From NCBI RefSeq assembly GCF_003259835.1, contig NZ_QLMI01000003.1, positions 248,001-312,000 of the forward strand: a DNA stretch of 64,000 bases. The letters are read 5' to 3'. This document shows, in pieces, positions 1 through 64,000 of the stretch; position 1 is the first letter of the stretch, and each line of letters begins with the position of its first letter. The notes below the pieces were generated by a model. It was not told the origin of the DNA. It did no database searches and saw nothing but the letters and a program-made list of their open reading frames with translations. This DNA is from Flavobacterium aquaticum (lineage in GTDB: Bacteria; Bacteroidota; Bacteroidia; Flavobacteriales; Flavobacteriaceae). Position numbers and translations under genes: made by a program.

Positions 1-512
1 ATAATAAGGTAAAATCCGTAAGAAACAGCATTTACAAAAACCAATAAATTTCCTAATGAAGCGTTTGTAGCGTTTACTAACGATTTTCCGTAAAGAATCA
101 ACGTTATCGTTCCGGCTAAGCCTAAAATGATTCCTAAAACTTTTCTGTTTTCCATGCGTTCTTTCATGATGAATGCGGATAAAACGAGGACAATCATGGG
201 CGTGGTTACCATTAAAACGGCTCCCATAATGGGCGAAGTATAACTCAATCCTTTGAAAAAAGTCAGCATATTGAAGGCTACTCCGAAGAACGCAGCAGCA
301 ACAATTCGAGGAAAATCTTCTTTGGCGATTTTTTCTTTTGGTCCAAAAAAGGAAATCAACCAAAATAATAAAACCGAACCACCAACACGCATGACGATGA
401 ATCCGAAAGCATCGACATATTTTGGCATTACATCTTTGGCAATCGTAAAAGTTACGCCGTAAATGATGGAAACTAGGGTAGCGGCAACTAATGCCCAACT
501 TCTTTTAGACAC
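1..512 (-). CDS. DMT/EamA-family permease (partial, 3' end outside window)
   Basis: Reading the minus strand from a GTG at 512 gives an open frame of 170 codons running out of the window. It begins VSKRSWALVAATLVSIIYG and continues as hydrophobic helices with short loops, including the stretch GAVLMVTTPMIVLVLSAF and the charged loop MKERMENRKVLG. This alternation and the TP-M signature match one half of an EamA (drug/metabolite transporter) domain in the inner membrane. Substrate cannot be told. The start is GTG, because the GTG overlaps the stop of the upstream arsC-like gene in the string GTGTCTAA, an 8-base overlap that suggests translational coupling. The C-terminal part is missing only because the window ends. 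Confidence 0.8.
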   Translation of the reverse strand, partial: MSKRSWALVAATLVSIIYGVTFTIAKDVMPKYVDAFGFIVMRVGGSVLLFWLISFFGPKEKIAKEDFPRIVAAAFFGVAFNMLTFFKGLSYTSPIMGAVLMVTTPMIVLVLSAFIMKERMENRKVLGIILGLAGTITLILYGKSLVNATNASLGNLLVFVNAVSYGFYLI

Positions 513-861
513 TTTGAAGAGCTTTTGTTAGTTTAAGTATATTAGGTTGCGTGTTCCCGATAAAAATTTCATTATTAAAAATAACAACGGGACGACTCAA
601 AAACGTGTAATGTTCTAAAAGATATTTTTTGAAATCGGCTTCGGTAAGATTTTTATCTTTTAACCCTAATGATTTATACAATTGTGCTTTTTTACTGAAA
701 AGCGCTTCGTAACTTCCCGAAAGTTGGTACATTTCTTCTAAATCGCTTTCCGAAATTGGATTTTGACGAATATCAATAAACGTCAACTTATCAGTATTGG
801 GTAACGATTTGATGATTTTTCGGCACGTATCACACGAAGCCAAATAGTATATTTTGTTCAT
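505..861 (-). CDS. ArsC/Spx-family thioredoxin-fold protein
   Basis: The predicted protein of 118 residues has the N-terminal thioredoxin-fold motif CDTC (Cys10, Cys13) after a short beta strand (MNKIYYLAS), as in the ArsC/YffB/Spx family. The middle segment around FIDIRQNPISESDLEEM and a late LSRPVVIFN (an RP-x-V-x-F signature) fit arsenate-reductase-like proteins. The frame can be extended 30 codons upstream, but those codons would encode an unrelated hydrophobic run. I chose ATG at 861, where family homology begins. The stop overlaps the GTG of the permease gene by 8 bases, so the two are probably one operon. A true arsenate reductase role is unproven: no other ars genes are visible, and a glutathione- or thiol-linked role is equally possible. 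Confidence 0.8.
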   Translation of the reverse strand: MNKIYYLASCDTCRKIIKSLPNTDKLTFIDIRQNPISESDLEEMYQLSGSYEALFSKKAQLYKSLGLKDKNLTEADFKKYLLEHYTFLSRPVVIFNNEIFIGNTQPNILKLTKALQSV

Positions 862-941
862 TTTGATGTTTTTCAATTTCTGATGCAAAAATACAGCCTT
901 TTGAATTCTAAAAATCAGTAATTTTATAAAAAAAATTAGAC

Positions 942-1397
942 ATGGACGCAACTTTTAGAATTTGGGAAACCAGCAGAAATATTTATTTGAAGTTTTTTGA
1001 TAATTATTCATTAGAACAACTCAATACAATTCCGGCAGGAATGAGTAATAATTTGATTTGGAATTTGGGACACGTTGTAGTTTCGCAACAGAAATTGGTT
1101 TACGCTTTATCAGGTTTACCAATGCATATTCCAGATTCGCTTTTTGAGAAATATCAAAATGGATCGCGTCCAGATGGAAAAACTACTCAAGCTGAAGTAG
1201 ATGAAATCAAGAAATTACTATCAGAAATAGTTGAAAAAACGAAATCCGATTTTGAAGCTGGAATTTTCAAAGAATTTCATCCGTATCAGACAAAAACTGG
1301 GTTTCATTTAGGAACTTGGAAAGAAGCGATGGAGTTCAATAATTATCACGAAGGCATTCATTTAGGAATAATGATGTCGATTAAAAAGCATATTTAG
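942..1397 (+). CDS. DinB-like four-helix bundle protein
   Basis: The protein is 151 residues and mostly helical. Its histidines sit where DinB/YfiT-type four-helix metal enzymes carry their metal ligands: His44 in WNLGHVV, and His136 and His140 in NYHEGIHLG. Members of this superfamily include bacillithiol S-transferases and other thiol-dependent enzymes, but most are uncharacterised, and nothing here fixes the substrate. It is divergent from the arsC-like gene, whose ATG is 80 bases away. No SD-like sequence is seen, which is normal for this phylum. Confidence 0.8.
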   Translation: MDATFRIWETSRNIYLKFFDNYSLEQLNTIPAGMSNNLIWNLGHVVVSQQKLVYALSGLPMHIPDSLFEKYQNGSRPDGKTTQAEVDEIKKLLSEIVEKTKSDFEAGIFKEFHPYQTKTGFHLGTWKEAMEFNNYHEGIHLGIMMSIKKHI

Positions 1398-1441
1398 CGA
1401 ATTGTTAACGATTCGAAAAGTAGCATCAACCAACTTTTATT

Positions 1442-1449
1442 TACCTTTG
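1442..1449 (+). promoter_or_regulatory. -7 promoter element before the trans-sulfuration gene
   Basis: TACCTTTG fits the Bacteroidota -7 consensus TAnnTTTG and lies 16 bases before the ATG at 1466. I do not see a clear TTG -33 element at the usual 18-20 base distance, so this is half a promoter by inspection. Confidence 0.5.
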
Positions 1450-1465
1450 TAAAAATTTTTAAAAA

Positions 1466-2617
1466 ATGAAATTCAATACAAAAACGATACATGGTGGGCA
1501 ACATCATGAAAAAGTAACTGGAGCTGTAATGCCACCGGTATTTCAAACTTCGACTTATGTACAATCAAGTCCAGGGAAACCAATTGGTGATTATGAATAC
1601 AGTAGAGCAGCAAACCCAACGAGAACGGCTTTAGAAGATGCTTTAGCAAGTATCGAAAATGGAGCAAGAGGTTTAGCTTTTTCTTCGGGATTAGCAGCAA
1701 CCGATTGTTTGTTACGTATGTTTAAAGCAGGTGACGAAATCATCGCTATGGACGATTTGTACGGTGGAACTTATAGATTGTTCACAAGATTATATAAAGA
1801 TAGTGGGATCAAATTTCATTTTGTGGATATGAATGATTTGGAAAAATTCCAATCGTTAATCAATGAAAACACGAAATTGGTTTGGGTGGAAACACCAACA
1901 AATCCATTAATGAAATTGGCGGATATTGCTGCGATTGCTCAAATCACAAAAAAGCATAATATTTTGTTTGCTGTAGACAATACTTTTGCAACGCCATATT
2001 TACAAAAACCATTGGATTTAGGTGCTGATATTGTAATGCATTCGGCTACTAAATATTTAGGTGGACATTCAGATGTTATTGCTGGTGCTTTAATTATCAA
2101 AGACAAAGCATTAGGAGAAGAATTACACTTCAAACAATTTGCAACAGGAGCAACTTTAGGACCGATGGATTCTTTCTTGGTGTTAAGAGGAATCAAAACT
2201 TTACATTTACGTGTACAACGTCATTGCGAAAATGGTGAGAAAGTAGCGGAATATTTAGATAATCATCCTTTAGTGGAAAGAGTGTATTATCCAGGTTTAG
2301 CATCACATCCATTTCATGAAATTGCTAAAAAGCAAATGAGTGGTTTTGGAGGAATGGTAACCTTTACTTTCAAATCAGGTAAAAAAGAAGATGCGATTAA
2401 ATTCTTAGAAAATTTAAAAGTATTCACTTTAGCAGAATCTTTAGGTGGAGTGGAATCGTTAGCGAATCATCCAGCTTTAATGACACACGCTTCTATTCCA
2501 GAAGATAAAAGAAAAGAAGTGGGTATTTCAGATGATTTAGTTCGTTTGAGTGTAGGAATTGAAGATATCGAAGATTTATTAGCCGATTTAGAACAAGCTT
2601 TAAATAATAGAAACTAA
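1466..2617 (+). CDS. metB: Cys/Met-metabolism PLP enzyme (cystathionine gamma-synthase/lyase type)
   Basis: This 383-residue protein is a fold-type I PLP enzyme of the Cys/Met metabolism family. The N-terminus has TKTIHGGQ and the substrate segment YEYSRAANPTRTALE. The PLP-lysine motif is SATKYLGGHSDV with Lys196, and WVETPTNPL precedes the phosphate-binding region. The C-terminal SLGGVESLANHPALMTHA is characteristic of gamma-synthases and gamma-lyases. Length matches the family (about 380-400). It forms or cleaves cystathionine in trans-sulfuration; synthase and lyase cannot be separated by eye, so the symbol is tentative. It is monocistronic, with its own -7 element and a strong terminator directly after. 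Confidence 0.85.
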   Translation: MKFNTKTIHGGQHHEKVTGAVMPPVFQTSTYVQSSPGKPIGDYEYSRAANPTRTALEDALASIENGARGLAFSSGLAATDCLLRMFKAGDEIIAMDDLYGGTYRLFTRLYKDSGIKFHFVDMNDLEKFQSLINENTKLVWVETPTNPLMKLADIAAIAQITKKHNILFAVDNTFATPYLQKPLDLGADIVMHSATKYLGGHSDVIAGALIIKDKALGEELHFKQFATGATLGPMDSFLVLRGIKTLHLRVQRHCENGEKVAEYLDNHPLVERVYYPGLASHPFHEIAKKQMSGFGGMVTFTFKSGKKEDAIKFLENLKVFTLAESLGGVESLANHPALMTHASIPEDKRKEVGISDDLVRLSVGIEDIEDLLADLEQALNNRN

Positions 2618-2620
2618 AAC

Positions 2621-2655
2621 AAAAAATCCCGATTCAAACGAATCGGGATTTTTTT
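2621..2655. terminator. Bidirectional intrinsic terminator
   Basis: A perfect 11-base GC-containing stem (ATCCCGATTC/GAATCGGGAT with a four-base loop) is flanked by A and T runs. It lies between the convergent ends of the trans-sulfuration gene and the outer-membrane protein gene and can serve both. Confidence 0.9.
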
Positions 2656-2670
2656 ATGTTGTAAAATTTA

Positions 2671-3447
2671 TTAATCTAAATAATAAATGTATCCTACGTG
2701 AAACCATAAGTTCCAGTCGTTTGCTTTATTTTCTGTCCAAACTTCAGGATTAGGGTTTAAACCATCAACCCAATCTGAAAAGTAATATTGCCATCTTACT
2801 TCTGCAAATAAATCCGATAATTCTGTTAATTTATAACGTGTTCCAACACTTGCAACAACAGACCAAGTGCTTCCACCCTCATCAGACCATGCATCTAAAT
2901 ATTTTACTGGAGTAGTAAAAGTGTTTCCAATTCCACCAAGTTCAGAATAAGTTCCGTTTTGGAAAAAAGTATAATGAGCACCTAAACCTAAAAATGGAGC
3001 CCAAGCACCATTAGTAGCTGTAAATTCTCTAATACTTAAAGGGAAGTATTCTAATTGCATACCAATGTCGGTAACCTTAGCCTCACCTTTCATGGCTCTT
3101 AATTTAGCTGCAGTAGGAGAGTTTCTGTCAACCCATTTACCAAAGTGTTGTAATTGAGTACTGTTGTATGATAACTCAGAACGAACTTTAAAGTGGTCGT
3201 TAAAATAAGTTTCAGGAGTGTAACAGTTACATTCTGCACGGTAAGCAAAATTCATATAGTGAACTAAACCAATACCAAAACCTGTGTTTCCAGCATTAGT
3301 TTCAAAATCGTGTCTTACACCAAAATCAGATTGGAAAGCAACTCCACCAACAAAAGCTCCAACTTCATGAGAGAAGCCAAACTGTGCCATCATTGAAAAG
3401 TTTGCTCCTAAAAGCAACATTAGTAGGTATTTAATTTTTTTAGTCAT
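2671..3447 (-). CDS. Outer-membrane beta-barrel-like protein, THC0290_0291-type
   Basis: The protein is 258 residues from ATG 3447. It begins with a Sec signal peptide (MTKKIKYLLMLLLGANFSMMAQ, cleavage probably after MAQ) and continues as amphipathic strands rich in aromatic residues, ending GYIYYLD, as expected of a small outer-membrane barrel. An NCNCYTPETYFNDHF-like segment and WVDRNSP are recognisable from a flavobacterial family I remember as THC0290_0291; function unknown. The frame could start 16 codons earlier at 3495, but the signal peptide is only sensible from 3447. It is divergent from gdhA. Confidence 0.75.
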   Translation of the reverse strand: MTKKIKYLLMLLLGANFSMMAQFGFSHEVGAFVGGVAFQSDFGVRHDFETNAGNTGFGIGLVHYMNFAYRAECNCYTPETYFNDHFKVRSELSYNSTQLQHFGKWVDRNSPTAAKLRAMKGEAKVTDIGMQLEYFPLSIREFTATNGAWAPFLGLGAHYTFFQNGTYSELGGIGNTFTTPVKYLDAWSDEGGSTWSVVASVGTRYKLTELSDLFAEVRWQYYFSDWVDGLNPNPEVWTENKANDWNLWFHVGYIYYLD

Positions 3448-3613
3448 CGCTAAAATTTTTCCATTATCGGACAAATATATAAAAACAAACTGCACTTCAA
3501 AAAAAAAAGAGTATTTTTCTTGTTTAAAAAAATGTAAAATAAGATTAAAGATTAAATTATTTTTTTACCGATATAAATTTTTCTTAAAAATAGAACAAGT
3601 AATTTTTAAAATG

Positions 3614-3621
3614 TATATTTG
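3614..3621 (+). promoter_or_regulatory. -7 promoter element before gdhA
   Basis: TATATTTG matches TAnnTTTG about 80 bases before the gdhA ATG, leaving an A+T-rich 5' leader. No convincing -33 TTG is visible. Confidence 0.4.
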
Positions 3622-3702
3622 TCGACTTAATTTTTACGAAATTCGTAATTTTAAGACAAAAGATAATTAACGAAATAGTTTATCTACAAGTTTTATAGTA
3701 TA

Positions 3703-5046
3703 ATGGAACAAAAAATTAATGATTTTATGGCGCTTGTTGAGGCCAAAAATCCAAACGAACCAGAATTTTTACAAGCTGTAAAAGAATTTGCTGAAACGGT
3801 AATGCCTTTTATTGCAAATGACAAAAAGTATGATGGAAAAAATGTGCTTTTGAGAATGGCTGAGCCAGAGCGTTCAGTGATTTTTAGAGTGCCGTGGGTT
3901 GATGATAAAGGTGAAATTCAAGTGAATAGAGGTTTTCGTATTCAGATGAATTCTGCTATTGGACCTTACAAAGGAGGAATTCGTTTTCATCCAACAGTAA
4001 ATTTATCAGTACTTAAGTTTTTAGCTTTTGAACAAGTTTTCAAAAATAGTTTAACAACGCTTCCTATGGGAGGTGGTAAAGGAGGTTCTGATTTTGACCC
4101 ACAAGGAAAATCGGATGCTGAAGTTATGCGTTTTTGCCAATCGTTTATGACAGAATTATGCCGTCATATTGGTCCTGATTTAGATGTTCCTGCCGGAGAT
4201 ATCGGTGTTGGAGCCAGAGAAATTGGCTATATGTTTGGTCAATACAAAAGAATTAGAAATGAATTTACAGGAGTTTTAACTGGAAAAGGTTTAGCTTATG
4301 GAGGTTCTTTAATTCGTCCAGAAGCTACAGGATATGGTGTGGTTTATTTCACACAGCAAATGTTAAGCACTATTGGACAATCTATTTCAGGAAAAACAGT
4401 TGCTATTTCAGGTTTCGGTAACGTGGCTTGGGGTGTGGCTTTAAAAGTAAATGAATTAGGTGGTAAGTTAGTTACAATCTCAGGTCCTGACGGATATATT
4501 TACGATGCTGAAGGAATTTCAGGAGAGAAAATCGAGTTCATGTTAGAAATGAGAGCAAGTGGAAATAATAGAGCAGAAAGTTTTGCTGAAAAATTCCCAA
4601 GTGCAGTTTTCCATAAAGGAAAAAATCCGTGGGAAGCTAAAGTTGATGTAGCTATTCCTTGTGCAACTCAAAATGAATTAAACGAAGAAGATGCTAAAAA
4701 ATTAATTGCTAATGGAGTTATGTGTGTAACTGAAGCAGCAAACATGCCATGTACTTTAGATGCAATTAAACAATTCTTAGATGCAAAAGTTTTATTTGCT
4801 CCAGGGAAAGCAGCTAATGCAGGAGGTGTTGCAGCATCAGGTTTAGAAATGACACAAAACTCTATTCGTTTAAACTGGACAAGTGAAGAAGTTGATGCTC
4901 GATTAAAAGACATCATGACTGGTATTCATGGTCAGTGTAAAAAATACGGTACAGAAGAAGATGGTTATGTAAACTATGTTAAAGGAGCCAATATTGCTGG
5001 TTTTGTTAAAGTGGCTGACGCAATGTTAGCTCAAGGCGTAGTGTAA
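3703..5046 (+). CDS. gdhA: Glutamate dehydrogenase, hexameric NADP type
   Basis: The protein of 447 residues matches the short hexameric glutamate dehydrogenases in length. The substrate-binding segment YKGGIRFHP and the catalytic-lysine motif LPMGGGKGGSDFDP (Lys126) are present, followed by DVPAGDIGVGAREIGYMFGQY and the dinucleotide-binding segment VAISGFGNVAWG. The C-terminal PGKAANAGGVAASGLEM is typical of the GdhA branch. It interconverts 2-oxoglutarate plus ammonium and glutamate, and is likely the main ammonium-assimilation route here. It has a long A+T-rich leader and a strong terminator behind it, so it is probably monocistronic. Cofactor preference is inferred from family resemblance only. 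Confidence 0.95.
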   Translation: MEQKINDFMALVEAKNPNEPEFLQAVKEFAETVMPFIANDKKYDGKNVLLRMAEPERSVIFRVPWVDDKGEIQVNRGFRIQMNSAIGPYKGGIRFHPTVNLSVLKFLAFEQVFKNSLTTLPMGGGKGGSDFDPQGKSDAEVMRFCQSFMTELCRHIGPDLDVPAGDIGVGAREIGYMFGQYKRIRNEFTGVLTGKGLAYGGSLIRPEATGYGVVYFTQQMLSTIGQSISGKTVAISGFGNVAWGVALKVNELGGKLVTISGPDGYIYDAEGISGEKIEFMLEMRASGNNRAESFAEKFPSAVFHKGKNPWEAKVDVAIPCATQNELNEEDAKKLIANGVMCVTEAANMPCTLDAIKQFLDAKVLFAPGKAANAGGVAASGLEMTQNSIRLNWTSEEVDARLKDIMTGIHGQCKKYGTEEDGYVNYVKGANIAGFVKVADAMLAQGVV

Positions 5047-5067
5047 TAACAGACTTTAAATAATTTT

Positions 5068-5101
5068 AAAAGCTCTTTTAGGAAACTAAAAGAGCTTTTT
5101 T
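5068..5101 (+). terminator. Intrinsic terminator after gdhA
   Basis: A 14-base stem (AAAAGCTCTTTTAG and its complement, four-base loop) followed by a T run lies 22 bases after the gdhA stop. Confidence 0.9.
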
Positions 5102-5143
5102 CTTTTGTAAAACATATCAAAATTAAAATTAATACGTTTGTAG

Positions 5144-5151
5144 TATATTTG
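5144..5151 (+). promoter_or_regulatory. -7 promoter element before porZ
   Basis: TATATTTG sits 15 bases before the ATG at 5167, between the gdhA terminator and the gene. The -33 half is not evident. Confidence 0.45.
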
Positions 5152-5166
5152 TATTAAATACTTGCA

Positions 5167-7455
5167 ATGAAAAAAGCGATTTACATTTTTTTATTTATTA
5201 TTTCTCAATCTTTTTTTGCACAACAGAATAATCAGTTGTGGAAAGGTTATTTTTCATACAATGAAATAGTAGATGTAGAATCAGGCTCCAACGCTGTTTT
5301 TGCCTCAACTCAAAATGCGCTTTTTTCTCAAGCTGTTTCGTCTTCTAATTTAAATATTTATAATTCAATTACAGGTTTAAAACCTGATGTTATTTCCACA
5401 ATTCACCATTCAGATGCTTTTAATAAAACATTCGTTGGAAATAATAACGGTTTAATTTTAATACAAAATGCGGATGGTTCTGTTACTACAAAAGTAGATG
5501 TAATTGAAGAAGTACCTGTGCCGCCAAATAAAAAGAAAATCAATGATTTTTACGAATTCAATGGTCGTTTGTACATTGCAGCAGATTACGGAATTTCTGT
5601 AATAGATATTGCTACATTAGAATTTGTTTCAACTTACTTCATTGGTACATCAGGAGAAGAAACAGAAGTATTACAAACTACCGTTTTTAATAATGAAATA
5701 TATGCCGTTACACGAAATTTTGGAATTAGAAAAGCAAGTTTAAGTAATCCCAATCTATTTGATTTTAGTCAATGGCAAACTTTTGACACTGGTTTTTGGA
5801 GTGGAATCGTAACATTCAATAATCAATTAGTTGCTACAAACGCAAATGCAAGAACATACCGTTTTAATGGAAATATACCGCAAGAAATTCTAAATCATAA
5901 TCAAGCCGGACTAAAATTAAAAACAAACGGAACGGAGCTTATTGTTACTACTCAAAACAATGTGTATGTTTTAAATCAATCATTTTCTGTTTTAGTGCAT
6001 ATAACTCAAATTCCCGATTTTACTGTACGCTTTACGGCGGCCTCTGTTGTAGGTGGAATTATATATATAGGAACAGAGAAAGATGGGTTGTTTTCTACGA
6101 GTTTGGCAAACCCAACAATTTTTACAGCAATGTCTCCAAATGGACCGCTTCAGAATAAATCTTTTAGATTAAAAAAAGCTCCTAATAAAATTTGGGTGGT
6201 ACATGGTGATTATAGTCAGCAATACAATCCATATCCTTTAGATGAGTTAGGAATCAGCACGTTTACAGCTGATCAAGGTTGGGATGTTATTCCATATAGT
6301 GATTTATATGGTGCAAAATCTTTGTCGGATATTGCAATAAATCCATCAAATCAAAATCAAGTATACGTAACGTCTTATTTTTCTGGACTTTTAAAAATGT
6401 TCGGCAATACAATTGAATTGCTTAATAATACAAACACAGGCGCTAATGGTTTAGAGTCTTTAGTATTACCAGGGAATCCAACTTATGTAGATATTCGTAT
6501 CAATAGTCCAGCTTTTGACAGAGAAGGAAATCTTTGGGTTACAAATTCTTATGTAAATAGAGCAATAAAAGTACTAAGAGCTAATGGTCAATGGCAATCT
6601 TATAATTTATCTGGGGTAACAGCAAATTTATCTACAGGAAGATATAATGCAATGGCTATAGATAAAAATAACACCAAGTGGATACCTTCTTACAATGACG
6701 GTGTAGTAGCTTTCAATGAAAATTATAACAACAAGTTTATAGTAATTAATCAAGAGAATGCCGACATTCCTACAGCTGTTGTAACTTGTTTGGCTATAGA
6801 TAACCGAAATCAATTATGGATAGGAACTATGGCTGGTTTGCGTGTTTTATCTAGTGTTGATCGATTTGTTTCCGATACAGAATTAGATGTTTTTCCTATT
6901 ATTATTCAAGAAGGCGACTTGGCTCAAGAACTTTTTTACCAACAACCTATTTTAGATATCGCTGTTGATGGTGCTAATAGAAAATGGGTTTCAATTGCTG
7001 ATGGAGGTGTTTTCCTAGTTTCTTCAAACGGACAGCAAACCATTTATCGCTTTGATAAAAATAATTCGCCCTTGCCAAGTAATAATGTTGTAGATATTGA
7101 AATTGATGGCGTTTCAGGAGAAGTGTTTTTTGTAACAGATAAAGGAATTGTATCTTTTTTAGGAATTTCAACCAAGCCAAGTGACAGTTTAGGAGATGTT
7201 TTTGTATATCCAAACCCAGTACGACCAAATTTTTCAGGAACAGTAAAAATTAGTGGATTAACCGATAAAGCCAATGTAAAAATCAGTGATATTGAAGGTA
7301 ATTTAGTTTACGAAACTACGTCATCAGGAGGTACTATCGAATGGGATACCACCGCTTTTGGAAAATATAAAGTGGCTTCAGGAGTATACATGGTTTTTGT
7401 GGCAAGTGAAGACGGAACCGATTCTATGGTAAAAAAAGTGATGATTATCAGGTAA
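5167..7455 (+). CDS. porZ: PorZ-like type IX secretion beta-propeller protein
   Basis: The 762-residue protein has a signal peptide (MKKAIYIFLFIISQSFFAQ), then repeating beta-propeller blades of the two-component-regulator type (LWVTNSY, KWIPSYNDGVVAFN, LWIGTMAGLRVL, KWVSIADGGVFLV). It ends in a type A sorting domain of about 80 residues beginning VFVYPNP, with GNLVYETTSSGG and GVYMVFVAS, and closing VKKVMIIR. This architecture and the closeness to recO match PorZ, part of the surface complex that handles cargo of the type IX secretion system. The sorting domain predicts export through the outer membrane. A generic T9SS-sorted propeller is the alternative. The acyltransferase ATG follows two bases after the stop. 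Confidence 0.8.
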   Translation: MKKAIYIFLFIISQSFFAQQNNQLWKGYFSYNEIVDVESGSNAVFASTQNALFSQAVSSSNLNIYNSITGLKPDVISTIHHSDAFNKTFVGNNNGLILIQNADGSVTTKVDVIEEVPVPPNKKKINDFYEFNGRLYIAADYGISVIDIATLEFVSTYFIGTSGEETEVLQTTVFNNEIYAVTRNFGIRKASLSNPNLFDFSQWQTFDTGFWSGIVTFNNQLVATNANARTYRFNGNIPQEILNHNQAGLKLKTNGTELIVTTQNNVYVLNQSFSVLVHITQIPDFTVRFTAASVVGGIIYIGTEKDGLFSTSLANPTIFTAMSPNGPLQNKSFRLKKAPNKIWVVHGDYSQQYNPYPLDELGISTFTADQGWDVIPYSDLYGAKSLSDIAINPSNQNQVYVTSYFSGLLKMFGNTIELLNNTNTGANGLESLVLPGNPTYVDIRINSPAFDREGNLWVTNSYVNRAIKVLRANGQWQSYNLSGVTANLSTGRYNAMAIDKNNTKWIPSYNDGVVAFNENYNNKFIVINQENADIPTAVVTCLAIDNRNQLWIGTMAGLRVLSSVDRFVSDTELDVFPIIIQEGDLAQELFYQQPILDIAVDGANRKWVSIADGGVFLVSSNGQQTIYRFDKNNSPLPSNNVVDIEIDGVSGEVFFVTDKGIVSFLGISTKPSDSLGDVFVYPNPVRPNFSGTVKISGLTDKANVKISDIEGNLVYETTSSGGTIEWDTTAFGKYKVASGVYMVFVASEDGTDSMVKKVMIIR

Positions 7456-7457
7456 TT

Positions 7458-8483
7458 ATGAATAAAAATAATTGTTTTGATTTCTTAAGATTTTTCTTTG
7501 CGTTTGATATTCTGTTAGCACATCTTTGGGAACTATCAGAAAGTAGTAGTTTGTTTTTTTTATCAAGGATTACAGATTCATCTATCGCCATTAAAGGTTT
7601 TTTTGTAATAAGTGGTTTTTTAGTTGCTAAAAGCTATACCAATACACCTTCTTTAAAAGAATATTTTATTAAAAGAGCCAAAAGAATTTTACCAGCCTAC
7701 GTTTTTGTAATTTTATTTGCGACTATATTATTTTCAATATTTAGTAATTATGGTTTTTACAGTTATTTTACATCTATTTCAACCTATCAATATGTTGCAT
7801 GGAATTTAGTTTTCCTAAATTTTGTTCACCCATGCTTACCAGGAATTTTTGAGAATAACTTATTGTGTGCTGTGAACGGCGCTTTATGGACGCTAAAAAT
7901 TGAAGAGGGGTTTTACCTAATTTTACCTCTTGTTTTTTATTTATTAACTAAAATCAAAAAGCCATTTTTCGTTCTTTTGGTTATATATATTGGGTCAATT
8001 TTATATTGGTATATAATGCAATTTTATTTCAATAAGCCATTGTTGGCTAAACAATTGCCGGGACAAATGTCTTATTTTGTAGTTGGAATATTTTCGTATT
8101 TGTATTTTTATAATCTTATGAAGATTAAATTTAAAATAGTTTTAATTTCAATTTTTATTTTAATTGCTTCATACTATTTTCCTTTAATTTTTAATGTTTT
8201 TTATCCTGCAGCTCTTGGTTTAATTGTTATAATTTCGGCATATAGTCTACTATTTTTTAACAATTTTGGTAAGTATGGCGATTTTACTTACGGATTATAT
8301 ATTTTTCATTTTCCAGTTATTCAGTTATTTAGACAGTATAATTTATTTGAAAAGCATAATCCTTATTTTATGGGTGTTATTGTAGTATTGCTTTCTTTTT
8401 CATTAGCCATCTTCTCGTGGTTTGTAATAGAAAAAAGATTTTTAGATCGTTATAAATTAAGAAATAATGCTAGTCAAAACTAA
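7458..8483 (+). CDS. Acyltransferase 3 (OafA/YrhL-type) membrane protein
   Basis: The protein is 341 residues with about ten membrane helices. It starts NNCFDFLRFFFAFDILLAHLWE, the family's N-terminal FDxLR-F-A signature, here with His22 in the position of the conserved R/H-x10-H region. Further matches are AIKGFFVISGFLVAKSY, FIKRAKRILPAY and ALWTLKIEEGFYL. Such proteins transfer acetyl or other acyl groups to exported sugars, O-antigen or peptidoglycan. The gene is visibly richer in A+T than porZ and recO. Its last 17 bases overlap the start of recO, which suggests a late insertion into a porZ-recO pair. The acceptor substrate is unknown. Confidence 0.88.
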   Translation: MNKNNCFDFLRFFFAFDILLAHLWELSESSSLFFLSRITDSSIAIKGFFVISGFLVAKSYTNTPSLKEYFIKRAKRILPAYVFVILFATILFSIFSNYGFYSYFTSISTYQYVAWNLVFLNFVHPCLPGIFENNLLCAVNGALWTLKIEEGFYLILPLVFYLLTKIKKPFFVLLVIYIGSILYWYIMQFYFNKPLLAKQLPGQMSYFVVGIFSYLYFYNLMKIKFKIVLISIFILIASYYFPLIFNVFYPAALGLIVIISAYSLLFFNNFGKYGDFTYGLYIFHFPVIQLFRQYNLFEKHNPYFMGVIVVLLSFSLAIFSWFVIEKRFLDRYKLRNNASQN

Positions 8484-9180
8484 AGCCATCGTTCTTTCTT
8501 CCTTAAAGTTTCAAGAAAAAAGCTTGATTGTAAAGTGTTTCACGCAATCCGATGGTTTGAAAAGTTATTTTGTGCAAATTGCCTATTCTAACAAAAAAGC
8601 CAATCAAAAAATTGCCTATTTTCAGCCATTAACCATTATCGAAATCGAAGCCAATCACAAGAATAAAGGCACGCTCGAACATTTTAAAGAAATCCGATTA
8701 GCGCACAGCTATTACACTATAAACACAGATATTGTTAAAAGCACGATTGTAATTTTTCTCTCCGAAATTTTGCATCACGCCATTAAAGAAGAAGAAAAAA
8801 ATCAAAACTTATTTTCTTTTTTAGAAACGGCGCTGCTTTGGTTAGATACGCACGACGAAATAGCAAATTTTCATCTAATTTTAATGCTCGAAATGACCAA
8901 ATTCTTGGGTTTTTTTCCCGATGTTTCCGAAATAGATTTCGATTTTTTCGACGTGAAAGAAGGTTTTTTTACACCGTTTCAATCAGTAAATACACTTTCG
9001 GCGCATGAAACGCAATTGTTCAAACGATTAATCGAATTAAAATTTGATTCCAATCAGAAAACTTTTGCCGGAATAGAACGTCAAATTCTATTAAAAATCC
9101 TTTTAGATTTCTATACGTTACATCTCGAAGGCTTCAAAAAACCAAAATCGTTAGAAGTTTTAAAAGAAGTTTTTTCTTGA
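8467..9180 (+). CDS. recO: DNA repair protein RecO
   Basis: The 237-residue protein begins MLVKTKAIVLSSLKFQEKSLIVKCFTQ, the RecO N-terminal OB-fold with its T-x-A-I-V-L and E-x-S-x-I-V pattern, followed by a helical domain (NFHLILMLEMTKFLGFFPD) and a C-terminal region without obvious zinc cysteines. RecO anneals single strands and helps RecR load RecA in the RecFOR gap-repair pathway. The zinc ribbon present in some RecO proteins is absent here. Its ATG lies inside the 3' end of the acyltransferase gene, so expression depends on transcription through the upstream genes unless a promoter lies within. Confidence 0.9.
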   Translation: MLVKTKAIVLSSLKFQEKSLIVKCFTQSDGLKSYFVQIAYSNKKANQKIAYFQPLTIIEIEANHKNKGTLEHFKEIRLAHSYYTINTDIVKSTIVIFLSEILHHAIKEEEKNQNLFSFLETALLWLDTHDEIANFHLILMLEMTKFLGFFPDVSEIDFDFFDVKEGFFTPFQSVNTLSAHETQLFKRLIELKFDSNQKTFAGIERQILLKILLDFYTLHLEGFKKPKSLEVLKEVFS

Positions 9181-9186
9181 TTTTTT

Positions 9187-9319
9187 AACGCAAAGTCCAA
9201 AAAGTGTTTTCGCAAAGAACTTAAAGTATTGTCATCTTAGTTTTTTTGCATTGTGACCATTGTGGTTAAATTTCTTTAAAAAGAGGGAAAAACTCAAAAC
9301 TCATTACTCAAAACTCATA
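9187..9319. repeat. Degenerate intergenic repeats (AACGCAAAG type and ACTCAAAACTCAT tandem)
   Basis: The recO-ileS gap contains AACGCAAAG followed by TTTTCGCAAAG (9187-9217), resembling a second element at 59114-59152. It also contains two adjacent copies of ACTCAAAACTCAT separated by one or two bases (9291-9319). No frame covers them. They look like non-coding repeats scattered between genes; their origin is not evident from this window. Confidence 0.45.
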
Positions 9320-9361
9320 ACTATTTATTACTTTCGCAAATTGATTTAAGAAAGCGACAAA

Positions 9362-12300
9362 ATGAGTACAAAATTTACTGAATACAAAGGACTTGACTTG
9401 CCAACAGTAGCATCAGAAGTTCTTGATTTTTGGAAAAAAAACCACATCTTTGAACAATCAGTAACTTCTCGAGAAGGAGCTACTCCTTACGTGTTTTTTG
9501 AAGGGCCACCATCTGCAAACGGATTGCCTGGAATTCACCACGTAATGGCGCGTGCGATTAAAGATATTTTTTGTCGTTATAAAACTCAAAAAGGCTACCA
9601 AGTTAAGCGTAAAGCGGGCTGGGATACGCACGGATTACCTGTAGAATTAGGTACCGAAAAAGAATTAGGCATCACCAAAGAAGACATCGGAAAAACCATT
9701 TCAGTTACCGAATACAACGAAGCGTGTAAAAGAACCGTTATGCGTTACACCGACGTATGGAACGACCTTACGGAAAAAATGGGCTATTGGGTAGACATGG
9801 AAGATCCGTATGTGACTTATAAATCCAAATACATGGAAACGGTTTGGTGGTTGCTAAAACAAATTTACAACAAAGATTTATTATACAAAGGTTACACGAT
9901 TCAGCCATATTCTCCAAAAGCGGGAACAGGTTTATCTTCGCACGAAGTGAACCAGCCAGGTTCGTATCGTGATGTTACAGATACGACGATTGTAGCTCAA
10001 TTTAAGGCAAAAGACGAAACGTTACCAAGTTTCTTACAAGGCTTTGGGACCGTTCATTTCTTAGCTTGGACGACAACACCTTGGACGTTGCCAAGTAATA
10101 CAGCGTTGACCGTTGGTCCAAAAATCGATTATGTTTTAGTAAAAACGTTCAATCAATATACTTTTGAAGCGGTAAATGTAGTTTTAGCTAAGAATTTAGT
10201 TGGAAAACAATTCGGCGGAAAGTATTTTGTAGCAGAATCAGAATCAGATTTTGCCAATTACAAATCAGAAGATAAAAAGATTCCATACCAAATTTTAGCG
10301 GAAGCAAAAGGAGCTGATTTAGTTGGAATTCGTTACGAACAATTATTGCCATTAGCGTTACCTTATCAAAATCCAGAAAATGCTTTCCGAGTAATTTCAG
10401 GAGATTTCGTAACAACAGAAGATGGAACCGGAATTGTTCACACCGCTCCAACATTTGGAGCAGATGATGCTAAAGTAGCCAAAGAAGCAACGCCTGAAGT
10501 TCCGCCAATGTTGGTTTTAGATGAAAACGGAAATCCTGTTCCATTGGTAGACTTACAAGGAAGATTTATCCAAGGTTTAGGTGATTATTCTGGGAAATAT
10601 GTTAAAAACGAATATTACAACGACGGTGAAGCGCCAGAACGTTCAGCTGACGTAGAAATCGCTATCCAATTAAAAGAAGAAAACAAAGCCTTTAAGGTTG
10701 AAAAATACGTACACAGTTATCCACATTGTTGGAGAACAGATAAACCGATTTTATACTATCCATTAGATTCTTGGTTCATCAAAGTAACCGAAATCAAAGA
10801 TAGAATGTTCGATTTAAACGAAACCATCAACTGGAAGCCAAAAGCTACAGGAGAAGGTCGTTTTGGAAATTGGTTGAAAAATGCAAACGATTGGAATTTA
10901 TCGCGTTCAAGATATTGGGGAATTCCATTACCAATTTGGAGAACTGAAGATAAAACCGAAGAAATCTGCATTGGTTCAGTAGAAGAATTGTACAATGAAA
11001 TCGAAAAAACAGTTGCAGCTGGTTTCATGAGCGAAAATCCATACAAAGGTTTCCAAATTGGAAATATGGACGAAACGAACTACGATTTAGTGGATTTACA
11101 CAAAAATATTGTAGATAATATTGTTTTAGTTTCTCCTTCTGGAAAACCAATGAATCGCGAAACGGATTTAATTGACGTTTGGTTCGATTCAGGCGCAATG
11201 CCTTATGCACAATGGCATTATCCATTCGAAAACAAAGAATTAATCGACGAAAACAAAGCATTCCCAGCCGATTTTATCGCAGAAGGAGTTGACCAAACTC
11301 GTGGTTGGTTCTATACATTACACGCTATAGGAACACTAGTTTTTGATAAAATTGCATACAAAAACGTAGTTTCAAACGGATTAGTCTTGGATAAAAACGG
11401 ACAAAAAATGTCGAAACGTTTAGGAAATGCTGTTGACCCATTCACTACTTTAGCAGAATATGGTCCAGATGCTACACGTTGGTACATGATTTCCAATGCA
11501 AATCCTTGGGACAACTTAAAATTTGATATCGAAGGTGTGGCTGAGGTTCGCAGAAAATTCTTCGGAACACTTTATAATACGTACTCGTTCTTTGCTTTAT
11601 ATGCTAATATTGATGGATTTAAATATAGCGAAGCAGAAGTTCCATTAGCAGAAAGACCAGAAATTGACCGTTGGATTTTATCTGAATTACATACCTTAAT
11701 TCAATTAGTTGATGAAGCGTATGCAGATTATGAGCCAACAAGAGCTGCTCGTGCTATTTCAGATTTCGTTCAAGAAAACTTGAGCAACTGGTACGTGCGT
11801 TTATGTAGAAGAAGATTCTGGAAAGGAGATTACGCACAAGACAAAATTGCGGCTTATCAAACGCTTTATACTTGTTTGGTAACAGTTGCGAAGCTTTCGG
11901 CTCCAATTGCACCGTTCTTTATGGACAAACTTTACAGAGATTTAACACAAGCTACAGGTTCTGAGTCGTTTGAAAGCGTACATTTGGCAGAGTTTCCAAA
12001 AATGGTTGAAAACTTTGTTGATAAATCACTAGAAAGCAAAATGATGAAAGCGCAAACGGTTTCTTCATTAGTTTTATCGCTTCGTAAGAAGGAAATGATT
12101 AAAGTGCGTCAACCGTTGCAAAGGGTTATGATTCCTGTACTTGACGACAATCAGCGTGCTGAAATTGAGGCGGTTTCTGACCTAATTAAAGCAGAGGTAA
12201 ACGTGAAAGAAGTGGAGTTGTTAGACGATGCTTCGGGTGTTTTGGTGAAACAAATTAAGCCTAATTTTAAAACATTAGGACCGCGTTTTGGTAAAGATAT

Positions 12301-12763
12301 GGGTTTGATTTCCAAAGAGATACAGAATTTTGAACAAGAACAAATTGCCAAATTAGAGCGTGATGGTGAGTTAGTTATGGATATTGCAGGAAAAAGTATA
12401 ACTTTATCACTAGAAGATGTTGAGATTTCTTCACAAGATATCCCAGGTTGGTTAGTAGCCAATTCAAACGGAATTACAGTAGCGTTAGACATTACAATTT
12501 CCGATGAATTAAGAAAAGAAGGGATTGCGAGAGAATTAATCAACAGAATCCAAAATATCAGAAAAGATTCTGGTTTTGAGGTAACTGACAAAATTACTGT
12601 TAAAATGGAAAAAAATCCGCAAGTTGAGGAAGCCGTTTTAGCTAATGAATCGTATATTAAGTCAGAAACACTAACCGAATCATTAATTTTTGTGGAAAAC
12701 CTTGAAAATGGTACGGAAATTGAGTTTGATGATATTAAGACAAGCATATTAATTTCAAAATAA
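9362..12763 (+). CDS. ileS: Isoleucyl-tRNA synthetase
   Basis: The 1133-residue protein is a class I synthetase. The HIGH-type motif is in FEGPPSANGLPGIHHVMARA (near residue 50). The editing domain carries LAWTTTPWTLPSNTAL, the active-site approach shows WCWRT-like PHCWRTDKPI and GVDQTRGWFYTLHA, and the KMSKR loop is KNGQKMSKRLGN at about 682-686. The anticodon-binding region has NWYVRLCRRRFW. The protein is longer than the E. coli enzyme (about 940) and lacks a clear C-terminal zinc cysteine cluster, as in the eukaryote-like IleRS branch that many Bacteroidota carry. It charges tRNA-Ile with editing of valine. A short AAAAGC/GCTTTT hairpin follows the stop. Confidence 0.97.
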   Translation: MSTKFTEYKGLDLPTVASEVLDFWKKNHIFEQSVTSREGATPYVFFEGPPSANGLPGIHHVMARAIKDIFCRYKTQKGYQVKRKAGWDTHGLPVELGTEKELGITKEDIGKTISVTEYNEACKRTVMRYTDVWNDLTEKMGYWVDMEDPYVTYKSKYMETVWWLLKQIYNKDLLYKGYTIQPYSPKAGTGLSSHEVNQPGSYRDVTDTTIVAQFKAKDETLPSFLQGFGTVHFLAWTTTPWTLPSNTALTVGPKIDYVLVKTFNQYTFEAVNVVLAKNLVGKQFGGKYFVAESESDFANYKSEDKKIPYQILAEAKGADLVGIRYEQLLPLALPYQNPENAFRVISGDFVTTEDGTGIVHTAPTFGADDAKVAKEATPEVPPMLVLDENGNPVPLVDLQGRFIQGLGDYSGKYVKNEYYNDGEAPERSADVEIAIQLKEENKAFKVEKYVHSYPHCWRTDKPILYYPLDSWFIKVTEIKDRMFDLNETINWKPKATGEGRFGNWLKNANDWNLSRSRYWGIPLPIWRTEDKTEEICIGSVEELYNEIEKTVAAGFMSENPYKGFQIGNMDETNYDLVDLHKNIVDNIVLVSPSGKPMNRETDLIDVWFDSGAMPYAQWHYPFENKELIDENKAFPADFIAEGVDQTRGWFYTLHAIGTLVFDKIAYKNVVSNGLVLDKNGQKMSKRLGNAVDPFTTLAEYGPDATRWYMISNANPWDNLKFDIEGVAEVRRKFFGTLYNTYSFFALYANIDGFKYSEAEVPLAERPEIDRWILSELHTLIQLVDEAYADYEPTRAARAISDFVQENLSNWYVRLCRRRFWKGDYAQDKIAAYQTLYTCLVTVAKLSAPIAPFFMDKLYRDLTQATGSESFESVHLAEFPKMVENFVDKSLESKMMKAQTVSSLVLSLRKKEMIKVRQPLQRVMIPVLDDNQRAEIEAVSDLIKAEVNVKEVELLDDASGVLVKQIKPNFKTLGPRFGKDMGLISKEIQNFEQEQIAKLERDGELVMDIAGKSITLSLEDVEISSQDIPGWLVANSNGITVALDITISDELRKEGIARELINRIQNIRKDSGFEVTDKITVKMEKNPQVEEAVLANESYIKSETLTESLIFVENLENGTEIEFDDIKTSILISK

Positions 12764-12812
12764 AAGCCAAAAGCTTTTAATCAACGTATAACTATAAAAA
12801 AATATTGAAATT

Positions 12813-13193
12813 ATGGTAGAGGAGCAAATTAGATATTCAGACGCTGATTTGGCTGAATTCAAAGCGTTAATTCAAGCAAAATTAGAAAAAGCTAAAAACG
12901 ATTTAGAGCTTATTAAGAGTGCTTATATGAATGACTTAAACAACGGAACTGATGATACATCACCAACGTTTAAAGCATTTGAAGAAGGCAGTGAAACCAT
13001 GAGTAAAGAAGCCAATTCGCAATTAGCTATTCGTCAAGAAAAATTCATTAGAGATTTAAAAAATGCCTTGATTCGTATCGAGAACAAAACCTATGGTATT
13101 TGTAAAGTTACAGGCAAATTAATAAGTAAAGAAAGATTAAAAATCGTTCCTCATGCTACTATGAGTATCGAAGCAAAAAACTTGCAACGTTAA
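12813..13193 (+). CDS. TraR/DksA-family protein with degenerate zinc finger
   Basis: The 126-residue protein has the DksA layout: a long N-terminal coiled coil (SDADLAEFKALIQAKLEKAK to about residue 90), then a C-terminal finger segment YGICKVTGKLISKERLKIVPHAT. The four finger cysteines of canonical DksA are reduced to one (in GICK); the others are T, P-H and similar, so zinc binding as in E. coli is unlikely. DksA-like proteins bind RNA polymerase through the secondary channel and modulate initiation with ppGpp. That role is an inference here. It lies between ileS and lspA and is followed by its own terminator. Confidence 0.85.
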   Translation: MVEEQIRYSDADLAEFKALIQAKLEKAKNDLELIKSAYMNDLNNGTDDTSPTFKAFEEGSETMSKEANSQLAIRQEKFIRDLKNALIRIENKTYGICKVTGKLISKERLKIVPHATMSIEAKNLQR

Positions 13194-13213
13194 TCTTTTT
13201 ACAAAATTATACT

Positions 13214-13237
13214 AACGCTCCGTTTGGGGCGTTTTTT
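13214..13237 (+). terminator. Intrinsic terminator after the DksA-like gene
   Basis: AACGCTCC pairs with GGGGCGTT (one G-T wobble) across a four-base loop and is followed by six T. It separates the DksA-like gene from lspA. Confidence 0.85.
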
Positions 13238-13252
13238 ATTTAATAAAAACAC

Positions 13253-13260
13253 TATTTTTG
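13253..13260 (+). promoter_or_regulatory. -7 promoter element before lspA
   Basis: TATTTTTG fits TAnnTTTG and lies 14 bases before ATG 13275, immediately after the upstream terminator. It falls inside the longest possible lspA frame, which supports the downstream ATG as the real start. Confidence 0.5.
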
Positions 13261-13274
13261 CAAAAAAATTGAAC

Positions 13275-13901
13275 ATGTCGTTAAAGAAAGCCTATATTTT
13301 AATCATTGCTATTTTATTAATTGATCAGATTTCAAAAATCTATATCAAAACGCATTTTTTTATTGGAGAATCCATAAAAGTAATGGGTTTAGAATGGTTT
13401 CAAATTCATTTTATAGAGAATGAAGGCATGGCATGGGGAGCAGAAATTCCTGGCGAACATGGGAAATTAATCTTAACCTTATTCCGAATAGTAGCCGTAG
13501 GCGGAATTGCTTGGTGGTTATGGGATTCAGTAAAAAAGAAAGCTTCTAATTATTTAATTGTAGCGATAGCTTTGATTTTCACAGGTGCTTTAGGAAATAT
13601 TATTGATTCTGTTTTTTACGGAGTAATTTTTAACGATAGTTATCATCAAGTAGCCACTATTTTTTCAGACCAACCTTACGGTACTTGGTTCCACGGCGAA
13701 GTAGTAGATATGTTTTATTTTCCTATTTGGGAAGGAAATTTGCCTTCTTGGTTGCCAATTTGGGGTGGCAAACACTTCACTTTCTTCAACGCCATTTTTA
13801 ACGTAGCCGATGTAGCGATTTCAACAGGTGTTGGAATTTTAATCGTATTCAACAAAAGAGCTTTTGCTCATGCGGATAAAGAGGAAGTGACAGTTGAGTA
13901 A
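13275..13901 (+). CDS. lspA: Lipoprotein signal peptidase (signal peptidase II)
   Basis: From ATG 13275 the protein is 208 residues with four membrane helices. The N-terminal LIDQISKIYIKTH matches the family's D-Q-x-S-K motif. The catalytic aspartates are Asp111 in GALGNIIDSVFYG and Asp179 in FNVADVAIS. Between them is a loop of about 60 residues, longer than in E. coli but usual in Bacteroidota. It removes signal peptides from prolipoproteins in the inner membrane after lipidation; the window encodes at least two such substrates. A longer frame from 13224 would put the terminator tail and promoter inside the gene and was rejected. Confidence 0.93.
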   Translation: MSLKKAYILIIAILLIDQISKIYIKTHFFIGESIKVMGLEWFQIHFIENEGMAWGAEIPGEHGKLILTLFRIVAVGGIAWWLWDSVKKKASNYLIVAIALIFTGALGNIIDSVFYGVIFNDSYHQVATIFSDQPYGTWFHGEVVDMFYFPIWEGNLPSWLPIWGGKHFTFFNAIFNVADVAISTGVGILIVFNKRAFAHADKEEVTVE

Positions 13902-13903
13902 AA

Positions 13904-14467
13904 CTAAAACCTATAAATCTCCTCAGGCGTCACACAAAAATCTAATTTCACATCATTTGTTGAAACATCTTCAATCTTTTCTTCTGGATGAAAGAAGGAT
14001 AGTCCGATTTTAATCGTTTCGGGCTTGCATTTACGTAGAAAGTTATCGTAAAAACCTTTTCCGTAGCCAACGCGATTTCCTTGCTTGTCATAAGCTAAAA
14101 GCGGTACAAAAACCACATCAATTTTCACATCGGGAACTTCTAAACCATCAACCGGTTCTGGAACGTTGTAACTGTTCTTTTTGATTTTGGTATTATCGGT
14201 CAATAAAAAATGCGTCATTCCTAAAGTAGCAAACTCGCACTTCGAAATGACGATTTCTTTATCTTTTCCCGCTAAAATTTGAAGAATATATTCGGTATTG
14301 ATTTCTTTCTGTTCTTCAATCGTTAAAAACAAATGATAATACAATTTGTCCCAAATGTTCATTCGCAACAATTGGTTCGCAATCGCTAAACTTTTGTCTT
14401 CGATTTCTTCCTGAGAAAGCAGTTTTCTTGCTTCTTTGCTCTTTTTTCTTGCCTCTTTCTTATCCAT
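13904..14467 (-). CDS. 5-formyltetrahydrofolate cyclo-ligase
   Basis: The protein of 187 residues starts with a basic helix (MDKKEARKKSKEARKLLS) and carries the family signature VPLLAYDKQGNRVGYGKGFYDNFL near residues 120-145, where the G-x-G-K-G-F-Y-D run forms the nucleotide and folate site. It converts 5-formyl-THF to 5,10-methenyl-THF using ATP. Its ATG overlaps the end of the PLP decarboxylase gene by 8 bases, so the two are cotranscribed. The stop lies only two bases from the convergent lspA stop. Confidence 0.92.
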   Translation of the reverse strand: MDKKEARKKSKEARKLLSQEEIEDKSLAIANQLLRMNIWDKLYYHLFLTIEEQKEINTEYILQILAGKDKEIVISKCEFATLGMTHFLLTDNTKIKKNSYNVPEPVDGLEVPDVKIDVVFVPLLAYDKQGNRVGYGKGFYDNFLRKCKPETIKIGLSFFHPEEKIEDVSTNDVKLDFCVTPEEIYRF

Positions 14468-15698
14468 TTACAGACGCTTTCAATTCGTCTATAAATTTAG
14501 TCAAATGTTCTACTTCTACGTGATCCATTAACACAATTTTGTACCATTTGTTGTTTTCATTGTGTTGTTGCGGTACCAAATCATACTTTTCAGCAATTTT
14601 TTCTGGAATAGATTCGGCATGAATTGTTACAATATTCATAAATGGTTCACGGAAATATTTGATATTTAGTTTATCTAATTCGTGACATAAGAATTGGGTT
14701 CGCATTTGTAAAATACTTACTTTTTCAAACCAACCATAAGCGCCATACGTAAATAAAATCATCCAAACCGCCACCGCATTCGCTCCAGAACGACTTCCGC
14801 AAAGCGTTAAATCCATGCCTTCTACGTATTCTGCTTCTTTGGTTAATACGTTTTCAATTAAACCTTTACGGCAAACAAAAACACCTGTTCCATAAGGAGC
14901 TTGCAACATTTTGTGCGCATCAATAGTAATCGAACTAATTTTTGGATTACTAAAGTTGATATTCGATTTTTGATTGCTAAAAGGATAAACAAATCCACCA
15001 TAAGCACCATCAATGTGCAAACGATACGTCGCATTATGTTTTTCTAATATCGAAGTATAATCATCAGGATTATCAACCGAACCAAACATGGTTGTTCCCA
15101 TATTGGAAACGGCAATGAAGTATTTTTTTCCTTTATTTTTTGCTTCCGAAATGATGTTATCTAAAGCATTCACATCAATTTCACGATTTTCAAAACCAAT
15201 CGGAATTTTCAACCAATCAATTTGCAATAAATTAGAAGCTTTTGGAATGGAATAATGCGTGTCTTCCGAAGCTAAAATGGCGATTTCGTCTAATTTTGCA
15301 TCGAATTTGTGCATGAATTCATTTCTAAAAACCCAAATCGCTTGAATGTTAGCTTCCGTTCCACCAGGAGCGATGTAACCGTCGAATTCGTTTTCTTTAG
15401 CTTTGAAAATATCAACGGCAATTACGTTTAAAACTTCACGTTCAATTTCTTGTGTGCCATAAAACGCTTTTTCCGAAGTTCCAAAAGTGTGGCAACCAAT
15501 ATTATTTGGATTGGCAACATAGGTTTGAAGTGTTGGTGCATCTTTCAAAAATGGCGCATCATCATAAAAAACGCGACTATCTAATTTAGACGCAGGATAA
15601 CCTAAAGAAGCATCTTTTGAGAAGTTAACATTATCGTGTAAAGCCTTTTCAATTCGGGCTTTTCTTTCTTCTTGTGATAGTTTTTTCCAGAAGTTCAT
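14460..15698 (-). CDS. PLP-dependent (group II type) amino-acid decarboxylase
   Basis: The 412-residue protein is a fold-type I PLP enzyme. The pattern is IAPGGTEANIQAIW (residues about 109-122), the HID-GAYGG aspartate region (about 228-235), and the PLP lysine Lys263 in IDAHKMLQAPYGTGVF. This is the glutamate/aromatic/aspartate decarboxylase arrangement. The length is shorter than eukaryotic aromatic decarboxylases and near archaeal MfnA-type enzymes. The substrate cannot be decided by eye; aspartate, giving beta-alanine for coenzyme A, is one option. It is the first gene of an operon with the folate cyclo-ligase. Confidence 0.85.
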   Translation of the reverse strand: MNFWKKLSQEERKARIEKALHDNVNFSKDASLGYPASKLDSRVFYDDAPFLKDAPTLQTYVANPNNIGCHTFGTSEKAFYGTQEIEREVLNVIAVDIFKAKENEFDGYIAPGGTEANIQAIWVFRNEFMHKFDAKLDEIAILASEDTHYSIPKASNLLQIDWLKIPIGFENREIDVNALDNIISEAKNKGKKYFIAVSNMGTTMFGSVDNPDDYTSILEKHNATYRLHIDGAYGGFVYPFSNQKSNINFSNPKISSITIDAHKMLQAPYGTGVFVCRKGLIENVLTKEAEYVEGMDLTLCGSRSGANAVAVWMILFTYGAYGWFEKVSILQMRTQFLCHELDKLNIKYFREPFMNIVTIHAESIPEKIAEKYDLVPQQHNENNKWYKIVLMDHVEVEHLTKFIDELKASVNG

Positions 15699-15760
15699 AC
15701 CTAAAAATTTTAGCGAAAATACGCCGAGCTAAAACAATAAAATATGACAATTGTTAGGTT

Positions 15761-16726
15761 TTAAGATAAATGTGTTGAAATGTGAAAAATAGCATCGCCT
15801 TGATAAATAATGGGTGCATCATTTACATTAATAATATAGCCTTCATGAGGTGCTTTTACTTTATGTTCGATTTTCCCATAAGGGTCAGAAATAGTAGCCA
15901 TTAATTCGCCCTTGTTTACAAAACTACCAATCGTAGTTAAACCATGAAACATACCGGAATATTTCGCTCTAATCCAACTAGATTTTTCGATGTAAATGGT
16001 TTTATTTTGAGGATTAGTTACTTTCTTTCTCGGATTTAACATCTCTAAATGATGTAAAAACCGTTTAGTTCCTTCCACCGCTTCTTCAGTAACTTGAAGA
16101 TTTAAATCTAATGATTTTCCGCCTTCAAACAGCAACATTTTAACACCTAATTTATCGCAAGAATTTCGAAACGAACCTGAAATATTCTTCGAATACAAGG
16201 TAAAAGGCGCGTTAAAAACATCGGAAAGTTCTTTAAGTTCTGGATTTTCAGGTACAATTCTAATTTGCGGCGCATTAAATCGACTCGCGCCACCGGCATG
16301 AAAATCAATCGCATAATCCACGTGCGGAATAATATCTTTTAAAATATAATATGCAAAACGACTCGCTAACGAGCCTGTTTTACTACCAGGAAAAACTCGA
16401 TTCAAATCGCGACCATCTGGAAATTCACGCGTTTGATTGACAAATCCGAAAATATTGATAATCGGAATACAAATAATTGTTCCGCGTTTTGGTTTGTTGA
16501 TTTTTTGAACGATTAACTGACGTACAATTTCAGTTCCATTGATTTCATCACCATGCAAACATGCGGTGAATAAAACTGTTGGACCATCAAGTTTTGAACG
16601 TTCCACAATTATTGGAATTTTCAATTTGTTCATGGTGTGCAACTTGGCAATTTCCATGTTAATGGTTTTGCTTTCACCCGCTAAAATGGTTTCTTTAAGG
16701 ATTACAAGTGGTTTTGAGGCTGTCAT
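15761..16726 (-). CDS. Succinylglutamate desuccinylase/aspartoacylase-family protein
   Basis: The 321-residue protein has the zinc-site motif CLHGDEINGTEI (His and Glu near residues 59-62) and the later ligand segment AIDFHAGGASR, both characteristic of the AstE/AspA carboxypeptidase-like family. The C-terminal 90 residues (GSFVNKGELMATISDPYGKIEHKVKAPHEGYIINV) resemble a biotinyl/lipoyl-type barrel domain seen in this subfamily. It probably hydrolyses an N-acyl amino acid or small amide in the cytoplasm; the substrate is unknown. It sits alone between convergent and divergent neighbours. Confidence 0.85.
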   Translation of the reverse strand: MTASKPLVILKETILAGESKTINMEIAKLHTMNKLKIPIIVERSKLDGPTVLFTACLHGDEINGTEIVRQLIVQKINKPKRGTIICIPIINIFGFVNQTREFPDGRDLNRVFPGSKTGSLASRFAYYILKDIIPHVDYAIDFHAGGASRFNAPQIRIVPENPELKELSDVFNAPFTLYSKNISGSFRNSCDKLGVKMLLFEGGKSLDLNLQVTEEAVEGTKRFLHHLEMLNPRKKVTNPQNKTIYIEKSSWIRAKYSGMFHGLTTIGSFVNKGELMATISDPYGKIEHKVKAPHEGYIINVNDAPIIYQGDAIFHISTHLS

Positions 16727-17006
16727 TTGGTTGATTCTAAGGTGTTAAAAATACGAAAAGTTCAAGAACAAGGGCAAGTCCAAGTTCAAAAATCAATATT
16801 TTTTTGGAACACAAATTGAAGAAATGATAAGTTTTAAAAGTAAAACGTTCGAAGTTTCGGACTCTGTGTAACTCTTTTCAACAGTATCAAAATCAAAAAA
16901 GCTCCGTGAGTCTCTGTGTAAAAAATAATGTTCCAAGACATCCGTAATACCCGCGTGCCAATTAAAACAATTCTCTTATCTTTGTTCTTTACTCTTTTCT
17001 TAAAAA
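16727..17006. repeat. Non-coding gap with degenerate CAAG-rich and CTCTGTGTAA repeats
   Basis: The 280-base divergent region between the AstE-like gene and uvrC holds a CAAG-rich stretch (16760-16790) and two related blocks, CTCTGTGTAACTC (16862-16874) and GTGAGTCTCTGTGTAA (16906-16921). A short minus-strand frame across it has no recognisable protein character. I treat it as intergenic repeat remnants plus the uvrC promoter. Confidence 0.4.
16977..16984 (+). promoter_or_regulatory. -7 promoter element before uvrC
   Basis: TATCTTTG fits TAnnTTTG and lies 22 bases before the uvrC ATG. The -33 half is not clear. Confidence 0.45.
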
Positions 17007-18806
17007 ATGCAAACACCATTAGAACTTCAAATCCAAACTTTACCCGATAATCCAGGTGTGTATCAGTATTATGATAAGGAAGGAAAAATTCTATATGTTG
17101 GGAAAGCGAAAAACTTAAAAAAACGCGTTCAATCGTATTTTACTAAGAATCACGACAATTATAAAACTTCGGTTTTAGTTAAGAAGATAGTTACGATAAA
17201 ACACATTGTTGTTCCTACGGAAACCGATGCATTATTGTTGGAAAACAACCTGATTAAAAAGCTGCAACCGCGTTACAATGTCTTGCTTCGCGATGATAAA
17301 ACTTATCCTTGGATTTGCATCAAAAACGAACGATTTCCAAGAATATTTTCCACTCGAAAAATGATTAAAGATGGTTCGGAATATTTTGGGCCGTACACAA
17401 GTTTTAAAACCGTTCATACGATTTTGGATTTGATTAAAGAATTGTATCCATTGCGAACTTGTACTTATGATTTATCGAAAGCTAATATCGATTCAGGAAA
17501 GTTTAAAGTCTGTTTGGAATATCATATTGGCAATTGTAAAGGTCCGTGTGAAGGGTATGAGTCATTGGAGCACTATCAAAGTCAGATCGAAAAAATCCGT
17601 CAAATATTAAAGGGAAATTTCAAAGAAAGTTTGAAAGATTTCAAGAAATTAATGACCGATTTAGCGATGGAAATGAAGTTTGAAGAAGCGCAAAAAATCA
17701 AAGAAAAAATTGAAGTTTTAGAAAATTACCAATCGCGTTCTACGGTTTTGAATCCGAAAATTACCAATTTGGATGTCTTTTCGATTATTTCCGATGAAAC
17801 GATGGCGTATGTGAACTTTTTACAGATTTCACACGGAGCCATTGTACGTTCGCATACGTTGGAATTAAAGAAAAAATTAGACGAAACCAACGAAGAGTTG
17901 TTAGAATTAGCCGTAGTAGAATTGCGCGAACGTTTTCATTTAAATGCGAGAGAAATTGTAGTTCCGTTTGCGATTGATTTGGGCGAAAATATAAAAGTAA
18001 CCGTCCCGCAATTGGGCGATAAAAAGCAAATTTTAGATTTATCGGAGCGTAACGCCAAATTTTATCGATTAGACCAATTAAAACAAATTCAAATTGTTGA
18101 CCCAGAGCGACACACAAATCGCATCATGGCACAAATGCAGAAAGATTTGCGTTTATCAGTAGAGCCAAGACATATTGAGTGTTTTGATAACTCGAACATT
18201 CAAGGAACGAATCCGGTTTCGGCTTGCGTGGTTTTTAAAGATGGAAAACCGAGTAAAAAAGATTACCGTCATTTCAATATCAAAACCGTTGAAGGCCCAA
18301 ATGATTTCGCTTCGATGGAAGAAGTGGTGTATCGTAGATACAAACGGATGTTAGATGAAAATCAACCTTTACCGCAATTGATTATTATTGATGGAGGAAA
18401 AGGACAGTTGTCTTCGGCTTTAAAAAGTTTGGATGATTTAGGTTTACGAGGAAAAATTGCCATTATCGGAATTGCAAAACGTTTGGAAGAATTATTTTAT
18501 CCGGGTGATTCGGTGCCGTTGTATTTGGATAAAAAATCGGAAACCTTGAAAGTGATTCAGTATTTACGAAACGAAGCACATCGATTTGGAATAACGCATC
18601 ACAGAGATAAAAGAAGTAAATCAGCTTTAACCAATAGTTTGGAAAGTATTCCGGGTATTGGAGAAAAAACGATGATTACTTTAATGAAACATTTCAAAAG
18701 TGTTAAAAGATTGCAAATTGCCGACGAAAAAGCTATTTCTGAAGTTGTAGGTGTTTCAAAAGCCAAAAAAATTTCCGACTTTTACAAGAAAAATACTCCT
18801 AAATAG
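17007..18806 (+). CDS. uvrC: UvrABC system protein C
   Basis: The 599-residue protein has all UvrC parts. There is an N-terminal GIY-YIG nuclease (NPGVYQYYDKEGKILYVGKA, residues about 15-35) and a cysteine-containing linker (CLEYHIGNCKGPC). A UVR motif binds UvrB (MKFEEAQKIKEKIEVLE, about 217-233), and an RNase H-like nuclease half carries IECFDNSNIQG and LIIIDGGKGQL. A C-terminal helix-hairpin-helix is present (SIPGIGEKTMITLMKHF). It makes the two incisions in nucleotide excision repair. The patatin-like gene starts two bases after its stop, so they are likely cotranscribed. Confidence 0.97.
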   Translation: MQTPLELQIQTLPDNPGVYQYYDKEGKILYVGKAKNLKKRVQSYFTKNHDNYKTSVLVKKIVTIKHIVVPTETDALLLENNLIKKLQPRYNVLLRDDKTYPWICIKNERFPRIFSTRKMIKDGSEYFGPYTSFKTVHTILDLIKELYPLRTCTYDLSKANIDSGKFKVCLEYHIGNCKGPCEGYESLEHYQSQIEKIRQILKGNFKESLKDFKKLMTDLAMEMKFEEAQKIKEKIEVLENYQSRSTVLNPKITNLDVFSIISDETMAYVNFLQISHGAIVRSHTLELKKKLDETNEELLELAVVELRERFHLNAREIVVPFAIDLGENIKVTVPQLGDKKQILDLSERNAKFYRLDQLKQIQIVDPERHTNRIMAQMQKDLRLSVEPRHIECFDNSNIQGTNPVSACVVFKDGKPSKKDYRHFNIKTVEGPNDFASMEEVVYRRYKRMLDENQPLPQLIIIDGGKGQLSSALKSLDDLGLRGKIAIIGIAKRLEELFYPGDSVPLYLDKKSETLKVIQYLRNEAHRFGITHHRDKRSKSALTNSLESIPGIGEKTMITLMKHFKSVKRLQIADEKAISEVVGVSKAKKISDFYKKNTPK

Positions 18807-18808
18807 AA

Positions 18809-21007
18809 ATGAAAAAACTCCTCTTGTTTGTAAGCCTACTATTTCTAACCCAAATCAGCTTAGGACAAGAAAACCCGCGACCAAAAGTTGGACTTGTGCT
18901 TAGTGGTGGTGGTGCAAAAGGATTGGCACATATTGGCGTTCTAAAAGTAATCGATTCACTTGGTATAAAAGTTGATTATGTGGCTGGAACCAGTATGGGT
19001 GCGATTGTAGGTGGATTGTATGCATCTGGCTATAATGCAGAGCAATTGGATTCTATTTTTTCCAACGTTGATGTTGATGCTTTACTTCAAGATTTTACAC
19101 CAAGAGGTTCGAAATCGTTTTATGAAAAGCGTAACGATGAGATTTATGCCTTAACACTTCCATTTAATAAATTCAAATTAGGCTTGCCTTCTGGTTTATC
19201 AAAAGGACTTTATAATTTTAATCTAATTTCTTCTTTAACCCAACATGTAAGTCACGTAAGAGATTTTGACAAGCTTCCAATTCCATTTTTATGTATTGCA
19301 ACCGATGCAGAAACAGGTGAAAAAATTGTTTTAGATTCGGGCACTTTAGCTCAAAATATGATTGCAAGTGGCGCATTACCTACTTTGTATAGTCCAGTTG
19401 AAATAAACGGAAGGGTTTTAATCGATGGTGGTGTTGTGGATAATTATCCAATCGAGGAATTAAAAGCGAGAGGAATTGATATTATTATTGGAGTTGACGT
19501 TCAGGACGGGTTAAAAACAAGAGAAGAATTAAAAGGAGTTACTTCGGTTTTAGCGCAAATCAATAATTTTTCCATGATTGAAAAAATGGAAGGAAAGCAA
19601 AAAGCCACAAATATTTACATTAAACCCGATATCAAAGGTTATACAGTGGTTGCATTTGATAAAGGAGAAGAAATTATTGGAAAAGGAAAAGAGAAAGCCT
19701 TAGAGTTTGTTAGAGAACTAGCTCCGTTTGGAAATTCTAGTGCCAAAAATGATAACAAAATAGTTGTTCAAGATTCAATTTATATCAAGGATATCGTTTT
19801 TAATAAACTTGAAAATTATACGAGAGCGTACATTATTGGTAAATTAAAATTTAAAAGGAATACTAAAATTTCAATAGGTCAATTACAAAAGGGAATTTTA
19901 AATTTAAATGCCACTCAAAATTTTAGTGCCATTAATTATTCGTTTGAAAAAATGCAAGATGGCGATAAATTAATCTTGCAATTGAAAGAAAATGAGAATA
20001 ATACGTTTCTAAAGTTTGGATTACACTATGATGATTTATTTAAAAGCGGGATTTTATTAAACTATACTAAAAAGCGATTAATTGCTAAAAATGATGTAGC
20101 TTCATTAGATGTTATTTTAGGTGATAATATCCGATATAACTTTGATTATTATATTGATAATGGATTTTATTGGAGCTTTGGATTCAATTCTAAATTAACT
20201 ACATTTAATAGAAATATTACTAGTAATATTGCTGATGACGCTATTTTTAACACCACTGCAAGTGCCATTAATGTAGATTTTTTCGACTTGAGTAACCAGG
20301 CGTATTTGCAAACTATTTTTGCTCAAAAATTTTCATTAGGTGGCGGTTTAGAATTTAAATTTTTACGATTAGAATCGGAAACACTAGAAAACACAGATCC
20401 TGTTTTTGAAAGCAGTAATTATTTGTCGGTTTTCGGGTTTATGAAGTATGATTCGTTTGATAAAAAATATTTTCCAAGAACGGGTTGGAACTTTAATTCT
20501 GAAATACGTTCTTATATTTATTCATCTGACTATAAAAATAATTTTGAACGATTTTCAGTTGCCAAAGCTGATTTTAGTTTTGCACAACCTGTTTTTAAAA
20601 ACATGACATTCAAACTTCAAACAGAAGGAGGTTTTGCGGTTGGAGAAAGAAGTGTTTCTTATTTTGATTTTATCTTAGGAGGCTACGGATTTCAACAAGT
20701 AAATAATATAAAGCCTTTTTTAGGGTATGATTTTTTGAGTTTGGCTGGAGACAGTTATGTAAAGCTTTTATTAACAGCAGATTATGAAATTTTTAAGAAG
20801 CATCATTTGAATTTTAGTGCTAACTTTGCTAATGTTGGAAATAAAATTTTTGACACCTTAGATACATGGTTAGTTGAACCAAATTATTCAGGCTATTCAT
20901 TTGGTTATGGTATGGAAACGGTAATTGGGCCAGTTGAAATTAAACATTCTTGGTCGCCTGAAACAAAAGATCATCACACTTGGTTTTCAGTAGGATTTTG
21001 GTTTTAA
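18809..21007 (+). CDS. Patatin-like phospholipase with outer-membrane barrel domain
   Basis: The 732-residue protein has a signal peptide ending near LGQENPRP, then a patatin domain. The oxyanion motif is SGGGAKGLAHIGVL (about 31-44), the nucleophile serine is in AGTSMG, and the catalytic aspartate is in DGGVVDNYP. After a POTRA-like linker (about 310-400) the C-terminal half reads as aromatic-rich beta strands and closes with WFSVGFWF, a terminal strand typical of BamA/TamA-type barrels. The arrangement recalls type Vd (PlpD-like) proteins, which expose or release a lipase. Whether this one releases its patatin domain or keeps it periplasmic is not shown. Confidence 0.88.
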   Translation: MKKLLLFVSLLFLTQISLGQENPRPKVGLVLSGGGAKGLAHIGVLKVIDSLGIKVDYVAGTSMGAIVGGLYASGYNAEQLDSIFSNVDVDALLQDFTPRGSKSFYEKRNDEIYALTLPFNKFKLGLPSGLSKGLYNFNLISSLTQHVSHVRDFDKLPIPFLCIATDAETGEKIVLDSGTLAQNMIASGALPTLYSPVEINGRVLIDGGVVDNYPIEELKARGIDIIIGVDVQDGLKTREELKGVTSVLAQINNFSMIEKMEGKQKATNIYIKPDIKGYTVVAFDKGEEIIGKGKEKALEFVRELAPFGNSSAKNDNKIVVQDSIYIKDIVFNKLENYTRAYIIGKLKFKRNTKISIGQLQKGILNLNATQNFSAINYSFEKMQDGDKLILQLKENENNTFLKFGLHYDDLFKSGILLNYTKKRLIAKNDVASLDVILGDNIRYNFDYYIDNGFYWSFGFNSKLTTFNRNITSNIADDAIFNTTASAINVDFFDLSNQAYLQTIFAQKFSLGGGLEFKFLRLESETLENTDPVFESSNYLSVFGFMKYDSFDKKYFPRTGWNFNSEIRSYIYSSDYKNNFERFSVAKADFSFAQPVFKNMTFKLQTEGGFAVGERSVSYFDFILGGYGFQQVNNIKPFLGYDFLSLAGDSYVKLLLTADYEIFKKHHLNFSANFANVGNKIFDTLDTWLVEPNYSGYSFGYGMETVIGPVEIKHSWSPETKDHHTWFSVGFWF

Positions 21008-21028
21008 AAAAAAATTACGATATTTGTA

Positions 21029-21141
21029 TTGATGAAAAATTGGGCTGGCTTATTAGCATATTTGAAATTCCTCATCAAGAGAAATCCTGAGTGAGTTTTT
21101 TAGCGTGCCAATACTTTTCAAACTTCAGTTATAATTGGCAC
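21029..21141 (+). promoter_or_regulatory. Possible structured leader or operator upstream of hmgA
   Basis: Two perfect inverted repeats lie in the 175-base gap before hmgA: TTGATGA (21029-21035) with TCATCAA (21072-21078), and GTGCCAAT (21105-21112) with ATTGGCAC (21134-21141). As RNA these would make two hairpins; as DNA the second could be a regulator site. No known riboswitch consensus is complete here. Function is unassigned. Confidence 0.35.
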
Positions 21142-21182
21142 TTCGACATATTTACTTAATTGTCTAATAAAAACATATTATA

Positions 21183-22343
21183 ATGCCAATATATCATAAA
21201 TTGGGAAATATCCCTCATAAACGTCATATACAATTCCGTAAACCAAACGGTGATTTGTATTATGAGCAGTTGTTTGGAACGGTAGGTTTTGACGGAATGT
21301 CAACCAATTCGTATCACGAACAAAGACCAACTCAGGTTAAAGAAATCAGAAGACAATACAGTGTTGCACCAAAAATTGCAAAGGCAAATAATATTCAATC
21401 TTATAAACTAAGAGGATTTGAAATTGAGCCACAAGATGATTATCTAGAAAGTAGAAAAATTGTTCTAACGAATTCAGATTGTCACATAGTTTTAGCAGCA
21501 CCAAGAAAATCAACAACCGATTATTTTTACAAAAATACGGATTCAGATGAAGTAATCTTCATCCATAAAGGAACTGGAAAACTAAGAACCATGTTAGGAA
21601 ATTTAGATTTCAAATATGGCGATTATTTAGTAGTTCCAAGAGGAATGATTTACAAAATGGATTTCGATACCGAAGACAATCGTTTGTTTATTGTAGAATC
21701 ACATTCGCCAGTTTATACACCAAAACAATACAGAAACTGGTTCGGACAATTATTAGAACATTCGCCATTTTGTGAAAGAGATATTCGTCGTCCAGAAGAA
21801 TTAGAAACGTATAATGAAAAAGGAGATTTCGTAATTAAAGTTAAGAAAAAAGACGAAATTTTTGAAATGGTTTACGCTTCACATCCGTTTGATGTAATTG
21901 GATATGATGGGTTTAATTATCCATACGCGTTTTCAATTCACGATTTCGAACCTATTACAGGAAGAATTCACTTACCACCACCAATTCACCAAACGTTTGA
22001 AACAAATGCATTTGTAATTTGTTCATTTGTTCCAAGATTATACGATTATCACCCTTTGTCAATTCCAGCACCTTATAATCATAGTAATATTGATGCCGAT
22101 GAGGTTTTATATTATGTAGATGGGGATTTTATGAGTAGAAATGATGTAAAACCAGGAAATATTTCGTTACATCCTGCTGGAATTCCTCACGGACCACACC
22201 CAGGAGCGGCAGAAAGAAGCATTGGTAAAAAAGAAACGTTAGAATTAGCGGTAATGGTAGATACTTTTAAACCTTTAATGGTTACAGAAGATGCCATGGG
22301 TATTGCTGATGATACATATTATCAATCTTGGTTAGAAGAATAA
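21183..22343 (+). CDS. hmgA: Homogentisate 1,2-dioxygenase
   Basis: The 386-residue protein is a cupin-fold dioxygenase. The N-terminus (GNIPHKRHIQFRKPNGDLYYEQLFGT) and the C-terminal metal region (LPPPIHQTFETNAFVICSFVPR, then DADEVLYYVDGDF and LHPAGIPHGPHPG) give the His/Glu/His iron ligands of homogentisate dioxygenases. It opens the ring of homogentisate to maleylacetoacetate in tyrosine breakdown. The protein is shorter than the human enzyme (about 445), as usual for Bacteroidota. The hydroxyphenylpyruvate dioxygenase gene follows after 52 bases and supplies its substrate, so an operon is likely. Confidence 0.95.
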   Translation: MPIYHKLGNIPHKRHIQFRKPNGDLYYEQLFGTVGFDGMSTNSYHEQRPTQVKEIRRQYSVAPKIAKANNIQSYKLRGFEIEPQDDYLESRKIVLTNSDCHIVLAAPRKSTTDYFYKNTDSDEVIFIHKGTGKLRTMLGNLDFKYGDYLVVPRGMIYKMDFDTEDNRLFIVESHSPVYTPKQYRNWFGQLLEHSPFCERDIRRPEELETYNEKGDFVIKVKKKDEIFEMVYASHPFDVIGYDGFNYPYAFSIHDFEPITGRIHLPPPIHQTFETNAFVICSFVPRLYDYHPLSIPAPYNHSNIDADEVLYYVDGDFMSRNDVKPGNISLHPAGIPHGPHPGAAERSIGKKETLELAVMVDTFKPLMVTEDAMGIADDTYYQSWLEE

Positions 22344-22395
22344 AAATTAAACACAACTTTTTGGTAAATAGTACCATTTTTAAAATATTAGAATC

Positions 22396-23559
22396 ATGTC
22401 ACAAGAAATAAAATCAGTAGAATACGGATTAGAAAAAATATTTGAAGGAGCACAAGACTTCTTACCTTTAATGGGAACAGATTACGTAGAATTTTACGTA
22501 GGAAACGCAAAACAAGCAGCTCATTTTTACAAAACAGCTTTCGGATTTCAATCATTAGCGTATGCAGGATTAGAAACAGGAGTTAAAGACAAAGCTTCTT
22601 ACGTGTTAAAGCAAGATAAAATCCGTTTGGTATTAACCACTGCTTTAAATAGTGATTCGCCAATTGGAGAACACGTAAAAAAACATGGTGATGGAGTTAA
22701 AGTTATCGCTCTTTGGGTTGAAGATGCACGTCAGTCTTTTGAAGAAACTACAAAACGCGGTGCAAAACCATATTTTGAACCAGTAGTTGAAAATGATGAA
22801 AATGGAGAAGTAGTTCGTGCAGGTATTTATGGTGCTTACGGTGAAACTGTTTTCATCTTTGTAGAGCGCAAAAATTATAACGGAATCTTTTTACCAGGAT
22901 ATAGCGAATGGAAATCAGATTACAATCCAACATCTGTAGGATTAAAATATATCGACCACATGGTAGGTAATACAGGTTGGAATAGAATGAATGAAGCAGT
23001 AAAATGGTTCGAAGATGTTATGGGATTTGTAAACTTCCTTTCATTCGACGACAAACAGATTACTACAGAGTATTCAGCTTTAATGTCTAAAGTAATGAGT
23101 AATGGTAACGGAAGAATTAAATTTCCTATCAATGAACCGGCAGAAGGTAAGAAACGTTCTCAAATTGAAGAATATTTAGATTTTTACGAAGGAGAAGGAG
23201 TGCAGCACATTGCAGTAGCAACTGATGATATCATTTCAACTGTAGCTGAAATGCGCGCAAGAGGAATCGAGTTTTTAAGTACGCCACCTCAAGCATATTA
23301 CGATGCAATTCCAGAAAGATTAAAAGACCACATGTCTAAATTTAAAGAAGATATCAACGAACTTCAAAAATTAGGAATCATGATTGATGCTGATGAGGAA
23401 GGTTATTTGTTACAAATTTTTACCAAGCCAGTTGAAGATCGTCCAACGCTTTTCTTCGAAATTATTCAAAGAATGGGTGCTAGAGGCTTCGGTGCAGGTA
23501 ACTTTAAAGCCCTTTTTGAGTCAATTGAACGTGAGCAAGAATTGCGAGGTACGTTATAA
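22396..23559 (+). CDS. hppD: 4-Hydroxyphenylpyruvate dioxygenase
   Basis: The 387-residue protein has two vicinal-oxygen-chelate halves. The iron ligands are visible: His188 in YIDHMVGN, His271 in VQHIAVATDD, and Glu355 in TLFFEIIQR. The C-terminal GFGAGNFKALFESIEREQ is the family's closing helix. It converts 4-hydroxyphenylpyruvate to homogentisate, the substrate of the upstream hmgA product. Together they form the core of tyrosine catabolism; fumarylacetoacetase and maleylacetoacetate isomerase are not in this window. Confidence 0.96.
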   Translation: MSQEIKSVEYGLEKIFEGAQDFLPLMGTDYVEFYVGNAKQAAHFYKTAFGFQSLAYAGLETGVKDKASYVLKQDKIRLVLTTALNSDSPIGEHVKKHGDGVKVIALWVEDARQSFEETTKRGAKPYFEPVVENDENGEVVRAGIYGAYGETVFIFVERKNYNGIFLPGYSEWKSDYNPTSVGLKYIDHMVGNTGWNRMNEAVKWFEDVMGFVNFLSFDDKQITTEYSALMSKVMSNGNGRIKFPINEPAEGKKRSQIEEYLDFYEGEGVQHIAVATDDIISTVAEMRARGIEFLSTPPQAYYDAIPERLKDHMSKFKEDINELQKLGIMIDADEEGYLLQIFTKPVEDRPTLFFEIIQRMGARGFGAGNFKALFESIEREQELRGTL

Positions 23560-23669
23560 AAACGACATTTTATTAACGATTAATCAAAATACAACGTTGT
23601 AGTAGTGTCATTTTTGATAAAAATATGTTAAAGTTGAAATTTAACTAAGAATAATTCAAAAAACATTTC

Positions 23670-23793
23670 TACATTTGCACTCGCAAAACAGGGAGGTAGT
23701 TTGCCTTGTTTTGACAATAAATTTTCATAATTTATAGTTTTTTGGTTGGTTAATAGCATAAAAACTCAGTCATATTTTTGACTGGGTTTTTTT
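23670..23793 (+). ncRNA. Candidate small RNA gene with own -7 element and terminator
   Basis: In the 289-base gap after hppD, TACATTTG (23670-23677) fits the -7 consensus. About 110 bases later an intrinsic terminator (ACTCAGTCA/TGACTGGGT, T run, 23761-23793) ends the unit. Between them CAAAACA (23684-23690) pairs with TGTTTTG (23707-23713) around a GGAGGT-containing loop. No open frame of meaningful length is present. This is the pattern of a stand-alone small RNA of about 110 nt. Alternatively it is a long 3' tail of hppD. Family not recognised. Confidence 0.45.
23761..23793 (+). terminator. Intrinsic terminator before the DUF3108 gene
   Basis: AAAACTCAGTCA and TGACTGGGTTTT form a stem with one G-T pair and a short T-rich loop, followed by a T run. 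Confidence 0.85.
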
Positions 23794-23848
23794 GTTTTAG
23801 TATTTTTGGAACAGAAATTGCATTTTCATTTCTAAAAATGAATAAACT

Positions 23849-24625
23849 ATGAAAAAAATCGTCTTGCTACTTATTCTTTTTGTTACTACAAACTCTTTCG
23901 TAGAACAAGAAAATGCATTTACAACGGGAGAGTGGTTTAAGCTCCGAATACATTATGGTTTAGTTAATGCTGGTTATGCTTCCTTGGAAATTAAAGAAGC
24001 TGTAAAAAACAATAAAAAGGTTCATCACGTGGTTGGAAAGGGCTGGACAGTAGGCATGGCTAAATTTTTCTTTGAAGTTGAAGATAATTATGAAAGTTAT
24101 ATCGACAAACAAACTGGAAAACCTTATCAGTTTGTTAGAAAAATTAATGAAGGTGGCTACACAAAAAATCAAGAAGGGTTTTTTAATCAAGATCGAAATA
24201 CCGTTTTGGTGAAAGACTATAAACATAAAACCGAAAAGACTTTTTCTGTTCCAGAAGAGGTACAGGATATCGTTTCTTCATTCTATTATCTAAGAAATCA
24301 TCCTAAAATTGACAAATTAAAAGTGGGTGAATCTATCACAATTGATATGTTTTTTGATGATGAAACCACAAAGTTTAAGTTAAAATTTATTGGTAGAGAA
24401 GATATAAAAACTAAATTTGGAAAAGTTTCTTGTATGATTTTTAAACCTTACGTGCAAGCGGGAAGGGTTTTTAAAGAAGAAGAAAGCTTAACCGTTTGGA
24501 TTTCAGACGATGACAATAAAATTCCAATCCGTTTAAAGGCAAGTTTAGCTGTTGGTTCTATTAAAGCCGATTTAGAAGCTTTTAAAGGTTTGAAACACTC
24601 ATTCAAAGTTAAAGTAGATAAATAA
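23849..24625 (+). CDS. DUF3108-type exported protein
   Basis: The 258-residue protein has a signal peptide (MKKIVLLLILFVTTNSF) followed by a beta-rich domain. It contains GEWFKLRIHYGLVNAGYASLEI near the mature N-terminus and IPIRLKASLAVGSIKADLEAF near the end, the pattern of DUF3108 proteins. These are periplasmic or surface proteins of unknown function with a lipid-carrier-like fold suggested for some relatives. Its stop overlaps the tryptophan dioxygenase ATG by one base (TAATG), so they are translationally coupled. Confidence 0.75.
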   Translation: MKKIVLLLILFVTTNSFVEQENAFTTGEWFKLRIHYGLVNAGYASLEIKEAVKNNKKVHHVVGKGWTVGMAKFFFEVEDNYESYIDKQTGKPYQFVRKINEGGYTKNQEGFFNQDRNTVLVKDYKHKTEKTFSVPEEVQDIVSSFYYLRNHPKIDKLKVGESITIDMFFDDETTKFKLKFIGREDIKTKFGKVSCMIFKPYVQAGRVFKEEESLTVWISDDDNKIPIRLKASLAVGSIKADLEAFKGLKHSFKVKVDK

Positions 24626-25551
24626 TGGAAGTTACTCCCAAAATTAAAGAACAATTAGATCAACTTCATGATAAATTTGAAGCAATAAATCAAAACACAT
24701 CCACTCATTTAGAAGGTTTGCTTTGGGCTAAACCCATTACGTATTGGGATTATATCCAAACCGATGCGCTTTTGAGTCTTCAAACCCAAAGAACTACTTT
24801 GCCAGACGAAATGGTTTTTGTGATGTATCATCAAGTAAACGAATTGTTGTTCAAAATGATTCTTTGGGAAATGAACCAATTGTGTCATAACGAAAAACCA
24901 ACAACAGATTATTTTACCGAAAAATTAGGCAGAATAAGTCGTTATTTCGATATGTTAACTACTTCTTTCGATATCATGAAAGACGGAATGGAACCGGAAC
25001 AATATCTTAAATTCAGAAATACATTAACTCCGGCAAGTGGTTTTCAATCGGCACAATATCGTTTAATCGAATTTAGTTCTACAGACTTAATTAACTTAAT
25101 CGACAACCGTTTCCGTCCAACAATAGATAGAAATACGCCATACGAGCACGCTTTTGAACATTTGTATTGGCAAGCGGCTGGAAAAGATTATCATACTGGC
25201 GAAAAGTCCTATTTAATTCTAGAATTCGAAAGAAAATACAAAAAAGTTTTCTTAGATTGGATGGAAGAATACAACACGATTAACTTGTGGAGAAAATTCA
25301 AACAATTACCAGAAGCCGATCAAAAAAATCCTGAATTAGTAGCTGCGATGCGTCATTACGACAAAACAGTAAACATAACATGGGTAATGGGTCACTTTAA
25401 TGCAGCAAAAAAATACATCGAGAGTGTACCAGGAAATCACGAAGCAACAGGAGGAAGCGATTGGAAAAAATACATGTTACCAAAATACCAAAAAAGAATA
25501 TTCTTCCCTGAATTATGGACGAAAGAAGAATTAGATAACTGGGGAGAATAA
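24625..25551 (+). CDS. Tryptophan 2,3-dioxygenase family protein
   Basis: The 308-residue helical protein has the tryptophan-dioxygenase motifs YWDYIQTDALLSLQ (near 40), FVMYHQVNELLFKM with the active-site His69, and TWVMGHFNAAKKYI with His257 as the likely haem ligand. Family members open the indole ring of tryptophan to N-formylkynurenine. With hmgA and hppD close by, the region is an aromatic amino-acid catabolism cluster. It begins in TAATG overlap with the DUF3108 gene and is followed 26 bases later by the M23 lipoprotein gene. Confidence 0.9.
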   Translation: MEVTPKIKEQLDQLHDKFEAINQNTSTHLEGLLWAKPITYWDYIQTDALLSLQTQRTTLPDEMVFVMYHQVNELLFKMILWEMNQLCHNEKPTTDYFTEKLGRISRYFDMLTTSFDIMKDGMEPEQYLKFRNTLTPASGFQSAQYRLIEFSSTDLINLIDNRFRPTIDRNTPYEHAFEHLYWQAAGKDYHTGEKSYLILEFERKYKKVFLDWMEEYNTINLWRKFKQLPEADQKNPELVAAMRHYDKTVNITWVMGHFNAAKKYIESVPGNHEATGGSDWKKYMLPKYQKRIFFPELWTKEELDNWGE

Positions 25552-25577
25552 CCGCATTACGCACAAAACAAAAAACA

Positions 25578-26816
25578 TTGAGATATTTAGTATTAGCCAT
25601 TTTATTAGTTACTTTTTTTACCGCTTGTAATTCAAAAGAAGAATCAGAAAAAGCAAAAAAAACAGTTGTAAAAAAAGAACCAATTATTAAAGAGTACGGA
25701 TTTACTTTTAACGACTTTAAAGTGGTTAGAGATACAATTCGTTCTGGCGATACTTTTGGTAAACTTTTAGAAAAATATCCGCTAAAAGACAGCTTACGAA
25801 TTCATGATGTAACCGAAAAAGTAAAAGATTCGTTCAATGTAAGAAGAATTAAAGCCGGGAAACCATATATCATGTTTCTCGATAAGAAAAAGCCAAATAC
25901 GCTTCAAGCTCTAGTTTATATAGAAGACAGAATTAATTTTACAGTTGTTGATTTTAGAGATTCTATAGTTGTATCTAACAAACAAAAGCCAACAACTTTA
26001 AAAAGAAGGGTTGTGGCTGCTGAAATTGAAGGTTCATTATCTGAAACTTTAAGCAATGCTGGAGTTAGTGCTGGTTTAGCCAATAAATTAGCCAATATTT
26101 ATGCTTATACAGTCGATTTCTTTAAAATTCAAAAGGGAGATAAGTTTGCTGTTACGATAAACGAACGCTACATTGACGATTCTATTTATGTTGGAGTTGA
26201 AAGTATTGAAGCTTCTTATTTTGAACACAAAGGCAAAAAAATCTTCGCTTTTCCATATAAATTATCCGAAAATCAGAAATATGAAGATTTTTATGATGAA
26301 AACGGAAAAGGTTTAAAAAGTATGTTTTTAAAAGCTCCGTTGGATTATTTCAGAATTTCGTCTCGTTTTTCTGGAAGACGTTTCCACCCAGTTCAAATGC
26401 GTTTCAAAGCGCACAATGGAACCGATTACGCAGCACCTCATGGAACGCCAATTAAAACCACCGCTTCAGGCGTTGTAGAACGAACAGGTTATACCGCTGG
26501 AAATGGAAATTTCGTAAAAGTTCGCCATAGCTCAACTTATTCTACGCAATATTTACACATGTCAAAAATATCTGTGAGAAATGGACAACGTGTTTCGCAA
26601 GGACAAGTAATTGGTAAAGTAGGAAGCACAGGTTTGGCTACCGGACCACACGTTTGTTACCGTTTTTGGAAAAATGGCGTTCAAGTAGATCCGCTTAGGC
26701 TGAAATTACCAAATGCCGAACCGATGAATGAATCACATAAACAAAAATATTTAGCGCATATTGCTCCTTTAAAGAAAGAATTGGATAGTATAACTGCAGT
26801 AAAATTTAAAGAATAA
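25578..26816 (+). CDS. M23-family peptidase lipoprotein
   Basis: The 412-residue protein has a lipoprotein signal ending in the lipobox FFTAC (Cys17). The start is TTG: no ATG lies between it and the lipobox, and the signal peptide requires it. The C-terminal domain is a LytM/M23 metallopeptidase with [27 protein letters not shown] and GPHVCYRFW carrying the zinc ligands and catalytic histidine. It probably cuts peptidoglycan cross-links during growth or division at the outer-membrane inner face. Its stop overlaps the pgi ATG by one base. Confidence 0.88.
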
Positions 26817-28453
26817 TGGCACTACCAAAAGTAAACCCGTCACAAACTGCCGCTTGGCAGCAAATACAATCACATTTTGAGAAAATGCAAGCAACTTCAA
26901 TGAAAGATTTGTTTGCGTCTGATGTAAATAGAGCAGAAAAATTTCACATACAATGGAATGATTTTTTAGTAGATTATTCAAAAAATATAGTCAATCAAGA
27001 AACATTAGATTTATTATTTAATTTAGCCAACGAAGTCCAATTAAAACAAGCGATTTCAAGTTACTTCCAAGGCGATTTAATCAATCAAACCGAAAATAGA
27101 GCTGTTTTACATACCGCTTTACGTGCAAAAGAATTAGCCAATGTTTTGGTCGATGGCGTTAACGTAATGCCAGAAGTATATTCTGTAAAAAATAAAATCA
27201 AAAACTTCTCAAACGAAGTCATTTCAGGAAATAAAAAAGGATTCACAGGAAAACCATTTACCGATATCGTAAATATTGGAATTGGAGGTTCTGATTTGGG
27301 TCCAGCCATGATTGTAGAAGCCCTACAATTCTATAAAAATCATTTAAACGTTCATTTTGTTTCCAATGTTGATGGCGATCACGTTAATGAAGTAATCAAA
27401 AAATTAAATCCAGAAACGACTTTATTTGTTGTAGTTTCTAAAACCTTCACTACGCAAGAAACCTTATCTAATGCTGAAACTATCAGAAGTTGGTTCTTAC
27501 AATTGGCTTCACAAGACGATGTGGCTAAGCATTTCGTAGCGGTTTCAACCAATATCCAAAAAGTAACTGAATTCGGAATTAATCCTGATAAAGTTTTCCC
27601 AATGTGGGATTGGGTTGGAGGTCGTTTTTCGTTATGGAGCGCGGTAGGTTTATCCGTAAGTTTAGCAGTTGGATTTGATAATTTCGATAAATTATTGAAA
27701 GGTGCCAACGAAATGGACGAACATTTCAAAAACGAGTCTTTCGACAAAAATATTCCGGTAATTTTAGCTTTATTAAGCATTTGGTACAACAATTTTTTTG
27801 GTGCCGAAAGCGAAGCTTTAATTCCGTATACCCAATATTTACAGAAGTTAGCACCTTACTTGCAACAAGGTATCATGGAAAGTAACGGAAAAAGTATTGG
27901 TAGAGATGGAAAACCAGTAAATTATCAAACGGGAACTATTATTTGGGGCGAACCAGGAACAAATTCGCAACATGCTTTCTTTCAATTGATACATCAAGGG
28001 ACCAAATTAATCCCAACGGATTTCATCGGATTCAAACAATCACTTTACGGAAACAAAGACCATCACGACAAATTAATGTCAAACTTCTTTGCGCAAACCG
28101 AAGCTTTATTAATGGGTAAAACCGAAGTGCAAGTAAAAGCAGAATTCGAAAAACAAGGCATTTCAGGTGAAAAAGCCGATTTTCTATTACCTTTCAAAGT
28201 TTTTTCGGGAAATAAACCAACGAATACCATTCTAATCAATAAGCTTACTCCAGAATCATTAGGTGCTTTAGTTGCCATGTACGAACACAAGATCTTCGTA
28301 CAAGGTATCATTTGGAACATCTTCAGTTATGATCAATGGGGTGTGGAATTAGGAAAACAATTAGCGAATTCTATTTTAGACGAAATCGTAACAAAAGAGG
28401 TTAAAAACCACGATAGTTCCACTTCGTTTTTGTTGAAAAACTATCTTTCTTAG
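26816..28453 (+). CDS. pgi: Glucose-6-phosphate isomerase
   Basis: The 545-residue protein has the phosphoglucose isomerase signatures [34 protein letters not shown] and [23 protein letters not shown], with the closing segment [14 protein letters not shown]. It interconverts glucose 6-phosphate and fructose 6-phosphate in glycolysis and gluconeogenesis. The length matches the E. coli-type enzyme. It is the last gene of a tightly packed run starting at the DUF3108 gene and is followed by a strong terminator. Confidence 0.97.
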
Positions 28454-28473
28454 TACTTAAGGTAAAATATTTC

Positions 28474-28502
28474 AATCCTCAATCAAAGATTGAGGATTTT
28501 TT
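28474..28502 (+). terminator. Intrinsic terminator after pgi
   Basis: AATCCTCAATC and GATTGAGGATT form a perfect 11-base stem with a three-base loop and T tail. Confidence 0.92.
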
Positions 28503-28625
28503 ATATCCTTCAATAGTATTTGTTAATCATTTATTAATTAATTGAAACATTTTAATAAATTTAATTTAACAGTAGAGCTACATTCATGTTAGAAATTTGC
28601 AGAAAATATTTAAAAAATATATCTG

Positions 28626-31337
28626 ATGAAAATTTTTAAAAATGCTTTACTTTTTGGGTTTATGTTTATATCAGCCTTAAATGTGTTTTCTCAATCTAAG
28701 GTTACAGGAACTGTTATAGACGGAGAGTTTAATCAACCACTTTCAGGTGCAAGTATTACAATAAAAGGCACTGCAAAAGGCACTACAACAGATTTTGATG
28801 GTAAATTTGAATTATCAACTGAGGTTAAATCGGGACAAATTGTTATTTCATATTTAGGTTTTGAAACTAAGACGATTTCATTTAATATTTCTAATAACTC
28901 GGTAGACTTAGGTAATATCGTATTGTTAACAGACGCTAGTCAATTACAAGAAGTTGTTGTTATTGGTAAAGGAATTATTGACGTTGCTAAAGAGCGTAAG
29001 ACACCAATAGCTGTTTCTACTATTAAAGCTGTTGAAATTCAAGAAAAAGTTGGTACTTCAGATGTAACACAAGCAATGGTTAATACGCCGTCTGTTTATG
29101 TCGCAGGACAATCTGGAGGTTATGGTGATTCAAGAATTACAGTTCGTGGTTTTCAACAAGATAATACAGCCTTTCTTTTAAATGGACAACCAATTAATGG
29201 AATGGAAGATGGTAAAATGTACTGGTCTAACTGGTCTGGAATGTCGGATATTGCAAATTTTATTCAAGTACAAAGAGGTTTAGGATCTTCAAAATTAGCT
29301 ATTTCTTCAGTAGGAGGAACTGTTAACTTTGTAACAAAAGCTACCGATAAAAAAGAAGGCGGCTTTGTTTCAATGGGTGTTGCAAATAGCGATTATTTTA
29401 AATCTACAGCAGCATACAACACAGGTATGAATGCAAAAGGATTTGGTATGAGCATTATGATGTCACACTGGCAAGGAGATGGTTATAACCAAGGAACAAG
29501 AGGTGAAGGTCAAAACTATTTTATTTCTTTTGGATACAAACCAAACGATAAACATAATTTCAATTTCTTGATTACTGGTGCTCCACAATCTCACGATCAA
29601 AATTTCACAAAAACCATTAGTTCATATTTACAATATGGAAGAAAATATAATAACAATTGGGGAACTTTAAATGGTAATTATCTTTCTGAAAGAACAAATT
29701 TTTACCACAAGCCAGTAGCAAATTTAAACTGGGATTATAACATAAACGAAACAACATCTTTATCAACTGTACTTTATGCTTCTTGGGGTCGTGGAGGAGG
29801 AACTGGTAATTACGGTAGAGGGAAAAGAACTATTTCAGAAGGTTATGTAGATTTTGATGCAATTTATGCAAATAATATAGCAGATTCTGATGGAATTGGT
29901 TCTGCGGAAAGTTCAGATCCAAATAGAAACAATAATTATGTAATTAGGGCATCAATGAATAACCATGCATGGTATGGTTTAGTTACTAATTTCAAAAAAG
30001 AGTTAAATGAAAACTTAAATTTGAACTTTGGGTTGGATTTAAGAACATATAATGGTGATCACTATCGTCAAGTCAGTAATTTCTTAGGTCTTAATAGTTG
30101 GTATGAGACAAGAAGATTAAGAGATAATACACACTTTTCAAACAACTCTTTGCCTTTAGGAACTAATGCAGTTAACCAGTCTTATAATATCAATCCTTGG
30201 TATGCTTTCTTTAATTCTGCTGATGATAATCAAAAAATAGATTATGATTATAGCGAAACAATTTCTTACGGAGGAGTTTTCGGTCAAATAGAATATTCAA
30301 AAAACAATTTCTCAACTTTTTTCCAAGGAGCAATTTCTAATCAGTCACACCAAAGATTTGATTATTATGATTACCAAGATGAATTCCAAGATTCAGAAAA
30401 AGTTTCAAACGTTGGTTATAATGTAAAAGGTGGTGCTGCATATATTTTCGCTGAAAAACATTCAGTTTATGCAAATGCAGGTTACTATTCTCGTCAACCA
30501 TACCACGATAACATATACTTAAACTTTACAAATCAAGTAAATCCATTAACTGAAAATGAAAAAGTATTAGGTCTAGAGGCTGGATATACTTTTAAATCGA
30601 AAATGTTTTCAGGAAGTTTAAATGCCTACAGAACTACTTGGGAAGATAGAGTTGTGACTACTTCAGTAGTTCAAGCTACTAATGGAACTATTGGTACAAC
30701 TCCAGTACTTGCTGGCGATGTGATATTTACTGAAAATCAAGGCGTTAAACAAGTTCATGCAGGTTTAGAATTAGATTTTGTTTTCAAACCAACTTCAAAT
30801 ATAGATGTAAAAGGTTTTGTTTCTATGGGTAATTGGGAATATGCAGATAAAGCAATAAGCACAAAAAGAGACGAGAATTTAAACCCTTTATTAGTAACAG
30901 AAACAGATTTAGATGGTGGAAAAGTTGGAGATGCTGCTCAAACTACATGGGGATTAGGGGCTAAATATGAGTTTATTAAAAACTTTTCAATTGATGCAGA
31001 TTGGAGAAACTATGATAAATTATATGCAAACGTTGCGGCTAAAGATAATTTAGAATTACCAAGCTATGATTTAGTAGATGCGGGTATTTCTTATAAAATG
31101 TTAGTTGGTAAAGACAAGCGAAATTCAATTAATTTTAGATTTAATATGAATAATATATTTGATGAAGTTTATTTGTCTGAATTAACATCTAATATTAAAA
31201 CAGACGCATTTATTAGTGGTAACTCTGGTCCTACATACCAATCTGCCGGAAGAGTTTACAAAGGGATAGCTGATGGAAACCAAGGATATTTTGGTTTAGG
31301 AAGAACTTGGAATTTTACGTTGCGTTATAATTTCTAG
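28626..31337 (+). CDS. TonB-dependent receptor with carboxypeptidase-like N-domain
   Basis: The 903-residue protein has a signal peptide (to about residue 22, VFSQ). A CarboxypepD_reg-like domain follows (VTGTVIDGEFNQPLSGASITIKGT to about 105), then a TonB box and plug (LQEVVVIGKG, and VRGFQQDNTAFLLNGQPING). The rest is a large barrel ending in a terminal aromatic residue (WNFTLRYNF). It imports a large substrate across the outer membrane with TonB energy. It does not have an adjacent SusD-like partner, so a siderophore, metal-complex or peptide substrate is as likely as a glycan. It has its own terminator and is monocistronic. Confidence 0.93.
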   Translation: MKIFKNALLFGFMFISALNVFSQSKVTGTVIDGEFNQPLSGASITIKGTAKGTTTDFDGKFELSTEVKSGQIVISYLGFETKTISFNISNNSVDLGNIVLLTDASQLQEVVVIGKGIIDVAKERKTPIAVSTIKAVEIQEKVGTSDVTQAMVNTPSVYVAGQSGGYGDSRITVRGFQQDNTAFLLNGQPINGMEDGKMYWSNWSGMSDIANFIQVQRGLGSSKLAISSVGGTVNFVTKATDKKEGGFVSMGVANSDYFKSTAAYNTGMNAKGFGMSIMMSHWQGDGYNQGTRGEGQNYFISFGYKPNDKHNFNFLITGAPQSHDQNFTKTISSYLQYGRKYNNNWGTLNGNYLSERTNFYHKPVANLNWDYNINETTSLSTVLYASWGRGGGTGNYGRGKRTISEGYVDFDAIYANNIADSDGIGSAESSDPNRNNNYVIRASMNNHAWYGLVTNFKKELNENLNLNFGLDLRTYNGDHYRQVSNFLGLNSWYETRRLRDNTHFSNNSLPLGTNAVNQSYNINPWYAFFNSADDNQKIDYDYSETISYGGVFGQIEYSKNNFSTFFQGAISNQSHQRFDYYDYQDEFQDSEKVSNVGYNVKGGAAYIFAEKHSVYANAGYYSRQPYHDNIYLNFTNQVNPLTENEKVLGLEAGYTFKSKMFSGSLNAYRTTWEDRVVTTSVVQATNGTIGTTPVLAGDVIFTENQGVKQVHAGLELDFVFKPTSNIDVKGFVSMGNWEYADKAISTKRDENLNPLLVTETDLDGGKVGDAAQTTWGLGAKYEFIKNFSIDADWRNYDKLYANVAAKDNLELPSYDLVDAGISYKMLVGKDKRNSINFRFNMNNIFDEVYLSELTSNIKTDAFISGNSGPTYQSAGRVYKGIADGNQGYFGLGRTWNFTLRYNF

Positions 31338-31358
31338 TAATTTAAAGTTGATTACTAC

Positions 31359-31393
31359 AACCTCTTATTCATTTTTTTGGGTAAGGGGTTTTT
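31359..31393 (+). terminator. Intrinsic terminator after the TonB receptor
   Basis: AACCTCTTATTC pairs with GGGTAAGGGGTT using several G-T wobbles, followed by a T run. Confidence 0.75.
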
Positions 31394-31400
31394 AATTTCC

Positions 31401-31408
31401 TATATTTG
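31401..31408 (+). promoter_or_regulatory. -7 promoter element before the small membrane protein gene
   Basis: TATATTTG matches TAnnTTTG, lying between the upstream terminator and ATG 31434. Confidence 0.45.
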
Positions 31409-31433
31409 TAATTCACTTTAAAATAAATTAGGT

Positions 31434-31859
31434 ATGTACGAAACTATTCAATCCGTTCACTCTATCTTAGCTTATGCCGCTTTAGGGCTTTTAGTATTAG
31501 CTTCAATTAATGCCATTTTTGGATTAACTTCTAAAAAATTATTTACCGACAAAGATTTACGTTTGTCTTTATTCACTTTAATCATCTGCCACATTCAATT
31601 GTTAGTTGGTTTGATTTTGTATTTTGTTTCTCCATTAGGTTCTGCTCAATTAGGAAACATGAAAGACGCTGCTATGCGTTTAACTTCGTTAGAACATCCA
31701 TTAATTAACATTATCGCTTTAGTGTTAATCACAATTGGTTGGTCAAAACACAAAAAAGAAGAAAGTAACAACGGAAAATTCAAAAAGATTGCCGTTTTCT
31801 ATACATTAGGTTTAGTGTTAATCTTATCAAGACTTCCTTGGGCTAACTGGTTCAACTAG
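31434..31859 (+). CDS. Four-helix membrane protein of unknown function
   Basis: The 141-residue protein is hydrophobic with four predicted membrane helices: HSILAYAALGLLVLASINAIF, LFTLIICHIQLLVGLILYFV, LINIIALVLITIGW and a final IAVFYTLGLVLILSRLPW. Histidines near the helices (His9, the one in ICHIQ, and the one in LEHPLI) could hold haem, but there is no recognised cytochrome signature. I do not recognise a function. It has its own -7 element and precedes an RlpA-like gene by 45 bases. Confidence 0.65.
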   Translation: MYETIQSVHSILAYAALGLLVLASINAIFGLTSKKLFTDKDLRLSLFTLIICHIQLLVGLILYFVSPLGSAQLGNMKDAAMRLTSLEHPLINIIALVLITIGWSKHKKEESNNGKFKKIAVFYTLGLVLILSRLPWANWFN

Positions 31860-31904
31860 TATTTGGTACAGTCTTTGGTAATAAGTTTACAAAATCAATA
31901 AATT

Positions 31905-32405
31905 ATGAAGAAAAATATCCTAATAATAGCGTTTGTATTACTTGTTACTGCATTGGTAAGCTTTTCTAACGATACAAAATCTGGTTTCGTTAGAAAAGCT
32001 TCTTTATATGATACCGTTAAGAAAAAAGATTCCCTTCAACTTTTAGATTCGATAAAAAAATCAGACTCCATTCGAGTAGCCGATTCTATAGCCAATCTAA
32101 AAACTAAACTATACAAGAAAAACGTAGAAGCTTCGCATTATTCCGATAAATTAAATGGAAGAAGAACCGCAAGCGGACAAGTTTTTAGTAATAAAAAATA
32201 CACGGCAGCACATAAAACGCTAAAATTTGGGACCAAAGTAAAAGTCACCAATTTAGCTAACAACAAAAGCGTCATCGTAACCATCAACGATAGAGGACCT
32301 CATACTAGAGGAAGAGAAATCGATTTGGCAAAACGACCATTTTTAGATATTTCGCACAATAACGGTCGCTCACTTTTACGTGTGAGCTTAGAAATCGTAG
32401 AATAA
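31905..32405 (+). CDS. RlpA-like double-psi beta-barrel protein
   Basis: The 166-residue protein has a signal peptide or N-anchor (MKKNILIIAFVLLVTALVSF), a lysine/serine/aspartate-rich linker, and a C-terminal double-psi beta-barrel from about residue 75. The motifs are ASHYSDKLNGRRTASGQVF, AAHKTLKFGTKVKVTNL and VTINDRGPHTRGREIDLA. RlpA-like proteins bind or cleave peptidoglycan glycan strands; the DRGPH-type loop holds the catalytic aspartate of lytic members. There is no SPOR domain. It converges with the YciI-like gene with no gap. Confidence 0.88.
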   Translation: MKKNILIIAFVLLVTALVSFSNDTKSGFVRKASLYDTVKKKDSLQLLDSIKKSDSIRVADSIANLKTKLYKKNVEASHYSDKLNGRRTASGQVFSNKKYTAAHKTLKFGTKVKVTNLANNKSVIVTINDRGPHTRGREIDLAKRPFLDISHNNGRSLLRVSLEIVE

Positions 32406-32837
32406 TTATTTCAATTTACTCCCTTTTGAAGCCCACCAAGGCACCGTTTCCACAACTAATCTTCCTGCTTTAACCGCTGGGTCAAGATTCGCCAAACTAT
32501 CCGCTTCTTTCATGGTTTCAGTGTTGAAAAGTAAAAATCCTGCAATAGTTTCATGTTTATCAGATGGACCAGCGATGCTAATTTTATTTGTTTTTGCTAA
32601 CCAATTGATGTGTTCCATGTGCTTTTTCTGAATTTCCGCCGCTTCTTCTTTAGAGTGTTCACGATTCGGGCCTTTTTTTAGCATCACTAAAAAATATTTC
32701 TGCATCACATAAGTTGTGTCGCCTTCTTTGTAGCTAAAGGTTTCGTGATTGGTTTTCGGTTTGTCAGGATAAATTACGGTGTTTGAACCGCAAGAAAACA
32801 ATATAACTACTGCCAATATTCCAAAAAGTGCTTTCAT
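32406..32837 (-). CDS. YciI-like (YCII-related) lipoprotein
   Basis: The 143-residue protein starts MKALFGILAVVILFSCGS, a lipoprotein signal with Cys16 as the modified residue. The rest is a ferredoxin-like YCII-related domain (HMEHINWLAKTNKISIAGPSDKHETIAGFLLFNTETMKEADSL) with the conserved histidine and DP-x-V motif (LDPAVKAGRL). The biochemical role of exported YciI-like domains is unknown. It follows the CYTH gene by one base on the same strand. Confidence 0.8.
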   Translation of the reverse strand: MKALFGILAVVILFSCGSNTVIYPDKPKTNHETFSYKEGDTTYVMQKYFLVMLKKGPNREHSKEEAAEIQKKHMEHINWLAKTNKISIAGPSDKHETIAGFLLFNTETMKEADSLANLDPAVKAGRLVVETVPWWASKGSKLK

Positions 32838-32838
32838 T

Positions 32839-33306
32839 TTACCAAGATTTAAAAGGATTATTACTTAAATAAGCATTGTAATAACGTTCGTCAGAAGTGA
32901 CTTCTTTCCCTAACCAATTCGGTTTTTCAAAAGATTCAGTTTCTGATTGCAGTTCAATTTCTGCCACGATTAAACCTTCGTTTTCACCTGCAAAAACATC
33001 AACTTCATAAGTATGTTTTCCCAAAGGAACTTCGTAACGAACTTTATCAATAGCGCCTTTTTCGCAGAGTGGCAACAATGCTTCGGCTTCTGAAATTGTA
33101 ATTTCTTTTTCCCACTCAAAACGGCTCATGCCCGATTCGTTTCCTTTGCCTTTTATCGTTAAAAAACCTTTGTTACCTTTGATTCTAACTCTAACGGTTC
33201 GCTCTGGATTCGAATTCAAATAGCCTTGAACAATTCTAAACTGAGCCGTGCTTTCTGATATAAAATCGGTTGCTGTAACTAAAAATTTGCGCTCTATTTC
33301 TGTCAA
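32839..33306 (-). CDS. CYTH-domain protein
   Basis: The 155-residue protein begins MTEIERKFLV, the E-x-E-x-K signature of CYTH/triphosphate-tunnel enzymes (Glu3, Glu5, Lys7). Alternating charged strands follow, such as TVRVRIKGNKGFLTIKGKG and RFEWEKEI, ending in VAEIELQSE. These line a tunnel that binds triphosphates with divalent metal. Members hydrolyse inorganic triphosphate or thiamine triphosphate, or make cAMP; the bacterial single-domain form most often behaves as a triphosphatase. It is cotranscribed with the YciI-like gene. Confidence 0.88.
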   Translation of the reverse strand: MTEIERKFLVTATDFISESTAQFRIVQGYLNSNPERTVRVRIKGNKGFLTIKGKGNESGMSRFEWEKEITISEAEALLPLCEKGAIDKVRYEVPLGKHTYEVDVFAGENEGLIVAEIELQSETESFEKPNWLGKEVTSDERYYNAYLSNNPFKSW

Positions 33307-33372
33307 AATTTAATATTTATTTAGGCATCTAAATTACTAAAAAATACTTTCTCTTTGTATCTTTACGAATCT

Positions 33373-35415
33373 ATGACCAAAATTATGAATTTATTTACAA
33401 GTAAAAATCATCTTTCTCCCGACGAAATTCTTAAGAAATATTTTAACGAATTGCAGTTGTGGCGCAACGAAGAAAACGAAATTGATATTTTAGTTCAATT
33501 GGTTAACGCTATTCGTCCAAGAAATCCAAAAAAACCAGAACAAATAAGTCTTTTTCCTATTATCGAGTTTTTTACAATTAACAATGAGGAACGAATCAAC
33601 TTTGTGGCGTATTTGCAAACGGTTTTACAAAGTAAAAATTTCGATGCCATTTTAACCGATGCCGGAATTCTTCAGGATACCGATTTTTTCTACGAAGTTA
33701 AAAAGCGCGTTTTTGCAAAAGTTTTACCGTATCAAGCACCAAAAGATACTTTGCAATATGTTTTAAATCAGGTTTTTTATGTGGATTCTGATCCGGTTTG
33801 GATAAATAAGATTCCGATTGCTGAGTTAGAAATCCTTTTTGAATTGTTTCAATTTGAGACAATCTACGAAACTGTTGCTGTCAATTCGCCTTTGTATGAA
33901 GTAATGCAAGCCATCAATCTACTTTCGCAAAGAACCAGCGGAAGAGCTTTAGAATCTGACGTAATGAAAATGGTGCCTGAATATGCAGGTTTGGAAAGTC
34001 CGTTTGCGGCTTTTGAGAAAGAATTGTACGCTATAGAAAATACAATTCGCAACAAAGAATCTGAATTTTACACGAATTCATCCGACATCAATTACAAGCA
34101 ATTGTTGGTGCTGTATAAGCAATGTAACGAATTTGTTGAGAAAGCTTTTCAAAACTCTTCTAAATACGGAATTTCACTACGTGTGAACCAAAATTTGTTG
34201 CGCATCAAACAACAATTGTATCGTGTTGGCGTTTTGATGCCGCTTTTAGTAATCGATAAACCCGAAGACAAAAAAGCAAAATCAATTGAATTAGCGATAA
34301 AACTCATTAAATACAATTGTTTAAAAACCAACGTTAGAAAGTTATTTAACGAAAGTACGCAATTGTTGTCGTACGAAATCACGCAACATACCGCAAAAAC
34401 AGGCGAGCATTACATTACCGAATCTAAAACGGAGTATTTCAAAATGTTATATGCAGCCCTTGGTGGAGGATTGATTGTGGGATTTTTATGTATTTTTAAA
34501 TTGTTGCTTTCAAAAATTGAAACTTCTGATTTTGGTCATGCTTTTTATTACAGTATGAACTACTCTTTTGGTTTTATTGCGATTTATATTTTAGGATTTA
34601 CCTTAGCAACCAAACAACCAGCGATGACAGCCGCAGCGTTAATTAGCGCTTTGGAAGATGGTTTAAAAAAGCAAGCCAACGGAGATGGAGAAAAACACAA
34701 AAGTTTCGCTATTTTATTTGCTCGATTATTCCGTTCGCAGTTTATTGCCTTTGTTGGAAATGTTGTAATGGCTTTTCCTGTGACGTTTTTAGGAATTTGG
34801 TTAATCGATTTAGCGTTTGATTACAATATTGCCGAAACCAAATGGGAAAAACTAGTCACAGATTTAAGTCCAGTGCATTCCATGGCGATTTTTCATGCGG
34901 CAATTGCCGGTTTTTTCTTGTTCTTGTCTGGAATTATCTCAGGAAGTATTGCAAATCGCGATAAGCATTTTGATGTGTATTACCGAATCAAAGAACATCC
35001 ATTACTAAAATTGAATTTCGGAAAAGCAAAAGCCGAAAAAATCTCGAAATGGTACGAACGTTATTGGGCAGGAATTATTTCCAACTTTTGGTTCGGAGTT
35101 TTTCTTGGAAGTACGGCTTCTGTAGGTTTGTTTTTAGGACTGAATTTAGATATTAGACACATTACATTTGCTAGCGGAAACTTGGCCTTAGCTATTTACG
35201 GTGCCGATTATATGGTGAACAATGCAATGTTGTTTTGGGGTATTTTAGGTATCGGAATTATTGGTTTTGTGAACTTTTTAGTAAGTTTTGGTTTGTCGCT
35301 TGGATTGGCGTTTCGTTCCCGCAATATTCCGTTGGCAGAGTTACGCCCGATTATTACTTCGATAAAGCAACATTTCTTTAGAAAACCAATGAGTTTCTTT
35401 TTTCCTACCGAATAA
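33373..35415 (+). CDS. Gcr-type (site-specific recombinase family) membrane protein
   Basis: From ATG 33373 the protein is 680 residues. The N-terminal half is soluble and helical; the C-terminal half has about six membrane helices (YAALGGGLIVGFLCIFKLLL, SFGFIAIYILGFTLATKQPAM, AFVGNVVMAFPVTFLGIWLIDLAF and others). It matches proteins annotated as site-specific recombinase of the gonococcal Gcr type, a name poorly supported by such a topology. No tyrosine or serine recombinase signature is visible. The frame opens at TTG 33355, but ATG at 33373 (or 33385) lies beyond the CTCTTTG element and is more likely. The dinB gene begins three bases after its stop. Confidence 0.7.
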   Translation: MTKIMNLFTSKNHLSPDEILKKYFNELQLWRNEENEIDILVQLVNAIRPRNPKKPEQISLFPIIEFFTINNEERINFVAYLQTVLQSKNFDAILTDAGILQDTDFFYEVKKRVFAKVLPYQAPKDTLQYVLNQVFYVDSDPVWINKIPIAELEILFELFQFETIYETVAVNSPLYEVMQAINLLSQRTSGRALESDVMKMVPEYAGLESPFAAFEKELYAIENTIRNKESEFYTNSSDINYKQLLVLYKQCNEFVEKAFQNSSKYGISLRVNQNLLRIKQQLYRVGVLMPLLVIDKPEDKKAKSIELAIKLIKYNCLKTNVRKLFNESTQLLSYEITQHTAKTGEHYITESKTEYFKMLYAALGGGLIVGFLCIFKLLLSKIETSDFGHAFYYSMNYSFGFIAIYILGFTLATKQPAMTAAALISALEDGLKKQANGDGEKHKSFAILFARLFRSQFIAFVGNVVMAFPVTFLGIWLIDLAFDYNIAETKWEKLVTDLSPVHSMAIFHAAIAGFFLFLSGIISGSIANRDKHFDVYYRIKEHPLLKLNFGKAKAEKISKWYERYWAGIISNFWFGVFLGSTASVGLFLGLNLDIRHITFASGNLALAIYGADYMVNNAMLFWGILGIGIIGFVNFLVSFGLSLGLAFRSRNIPLAELRPIITSIKQHFFRKPMSFFFPTE

Positions 35416-35418
35416 TTT

Positions 35419-36516
35419 ATGAGCGAGCACTACCGAAAAATAATTCACGTGGATATGGATGCGTTTTATGCATCGGTAGAGCAAATGGATAATCCAGAGT
35501 TGAAAGGAAAACCATTGGCGGTTGGTGGAAGCGAAGTTCGTGGTGTAGTTTCAGCAGCAAGTTACGAAGCGAGAAAATTTGGAGTTCGAAGTGCGATTAG
35601 CGGTATTCAAGCCAAGAAATTGTGTCCCGATTTAATTTTTGTGCGACCACGATTTGACCGTTATAAAGAAATTTCAAAGAAAATCAGAAAAATATTCCAC
35701 GATTACACCGATTTAGTCGAACCATTATCGCTCGATGAAGCCTATTTAGACGTTACCGAAAACAAAAAAGGCAATCCCAGCGCGACATTAATTGCACAAG
35801 AAATTCGAAAACGTATTTTTGAAGAAGTTGGGTTAACCGCCTCCGCAGGAATTTCCGTTAATAAATTCGTAGCTAAAATCGCTTCCGATTACAACAAACC
35901 CAACGGACAAAAAACGGTAAATCCAGATGAAGTAGAAGCGTTTTTAGAAAAATTAGACATTAAAAAGTTCTACGGTGTTGGAAAAGTAACGGCTGAAAAA
36001 ATGTATCAACTGGGTGTTTTTACGGGTTATGACTTAAAGCAAAAACCGTTAGAGTATTTAGAGAAACACTTTGGCAACAGCGGTTTTCATTATTACCAAA
36101 TTGTGCGTGGCATTCATAACAGCGTGGTTAAACCAAATCGTAAGATAAAATCAGTAGGAGCGGAACGTACTTTTGGAGAAAATTTATCTTCCGAAATCTT
36201 TATGGAAGAACGTTTGCAAAGTATTGCAAAAGAATTAGAAAAACGCCTACAAAAAAGCAAAATCTCAGGAAAAACCATCACCCTAAAAATAAAATACTCC
36301 GATTTCACCTTACAAACCCGAAGCAAAACGTTGCCTTATTTCGTAAGTGATAAAAACATCATTCTAGATGTTGCCAAAGATTTACTCTACCAAGAACGCC
36401 TAAGAAACTCCGTGCGACTACTAGGAATTTCCATCCACAACCTAAACAACGAAGAAAAAACAAAAACTGAGTTGCTTCAAAAAAGTGTTTCTGTGCAATT
36501 GAAGTTTGAGTTTTAG
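35419..36516 (+). CDS. dinB: DNA polymerase IV (Y-family)
   Basis: The 365-residue protein has the Y-family signatures IIHVDMDAFYASVEQ (metal-binding aspartate), SLDEAYLDVT (second aspartate/glutamate pair), AGISVNKFVAKIASDYNKP, and a little-finger domain (RTFGENLSSEIFMEERL, ISGKTITLKIKYSDF). It copies past DNA lesions. It ends without a beta-clamp QxSLF-type tail that I can point to with confidence, although QKSVSVQLKFEF at the C-terminus may serve. A PAS gene follows on the same strand. Confidence 0.95.
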   Translation: MSEHYRKIIHVDMDAFYASVEQMDNPELKGKPLAVGGSEVRGVVSAASYEARKFGVRSAISGIQAKKLCPDLIFVRPRFDRYKEISKKIRKIFHDYTDLVEPLSLDEAYLDVTENKKGNPSATLIAQEIRKRIFEEVGLTASAGISVNKFVAKIASDYNKPNGQKTVNPDEVEAFLEKLDIKKFYGVGKVTAEKMYQLGVFTGYDLKQKPLEYLEKHFGNSGFHYYQIVRGIHNSVVKPNRKIKSVGAERTFGENLSSEIFMEERLQSIAKELEKRLQKSKISGKTITLKIKYSDFTLQTRSKTLPYFVSDKNIILDVAKDLLYQERLRNSVRLLGISIHNLNNEEKTKTELLQKSVSVQLKFEF

Positions 36517-36597
36517 TTAATTAAACAAGCGTTAAAGTTGTTTTTTCTAACTTATTGCTTCATTTTTCTTTTTAGTTTTAACCCAAATTACAAGGGT

Positions 36598-37113
36598 ATG
36601 GAGTTTAAAGTTTACGATGCAGCGTTTGCAAAACAGTATGAAAATGGCGCTATAAAAGCAATGCCGTTAGTGTCTTGGGATATTTATTCTCAGTATTTGT
36701 TGCAAACGAATGTGTTGCTTCATGATGTGAATTCATTACATCAAATAGCTAATAAAAATCAATGGAAATCGGTTTGGGATTACAAAGAAAGTTTACAAGA
36801 TGAAACCGTTATTGTGGTTACCGATGCGCAATTAAAAATTGTCTTCGCCAGTAAAAACATCAAAAAAATGAACGGTTACGAAGCGCAAGAAGTCATTGGA
36901 AACTCACCAAAAATGTTTCAAGGCGCTAAAACCGATTTACAAGTAAGCAACGAAATCAGACAAGCCATTCTTAAAAAAGTACCGTTTGAGAAAAACGTAA
37001 TCAATTACTGTAAAGATGGTTCGGTTTACAATTGTCATATCAAAGGATTTCCAATTTTCAATCATAAAGGTGAAGTAATAAACTTTATCGCGTTTGAAAA
37101 AATAGCGGCTTAA
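36598..37113 (+). CDS. LOV-like PAS-domain protein lacking the photoactive cysteine
   Basis: From ATG 36598 the protein is 171 residues and has a single PAS domain in its second half (about 72-168). The order NGYEAQEVIGNSPKMFQG, then IRQAILKKVPFEKNVINYCKDG, then FPIFNHKGEVINFIAFE follows a LOV domain closely. In photoactive LOV domains the loop reads G-x-N-C-R-F-L-Q-G; here the cysteine position is Pro104, so a flavin-cysteinyl photocycle is not expected. There is no output domain, so it may act through protein contact. A longer frame from TTG 36538 would add a hydrophobic stretch without support. Confidence 0.8.
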   Translation: MEFKVYDAAFAKQYENGAIKAMPLVSWDIYSQYLLQTNVLLHDVNSLHQIANKNQWKSVWDYKESLQDETVIVVTDAQLKIVFASKNIKKMNGYEAQEVIGNSPKMFQGAKTDLQVSNEIRQAILKKVPFEKNVINYCKDGSVYNCHIKGFPIFNHKGEVINFIAFEKIAA

Positions 37114-37131
37114 AACGAAGATATATAAAAC

Positions 37132-37170
37132 AAAAACGAGTGCTAAAATTATCTTTAGCACTCGTTTTTT
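37132..37170. terminator. Bidirectional intrinsic terminator
   Basis: AACGAGTGCTAAA and TTTAGCACTCGTT form a perfect stem with A and T tails, between the convergent PAS and pyk genes. Confidence 0.92.
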
Positions 37171-37184
37171 ATGTTGAAATGAGA

Positions 37185-38615
37185 TTATTCTATTTCAGAA
37201 ACTCTTAACGTATTTACCATTCCTTTTGCTACGATAGGCATTGCGGCTAAGTTTACCACCATATCGCCTTTTTTTACGTATTTCTTTTCTTTACAAATCG
37301 TGTTGATATCGTCGATGGTGTCATCTGTACTTACTAATTTGTCGTAAAAGTACGCTCTAACACCCCACAACAAGTTCAATTGCGTTAAAATACGTTTGTT
37401 AGAAGTAAATACCAAAATGTGTGATTTTGGGCGCCAAGCCGAAATTTGAAACGCCGTGTAACCTGAATTGGTCAACGTTGTAATCGCTTTCGCATTAATG
37501 GTATCGGCCATTTGAGCCGCGTGATAACAAATCGATTTGGTAATATAACGTTGGTTTTTTACTTGTGGTTGCGATAACGGCACTTTAATTAATGGCGAAT
37601 CTTCTACACTTTCAATAATACGCGTCATGGTTTCAATAACTTCTACAGGATAATTTCCTACTGAAGTTTCTCCTGATAACATTACGGCATCAGCTCCGTC
37701 CATTACCGAGTTCGCTACGTCATTTACTTCGGCACGTGTTGGTGTTAATGAGGTAATCATCGTTTCCATCATTTGTGTCGCCACGATTACTGGAATACGA
37801 GCTGTTTTTGCTCTATGAATCAATTTTTTCTGAATCAACGGCACTTCTTCCGCAGGAACTTCTACACCTAAATCACCACGAGCTACCATCAATCCATCAC
37901 AAAAAGCTACGATTTTATCAATGTTTTCAACAGCTTCTGGTTTTTCAATTTTGGCAATAATTGGAATTTTATGATCGGAATGTTCAGCAATTAAATCTTG
38001 TAAATCTTCTAAGTCATTTGGTGTTCTTACGAATGATAATGCAATCCAATCCACATTATTTTCGATGGCAAATTTAGCATCGCGAATGTCTTTTTCAGTT
38101 AAAGCAGGTAATGAAACTTTTGTGTTAGGTAAGTTTACTCCTTTTTTAGATCTTAAAGGACCTCCTTGAACTACTACTGCTTCAACTTCAGTGTTTTTAT
38201 CGGTTTTAGTAACTTCGAAAATTAATTTTCCGTCGTCTAATAAGATTCTTTCTCCAGGATTTACATCTTTTGGAAATTCTTTGTAGTTCATGTACACTCT
38301 CGAAGCTGTTCCTAAGATGTCTTCAGCTGTGGTGAAGGTAATTTTATCTCCTTTGCTTACGACTACATCTTCTTTCATAACGCCAACACGTAGTTTCGGA
38401 CCTTGTAAATCACCTAAAATGGAAGTTGTGTAACCAAACTCTTCATTTAGTTCTCTAATCATCTGGATGCGTTCTGAAACGTCGGTATAGTCGGCATGAG
38501 AAAAGTTAATTCTAAATACATTAACTCCAGCATCAATCATTTTTTTTATCACTTCTTTTGTGCTACAGGCTGGGCCTAACGTAGCTACAATTTTAGTCTT
38601 TTTATTTGTTGGCAT
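37185..38615 (-). CDS. pyk: Pyruvate kinase
   Basis: The 476-residue protein has the pyruvate kinase sequence KTKIVATLGPACSTKEVIKKM, the active-site segment IPIIAKIEKPEAVENIDKI, and DGLMVARGDLGVEVP, then ATQMMETMITSLTPTRAEVNDVANSVMDGADAVMLSGETSVG. It makes pyruvate and ATP from phosphoenolpyruvate. It is the last gene of a minus-strand run whose first genes are acpP and fabF; IPExxxVDY ends five bases before its ATG. Confidence 0.97.
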   Translation of the reverse strand: MPTNKKTKIVATLGPACSTKEVIKKMIDAGVNVFRINFSHADYTDVSERIQMIRELNEEFGYTTSILGDLQGPKLRVGVMKEDVVVSKGDKITFTTAEDILGTASRVYMNYKEFPKDVNPGERILLDDGKLIFEVTKTDKNTEVEAVVVQGGPLRSKKGVNLPNTKVSLPALTEKDIRDAKFAIENNVDWIALSFVRTPNDLEDLQDLIAEHSDHKIPIIAKIEKPEAVENIDKIVAFCDGLMVARGDLGVEVPAEEVPLIQKKLIHRAKTARIPVIVATQMMETMITSLTPTRAEVNDVANSVMDGADAVMLSGETSVGNYPVEVIETMTRIIESVEDSPLIKVPLSQPQVKNQRYITKSICYHAAQMADTINAKAITTLTNSGYTAFQISAWRPKSHILVFTSNKRILTQLNLLWGVRAYFYDKLVSTDDTIDDINTICKEKKYVKKGDMVVNLAAMPIVAKGMVNTLRVSEIE

Positions 38616-38620
38616 TTTAA

Positions 38621-39094
38621 TTAAAAAATTAAATTATTTTTAGATTTTAAGTTTGTTGTATCAACGGAATAAGCAGTGGTTACATTTTTGATTTTCAATA
38701 TTTTTTCGATAATTTCATCGGTATCAAAACCATAATCGATATTTTCAATCTTAATCAAATAATCTGCTTTTTTATATTCTGGAAGTAAAAAAACGGTGAT
38801 GTCAACTTGTTCAAAAAGGGAACTCGTTCGTTTATCTGAATTAATAATCGTGGTTTTATTTTCGATTAAGGTCCAAATTACATCGTTCTTTTCATCATCA
38901 AAAGCGAAATTCTCAAAAGAGCTTTTTCCTTCTGGTATTGCGATTTCTACGTAGTTATCATTTTTTTGTAACTGCAATCCCAATTCCTTGTTTAAGCAAT
39001 ACGCTAATTTGTAATCTTCTAAAGATGAATGTAAGGCAATTAACTCATAATCATCTGAAATAAAATCGTTTATTTGAATTTTATGAATGGCCAT
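38621..39094 (-). CDS. IPExxxVDY-type protein
   Basis: The 157-residue protein is acidic and without a signal peptide or membrane helix. It sits between rnc and pyk, the usual place of the small flavobacterial family named for an IPExxxVDY motif. Here the variant reads LLPEYKKADYLIKIEN, so the motif is present in altered form (LPEYKKADY). No enzymatic motif is visible and its function is unknown. The conserved location suggests it belongs to this housekeeping cluster. Confidence 0.7.
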   Translation of the reverse strand: MAIHKIQINDFISDDYELIALHSSLEDYKLAYCLNKELGLQLQKNDNYVEIAIPEGKSSFENFAFDDEKNDVIWTLIENKTTIINSDKRTSSLFEQVDITVFLLPEYKKADYLIKIENIDYGFDTDEIIEKILKIKNVTTAYSVDTTNLKSKNNLIF

Positions 39095-39196
39095 TTTCCA
39101 AAATTAAGGGGTAAATATAAGGCTAAAAATCGTTAAAAACTACCTGTTTGGTAGTTCTTAACGATAATTTATAAACTCAAACGTTTGAGTAGTGGA

Positions 39197-39940
39197 TTAT
39201 TTATTCGAAATTTTTTCTTGAAAGACAAAATAGGCTCTTTGTGCCGCTTTTTCTTCTGCTTTTTTCTTAGAAGTTGCTCTAGCTTTAGCGATAATTTTAT
39301 TGTTAATCGACAATTTTACGCTGAAATATTTTTGTCCTTCTTGTCCGTTATCTTCGATAAAATCAAAGGCGAATGGTGCTTTTTCTTTTTGACACCATTC
39401 GATAATTAAACTTTTGTAGCTGATAACTTTACCTTCTAATTTAGCAATGTCAACATATTGTTTAATGATTTTATTTTGAATGAATTTTTCGCAATACGTA
39501 AAACCTTTATCTAAATAAATAGCACCAATAAATGCTTCAAACAAATTACCATGAATGTTTTCGCCAAACTGACTCGAATTGACTTTGCTTTCTACAAAAC
39601 TCACTAAATTAAAATCACGCCCCAGTTCATTCAAATGTTCTCTACTAACAATTTTCGATCGCATTTTTGTCAAATAGCCTTCATCTCCAGAAGGAACTTC
39701 GTTGTATAAATGGGCTGCAATAACACTTCCTAACATGGCATCGCCAAGAAATTCTAAACGCTCATAATTAAACGGATTTCCTTTTTCATCGAGTTTGTTC
39801 GCCGAGCGATGGGTGAATGCTTTTTTGTAATATTTTAATTCATTTGGTTGAAAACCGAGAATTTTGGTAATTTTTTCAAAAAAAATCCCGTCTTCTTGAG
39901 AACGGGAATTTTTTCGTATTTTATTAAATAAACGACGCAT
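39197..39940 (-). CDS. rnc: Ribonuclease III
   Basis: The 247-residue protein has the RNase III signature NYERLEFLGDAMLGSVIA (about residues 60-77), with the catalytic acidic residues, and the second acidic site in FEAFIGAIYLDKG. A double-stranded-RNA-binding domain follows (YKSLIIEWCQKEKAPFAF and KARATSKKKAEEKAAQRA). It processes rRNA precursors and structured RNAs. It begins two bases after fabF, so they are cotranscribed, a common bacterial acpP-fabF-rnc arrangement. Confidence 0.96.
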   Translation of the reverse strand: MRRLFNKIRKNSRSQEDGIFFEKITKILGFQPNELKYYKKAFTHRSANKLDEKGNPFNYERLEFLGDAMLGSVIAAHLYNEVPSGDEGYLTKMRSKIVSREHLNELGRDFNLVSFVESKVNSSQFGENIHGNLFEAFIGAIYLDKGFTYCEKFIQNKIIKQYVDIAKLEGKVISYKSLIIEWCQKEKAPFAFDFIEDNGQEGQKYFSVKLSINNKIIAKARATSKKKAEEKAAQRAYFVFQEKISNK

Positions 39941-39942
39941 GT

Positions 39943-41196
39943 TTAGTTCTCAAATTTTTTGAATAAAACACAAGCGTTATGTCCACCAAAACCAAAAGTA
40001 TTACTCATGGCTACTTTAATTTCGCGTTTTTGCGCTTTATTTAAAGTTAAGTTTAATGATGGATCAATGTTTTCGTCTACAGTAGTATGATTAATCGTTG
40101 GAGGTACAATTCCGTTCTGCATCGCTAATATAGAAGCAATTGCTTCAATAGCACCAGCAGCACCAAGTAAGTGACCTGTCATCGATTTAGTCGAATTAAT
40201 GTTGATGTTTTTAGCATGAGCACCAAAAACATGACTAATTGCTTTTAACTCAGCAACGTCTCCAAGTGGAGTTGAAGTTCCGTGAGTGTTAATGTGGTCT
40301 ACGTCTTCTGGTTTTAAACCAGCATCGCGTAAACAGTTTTCCATTACAGCAATAACTCCAATTCCTTCAGGATGTGGAGCTGTTAAGTGGTACGCATCAG
40401 AAGATAAACCACCACCACCTACTTCACAGTAAATTTTAGCACCACGCGCAATCGCATGTTCATACTCTTCTAATACTAAAGCACCGGCACCCTCACCTAA
40501 AACAAATCCGTCACGAGTAGCATCAAAAGGTCTTGAAGCTGTTTCTGGACTTTCGTTTCGAGTTGATAAAGCTTGCATTGAGTTAAATCCGCCCATACCT
40601 GCAATTGTTACTGCTGCTTCAGAACCACCTGAAACAATAACATCGCACATTCCTAAACGGATGTAGTTGAACGCATCTACTAAAGCATTAGCCGAAGAAG
40701 CACATGCAGAAACTGTAGTATAGTTAGGTCCCATAAAGCCATTTCGCATCGAAATGTGTCCAGGAGCAATATCAGCAATCATTTTAGGAATAAAGAATGG
40801 ATTAAAACGCGGTGTTCCATCACCAGCGGCGTAATTCATTACTTCGTCTTGGAAAGTTTGTAAACCTCCAATACCTGCTCCCCAAATAACTCCAACTCTA
40901 TGTTTATTTACATTTTCTAAGGAAATACCAGCATCTTTGATGGCTTCATCGCTGGCAACAATAGCATATTGAGCAAACTTATCCATTCTGCGAACCTCTT
41001 TTTTGTCGATAAAATCTTCAACATTGAAGTTTTTAATCTCACAAGCAAATTTGGTTTTATGCTTTTCAGTATCGTAATAAGTAATAGGGGCAGCGCCACT
41101 TTTTCCGTTCACAAGACCGTCCCAATATTCTTGAAGAGTATTTCCGATAGGAGTTAACGCTCCAAGACCTGTTACAACAACACGCTTTAATTGCAT
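39943..41196 (-). CDS. fabF: Beta-ketoacyl-ACP synthase II
   Basis: The 417-residue protein is a condensing enzyme with the catalytic triad Cys165 (TTVSACASSANAL), a histidine in HINTHGTSTPLGD, and a histidine in STKSMTGHLLGAAGA. The N-terminal RVVVTGLGALTPIG is typical of FabF. It elongates acyl-ACP in fatty-acid synthesis. The carrier protein gene acpP lies 176 bases upstream, separated by a terminator, and rnc follows directly. Confidence 0.97.
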   Translation of the reverse strand: MQLKRVVVTGLGALTPIGNTLQEYWDGLVNGKSGAAPITYYDTEKHKTKFACEIKNFNVEDFIDKKEVRRMDKFAQYAIVASDEAIKDAGISLENVNKHRVGVIWGAGIGGLQTFQDEVMNYAAGDGTPRFNPFFIPKMIADIAPGHISMRNGFMGPNYTTVSACASSANALVDAFNYIRLGMCDVIVSGGSEAAVTIAGMGGFNSMQALSTRNESPETASRPFDATRDGFVLGEGAGALVLEEYEHAIARGAKIYCEVGGGGLSSDAYHLTAPHPEGIGVIAVMENCLRDAGLKPEDVDHINTHGTSTPLGDVAELKAISHVFGAHAKNININSTKSMTGHLLGAAGAIEAIASILAMQNGIVPPTINHTTVDENIDPSLNLTLNKAQKREIKVAMSNTFGFGGHNACVLFKKFEN

Positions 41197-41331
41197 ATTC
41201 TAATTTTTAAAAAATCGTTTAAACAAATAATACCCGTGTTTTCTTTAGTTATAATGAATAAAGAGACAAGGGTATTTCAATATATTGTGATTGAAATTCA
41301 ATCAAAAATAGTCTAATTTTTTTAAAATAAT

Positions 41332-41362
41332 AAAAACCCGCATGCAAAAAATGCACACGGGT
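41332..41362 (-). terminator. Terminator-like hairpin between acpP and fabF
   Basis: On the minus strand ACCCG.TGTGCA pairs with TGCATGCGGGT and is followed by TTTTTA. It lies 11 bases past the acpP stop, so it may lower fabF transcription relative to acpP and let the carrier protein be made in excess. Confidence 0.75.
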
Positions 41363-41372
41363 GTTTTATTTA

Positions 41373-41609
41373 TTATTTTTTAGCTTCTTCGATGTAAGAA
41401 ATAGCTTGACCTACAGTAGCAATGTTTTCAGCTTGGTCGTCTGGAATTTGGATATCAAATTCTTTTTCGAACTCCATAATAAGCTCAACAGTGTCTAATG
41501 AATCAGCTCCTAAATCATTTGTGAAGCTTGCTTCTGTTACAACTTCGTTTTCGTCAACACCTAATTTGTCTACGATAATCGCTTTTACTCTTGATGCAAT
41601 GTCTGACAT
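41373..41609 (-). CDS. acpP: Acyl carrier protein
   Basis: The 78-residue acidic helical protein has the phosphopantetheine attachment motif [16 protein letters not shown] with Ser37. It carries growing acyl chains in fatty-acid and lipid synthesis. It has a well-formed promoter upstream and a terminator directly behind, and is followed by fabF. Confidence 0.98.
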
Positions 41610-41638
41610 AATCTTTAATTTTTAATTTAATTTGTTGG

Positions 41639-41667
41639 CAAAAATAAAAAACTTTATTTTAAAACAA
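41639..41667 (-). promoter_or_regulatory. Two-element Bacteroidota promoter of acpP
   Basis: Read on the minus strand, TTG (41667-41665) is followed by exactly 18 bases and TATTTTTG (41646-41639), a good match to the TTG-N18/19-TAnnTTTG promoter. The acpP ATG lies 30 bases downstream. Confidence 0.75.
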
Positions 41668-41782
41668 CCTTTTTGTTACTAAATGTGACTACGAAAATAA
41701 AAAAAAATATTCACAAAGGCCTCTTTTTTTTATTTTTTACCAATAATTATTCTTTTTTTTGTGGGAAGAAATCAATACTGAA

Positions 41783-42343
41783 ATGAAGAATATTGTGCTT
41801 TTTGCTTCCGGAAATGGCTCAAATGCCGAAGAAATTATTCGCTATTTTAAAAAAAATAACCAAGGAACTGTAGTCGCTATCTTTTCTAACAAACCAGATG
41901 CCAAAGTGTTAGAGAGAGCAAAAAATCATGATATTCCTTCAGTCGTTTTTAATAAAACGCAGTTAAATGAAGGTTTTGTGTTGGAACAATTGCATCAATT
42001 TCAGCCTGATTTAATTGTTTTAGCCGGATTTCTACTAAAATTTCCTGAGTCTATATTAAAAGAATATCCAAAAGTGATTAATATTCATCCTGCTTTATTG
42101 CCAAAATACGGCGGAAAAGGTATGTATGGCATGAATGTGCATCAAGCTGTTTTAGAAAATAAAGAAAAAGAAACCGGAATCACCATTCATTATGTAAACG
42201 AACATTACGATGAAGGCGAATTCATTTTTCAAAAATCGGTAAATATCGAAGATTGCAAAACCGCTGAAGAAATTGCCCACAAAATCCACGAATTAGAACA
42301 TCAATATTTTCCAGAAGTTATCGCAAGTGTGTTAATGAAATAA
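41783..42343 (+). CDS. purN: Phosphoribosylglycinamide formyltransferase
   Basis: From ATG 41783 the protein is 186 residues. It begins MKNIVLFASGNGSNAEEII, the phosphate-binding start of GART enzymes. The catalytic region is INIHPALLPKYGGKGMYGMNVHQAVL, with the conserved N-x-H and later H-Y-V-N-E-H-Y-D-E-G segment. It transfers a formyl group to GAR in purine synthesis. The frame extends to a GTG at 41759, but the extra eight residues are not part of the family. Divergent from acpP; a ribonuclease H gene starts three bases after its stop. Confidence 0.96.
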   Translation: MKNIVLFASGNGSNAEEIIRYFKKNNQGTVVAIFSNKPDAKVLERAKNHDIPSVVFNKTQLNEGFVLEQLHQFQPDLIVLAGFLLKFPESILKEYPKVINIHPALLPKYGGKGMYGMNVHQAVLENKEKETGITIHYVNEHYDEGEFIFQKSVNIEDCKTAEEIAHKIHELEHQYFPEVIASVLMK

Positions 42344-42346
42344 GTT

Positions 42347-42982
42347 ATGGCAAAAAAGAAGTATTATGTTGTTTGGGATGGAATTGAAACTGGAATTTTT
42401 GATTCTTGGGAGAAATGTAAATCAGTTACAAAGAATTATCCTCAAGCAAAATATAAGTCTTTTATGACTTTAGAAATGGCAAAGGAAGCGTATTCAAAGA
42501 GTTATTATGACTTTGCTGGAAAAAAAATATTTGAAACTAGTTTGTCTAAAGAAGATTTATTAAAAATAGGCAATCCGATTTTAGATTCAATTTCTGTTGA
42601 TGCTGCTTGTAGTGGCAATCCTGGTATAATGGAGTATAGAGGTGTTCATACTAAAACTAAAGAACAGCTATTTATTATGGGGCCATTTGAAAATGGAACA
42701 AATAATGTTGGAGAGTTTTTAGCTTTAGTGCATGGACTAGCATTATTAAAGAAAAATGGGATAAATCTACCTATTTATTCGGATTCTAGAAATGCGATAA
42801 GTTGGGTAAAACAGAAAGTCTGTAGAACAAATCTCCACAAAGACGAGAGTAACCAAAAGTTATTTGAATTAATTACAAGAGCTGAGAATTGGTTAAAAAG
42901 CAATTCTTATCAAAATGAAATTCTAAAATGGGAGACAAAAGCATGGGGTGAAATTCCTGCAGATTTTGGAAGAAAACAATAG
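42347..42982 (+). CDS. Ribonuclease H with caulimovirus-type N-domain
   Basis: The 211-residue protein starts with the RNase H1 N-terminal hybrid-binding domain (KKKYYVVWDGIETGIFDSWEKCKSVT and YPQAKYKSF, residues 2-50). The nuclease domain has four acidic positions: SVDAACSGNPG, NVGEFLALVHGLAL, IYSDSRNAISWV, and a late ADFGRK. It degrades RNA in RNA:DNA hybrids. The N-domain was likely fused early in this lineage. It may share a transcript with purN. Confidence 0.9.
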   Translation: MAKKKYYVVWDGIETGIFDSWEKCKSVTKNYPQAKYKSFMTLEMAKEAYSKSYYDFAGKKIFETSLSKEDLLKIGNPILDSISVDAACSGNPGIMEYRGVHTKTKEQLFIMGPFENGTNNVGEFLALVHGLALLKKNGINLPIYSDSRNAISWVKQKVCRTNLHKDESNQKLFELITRAENWLKSNSYQNEILKWETKAWGEIPADFGRKQ

Positions 42983-43030
42983 TTTTATAATTTGACAACT
43001 ATAAAACTTTTAAACTTCTAAACAAAAACT

Positions 43031-43038
43031 TATCTTTG
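43031..43038 (+). promoter_or_regulatory. -7 promoter element before the PfkB kinase gene
   Basis: TATCTTTG matches TAnnTTTG and lies 23 bases before ATG 43062. Confidence 0.45.
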
Positions 43039-43061
43039 CACCTTATTTCAAATTCAATTTA

Positions 43062-43991
43062 ATGAACAAACTATTAATAGTAGGAACAGTAGCTTTTGAT
43101 GCTATTGAAACGCCTTTCGGAAAAACAGATAAAATTTTAGGTGGAGCCGCGACTTACATTGGTTTAGCGTCTAATTTTTTTAATGTAGATGCAGCAGTAG
43201 TTTCTGTGGTTGGTGAAGATTTTCCAAAGGAATATTTAGATTTATTAGAAAATAAAGGAGTAAACATTGAAGGAATCGAAATCGTAAAAGGTGGAAAAAC
43301 TTTCTTTTGGAGTGGAAAATACCACAACGACTTAAATTCTCGCGACACTTTAGTAACAGAATTAAACGTTTTGGCAGATTTTAATCCAGTTGTGCCTCAA
43401 GCGTATAAAAATTCAGACGTAGTTTTATTAGGAAATTTACATCCAATTGTACAATCAGGTGTTTTAAACCAAATGTCTGAAAGACCAAAATTAGTTGTTT
43501 TAGATACGATGAACTTTTGGATGGATTGTGCCTTACCAGAATTATTAGACGTTATCAAACGTGTAGATGTTATCACTATCAACGATGAAGAAGCGCGTCA
43601 GTTATCAGGAGAATATTCTTTGGTAAAAGCAGCGGCTAAAATTCATACAATGGGACCAAAATATGTGGTTATCAAAAAAGGAGAACACGGAGCGCTATTG
43701 TTCCACAACAAAGACGTATTCTTTGCTCCAGCTTTACCGTTAGAAGAAGTGTTTGATCCAACAGGAGCTGGTGATACTTTCGCAGGTGGTTTCGCAGGTT
43801 ACATTGCACAATCAGAGAACATTTCGTTTAGCAATTTGAAAAACGCTATTATTTATGGTTCAAACTTAGCTTCTTTCTGTGTGGAGAAATTTGGAACTGA
43901 GCGAATGGAAACTTTAGATAAAAATGAAGTGAACGCGCGTTTGAAACAATTCAAAGCCTTAACGCAATTTGAAATAGAATTAGAAGAATAA
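43062..43991 (+). CDS. PfkB-family sugar/nucleoside kinase
   Basis: The 309-residue protein is a ribokinase-fold kinase. The N-terminal ILGGAATYIGLAS has the sugar-binding glycines, and the C-terminal DPTGAGDTFAGGFAGYIA carries the anion hole and catalytic aspartate. YVVIKKGEHGALLF lies between. The substrate may be a sugar or a nucleoside; the position directly before purF suggests a nucleotide link but does not prove it. A terminator follows. Confidence 0.9.
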   Translation: MNKLLIVGTVAFDAIETPFGKTDKILGGAATYIGLASNFFNVDAAVVSVVGEDFPKEYLDLLENKGVNIEGIEIVKGGKTFFWSGKYHNDLNSRDTLVTELNVLADFNPVVPQAYKNSDVVLLGNLHPIVQSGVLNQMSERPKLVVLDTMNFWMDCALPELLDVIKRVDVITINDEEARQLSGEYSLVKAAAKIHTMGPKYVVIKKGEHGALLFHNKDVFFAPALPLEEVFDPTGAGDTFAGGFAGYIAQSENISFSNLKNAIIYGSNLASFCVEKFGTERMETLDKNEVNARLKQFKALTQFEIELEE

Positions 43992-43996
43992 AAACG

Positions 43997-44022
43997 TGCC
44001 TCGAAATTTCGGGGCATTTTTT
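43997..44022 (+). terminator. Intrinsic terminator after the PfkB kinase gene
   Basis: TGCCTCGAAA pairs with TTTCGGGGCA (one wobble) and is followed by a T run; it separates the kinase from purF. Confidence 0.85.
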
Positions 44023-44071
44023 GTTTCAAAAAGAATAAGAATTACAACAACCTACAACAACACAACAACTT

Positions 44072-45970
44072 ATGAGTGACGCTATACAACACGAATGTGG
44101 AATTGCTTTACTACGATTAAAAAAACCGTTAGAGTTCTATAAAGAAAAATACGGAACTGCTTTCTATGGAGTACAAAAAATGTACTTACTTATGGAAAAG
44201 CAACACAACCGCGGTCAAGACGGAGCTGGATTAGCAAGTATTAAATTGGATGTAAATCCAGGTGAAAGGTACATCAGCCGTATTCGTTCAAACGACCCAC
44301 AACCTATTAAGGATATCTTCGCTCAAATTAACGACAGAATCAGTCGCGAGTTAGAAGAACATCCAGAATATCAAAACAATGTGGCGCTTCAAAAACAAAA
44401 TATTCCATATTTGGGAGAAGTGTTTTTAGGTCACGTTCGTTATGGAACTTTCGGTAAAAATAGCATCGAAAGTGTACATCCTTTCCTTCGTCAAAACAAT
44501 TGGATGCACCGTAATTTAATTGTTGCGGGAAATTTCAATATGACGAATGTTAAAGAGTTATTCCAAAACTTAATTGATTTAGGACAACATCCAAAACAAA
44601 TGGCCGATACCGTTACCGTAATGGAAAAAATCGGACATTTCTTAGATGATGAGGTTACCGAATTATACAAACACTGCAAACATGAAGGGTATTCTAAGCA
44701 AGAAGCTTCTCCGATAATTGGCGAACGATTAAATGTACAGCGTATTTTAGAACGTGCATCTCGTAATTTCGATGGAGGTTACGCAATGGCTGGACTTTTC
44801 GGTCATGGCGATTCGTTTGTTTTGCGCGATCCTGCTGGAATTCGTCCTGCTTATTTCTACGAAGATGATGAAATTGTAGTAGTCGCTTCAGAACGTCCGG
44901 TTATTCAAACGGTTTTCAATGTGCCTTTCGAAAAAGTTCAAGAATTAACTCCTGGAAGTGCTATTATTATCAAGAAAAACGGAAATGTTTCAGTTCAAGA
45001 AGTTAGAACTCCATTGATCAAAAAAGCATGTTCGTTTGAACGCATTTATTTTTCTCGCGGAAGCGATGCCGAAATTTACAGAGAGCGTAAAGAACTAGGA
45101 AAATTAATCTTCCCAAGTGTTTTAAAAGCTATCGATAACGATACCGATAATACGGTTTTTTCTTTTATTCCAAATACAGCAGAAACTTCTTTTTACGGTA
45201 TGTCAGAAGCGGCGCAAGATTTCTTAAATCAAAGAAAAGCCAAAATGATTATCGAGCAAAAAGATACGTTGACGGAAGACACGTTGAAAGAACTCCTTTC
45301 TGTGAAAATCAGAACGGAAAAAATTGCGATTAAAGATGCGAAATTAAGAACGTTTATTACCGAAGATAGTAGCCGTGATGATTTAGTAGCTCACGTTTAT
45401 GATGTTACTTATGGAGTAGTAAAACCAACCGATAATTTGGTAATTATTGATGATAGTATTGTGAGAGGAACTACCTTAAAACAAAGTATCATTAAAATGA
45501 TGGATCGTTTACATCCAAAGAAAATTGTTGTAGTTTCATCAGCACCTCAAATTCGTTATCCAGATTGTTACGGAATTGATATGGCGAAATTAGAAGGATT
45601 AGTAGCTTTCAGAGCAGCTTTAGATTTATTAAAAGAACGCAATTTATATCATATAGTAGAAGAAGTATATCAAAAATCGAAAGCACAAGAAGATTTTAGT
45701 GATGCTGATGTAGTGAATTATGTAAAAGAAATTTATGCGCCTTTCACCGATCAAGAAATTTCAGATAAAATTGCCGAAATGCTTACGCCAGATGACACCA
45801 AAGCAGAAGTAAAAATCATTTACCAAACGGTGGAAGATTTACATAAAGCATGTCCGAAAAACTTAGGAGATTGGTATTTCACAGGAGATTATCCTACAGA
45901 TGGAGGAAATCGTGTAGTAAATCGTGCATTCATGAATTTCTATGAAGGTAAAGATGCACGAGCATACTAA
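44072..45970 (+). CDS. purF: Amidophosphoribosyltransferase, long form
   Basis: The 632-residue protein has an Ntn-type glutaminase domain whose nucleophile is Cys9 in HECGIALL, after an eight-residue propeptide that must be removed. QHNRGQDGAGL and VFLGHVRYGTFG follow. The phosphoribosyltransferase half has the PRPP loop LVIIDDSIVRGTTLKQSI (about 460-477). It makes phosphoribosylamine, the first step of purine synthesis. It is longer than the E. coli enzyme (505) through inserts and a C-terminal extension ending near CPKNLGDWYFTGDYP. purN lies 2 kb upstream. The small-RNA array starts just after its stop. Confidence 0.94.
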   Translation: MSDAIQHECGIALLRLKKPLEFYKEKYGTAFYGVQKMYLLMEKQHNRGQDGAGLASIKLDVNPGERYISRIRSNDPQPIKDIFAQINDRISRELEEHPEYQNNVALQKQNIPYLGEVFLGHVRYGTFGKNSIESVHPFLRQNNWMHRNLIVAGNFNMTNVKELFQNLIDLGQHPKQMADTVTVMEKIGHFLDDEVTELYKHCKHEGYSKQEASPIIGERLNVQRILERASRNFDGGYAMAGLFGHGDSFVLRDPAGIRPAYFYEDDEIVVVASERPVIQTVFNVPFEKVQELTPGSAIIIKKNGNVSVQEVRTPLIKKACSFERIYFSRGSDAEIYRERKELGKLIFPSVLKAIDNDTDNTVFSFIPNTAETSFYGMSEAAQDFLNQRKAKMIIEQKDTLTEDTLKELLSVKIRTEKIAIKDAKLRTFITEDSSRDDLVAHVYDVTYGVVKPTDNLVIIDDSIVRGTTLKQSIIKMMDRLHPKKIVVVSSAPQIRYPDCYGIDMAKLEGLVAFRAALDLLKERNLYHIVEEVYQKSKAQEDFSDADVVNYVKEIYAPFTDQEISDKIAEMLTPDDTKAEVKIIYQTVEDLHKACPKNLGDWYFTGDYPTDGGNRVVNRAFMNFYEGKDARAY

Positions 45971-46045
45971 AAAGTGTGTTTCATCGATTTTTTATTTCGT
46001 TTAACAATTTTTTTATAGTAATACAAAATCTCGCCATACTTTAGC

Positions 46046-46128
46046 TCTACCAGAAAATTAGTAGGTTAAGTTTTATGGTAGATTTGGGGCAAAAAGGGTA
46101 CGCAATGCGTGCCTTTTTTTTGCCCCAA
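46046..46128 (+). ncRNA. Putative small RNA, copy 1
   Basis: Downstream of TACTTTAG (46037-46044), the likely transcript starts near 46046-46050. A first stem pairs CTACCA (46047-46052) with TGGTAG (46076-46081). The end is a long terminator in which GGGGCAAAAAGG pairs with CCTTTTTTTTGCCCC around the inner TACGC/GCGTG hairpin. It could encode 21 residues from ATG 46075, but the third copy breaks this frame. The family is not recognised. Position 75 bases after purF leaves open that it is a purF 3' product instead of an independent RNA. Confidence 0.65.
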
Positions 46129-46242
46129 AATCTGTTTTAACAAAAATTGAAGACCAATTTTGCTCAAAAAGCGCATTTCATCGACTTTTTAATTCGTTTA
46201 ACAATTTTTTTATGCAAGCATAGTATCTTATACTACTTTAGC

Positions 46243-46325
46243 TCTACCAAAAAATTAGTAGGTTAAGTTTTATGGTAGATTTGGGGCAAAAAGGGTACGC
46301 AATGCGTGCCTTTTTTTTGCCCAAA
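46243..46325 (+). ncRNA. Putative small RNA, copy 2
   Basis: This copy has TACTTTAG at 46234-46241, the stem CTACCA (46244-46249) with TGGTAG, and the same terminator loop as copy 1 with one C fewer in the outer arm. Its core differs from copy 1 at a single base over about 60. The upstream box is conserved but the 22-base spacer is different from copy 1. Confidence 0.65.
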
Positions 46326-46451
46326 AATGAATGAACTTGTTAGAAAAAGTAAAAAATTAACTTATTTTATTCTTCAAAAACGCATTTCATCGACTTTTTG
46401 TGTTGTTCAACAATTTTTTTCGTCATATATATAAGAGTGTTCTACTTTAGT

Positions 46452-46530
46452 GCTACCAGAAAATTAGTAGGTTAAGTTTTATGGTAGATTTGGGGCAAAA
46501 AGGGTGAAAGCAATTTCACCTTTTTTATTT
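46452..46530 (+). ncRNA. Putative small RNA, copy 3, with re-paired terminator
   Basis: This copy has TACTTTAG at 46443-46450, CTACCA at 46453-46458 and the common core. The terminator is different: GGGTGAAA pairs with TTTCACC in place of the TACGC/GCGTG arms, and the outer GCCCC arm is missing. Change on both arms with pairing kept is what selection on RNA structure would give. A stop codon follows after only eight codons of the small frame, which argues against a peptide product. Confidence 0.65.
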
Positions 46531-46545
46531 TAATAAACTTGGTAA

Positions 46546-46582
46546 CAAAAAAGGCGAAGATTTTTCAATCCTCGCCTTTTTT
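46546..46582. terminator. Bidirectional terminator between RNA array and sod
   Basis: AAGGCGAAGATT pairs with AATCCTCGCCTT (one mismatch) with A and T runs on either side. It can end sod transcription on the minus strand and any readthrough from the array. Confidence 0.85.
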
Positions 46583-46600
46583 AATTTTGTTTATTCTGAA

Positions 46601-47206
46601 TTATTTTGCTGCAGCAAAACGTTTAGCAACTTCAGTCCAGTTAATTACATTAAAAAACGCTTCCATATAATCAGGACGACGGTTTTGATAGTGTAAGTAG
46701 TAAGCATGTTCCCAAACATCCATTCCTAGGATTGGTTGTCCGCCACAAGCAACACCTGGCATTAACGGATTGTCTTGGTTTGGAGTAGAACAAACTTCTA
46801 ATTTGCCATCTTTTACACATAACCAAGCCCATCCTGAACCAAAACGAGTAGCTCCCGCTTTAGCAAATTCTGCTTTAAAAGCATCAAATGAACCAAATGC
46901 AGCATCAATAGCAGTAGCTAATTCACCTGTTGGTAAACCACCACCATTTGGCGACATAATTTCCCAAAACATAGTGTGGTTATAATGTCCACCACCGTTG
47001 TTACGAACTGGCATGTTGTTCATGTCTAAATTTTTCATCAAATCTTCAATAGATTTTCCTTCTAAATCTGTTCCAGCAATTGCTGCGTTTAAGTTGGTAA
47101 CGTAAGCATTGTGGTGCTTAGAATGGTGAATTTCCATTGTTCTCGCATCAATATGTGGTTCTAATGCATCGTATGCATAAGGTAATTGTGGTAATTCAAA
47201 AGCCAT
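46601..47206 (-). CDS. sodA: Superoxide dismutase, Fe/Mn type
   Basis: The 201-residue protein begins [34 protein letters not shown] with metal ligand His27, then HYNHTMFW and the C-terminal ligands in [16 protein letters not shown]. The [13 protein letters not shown] segment is typical of the family. It removes superoxide in the cytoplasm. Iron and manganese cannot be told apart by eye, so the symbol could also be sodB. It has a clear two-element promoter and is convergent with the small-RNA array. Confidence 0.96.
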
Positions 47207-47239
47207 GATATTTAATTTTTAGATTAATAATATTTTCAC

Positions 47240-47268
47240 CAAATTTACAAATTAAACTTCGGATTCAA
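47240..47268 (-). promoter_or_regulatory. Two-element Bacteroidota promoter of sod
   Basis: On the minus strand TTG (47268-47266, in TTTTG) is followed by 18 bases and TAAATTTG (47247-47240), matching TTG-N18-TAnnTTTG. The sod ATG lies 34 bases downstream. Confidence 0.75.
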
Positions 47269-47312
47269 AAATAGATAGTTTTTATACCACTATTAGTAAG
47301 ATAAATATAACA

Positions 47313-50300
47313 TTGAATACAACCGCATTTACCATATACGACGCTTCGGCTGGCTCCGGAAAAACTTATACGCTAACGAAAGAATATTTAAAAATTCTCT
47401 TCTTGGCGACGAATGATGATGCGTATCGAAAAATTCTAGCCATCACTTTTACCAATAAAGCGGTAGAAGAAATGAAAACCCGAATTGTGTCGAGTTTGTA
47501 TCAATTTTCATTGGATAACACTTCTGATAAAGCGATGGAATTGCTAAAAGATGTTGCTTCGGAAACCAAATTAAGCATTGCTACTTTAAAAGACAAATCG
47601 AAAGCCATCATCAAAAATATCATTCACAATTATGCGGCGTTTGATATTTCTACGATTGATAAATTCACGCACAAAGTGATACGAACGTTTGCTCAAGATT
47701 TGAATTTACCTCCAAATTTTGAAGTGTCACTGGAAACCGATTCCTTATTACAAGAAGCGATTGATTTGGTGATTTCTAAAGCAGGTGATGATCCAAATTT
47801 GACCAAATTACTAATCGAATTTTCAAAAGAAAAAACAGACGACGATAAAAACTGGGATATTTCGGCCGAATTATTAAAGGTTGCCCAATTGATTACCAAC
47901 GAAAACAATTCGGAAGAAATCAAAGAATTGTCTGAAAAAAGTATTGATGATTTCGGAATCGTAAAAAAGAAATTGCAGGAAGAAATCAAACAATTAAAAG
48001 CCGAAACTAGTGAAGCCGGAAAAAATATTAAGCATTTTATTGAATCAAATGGAGCGAGTTTAAGTTCTTTTCCAAAGTATTTCAATGATCATTTGAATAA
48101 TATTGAGTTAAATCAGTTGAAAGACACTCAAAAAAAATATTTTTCTCCTGATGATATTAAGGTTTTAAAATCGGCTAAAGATGTTGCTATTATTGAATCG
48201 ATTATTGATGAAATCGTTTCACAATTAAAATCGATTTACGATAAGTTAGGAAAAGTAGCGATGTACGAAGCTTTTCTACAAAATTTAAATCCACTTTCGT
48301 TATTAAACACGATTTACCAGGAATTTAAACAAATTCAAGAGGAACAAAATTTAGTTTCGATTTCCGATTTCAATAAAATCATTCATAACGAAATTCAAAA
48401 CCAACCAGCGCCTTTTATTTATGAGCGTTTGGGCGAAAAATACCGTCATTATTTTATAGATGAGTTTCAGGATACTTCGGTAATGCAGTGGCAAAATTTG
48501 ATTCCTTTAATTGATAATGCACTTTCGGGTCAAGATGATTTTGGTCAACAAGGAACTTTGATGTTGGTTGGCGATCCAAAACAAGCGATTTACCGTTGGC
48601 GCGGAGGAAAAGCCGAACAATTTATCGATTTGGCCAAGGAAGATAAAAAACACAATCCGTTTTCCAATAAAGACAAAGAAACGCTTCGATTGGGTACAAA
48701 TTATCGCAGTTATTCCGAAGTTATTCAGTTTAACAATGCGTTTTTCAAACAATTATCGGATAAATTCGAAAATTCAGATTATAAAAATCTATACGAAAAC
48801 TTATCACATCAAGAAATCAATTCCAAAATGGGCGGCTATGTGAATTTGTCGTTCATTGAAGTGCCAGAAGACGAAACCGAAGTTGAAGGTTTTGATTCGG
48901 ATAACGATTCGATTTCGGTAAAAGATAAATTTTACTTGAATCAAACGTTACGAACCATTGAAAAATGTATCGCGAACGGATTTGAATACAAAGACATCGT
49001 GTTGCTTACACGAACTAAAGCACCTGGAATAAAATTAGCGAATTTCTTAACCGAAAACAGCATACCAATTTTGTCTTCGGAAACTTTATTGATTCAAAAT
49101 GCGACAGAAGTGAAATTGTTGATTGCGTTACTTCGTTATTTGAAAAATCCAAAAGATGACGAATCGAAAGTCTACTTCTTGTATTTCATTGCGAAATATT
49201 TACAATCGGAATTAGAAATTCATGATTTCATTTTGGCTTCGAAAGACAAAAATTCAGATGAATTAGAAACGTTTTTAAAAACCATCGGAATTGAGATTTC
49301 GTTTAAAAATTGCAAGAAAAAATCATTGTACGAAGCAGTTGAAATTTTGATTGCGACATTTTTAAATGACAAAGTGAATACTTCGTATTTGCAGTATTTC
49401 TTGGATTTGGTATTAGAAAAAGATGTAAAAGTACAATCGAGTATTGCGGATTTCTTGGAGTATTGGGATAAAATCGGTTACCAAAAAAGTATTCCGTCAC
49501 CAGAAGGAACAAATGCCGTTCGTATCATGACAATTCATAAATCAAAAGGTTTAGAATTTCCAGTGGTGATTTTTCCGTTTGCAGAAGAAAATTTTTCAAG
49601 TAAACCAAAAGATAAATTGTGGATTCCGTTAGAAGACGCAAATGTGAATTTTCCAAAAGCACTTATCAACAATAAGAAAGAAGTGGAAACTTACGGAAAT
49701 GAAGCAAAAGCAATTTTTCAAACCAAAAACCAAGAAGAAGTTTTAGATACAATAAACGTTTTGTACGTGGCTTTAACGCGTGCCGAAGAGCAATTGTATG
49801 TGATTTCGAATAAACTGAAAACGAAAAAAGGAGATTTAGTTGCCAATAATTTATCATACTATTTTCTGGAGTTTTTGCAAAATATCGGGAAATATGAAGA
49901 AACCAAATCAGAATACGAGTTTGGAAATCCAACCCGAATTTCAACTAACAAATCCCACGAAGGAAATCACCATCAAATCGGAATCGTAACGCATAAATTA
50001 AATCCAAAAAACATCAAAATTGCACAGCGCGAAGCCTTAATGTGGGGAACGGTTCAGCAGGATGCGATTACTTTTGGAAATATTTTGCATGAAATCATGG
50101 CGTTTATTCATGCGAAAGACGATGTGAATTTGGCAATTCAAAAAGCAACAGAATTAGGATTGATCACGTTTTCCCAAAATGCAATTTTTAAAGAAACAAT
50201 TGAAAAAATCGTAAATCATGAAGAATTGATTTCGTTTTTTGATGCCGATGCAAAAGTTTTCAACGAACAAAACATCATCAAAAAAGCAACTAAAAACAGT

Positions 50301-50486
50301 AAACCTGATAGAGTCGTAATCAAAGATAGCGTGGCGTATTTGTTAGATTACAAAACTGGAGAAAAACACAACAAACACAAAGCACAATTAGAAGAATACG
50401 AATTGGCTTTACAAGAAATGAAATACACCGTTGCAAAAAAAGCACTTATATATATAGGAGAAAGTATAGAAATAGTAACTTTGTAA
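47313..50486 (+). CDS. addA: UvrD/RecB-type helicase-nuclease (AddA-like)
   Basis: The 1057-residue protein opens FTIYDASAGSGKTYTLTKEY with Walker A Lys17. It has SF1A helicase motifs: FTNKAVEEMKTRI (Ia), HYFIDEFQDTSVMQW (II), VGDPKQAIYRWRGG (III), LGTNYRSY (IV), MTIHKSKGLEFPVVIFPF (V) and LYVALTRAEEQLY (VI). It ends in a PD-(D/E)XK nuclease region with SKPDRVVIKDSVAYLLDYKTGEK. With the AddB-like gene at 53285 it probably makes an AddAB-type double-strand-end resection complex for RecA-dependent repair. The start is TTG. The kbl gene follows 32 bases later. Confidence 0.9.
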   Translation: MNTTAFTIYDASAGSGKTYTLTKEYLKILFLATNDDAYRKILAITFTNKAVEEMKTRIVSSLYQFSLDNTSDKAMELLKDVASETKLSIATLKDKSKAIIKNIIHNYAAFDISTIDKFTHKVIRTFAQDLNLPPNFEVSLETDSLLQEAIDLVISKAGDDPNLTKLLIEFSKEKTDDDKNWDISAELLKVAQLITNENNSEEIKELSEKSIDDFGIVKKKLQEEIKQLKAETSEAGKNIKHFIESNGASLSSFPKYFNDHLNNIELNQLKDTQKKYFSPDDIKVLKSAKDVAIIESIIDEIVSQLKSIYDKLGKVAMYEAFLQNLNPLSLLNTIYQEFKQIQEEQNLVSISDFNKIIHNEIQNQPAPFIYERLGEKYRHYFIDEFQDTSVMQWQNLIPLIDNALSGQDDFGQQGTLMLVGDPKQAIYRWRGGKAEQFIDLAKEDKKHNPFSNKDKETLRLGTNYRSYSEVIQFNNAFFKQLSDKFENSDYKNLYENLSHQEINSKMGGYVNLSFIEVPEDETEVEGFDSDNDSISVKDKFYLNQTLRTIEKCIANGFEYKDIVLLTRTKAPGIKLANFLTENSIPILSSETLLIQNATEVKLLIALLRYLKNPKDDESKVYFLYFIAKYLQSELEIHDFILASKDKNSDELETFLKTIGIEISFKNCKKKSLYEAVEILIATFLNDKVNTSYLQYFLDLVLEKDVKVQSSIADFLEYWDKIGYQKSIPSPEGTNAVRIMTIHKSKGLEFPVVIFPFAEENFSSKPKDKLWIPLEDANVNFPKALINNKKEVETYGNEAKAIFQTKNQEEVLDTINVLYVALTRAEEQLYVISNKLKTKKGDLVANNLSYYFLEFLQNIGKYEETKSEYEFGNPTRISTNKSHEGNHHQIGIVTHKLNPKNIKIAQREALMWGTVQQDAITFGNILHEIMAFIHAKDDVNLAIQKATELGLITFSQNAIFKETIEKIVNHEELISFFDADAKVFNEQNIIKKATKNSKPDRVVIKDSVAYLLDYKTGEKHNKHKAQLEEYELALQEMKYTVAKKALIYIGESIEIVTL
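50476..50483 (+). promoter_or_regulatory. -7 promoter element before kbl
   Basis: TAACTTTG fits TAnnTTTG and overlaps the end of the helicase gene, 35 bases before the kbl ATG. Confidence 0.4.
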
Positions 50487-50518
50487 CCATTAACACAACC
50501 ATAAACGATTAATATATC

Positions 50519-51715
50519 ATGTACGGAAAAATCCAACAACACCTACAAAACGAATTAAATACCATTCAAGAAAACGGATTGTTTAAAAAAGAGCGCATTA
50601 TCACTTCGCCTCAAGGAGCAGAAATTACAATCTCTACAGGTGAAACGGTTTTAAATTTTTGTGCCAATAATTATTTAGGACTTTCCTCTCACCCCGAAGT
50701 AGTGCAAGCAGCAAAAGATGCTTTAGATTCTCATGGTTTCGGAATGTCATCAGTGCGTTTTATTTGTGGAACTCAAGATATTCACAAAGAATTAGAGCAA
50801 AAAATCGCTAATTTCTACGGAACAGAAGATACCATTTTATACGCAGCAGCTTTTGATGCAAATGGAGGTGTTTTCGAACCATTATTAGGAGAAGAAGATT
50901 GTATTATTTCTGATTCTTTGAATCACGCTTCTATTATTGATGGTGTTCGTTTGTGTAAAGCAGCGCGTTACCGTTACGAAAACAATAATATGGAAGACTT
51001 GGAACAACAGTTAATCAAAGCAACTGAAGCAGGTCACCGTTTTAAATTAATCGTAACCGACGGAGTTTTCTCAATGGACGGATTAGTAGCACCATTAGAT
51101 AAAATTTGTGATTTAGCAGATAAGTATGATGCTATGGTAATGGTTGACGAATGTCACGCTGCGGGTTTCATTGGAGCTACAGGAAAAGGAACATTAGAAG
51201 CTAAAGGTGTAATGGGAAGAGTAGATATCATTACAGGAACACTTGGAAAAGCTCTAGGTGGTGCAATGGGCGGTTATACAACAGCAAAAAAAGAAATTAT
51301 TGAAATATTACGCCAACGCTCGCGTCCGTATTTGTTTTCAAATTCATTAGCGCCTTCAATTGTAGGAGCTTCATTAAAAGTTTTTGAATTATTAGAAAAA
51401 GATACGACACTAAGAGATAAATTAGAGTGGAACACCAATTATTTTAAAGCAGGGTTAAGAAAAGCAGGTATAGATTTCATTGATGGAGACTCTGCAATTG
51501 TGCCAGTTATGTTATATGATGCCAAATTATCTCAAGTAATGGCAGAAGAACTGTTAAAAAAAGGAATTTATGTTATAGGGTTTTTCTTTCCGGTTGTTCC
51601 AAAGGATAAAGCCCGTATTCGCGTGCAATTATCTGCTGCGCATACGCAAGAACACTTGGATAAAGCTATTGCAGCTTTCACAGAAGTCGCAAAAAATTTA
51701 GCCATAATCAAGTAA
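50519..51715 (+). CDS. kbl: Glycine C-acetyltransferase (2-amino-3-ketobutyrate CoA ligase)
   Basis: The 398-residue protein is an alpha-oxoamine synthase with [20 protein letters not shown], the substrate and PLP region [17 protein letters not shown], and the PLP lysine Lys244 in [15 protein letters not shown], the same residue number as in the E. coli enzyme. Length agrees with Kbl. It joins glycine and acetyl-CoA, or runs in threonine breakdown to glycine with threonine dehydrogenase, which is not in this window. It sits between AddA-like and OmpA-like genes with no functional link. Confidence 0.93.
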
Positions 51716-51751
51716 AATCCGACAAAGGAGTAAATTTTTTTAACAAAACTT

Positions 51752-51781
51752 TTTGTAGTTAAAAAAAACGTATTACTTTTG
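51752..51781 (+). promoter_or_regulatory. Two-element Bacteroidota promoter of the OmpA-like gene
   Basis: TTTG (51752-51755), an 18-base spacer and TACTTTTG (51774-51781) match the phylum's housekeeping promoter closely. The ATG at 51818 lies 36 bases downstream. This fits strong expression of a major outer-membrane protein. Confidence 0.8.
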
Positions 51782-51817
51782 TTCTAATTATAACGCATTG
51801 TAATTAAATAAATAAGT

Positions 51818-53221
51818 ATGAAACATTTAAACAAATTATTTGCTGTAGCTTTATTGTTTGCTGGATTAACATCGCAAGCACAAGACAGTAACAACCCATG
51901 GGCGGTGTCTTTTGGGGCAAACGCAGTAGACACTAAAGTTAGTGCTGTTGGTAACGATAGTCCAAAGTGGATTCAATTAGCAAACGCAAGAGAAAACTGG
52001 AATTTTATACCTTCAGTATCTTATTTGACTGTGTCTAGATACGTTGGAGATGGTTTTTCTTTTGGTTTAACAGGATCTGTTAACAAAATTGACAAAATGG
52101 TTTACAGAGATTTATCAACTGAGTATACTGATGTAGTAGTAAACCCAGGAGATTTATCTTATTATGCAATTGATGCAACTATCAAGTATAGCTTCATGGA
52201 AATGTTAAAATCTAAATGGTTAGATCCATCTCTTAACATTGGTGGAGGTTACAACTTCTTTGGTGATGCATCTGCAGGTACTGTAAATGGAGGTTTAGGT
52301 TTAACTTTTTGGTTTACTGAACAAGTTGGTTTACAATTACAATCTACTTACAAACATTCGTTTGATGATAACAGAGTTGCTGATTTAGATGTTCCAACTC
52401 ATATTCAACACATGGCTGGTTTAACTTTCAAATTTGGAGGTAAAGATACAGACGGTGATGGAATTTATGACAAAGATGATGCATGTCCTGAAGTTGCTGG
52501 TTTACCAGAATTCAAAGGATGTCCTGATACAGACAAAGATGGTATCCAAGATTCAGAAGACGCTTGTCCAGAAGAAGTTGGAACTAAAGAATTAAACGGT
52601 TGTCCTGATAATGACGGAGACGGTATCATCAATTCAGAAGATGCTTGTCCAGATGACAAAGGAACTAAAATGATGAATGGATGTCCAGATGCTGACGGTG
52701 ACGGTGTTGCTGATAAAGATGACAAATGTCCTACTGTAGCTGGTGCTAAAGATAACGCTGGTTGTCCATGGCCTGATACAGACGGTGACGGTGTTGCTGA
52801 TAAAGATGACAAATGTCCTACTGTAGTTGGTACTGTTGCTAACAATGGTTGTCCAGAAGTTTCTGACGAAACAATGAAAAAATTAAATGACTATGGTAAA
52901 ACTATTTTGTTTAACTCTGGTAAAGCTTCTTTCCAAAAACAAACAATTCCAGTTTTACAAGCAATGGCTGCTATCTTAAAAGAGTATCCTACTGCTAAAT
53001 TCTCTTTAGAAGGTCATACTGATTCTGACGGTAAAGATGCAATGAACCAAAAATTATCTGAAGATAGAGCTGCTGCTGTTAAAAACTTCTTAGTTGAAAA
53101 CGGTATCGACGCTTCTAGATTATCTTCTAAAGGTTTTGGTGAGTCTATGCCAGTAGATTCTAACAAAACTGCTAAAGGTAAAGCTAACAACAGAAGAGTA
53201 GAAGTGAAATTAGTTAAATAA
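51818..53221 (+). CDS. OmpA-family outer-membrane protein with TSP3 repeats
   Basis: The 467-residue protein has a signal peptide (to about SQAQ), an N-terminal beta barrel of about 190 residues, then five calcium-binding thrombospondin type 3-like repeats ([19 protein letters not shown] and similar, about 208-345). A C-terminal OmpA peptidoglycan-binding domain carries [11 protein letters not shown] and [17 protein letters not shown], ending [14 protein letters not shown]. It links the outer membrane to the wall. A strong promoter precedes it. Two of the repeat segments share a 46-base identical DNA stretch. Confidence 0.95.
52694..52826 (+). repeat. 46-bp perfect direct repeat inside the TSP3 region
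   Basis: Positions 52694-52739 and 52781-52826 are identical over 46 bases, starting GACGGTGACGG and ending CTACTGTAG. The offset is 87 bases, or 29 codons, so recombination between them would add or remove exactly one repeat in frame. Confidence 0.9.
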
Positions 53222-53243
53222 TTTCTTTCTAAAATATATTAAG

Positions 53244-53273
53244 AAACGCCTCGATTTATCGGGGCGTTTTTTT
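53244..53273 (+). terminator. Intrinsic terminator after the OmpA-like gene
   Basis: AAACGCCTCGAT and ATCGGGGCGTTT form a stem with one G-T pair, a two-base loop and a T run; 11 bases later the AddB-like gene starts. Confidence 0.88.
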
Positions 53274-53284
53274 ATTTTTATAAA

Positions 53285-56062
53285 ATGAAACAAGATACTT
53301 TTTTAGATAAGTTAAGCGCCATTATTTTATCACAATCTGATATTGAATTATCGAATTGTCTGATTGTTTTACCCAATAAAAGAGCCAAAGTATTTCTTTT
53401 AGAAAGTTTAAAAAACCAATTAGAAACAACTTCGTTTGCACCAACTATCATTAGTATTGAAGATTTTATTCAAGAAATTTCTGGACTTCGTACAATTGAC
53501 CCAATTGAATTACTATTTGAATTCTACGAAGTTTATCTTTCCGTAACTGAAAAATCCAAACAGCAAACCTTTGAAGAATTTGCCACTTGGGCAAAAACTG
53601 CCATTCAAGATTTTAATGAAATCGATCGATATTTATTAGATTCAAATCATGTTTTTTCTTATTTAGAAGATATAGAAGCATTAAAACGTTGGGATTTACA
53701 ACCACAAGATAAAACCAAATTAATCACAACTCATTTAGAGTTTTGGGCTAAATTGCCTTTGTATTACGAATCGTTTTACGAACATTTATTAAACAAAGGA
53801 ATTGGTTATCAAGGTTTATTGTACAGAGAAGCAGTTAAAAACTTAGTTTCGTTTACCACAACAATTACCAATCAAATCTTTTTCGCTGGGTTTAATGCTT
53901 TAAATCAAGCGGAGGAACGAATATTCAAACATTTAGCCAACGAAAACAAAGCCAAAATTTATTGGGATATTGATGAAGTGTTTTTGAATGACTCTTATCA
54001 CGATGCTGGTTTGTTTATTCGTAAGTTCAAGAAAGAATGGAAACCTTTCGTAAATCAAGATTTCGAATGGGTGGTGAATCACTTTAGTCAAGAAAAAAAT
54101 ATTGAAATTATTGGCACTCCAAAAAGTATTGGTCAAGCTAAAATTGTGGGAACGATTATCGAAAAAATTCAATCCGAAAACCCAAATTTAGAAAAAACAG
54201 CTGTTGTTCTAGGTGATGAAAACCTATTGCTTCCCGTTTTATACGGTTTACCTGAATCGGTGGATGCTTTGAATATTACAATGGGTTATCCAAGTAAAAA
54301 TAATCCCGCACAACTCTTGATTAGCAAGTTGTTTAAGTTGCATACGAATGCCAAACAACGAAACGAAAAAAGCTATACATTCTATTACAAAGAAGTTTTA
54401 GATATTCTGAATCATCCTTTGGTGGAACCGTATTGCAAAGTGGAAGAAGTTGTAAAAGTGATTAATAACAATAATTTTACTTTCTTTTCGAATCAAAAAT
54501 TATTCAGTTTATACGAAGAGAAATATCCAAATACAGAAAACAAATTCTTCAAATTATTATTTACACGTTGGGATGATTCAATTTCCGATATTTTAGTGAA
54601 TTTGAATTCGATTTTACTTATCATAAAATCTTATTTAAGTAACGACGATGCCGAAGAAAAAGTAACCAAAGCTTTTGTGTATTCCGTTTTTAAAACGATA
54701 AATAAATTAACCAATTATCACGAAACGTATGATCAAATTGAAAGCTTGCCTTCGCTTCAAGCCATTTACAAGCAAATTATCGATTTAGCGGAAGTTTCTT
54801 TTGAAGGTGAGCCTTTGAGTGGTCTTCAGGTGATGGGGGTTTTAGAAAGCCGCGTATTGGATTTTGAAAATGTGATTATTACTTCGGTAAATGAAGGCAA
54901 ATTTCCAGCTGGAAAATCGCAAAATTCATTCATTCCGTATGATGTAAAGAAAGAATTGGGATTACCTACCTACAAAGAAAAAGATGCGATTTATTGCTAT
55001 CATTTTTATCATTTGTTGTTACGTGCGAAAAACGTTTGGTTGCTTTATAATACCGATAACGAAGGAATTGATGCTGGCGAAAAAAGTCGTTTTATTACCC
55101 AATTAGAAATCGAGAAACAACCAAAACACAACATTACTAGTGCAATTTATAACGCAGTTTTACCCGAAAAAGCATACGAACCAGTTACCATTCCAAAAAC
55201 AGATAAAATCTTAACCCGTTTGCAGGAAATTGCAACCGATAAAGGATTTTCACCATCGTCGTTGACCAATTATATTCGAAATCCGTTACAGTTTTATATG
55301 CAACGTATTTTGCGCATCAACGAAGCCGATGAAGTGGAGGAAAATATCGCAGTGAATACCTTGGGAACCATAATTCACAATGCTTTGGAAGAATTGTATA
55401 CACCTTATTTGAATCAGTATTTGGCATTGCATCATATTGAAGCGATGGAAGCAAAAATTGACGAAGTCATTCTAAAACATTTCAAAGAAATTTACAAAGA
55501 AGGTGAAATCACAAAAGGTAAAAACCTGTTAGCTTTTGAAGTGGCGAAACGAAATGTCTACAATTTTCTACAATTGGAAAAGAAAGATATCGAAGAAGGT
55601 CAAGCCATAAAAGTGTTATTGTTGGAAGCGAGTTTATCTTGTGAAATCGAAATGAAATCGTTGTCATTTCCAATAAAAATTGCAGGTAAAGTCGACCGAA
55701 TTGAAGAGCGAAACGGGACTATCAGAATCATTGATTACAAAACCGGAAAAGTATTAGGCAATAGTTTAAAAATTAACGATTTTACCGATTTGACTTCCGA
55801 TATTAAAAATGAAAAAATCATTCAGTTATTATGTTATGCTTTGATGTTTGAAAATCATGAATTAAAACAAAACCGAGAAGTTTCGGCCGGAATAGTTTCG
55901 TTTAAAAATATGAAAAGTGGTTTTTTACCATTCGGATTAGGAAAAGGAAATGATGCTGAACTTGTTATTTCAAATGATATTTTACAAGATTTTAAATCGG
56001 AGTTAGAAACGTTGATTTTGGAAATTTTCAATCCAGAAATTCCGTTTAAAGAAAAGGTTTAA
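53285..56062 (+). CDS. PD-(D/E)XK nuclease with inactive-helicase-like N-region (AddB-like)
   Basis: The 925-residue protein begins with a degenerate helicase-like region (SNCLIVLPNKRAKVFLLESL, no Walker A), has a long central part with LQVMGVLESRVLDFENVIITSVNEGKFP resembling helicase motifs of AddB, and ends in a nuclease domain. That domain includes FSPSSLTNYIRNPLQFYMQRIL, GTIIHNALEELY and the catalytic segment IAGKVDRIEERNGTIRIIDYKTGKV. No cluster of iron-sulfur cysteines is obvious. It is the natural partner of the AddA-like protein at 47313, with kbl and ompA in between. Confidence 0.85.
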   Translation: MKQDTFLDKLSAIILSQSDIELSNCLIVLPNKRAKVFLLESLKNQLETTSFAPTIISIEDFIQEISGLRTIDPIELLFEFYEVYLSVTEKSKQQTFEEFATWAKTAIQDFNEIDRYLLDSNHVFSYLEDIEALKRWDLQPQDKTKLITTHLEFWAKLPLYYESFYEHLLNKGIGYQGLLYREAVKNLVSFTTTITNQIFFAGFNALNQAEERIFKHLANENKAKIYWDIDEVFLNDSYHDAGLFIRKFKKEWKPFVNQDFEWVVNHFSQEKNIEIIGTPKSIGQAKIVGTIIEKIQSENPNLEKTAVVLGDENLLLPVLYGLPESVDALNITMGYPSKNNPAQLLISKLFKLHTNAKQRNEKSYTFYYKEVLDILNHPLVEPYCKVEEVVKVINNNNFTFFSNQKLFSLYEEKYPNTENKFFKLLFTRWDDSISDILVNLNSILLIIKSYLSNDDAEEKVTKAFVYSVFKTINKLTNYHETYDQIESLPSLQAIYKQIIDLAEVSFEGEPLSGLQVMGVLESRVLDFENVIITSVNEGKFPAGKSQNSFIPYDVKKELGLPTYKEKDAIYCYHFYHLLLRAKNVWLLYNTDNEGIDAGEKSRFITQLEIEKQPKHNITSAIYNAVLPEKAYEPVTIPKTDKILTRLQEIATDKGFSPSSLTNYIRNPLQFYMQRILRINEADEVEENIAVNTLGTIIHNALEELYTPYLNQYLALHHIEAMEAKIDEVILKHFKEIYKEGEITKGKNLLAFEVAKRNVYNFLQLEKKDIEEGQAIKVLLLEASLSCEIEMKSLSFPIKIAGKVDRIEERNGTIRIIDYKTGKVLGNSLKINDFTDLTSDIKNEKIIQLLCYALMFENHELKQNREVSAGIVSFKNMKSGFLPFGLGKGNDAELVISNDILQDFKSELETLILEIFNPEIPFKEKV

Positions 56063-56134
56063 CGTTTCGTTACAATTTTCTTACATGCTTTTTCGTTTTC
56101 TTTACAAAAGTTACAGTAACCGAAAAACATACTT

Positions 56135-58315
56135 ATGAAAAAAATCTTCTCTTTCGCATCCATTTTATTGGTTAATATTTTGTTTTCGCAAAATCAGGCA
56201 CCTGTTTTTAATCTTGATTTTGAAAAACATTCTAAAAAGGATGAATTACCAAACGATTGGATTCGATGGAGTGAGAGTGAATTGAAAGTTGACTCTACAA
56301 ATGCTATTTCAGGTAAAAACTCATTATTAATAAATGTAAAAGAAGGAGAAGGTTTTGGATGTATAGCTTACAAACTTCCAGCAAATTTTAAAGGCAGAAA
56401 AATCACTTTAGAAGGTTATTTAAAGTACGAAGAGGCAACGGATGGTTATGTAGGTTTACTTTTGCGAATAGAAAAAGACGAACAAGCTATTGCATCTGCC
56501 AATATGCAAAACCAAAAATTGCAAGGAACAGCCGATTGGAAAAAATATTCTATTACATTAGATTTTAAAGAAAATGCAGATGAAATTTATGTTGCTGGAA
56601 TCTTAATTGGAAAAGGAAAGGCTTGGTTTGATAATTTTAAAGTCACTATTGATGGAAAACCAATTGAGAATATAAAACCTGTTGAAAAAGAACTTTCTAT
56701 TATTGAAAAAGACACAGAATTTGACTCAGGTTCAAAATTTGAAATCACCAGTCTTAATGAAATTCAAAAAAGAAATTTATTTGTATTAGGAAAAGTTTGG
56801 GGGTTTGTGAAATATTATCATCCAGCGATAGCCGAAGGTAAAATCAGCTGGGATTATGAGTTGTTTAGAATGTTGTCAAAAATAGATAGTCAAAACTTTG
56901 ATAGCGAATTGGTGCAATGGATTAATAAATTGGGTACTTTCAAAACTACTACTCAAAAACTTCCGAAAGAAAGTGCCATTAAATTACTTCCTAACACAAA
57001 ATGGATTTCTGACACGAATTTAATTTCCTCAGAATTATCGGCATTGCTTCAAAAAGTAAATGCGGCGGATAGAAGCGATTCAAATTATTACATCGGTTTA
57101 AGAAGAAGAGTAAAAAACCCCGAATTTACTAATGAAAAAGTGTATAGTAAAATGGAATATTCCGATACTGGAATTAAGCTTTTAGCGATTTTTAGATATT
57201 GGAATTTGATTGAATACTTTTTTCCAAACCGTCATTTGATGGATGAAAATTGGGATTCAGTTTTAACAGAATTCATTCCGAGAATGACCGCTACAAAAGA
57301 TCAAAAAGAGTATACTTTAACCTTGTTAGAACTTATCGGGAAAATTCAAGATACGCATGCCAATATTTGGAGATACAATGAAGTGATTTCGGATTATTTT
57401 GGTCAAAATATTGCTCCCATTGGAGTAAGTTTTATTGAAAATAAAGCGGTAGTTGTCAAATTGCACGATGAATTTAAAGATGGAAATTTACAAATAGGTG
57501 ATGTAATTTTAGCTGTAAATGGAATCAAAGTAGAAGATTGGATTAAAAATAATTTGAAATATTTTCCAGCCTCCAATTACCCAACACAATTGCGAGACAT
57601 ATCTCAAAGGATTCTGAGAACCAATGAACAAACGATTAGTTTGACTATTGAAAATATTTTGGGTCAAAAAGAAGTTGTCGTAAATACAGTCAAATATAAA
57701 TACTTTCCAAGCCAGATAGTTTCTCACAAAATTATCAATGAAAACATCGGCTATATTTATCCAGGATCTTTGAAAAAAGAAGAGATTCATCAAATCATGG
57801 ATAAGTTTTTAGACAAAAAAGGTTTGATTGTCGATTTAAGATGTTATCCTTCTGATTTTATAGTGTTTAGATTAAGTAATTATCTTTTAAATGAGAAAAA
57901 AGATTTTGTAAAATTCACCGCAGGAGATATTAGAACACCAGGGTTGTTTACTTTTAGAGGTGGAGAAATGCGAGTTGGAGGTAAAAATAAAAATTATTTC
58001 AAAGGAAAAGTAATTATATTAGTTAATGAAGAAACCCAAAGTCAAGCAGAATATACAACTATGGCATTGCGAGTAGCGCCAAATGCAAAAGTATTAGGAA
58101 GTACAACGGCTGGTGCTGATGGAAATGTTTCTGGGATTACTTTGCCAGGAAATATTTTTACTTACATTTCAGGAATTGGAGTTATAACTCCTGATGGTTC
58201 TGAAACACAACGTATAGGAATTGTTCCTGATGTGAAACTAGAACCAACAATTAACGGAATTCGCTCAGGAAAAGATGAAGTGTTAGAAAAAGCTATTGAG
58301 TTGATTAATAACTAA
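56135..58315 (+). CDS. S41-family (C-terminal processing-type) peptidase
   Basis: The 726-residue protein has a signal peptide (MKKIFSFASILLVNILFSQ), an N-terminal beta-rich domain of about 160 residues that reads like a carbohydrate-binding sandwich (FNLDFEKHSKKDELPNDW and KAWFDNFKVTIDGKPI), a helical linker, a PDZ-like segment (GDVILAVNGIKVEDW, near 455), and the protease core. The likely nucleophile is Ser636 in NEETQSQAEYTTMALR. It may process periplasmic or surface proteins. It converges with an alpha/beta hydrolase, the stops overlapping by four bases. Confidence 0.85.
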   Translation: MKKIFSFASILLVNILFSQNQAPVFNLDFEKHSKKDELPNDWIRWSESELKVDSTNAISGKNSLLINVKEGEGFGCIAYKLPANFKGRKITLEGYLKYEEATDGYVGLLLRIEKDEQAIASANMQNQKLQGTADWKKYSITLDFKENADEIYVAGILIGKGKAWFDNFKVTIDGKPIENIKPVEKELSIIEKDTEFDSGSKFEITSLNEIQKRNLFVLGKVWGFVKYYHPAIAEGKISWDYELFRMLSKIDSQNFDSELVQWINKLGTFKTTTQKLPKESAIKLLPNTKWISDTNLISSELSALLQKVNAADRSDSNYYIGLRRRVKNPEFTNEKVYSKMEYSDTGIKLLAIFRYWNLIEYFFPNRHLMDENWDSVLTEFIPRMTATKDQKEYTLTLLELIGKIQDTHANIWRYNEVISDYFGQNIAPIGVSFIENKAVVVKLHDEFKDGNLQIGDVILAVNGIKVEDWIKNNLKYFPASNYPTQLRDISQRILRTNEQTISLTIENILGQKEVVVNTVKYKYFPSQIVSHKIINENIGYIYPGSLKKEEIHQIMDKFLDKKGLIVDLRCYPSDFIVFRLSNYLLNEKKDFVKFTAGDIRTPGLFTFRGGEMRVGGKNKNYFKGKVIILVNEETQSQAEYTTMALRVAPNAKVLGSTTAGADGNVSGITLPGNIFTYISGIGVITPDGSETQRIGIVPDVKLEPTINGIRSGKDEVLEKAIELINN

Positions 58316-59094
58316 ACCCTTTTCAAAAATCCACTTAAAACCGCCAACAGTTCCGATTGATTTTCAAAATGACTCATGTGACCGTCTTCAAACGTAGTGA
58401 GTTGTACTTGGGTGCCTTCGATTTGTTCTAAATTGTCATCATAATTTAAAACTGGGTCTTTTTTACCTAAAATTAGTTGAATCGGGTAAGGCGCAAAATG
58501 TAAAATGACTTCACGGTCTTTTCTAATTTTCATGCCTTCTAATGCTGCAACGATTCCTTGAAGTGGTGTTTTTAAAGCTTCTAATTTTACTTCTTCGATA
58601 ATATCAGCTAAACGTTCGCGATTGTCTTCACTGAACAAATTGGCAATGCTCATGCGAATAAAAGCCGAATAATTTTGCTTCACCGCAATAATAGCGCGGT
58701 CACGATTTGCTTTTCGTTCGTCGCTATCGGCTCTTGAAGTGGAGTTTTGTAATACAATTCCTTTGACATTATCGGGATACAATTCGGCGAAAGCCAACGC
58801 TACATAACCGCCCATCGAATGTCCGATCAAAACCGCTTTTCTGATTTTTAATTCGTGCAACACATGATGCACCATATCGGCTTGGTCTTCCATGGTGTGG
58901 ACATAACCTAGACATTCTGTTTCACCATGACCTAATAAATCGATAGTAATGATGCGGTGTTTTTTAAATAATTCAGGAATAAACGCCTTCCACATCCATT
59001 GATTTTCCAAAAAACCATGCAATAAAACCACAGCCGTTCCTTTTCCTTGGTCGGTGTAACTGATTTTGGTGTTTTTGAAGTTGCTGGTTTTCAT
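58312..59094 (-). CDS. Alpha/beta hydrolase
   Basis: From ATG 59094 the protein is 260 residues. It has the oxyanion HGFLENQWMW, the nucleophile elbow VLIGHSMGGYVALAF, the acid-turn LILGKKDPVLN and the catalytic histidine in EDGHMSHFENQ. This is a complete hydrolase triad; substrate unknown. The frame extends 12 codons upstream to 59130, but residues there are not part of the fold. It is the last gene before the AbiH region and is transcribed away from it. Confidence 0.87.
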   Translation of the reverse strand: MKTSNFKNTKISYTDQGKGTAVVLLHGFLENQWMWKAFIPELFKKHRIITIDLLGHGETECLGYVHTMEDQADMVHHVLHELKIRKAVLIGHSMGGYVALAFAELYPDNVKGIVLQNSTSRADSDERKANRDRAIIAVKQNYSAFIRMSIANLFSEDNRERLADIIEEVKLEALKTPLQGIVAALEGMKIRKDREVILHFAPYPIQLILGKKDPVLNYDDNLEQIEGTQVQLTTFEDGHMSHFENQSELLAVLSGFLKRV

Positions 59095-59113
59095 AAGGGC
59101 AAAGTTAGGGTTT

Positions 59114-59152
59114 AAACGCAAAGGGCGCAAAGTTTTTTCGCGAAGTACGCAT
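59114..59152. repeat. AACGCAAAG-type degenerate intergenic repeat
   Basis: AACGCAAAGGGCGCAAAG followed by TTTTTTCGCGAAGTACGC resembles the sequence at 9187-9217 in the recO-ileS gap. It adjoins the REP-like element at 59171. Confidence 0.45.
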
Positions 59153-59170
59153 GGATTTTCTCACCACAAA

Positions 59171-59219
59171 CTTGTCATTTCGTAGGAATCTCATAAAGAG
59201 ATGCTTTCAGTACGACAAG
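59171..59219. repeat. REP-like palindromic element, left copy
   Basis: A 49-base imperfect palindrome starts CTTGTCATTTCGTAGG and ends GACAAG, with inner ATCTC/GAGAT arms around ATAAA. Nearly the same sequence recurs at 60867-60916 in the same orientation, on the other side of the AbiH and DUF1398 genes. Confidence 0.8.
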
Positions 59220-59235
59220 ATTGTAAATAAATACG

Positions 59236-59243
59236 TATTTTTG
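59236..59243 (+). promoter_or_regulatory. -7 promoter element before the abiH-like gene
   Basis: TATTTTTG fits TAnnTTTG and lies 20 bases before ATG 59264, just beyond the left REP-like element. A TTG is 12 bases upstream, too close for a standard -33. Confidence 0.4.
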
Positions 59244-59263
59244 AGAAAAGCATTTTTAGATTT

Positions 59264-60442
59264 ATGAGCAAGATTTTAATTACAGGAAACGGTTTCGATT
59301 TATATCACGGTTTGCCAACGAAATATGGACATTTTATGGCAATTATGATGACAATTGAAGATTGTAATTTTGATAAGGATGTTATATTTGATGAATTATT
59401 TGGTAAAATTTTTAAGGTAAAGTATGGTCGAGATTATGATTTAATTCTTGAAAAATTTAATATTGAAAATATTGTTTATGAACATAAAATAATCGAAGAA
59501 ATCAGGCTTCTTTTAAAAGGTAATTCTTGGTATCAATATTTTAAATCCGCTTTAGAACTTAAAACATGGATAGATTTTGAAAATGAAATTGAAAGCGTAT
59601 TAAACTTAACTTATGATGTAATAAATTTCGCAAACAAAAAAAGAATACTTCCCAAAATCATTTATAAATTAGATAATGAAACCGCATATCTTAATTATAG
59701 AATTAAAGAATTTAATATTTTATTATTTAATGAAGAAGATATTTTTACATTTTATGTTGATGAAAAAAATATAAATAGTAGGGAAAAGAAAATCGATACG
59801 GATAAGATACTTGATGAATTAGTTGAATCTTTAGAACAGTTTACTTCAATTTTTAAATTTTATTTGGATTTAATTGTAAGGTCATTATCAACAAATATTA
59901 AAAAGAAATATAGTTTCCCTTTTGATTCAATAGATTTGATTTTTACTTTTAATTATACTCAAATAATTGAAGATGTATATAATTTTGATAAATTAAAAAT
60001 TGTTTATTTACATGGTAATTTAGTTTCAAATAACTTAGTTTTGGGAATAAGTGAAGTTAATAAAATAATTAAAGAAAATAAATCTTATGGATTTACAAAG
60101 AATTATCAAAGAATAATAAAAAAGACAAATAATAAGTTTATTAGTTATGCAAATAAAGATAATTTAGAGGAATTTGTGTTTTATATTATTGGACATTCTT
60201 TGGATATTTCAGATAAAAATTACATTTTAAGATTATTTAATTTTTTAGAAAGTGATAAGCAAGAACTTTCTAAAATTTATATTTTTTATTATAATGAACA
60301 AGATCATAAAACAAAATTGAATAATTTATTTAATATAGTTGATAATGATTTATTAGTTGATTTAAACCAAAATGAAAGATTGTTGTTTTTTGAGTTAAAT
60401 GAAGAAAACATAAAACAAAATTTTCAAAAGACTATCTTATAA
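59264..60442 (+). CDS. AbiH-family phage abortive-infection protein
   Basis: The 392-residue protein starts MSKILITGNGFDLYHGLPTK, the N-terminal signature of the AbiH family (GNGFD at 8-12, then TKYGHF). Later motifs are FTFNYTQIIED (about 227-237), YLHGNL (about 248-253) and YIIGHSLDISDKN (about 307-319). AbiH was named from a lactococcal system that limits phage. The mechanism is not established; the motif order resembles SIR2-like proteins. The gene is clearly richer in A+T than its neighbours and uses mainly A/T-ending codons, which suggests acquisition. It is flanked, together with the DUF1398 gene, by REP-like elements. Confidence 0.88.
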   Translation: MSKILITGNGFDLYHGLPTKYGHFMAIMMTIEDCNFDKDVIFDELFGKIFKVKYGRDYDLILEKFNIENIVYEHKIIEEIRLLLKGNSWYQYFKSALELKTWIDFENEIESVLNLTYDVINFANKKRILPKIIYKLDNETAYLNYRIKEFNILLFNEEDIFTFYVDEKNINSREKKIDTDKILDELVESLEQFTSIFKFYLDLIVRSLSTNIKKKYSFPFDSIDLIFTFNYTQIIEDVYNFDKLKIVYLHGNLVSNNLVLGISEVNKIIKENKSYGFTKNYQRIIKKTNNKFISYANKDNLEEFVFYIIGHSLDISDKNYILRLFNFLESDKQELSKIYIFYYNEQDHKTKLNNLFNIVDNDLLVDLNQNERLLFFELNEENIKQNFQKTIL

Positions 60443-60461
60443 ATATTTAATTTTAAAACTC

Positions 60462-60854
60462 ATGTTCACCATCCAACAAATCCACGAAGCGCACGCCAAA
60501 GTAAAAAGCGGTGCCGATTTTCCAAAATACACGCAAGACATTATTGCGCTTGGTGTTACTTCCTTCGAAACGTTTGTATTTGACAATCATACCAATTATT
60601 ATGGTGTCAATGATTTTCAGACTTCGTCAATTGGTTTTTCAGAAACCTTAACTATTGCTAATGAAAGTAATGTTGAGCAATTCAAATCCGACTTAAAATC
60701 GCACCAACAAGGCAACACCGATTACATGACGTTTTTAAATGATTGCGCCAAATCAGGTGTTGAAAAATGGGTTGTAGTTATGGATAAAATGACGTGCAGT
60801 TATTACGACAAAGCCGGGAACGAAATGGTGGTGGAAGTTATTCCATCGGTTTAG
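60462..60854 (+). CDS. DUF1398-family protein
   Basis: The 130-residue protein matches DUF1398 (YbcV-like) proteins: MFTIQQIHEAHAKVKSGADFPKYTQDIIALGVTSFETFVFDN, then FKSDLKSHQQGNTDYMTFLNDCAKSGVEKWVVVMDKMTCSYYD. Its function is unknown; relatives occur in phages and bacteria. It starts 19 bases after the AbiH stop on the same strand, but base composition is closer to the core genome than to abiH, so an operon does not prove a joint system. The right REP-like element begins 12 bases after its stop. Confidence 0.82.
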   Translation: MFTIQQIHEAHAKVKSGADFPKYTQDIIALGVTSFETFVFDNHTNYYGVNDFQTSSIGFSETLTIANESNVEQFKSDLKSHQQGNTDYMTFLNDCAKSGVEKWVVVMDKMTCSYYDKAGNEMVVEVIPSV

Positions 60855-60866
60855 TTTCGCCACAAA

Positions 60867-60916
60867 CTTGTCATTCCGTAGGAATCTCATAAAGAGATGC
60901 TTAACAGCAAGACAAG
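60867..60916. repeat. REP-like palindromic element, right copy
   Basis: CTTGTCATTCCGTAGG... and GACAAG close a 50-base element almost identical to 59171-59219 over its first 36 bases, with inner ATCTC/GAGAT arms. The preceding CCACAAA is also shared by both copies. Confidence 0.8.
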
Positions 60917-60941
60917 TTTGCGTTGAGCCAAGTTTGAACAT

Positions 60942-60978
60942 AAAAAAAACGGCTCACATTACTGCAAGCCGCCCTTTT
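60942..60978 (-). terminator. Intrinsic terminator after the M24 aminopeptidase
   Basis: On the minus strand, CGGCT pairs with AGCCG around a 12-base loop and a T run of eight follows. It lies just beyond the stop at 60995. Confidence 0.7.
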
Positions 60979-60994
60979 AAACTCTTAAACTAAT

Positions 60995-62287
60995 TTAAGC
61001 ATTCATTATCGCTTCAATTTCTTCAATTTCTATCGGAATATTGCGCATTAAATTAAACGCAGAGCCTTTTTCTTGAATCACCATATCGTCTTCTAAACGA
61101 ATTCCAAAACCTTCTTTCGGAATGTAAATTCCAGGTTCAACTGTGAACACCATGTTGGCTTGCATAGGTTCGTGTAATAATCCGTAATCGTGTGTGTCTA
61201 ATCCCATATGGTGCGAAGTGCCGTGCATGAAATATTTTTTATACGCTGGCCAATCTGGATTTTCGTTTTGTACGTCGGCTTTGTCTAATAATCCTAAACC
61301 TAACAATTCTGAAGTCATGATTTTACCCACTTCTACATGATATTGTTTCCATAATGTGCCTGGAACTAACATTTTTGTAGCTTCATTTTTCACATTTAAA
61401 ACGGCATTGTAAACCGCTTTTTGTCTGTCTGTAAAACGACCCGAAACCGGAACCATTCGCGTCATATCGCTTGAATAATTCGCATATTCTGCACCAACGT
61501 CTAATAAAATCAAATCGCCAGCTTTACATTGTTGGTTGTTTTCGATATAATGCAACACATTTGCATTATTACCCGAAGCAATAATTGGTGTGTATGCAAA
61601 ACCTTTCGAGCGATTTCTTAAAAATTCATGTGCAAATTCGGCTTCGATTTCGTACTCCATAACGCCTGGTTTTACGAAATTCAAAACGCGTCTAAATCCT
61701 TTTTCGGTAATATCACACGCTTTTTGGATTAAATCCAATTCTTCGCTTTCTTTAACCGAACGCAATCTTTGTAAAATAGGATTCGATTTTTCTACTTTAT
61801 GAGCAGGATAATTTTCTTTCCACCATTTGATAAAACGCGCTTCACGAGTTTCCGTTTCGATAACGGCTCTGTAATGTTCGTTAGTGTTGATGTAAATGGT
61901 ATCGGCATATGCCATGATTTCTTTAAGAGTTTTATGGAAATCTTGTAACCAAATCACCGATTTAATTCCGGAAACTTCAAAAGCTCGTTCTTTCGTAAGT
62001 TTTTCACCTTCCCAAATAGCGATATGTTCGTTTGTTTCTTTTAAGAATAAAATTTCTTTCAAATGTTCGTAAGGCGCATCTGGAAAAAGCAATAAAATAC
62101 TTTCTTCTTGATCCACACCCGATAAATATAGAATATCTCTATGTTGTGCAAAAGGCAAAGTAGAATCGGCAGAAACTGGGTAAATATCGTTTGAATTGAA
62201 TACCGCAACGCTGTTTGGTTTCATTTGAGCTGTGAATTTCGCTCTGTTTTTCACGTATAAATCGCGGTCTATTTGATGGTATTTCAT
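60995..62287 (-). CDS. Aminopeptidase P family (M24) peptidase
   Basis: The 430-residue protein has an N-terminal creatinase-like domain and a C-terminal pita-bread domain. Metal ligands are in LLDVGAEYANYSSDMTRMVP, GTSHHMGLDTHD, FTVEPGIYIP and GIRLEDDMVIQ, a complete two-metal M24 site. Such enzymes release N-terminal residues before proline and include aminopeptidase P. It has no signal peptide and works in the cytoplasm. It is divergent from the beta-propeller gene. Confidence 0.93.
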   Translation of the reverse strand: MKYHQIDRDLYVKNRAKFTAQMKPNSVAVFNSNDIYPVSADSTLPFAQHRDILYLSGVDQEESILLLFPDAPYEHLKEILFLKETNEHIAIWEGEKLTKERAFEVSGIKSVIWLQDFHKTLKEIMAYADTIYINTNEHYRAVIETETREARFIKWWKENYPAHKVEKSNPILQRLRSVKESEELDLIQKACDITEKGFRRVLNFVKPGVMEYEIEAEFAHEFLRNRSKGFAYTPIIASGNNANVLHYIENNQQCKAGDLILLDVGAEYANYSSDMTRMVPVSGRFTDRQKAVYNAVLNVKNEATKMLVPGTLWKQYHVEVGKIMTSELLGLGLLDKADVQNENPDWPAYKKYFMHGTSHHMGLDTHDYGLLHEPMQANMVFTVEPGIYIPKEGFGIRLEDDMVIQEKGSAFNLMRNIPIEIEEIEAIMNA

Positions 62288-62402
62288 GATGTAAATGTTT
62301 TGTTCTCCAAAATTAATAAGATAAAAATGAAAAGTTGTTAAATACTTTAGAAATTTTGTAGAAGTGCAATGTTTTGGCTAATTTTCAACAAAATTTTTCA
62401 AG

Positions 62403-64000
62403 ATGAAGCAAATTACTATCCTGTTTTTATTGATTGTGCAATCGGCAATTGCACAAAATTCGTTGTTTAATCAAGTAGAAGCTAAGAATATCGGTCCAAC
62501 CATCATGAGCGGTCGTGTGGTAGATTTAGCAGTAAATCCGAAAAATCCAACTGAATTTTATGTCGCGTATGCTACTGGCGGACTTTGGTATACTAACAAC
62601 AACGGAACTTCATTTACTCCTGTGATGGATACAGCAGAAACGGTAAATTGTGGTTCGGTTACGGTGGATTGGAATTCGGGAACTATTTGGGTTGGAACTG
62701 GTGAAGTGAATGCTTCGCGTTCGTCGTATGCTGGAGTTGGCGTTCTAAAATCTTCGGATAAAGGCAAAACCTGGGAAAATTTAGGATTAAAAGATTCGCA
62801 TCATATTAGCCGAATTTGGTTTAACCCAAGCAATTTGAATGAAATTGTAGTCGCTGCTGTCGGACATTTATATACAACTAATAAAGAACGTGGGATTTAT
62901 AAGTCAACTGATGGTGGAAAATCTTGGAAACAAACCTTATTTGTAGCAGAAGATGCTGGAATTATTGATTTAGCTGTTTCGAAAAATAATCCACAAATCA
63001 TGTTTGCCGCATCTTGGCAAAAAGATCGAAAAGCTTGGCATTTTGATGGTGATGGGGAAAAATCAGGTATTTATAAAAGTGAAGATGGTGGAACTTCGTG
63101 GAAATTGGTTACCACAAAAGAAAGTGGATTTCCTGCTAACGAAGGTGTGGGAAGAATTGGTTTAGCGATGTTCAGCGAAAATGTAATTTATGCGGTTTTA
63201 GATAATCAGAACAAACGACCAAAAACAGTTTCAAAAAATAAATTGACTACGATGTTGTCAACTCCGGGAGCGGATTTCATGGAAATTTCGAATAAAGAAT
63301 TGAACATCGCATTGAAAGAAAGTGGTTTTAGAGATAAATATCGTGCTGAGAATATAAAAAATTGGGTTGCCGATAATAACATGGAGCCAAAAGAAGTTTT
63401 AGCGGTTTTATTGGATGCGAATAAAGCGTTGTTTGAAACCGAAGTAATTGGCTGTGAAGTCTATAAATCGGAAGATGGTGGAAAGTCTTGGAAAAAAGCG
63501 AATCAGAATTACATCGATGATATGTTTTATACCTATGGCTATTATTTTGCGAATATTTCGGTAGATGAAACCAATCAAAATCGTGTATATATTGGTGGAG
63601 TTCCATTATTGTTTTCTGAAGATGGTGGAAAAACTTTTACTGCGATTTCTAAAGAAAATGTGCATGCGGATCATCACGTAACTTGGGTAAATCCAGAAAA
63701 TCCAAATCACATTATTAACGGGAATGATGGCGGTGTGAATATCTCATATGATAACGGAGCACATTGGATTAAATGTAACAATGAAGCAGTAAGTCAGTTG
63801 TATGCGGTAAATGTAGATTATCAAGAAAATTATAATGTTTATGGAGGAATGCAAGATAACGGCGTTTGGTTTGGACCAAATAATTATTCGCACAATGTCG
63901 CTTGGCATCAAGAAGGGAAATATCCGTATCAAGAATTGATGGGTGGTGATGGGATGCAAACGCAAATTGATAGTCGCAATCCAAATGTAGTTTTCACGGG
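62403..64000 (+). CDS. Sortilin/BNR-type beta-propeller exported protein (partial, 3' end outside window)
   Basis: The frame is open from ATG 62403 to the window end (532 codons). A signal peptide (MKQITILFLLIVQSAIAQ) precedes BNR/Asp-box propeller blades: VLKSSDKGKTWENLG, IYKSTDGGKSWKQTL, IYKSEDGGTSWKLV, VYKSEDGGKSWKKA and LFSEDGGKTFTAIS. Relatives are annotated as glycosyl-hydrolase-like or VPS10/sortilin-like surface proteins. No catalytic residues are identifiable. The C-terminus, where a type IX sorting domain might be, lies outside. Confidence 0.85.
   Translation, partial: MKQITILFLLIVQSAIAQNSLFNQVEAKNIGPTIMSGRVVDLAVNPKNPTEFYVAYATGGLWYTNNNGTSFTPVMDTAETVNCGSVTVDWNSGTIWVGTGEVNASRSSYAGVGVLKSSDKGKTWENLGLKDSHHISRIWFNPSNLNEIVVAAVGHLYTTNKERGIYKSTDGGKSWKQTLFVAEDAGIIDLAVSKNNPQIMFAASWQKDRKAWHFDGDGEKSGIYKSEDGGTSWKLVTTKESGFPANEGVGRIGLAMFSENVIYAVLDNQNKRPKTVSKNKLTTMLSTPGADFMEISNKELNIALKESGFRDKYRAENIKNWVADNNMEPKEVLAVLLDANKALFETEVIGCEVYKSEDGGKSWKKANQNYIDDMFYTYGYYFANISVDETNQNRVYIGGVPLLFSEDGGKTFTAISKENVHADHHVTWVNPENPNHIINGNDGGVNISYDNGAHWIKCNNEAVSQLYAVNVDYQENYNVYGGMQDNGVWFGPNNYSHNVAWHQEGKYPYQELMGGDGMQTQIDSRNPNVVFT

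Follow-up and report, generated by a model that had tools for sequence, protein, structure and literature searches.

Tandem predicted small RNA genes between purF and sod in Flavobacterium aquaticum and their putative antisense targets in the Flavobacteriaceae

The DNA of F. aquaticum analysed here, a stretch of 64,000 nucleotides referred to as the window, carries between purF and sod three copies of a unit which quite probably encodes a multi-copy trans-acting small RNA (sRNA) that is activated together with its own targets and blocks their translation, giving an incoherent feed-forward loop. At the sequence level, the sRNA genes are conserved, a box of one type precedes both the sRNA and a predicted target, and the RNA is complementary to two unrelated translation starts; a translation block, a regulator and co-activation are what we infer, with repression as the most likely direction. 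No published description of the array was found in the open-access literature searched.

The three complete units lie at positions 45979-46526 of the window as direct copies on the forward strand. In register, the repeat copies span 45969-46131, 46166-46328 and 46375-46537, the second and third being 88% and 71% identical to the first. In each unit, an upstream box (TTTCATCG...) is followed by the promoter element TACTTTAG, the core hairpin with UUAGUAGGUUAAG in its loop, the linker AUUUGGGGCAAAA and, last, an intrinsic terminator with a T-run. The box of copy 1 (45979-46005; G000:C3:293979-294005), located by the box pattern, is a 20-bp direct repeat of the form TTTCATCG...TTTAAC, whose consensus and 20-bp period come from 279 copies. 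It is followed by the -7 element TACTTTAG at 46037-46044, visible in the sequence and as a peak of conserved columns, which we take to be of the Bacteroidota TAnnTTTG type, and by the predicted sRNA at 46046-46120, placed by its fold and a covariance model match (G000:C3:294038-294122) with putative ends, in which the hairpin UCUACCA/UGGUAGA with the loop motif precedes linker and terminator. By the same kinds of evidence (box pattern, sequence, fold and covariance model match), copy 2 has its box at 46176-46202, its -7 element TACTTTAG at 46234-46241 and its predicted sRNA at 46243-46316 (G000:C3:294235-294319); in copy 3 they are found at 46385-46411, 46443-46450 and 46452-46526 (G000:C3:294444-294529). 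The terminator stem is common to copies 1 and 2; that of copy 3 differs and is still paired. Judged from the sequence, each RNA would be about 70-80 nt long. The single-strand fold energies of copies 1, 2 and 3 were below those of 200 dinucleotide shuffles each, with z-scores of -4.61, -4.59 and -4.13. The first-pass annotation had assigned two stems to the core; there are indeed two stems per unit, but one is the core hairpin and the other the terminator.

Two further observations concern the sequence around the terminators. Within 46083-46129 of copy 1 and 46280-46326 of copy 2, a stretch (TTTTTGCCC...) after the T-run is complementary to the linker, in 13/13 nt in copy 1 and 12/13 nt in copy 2, so that the linker would be buried in a transcript reading through the terminator; copy 3 is without this stretch. 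Furthermore, the gap between array and sod contains, at 46547-46582, a strong hairpin which has runs of A and T and resembles a two-way terminator.

A covariance model was built from 52 of 63 distinct sequences, the degenerate L017 copy and ten sequences chosen by eye being excluded. In an alignment of 148 matches, fitted to this model, 97.2% of the pair cells were paired and changes on both sides were seen in 14 of 17 pairs, nine of them in the terminator and five in the core hairpin, the latter each contributed by one or two sequences. The excluded L017 copy (1818-1903) is an extra one at the edge of its array with little left beyond TTAGTAGGTTAAGTTTTA, perhaps a decaying paralogue. Rfam release 15 gave no family above its gathering cut-off in the window. 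The best match below threshold was RmaA (41.1 against a cut-off of 57), which spans the linker, the terminator and the stretch behind it; this match and those to BTnc231, FopS and others were read as matches to terminators or A/T-runs.

The unit recurs far beyond the window, as the wider search proposed in the first-pass annotation revealed. A DNA query found it in 122 of 150 Flavobacterium genomes, and the covariance model in 320 of 397 Flavobacteriaceae genomes, representing 199 of 237 genera. The best E-value was below 1e-5 in 312 of the 320 positive genomes and weak (8e-5 to 0.009) in the remaining eight. Positive Flavobacteriaceae genomes had one to seven matches, which makes a control of dose by copy number plausible at the sequence level; in some other genomes the family search found a second locus. 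The order-wide search outside the Flavobacteriaceae returned solely matches with E-values of 0.001-0.009, which were taken as noise. In the genome of F. aquaticum itself, strong copies amounted to three only, all at the array locus, and are thus not dispersed; an exact-pattern scan of viral contigs gave no matches. The possibility of a mobile repeat, raised beforehand, found no support in this single locus, in the missing viral matches or in the synteny of 69 of the 80 listed loci.

The upstream neighbour of the array is purF (44072-45970, forward strand, with its stop at 45970) and the downstream, convergent one the superoxide dismutase gene sod (46601-47206, reverse strand), both taken from their open reading frames. 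The set of named loci comprises at least 80; among the 80 listed, purF was directly upstream on the same strand in 69, with a median distance of 129 nt from its end to the core, and sod was downstream on the opposite strand in 63. Stretch ends account for 6 of the 11 exceptions for purF and 5 of the 17 for sod, the others having different neighbours. The names of these 80 loci are, as we take them, those of Flavobacteriaceae, except for three assemblies named to phylum or class only and one 'Lentimicrobium'. The latter (L161), a contig of a metagenome-assembled genome with a typical Flavobacterium-like purF-array-sod locus, is probably mis-binned. The neighbours are the conserved address of the array. 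The position had suggested a connection with purine synthesis or with oxidative stress; this is unsupported, the targets predicted below being an envelope lipoprotein and a small ORF that lie elsewhere in the genome. The idea of a three-copy array of small-RNA-like genes, in turn, was borne out by the shared promoter box, the compensated conserved structure and the conserved synteny.

The first lead to a target came from the box pattern, which among 31 genomes pointed to a gene in G005 whose leader approximates the reverse complement of the sRNA core. Its product is a CAP-domain protein (Pfam PF00188, 45.4 bits against a cut-off of 21.1) with a lipoprotein-like start, of the SCP/YkwD-like type, and the same kind of box precedes many CAP lipoprotein genes. 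The exposed loop of the sRNA (UAAGUAGGUUAAG or UUAGUAGGUUAAG) and the linker (UAGAUUUGGGGCAAA) are its most conserved letters; in much of the genome set examined, loop plus linker are antisense to the CAP mRNA leader as far as the start codon. The typical leader within the genus reads TTTGCCCCACAATCTACTTTAAACTTAAACTACTA-N-ATG; upstream of it lie a promoter element similar to TATGTTTG and the box. In other genera, the typical leader CCAAATCTAAATAACCTACTTATG or a variant can pair with linker and loop while the stem strand between them is skipped, and the start codon is included in many loci. Several TTYATCG half-sites, in both orientations, were seen within ~200 bp upstream of CAP genes in other genera (e.g. 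L372, L373).

For comparison of the complementarity, 373 starts of other genes in the named loci, homologous genes included, served as controls; their duplex energies had a mean of -14.5 and a minimum of -30.1 kcal/mol. The genus offered 61 CAP places, paralogues included, of which one lacked a usable ATG and was dropped from this comparison; 37 of the remaining 60 were below all 373 controls (-34.7 to -47.9 kcal/mol), and 38 of the 61 scored above all 50 shuffles. The strict box pattern fitted 37 of the 61. All 30 loci with the best query matches in the genus pair at one CAP gene at least; of 20 loci picked lower in the match list, three pair, and for the window's own CAP gene and 16 others of these 20 the duplex energy was not below the controls, two of them being intermediate (-26.8 and -24.9 kcal/mol). 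Outside the genus, the 27 best-scoring CAP loci had a mean of -24.3 against -14.3 kcal/mol for controls (Mann-Whitney p 1.8e-15). CAP leaders from genomes that carry the sRNA (55 loci, the 27 above among them) had -25.3 kcal/mol and 2.4 half-sites per promoter, against -15.6 kcal/mol (p 6.7e-7) and 0.08 half-sites (p 6.1e-7) in genomes without it, the latter set comprising 12 places in 7 of the 13 genomes with a CAP gene only, from about four genera, and L497 and L498, whose start codons were probably mis-picked, being retained in the leader comparison. The sRNA and the CAP gene also show a strong co-occurrence: among the 150 genomes of the genus, 104 had both, 18 the sRNA only, none the CAP gene only and 28 neither, and the corresponding counts in other genera were 252, 65, 13 and 64, with the eight weak-match genomes (E 8e-5 to 0.009) counted as sRNA-present and absence defined by stricter filters; since both these counts and the leader tests treat related genomes as independent, their significance is overstated. 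The sRNA thus occurs without a CAP gene in 18 of 122 genus genomes and 65 of 317 others, and therefore other targets must exist.

Net cofold energies of three predicted pairs of sRNA and leader, two of them calculated with a family-type sRNA, were -24.9, -24.8 and -31.8 kcal/mol, and values in this range support that pairing is feasible. A test for clean covariation of the loop base with the leader base was negative within the genus: T is the loop base in each of the 18 genomes checked, and five of their leaders have a non-matching base.

A second candidate target, again suggested by its sequence, is a small ORF. A search of 199 genomes with the leader pattern gave 27 places in 24 genomes, compared to 6 for the reversed control; 8 were CAP leaders, 15 were starts of one kind of small ORF and 4 were read as chance. 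For the small ORF, the pattern fell within the beginning of the coding sequence, and the actual site lies immediately before it. Thirteen of the 15 starts, from thirteen genera, were inspected and an ORF of 42 residues (MNIATNLPEQPTNDES...) was intact in 12, whereas in L394 the agreement was limited to the first dozen residues. The 12 loci with the 42-aa protein (MNIATNLPEQPTNDESKFKETLKENLQFLKSLVYLTKKIFML; L374, L376, L377, L379, L381, L384, L385, L388, L389, L393, L395 and L396) have a box and an antisense leader; in the clearest cases the leader (TTTCCCCAAATCTACCATAAACTTAAAAACTTATG) is a near-perfect antisense of the sRNA core, with the box upstream. Differences among the 12 sequences numbered 385, 149 and 699 at the first, second and third codon position, and this variation at the third position indicates that the ORF is coding. 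Two members scanned against Pfam and NCBIfam had no match. In Flavobacterium, 28 of 150 genomes had weak, short matches to the protein (best E 8.7e-4), which was read as absence. Paralogues with promoters and terminators of their own and a conserved structure, the marks of multi-copy trans-acting sRNAs in general, are thus found together with conserved antisense sites in the leaders of the CAP and 42-aa ORF mRNAs, but not in that of the window's own CAP gene.

Upstream of the 279 distinct copies, two conserved half-sites, GCnnTTYATCGR and GCnnTTCATC, are 20 bp apart. The box is a direct repeat of TTYATCG with a 20-bp period, as is evident from the autocorrelation of its profile, which peaked at 20 bp (1.97) followed by 0.66 at 21. 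In the arrays, the -7 element is located 32 or 33 bp past the second half-site (125 of 139 pattern placements). In CAP genes of the genus this distance is 12 or 13 bp (22 of 25), shorter by roughly two turns of the helix. Published LytTR sites are repeats of 9-11 nt with spacers of 11-13 nt (PMC4847170) just upstream of the promoter (PMC6193735), and a period of 20 bp corresponds to 9 plus 11 nt by the former definition. The sites described for YpdB and HdrR/BrsR (PMC4847170, PMC6193735) are direct repeats laid out as in the present box, and the YpdB half-site GGCATTTCAT is similar to its GCATTTCATCG. Since the box has this geometry, we propose, by resemblance, that its activator is probably a LytTR-type response regulator. 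The genome of F. aquaticum encodes five LytTR proteins; at their loci (L214-L218) the pattern gave no box before the LytTR gene, one match in L215 sitting elsewhere. The box patterns matched 100 times in 31 genomes against 85 for the reversed control and 62 times in 10 genomes against 55; being barely above these controls, they were used for leads and not as a regulon list, and ten stretches were inspected by eye. Among the stretches seen, a 28-bp version of the box with a 21-bp period is located directly upstream of a gene for a secreted metalloprotease in G000 (L250 2609-5665, contig C11), G012, G009 and G011 (L250, L251, L252 and L253 in all); three of these genomes have exactly the same sequence and the fourth almost the same. 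The metalloprotease of G000 is M12B reprolysin-like with a T9SS tail, and the short leader of the metalloprotease gene had no obvious pairing with the sRNA. The secreted M12B metalloprotease may be a further member of the same regulon.

In the mechanism we favour, an activator that binds direct repeats would occupy the TTYATCG box before each sRNA copy and before the target gene, and one signal would switch on sRNA and target together. The loop of the sRNA would make the first contact and the linker would then lengthen the duplex with the leader. This pairing would keep the ribosome off the target mRNA, and the resulting incoherent feed-forward loop would scale in strength with the copy number of the array. 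That pairing with the CAP leader instead activates the target, the mRNA being protected or opened, is unlikely in our judgement. A coherent loop would follow simply from the shared activator box, the CAP leader of G051 can fold to some extent by itself (-9.8 kcal/mol), and two mRNAs predicted as targets of another Flavobacterium sRNA, Rfp18, were reduced when this sRNA was deleted (PMC9723704). However, the predicted duplex reaches the AUG and covers it in many loci of other genera, two other leaders fold weakly alone (-3.2 and -4.8 kcal/mol), and pairing of FopS at such positions in Bacteroides keeps the ribosome off the mRNA and represses translation (PMC11697453).

The proposed translation block by antisense pairing has no evident counterpart at the CAP gene of the window's own genome, which, as in its clade, still has a promoter box but lacks an antisense leader: its duplex energy is -14.2 kcal/mol, against the control mean of -14.5, and the net cofold energy is -3.3 kcal/mol. 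A scan of 30% of this genome (851 kb, 3006 starts) gave no convincing target, the strongest start (-32.5 kcal/mol) belonging to a doubtful 70-aa frame; a 14-nt antisense match at G000:C8:134794 was dropped since no clear gene start lies behind it. As the core is kept in this clade although the CAP leader is unpaired, some other partner probably holds it constant. An RNA with protein binding or sequestration as its main role, for which the antisense matches to some leaders would be secondary or incidental, would fit a core that is nearly constant even where no pairing target is known, and arrays raise the dose of the RNA; we consider this quite improbable, because the leaders carry the reverse complement of the core and not a copy, and the leaders of sRNA-free genomes are without the match.

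It is very unlikely that the CAP leader motif is an element in its own right, with a role in, for instance, translation, and that it matches the sRNA by inherited coincidence. CAP leaders are mutually related and the loci are, therefore, not independent, yet the best matches lie outside all 373 controls, a comparable antisense leader precedes the unrelated 42-aa gene and the 12 CAP homologues without the sRNA lack the match. Functionless repeats or terminator debris, to which the weak Rfam matches, mainly to terminators, might point, deserve hardly any credence, being contradicted by the family-wide conservation, the synteny, the conserved promoter box and the compensatory changes.

The array has parallels in known systems. 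In the regulator-controlled siblings Qrr, csRNA and NmsR, the several sRNA genes are near-identical and are transcribed from separate promoters that share one type of activator site, as in the array, whereas phyla, regulators and sequences are unlike those of the present array. Within the phylum, FopS of Bacteroides thetaiotaomicron (RF04319) is a group of multi-copy paralogous sRNAs of ~65-70 nt that pair near the start codon of surface-protein mRNAs (PMC11697453), a likeness which for the present RNA is predicted from sequence and energy. The 14 FopS members in that genome are intergenic, antisense or 3'-UTR-derived, and they pair through their 5' part and bind the RRM protein RbpB, as far as described in the same source (PMC11697453); the present family differs in being a tandem array at one locus, in its predicted pairing via hairpin loop and linker and in sharing its box with a target. 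The covariance model of FopS, RF04319, does not match the present RNA, with 17.4 bits against a cut-off of 56 at 46476-46532. Rfp18 of Flavobacterium psychrophilum is a genus-conserved sRNA with experimentally supported effects on protease mRNAs (PMC9723704). Its third stem-loop is predicted to pair with metalloprotease mRNAs (PMC9723704), and the present RNA has two stem-loops. By its description, Rfp18 is the nearest published RNA in the genus.

A more far-reaching and rather doubtful reading is that of a family-wide module in which one LytTR-type two-component system drives both the dose-tuned array and, behind the same box, envelope and secreted proteins that the array restrains, namely the CAP lipoprotein, the 42-aa protein and perhaps T9SS metalloproteases. 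Such a module would resemble LuxO/Qrr of Vibrio, and pairing by a kissing loop plus linker could leave the sRNA stem formed.

Little has been charted of post-transcriptional control in Bacteroidota other than Bacteroides, and the Flavobacteriaceae are not known to have Hfq. In about 80% of the sampled genomes of this family, an sRNA family was found that combines a near-constant core with predicted targets and a box that suggests a class of regulator. The array, a target reporter and the candidate regulators are a ready-made experimental system for the use of sRNAs in Flavobacteriaceae, and the predicted pairing gives a hint to the role of the widespread CAP-domain lipoproteins. If real, the family-wide module would give the Flavobacteriaceae their first core sRNA circuit.
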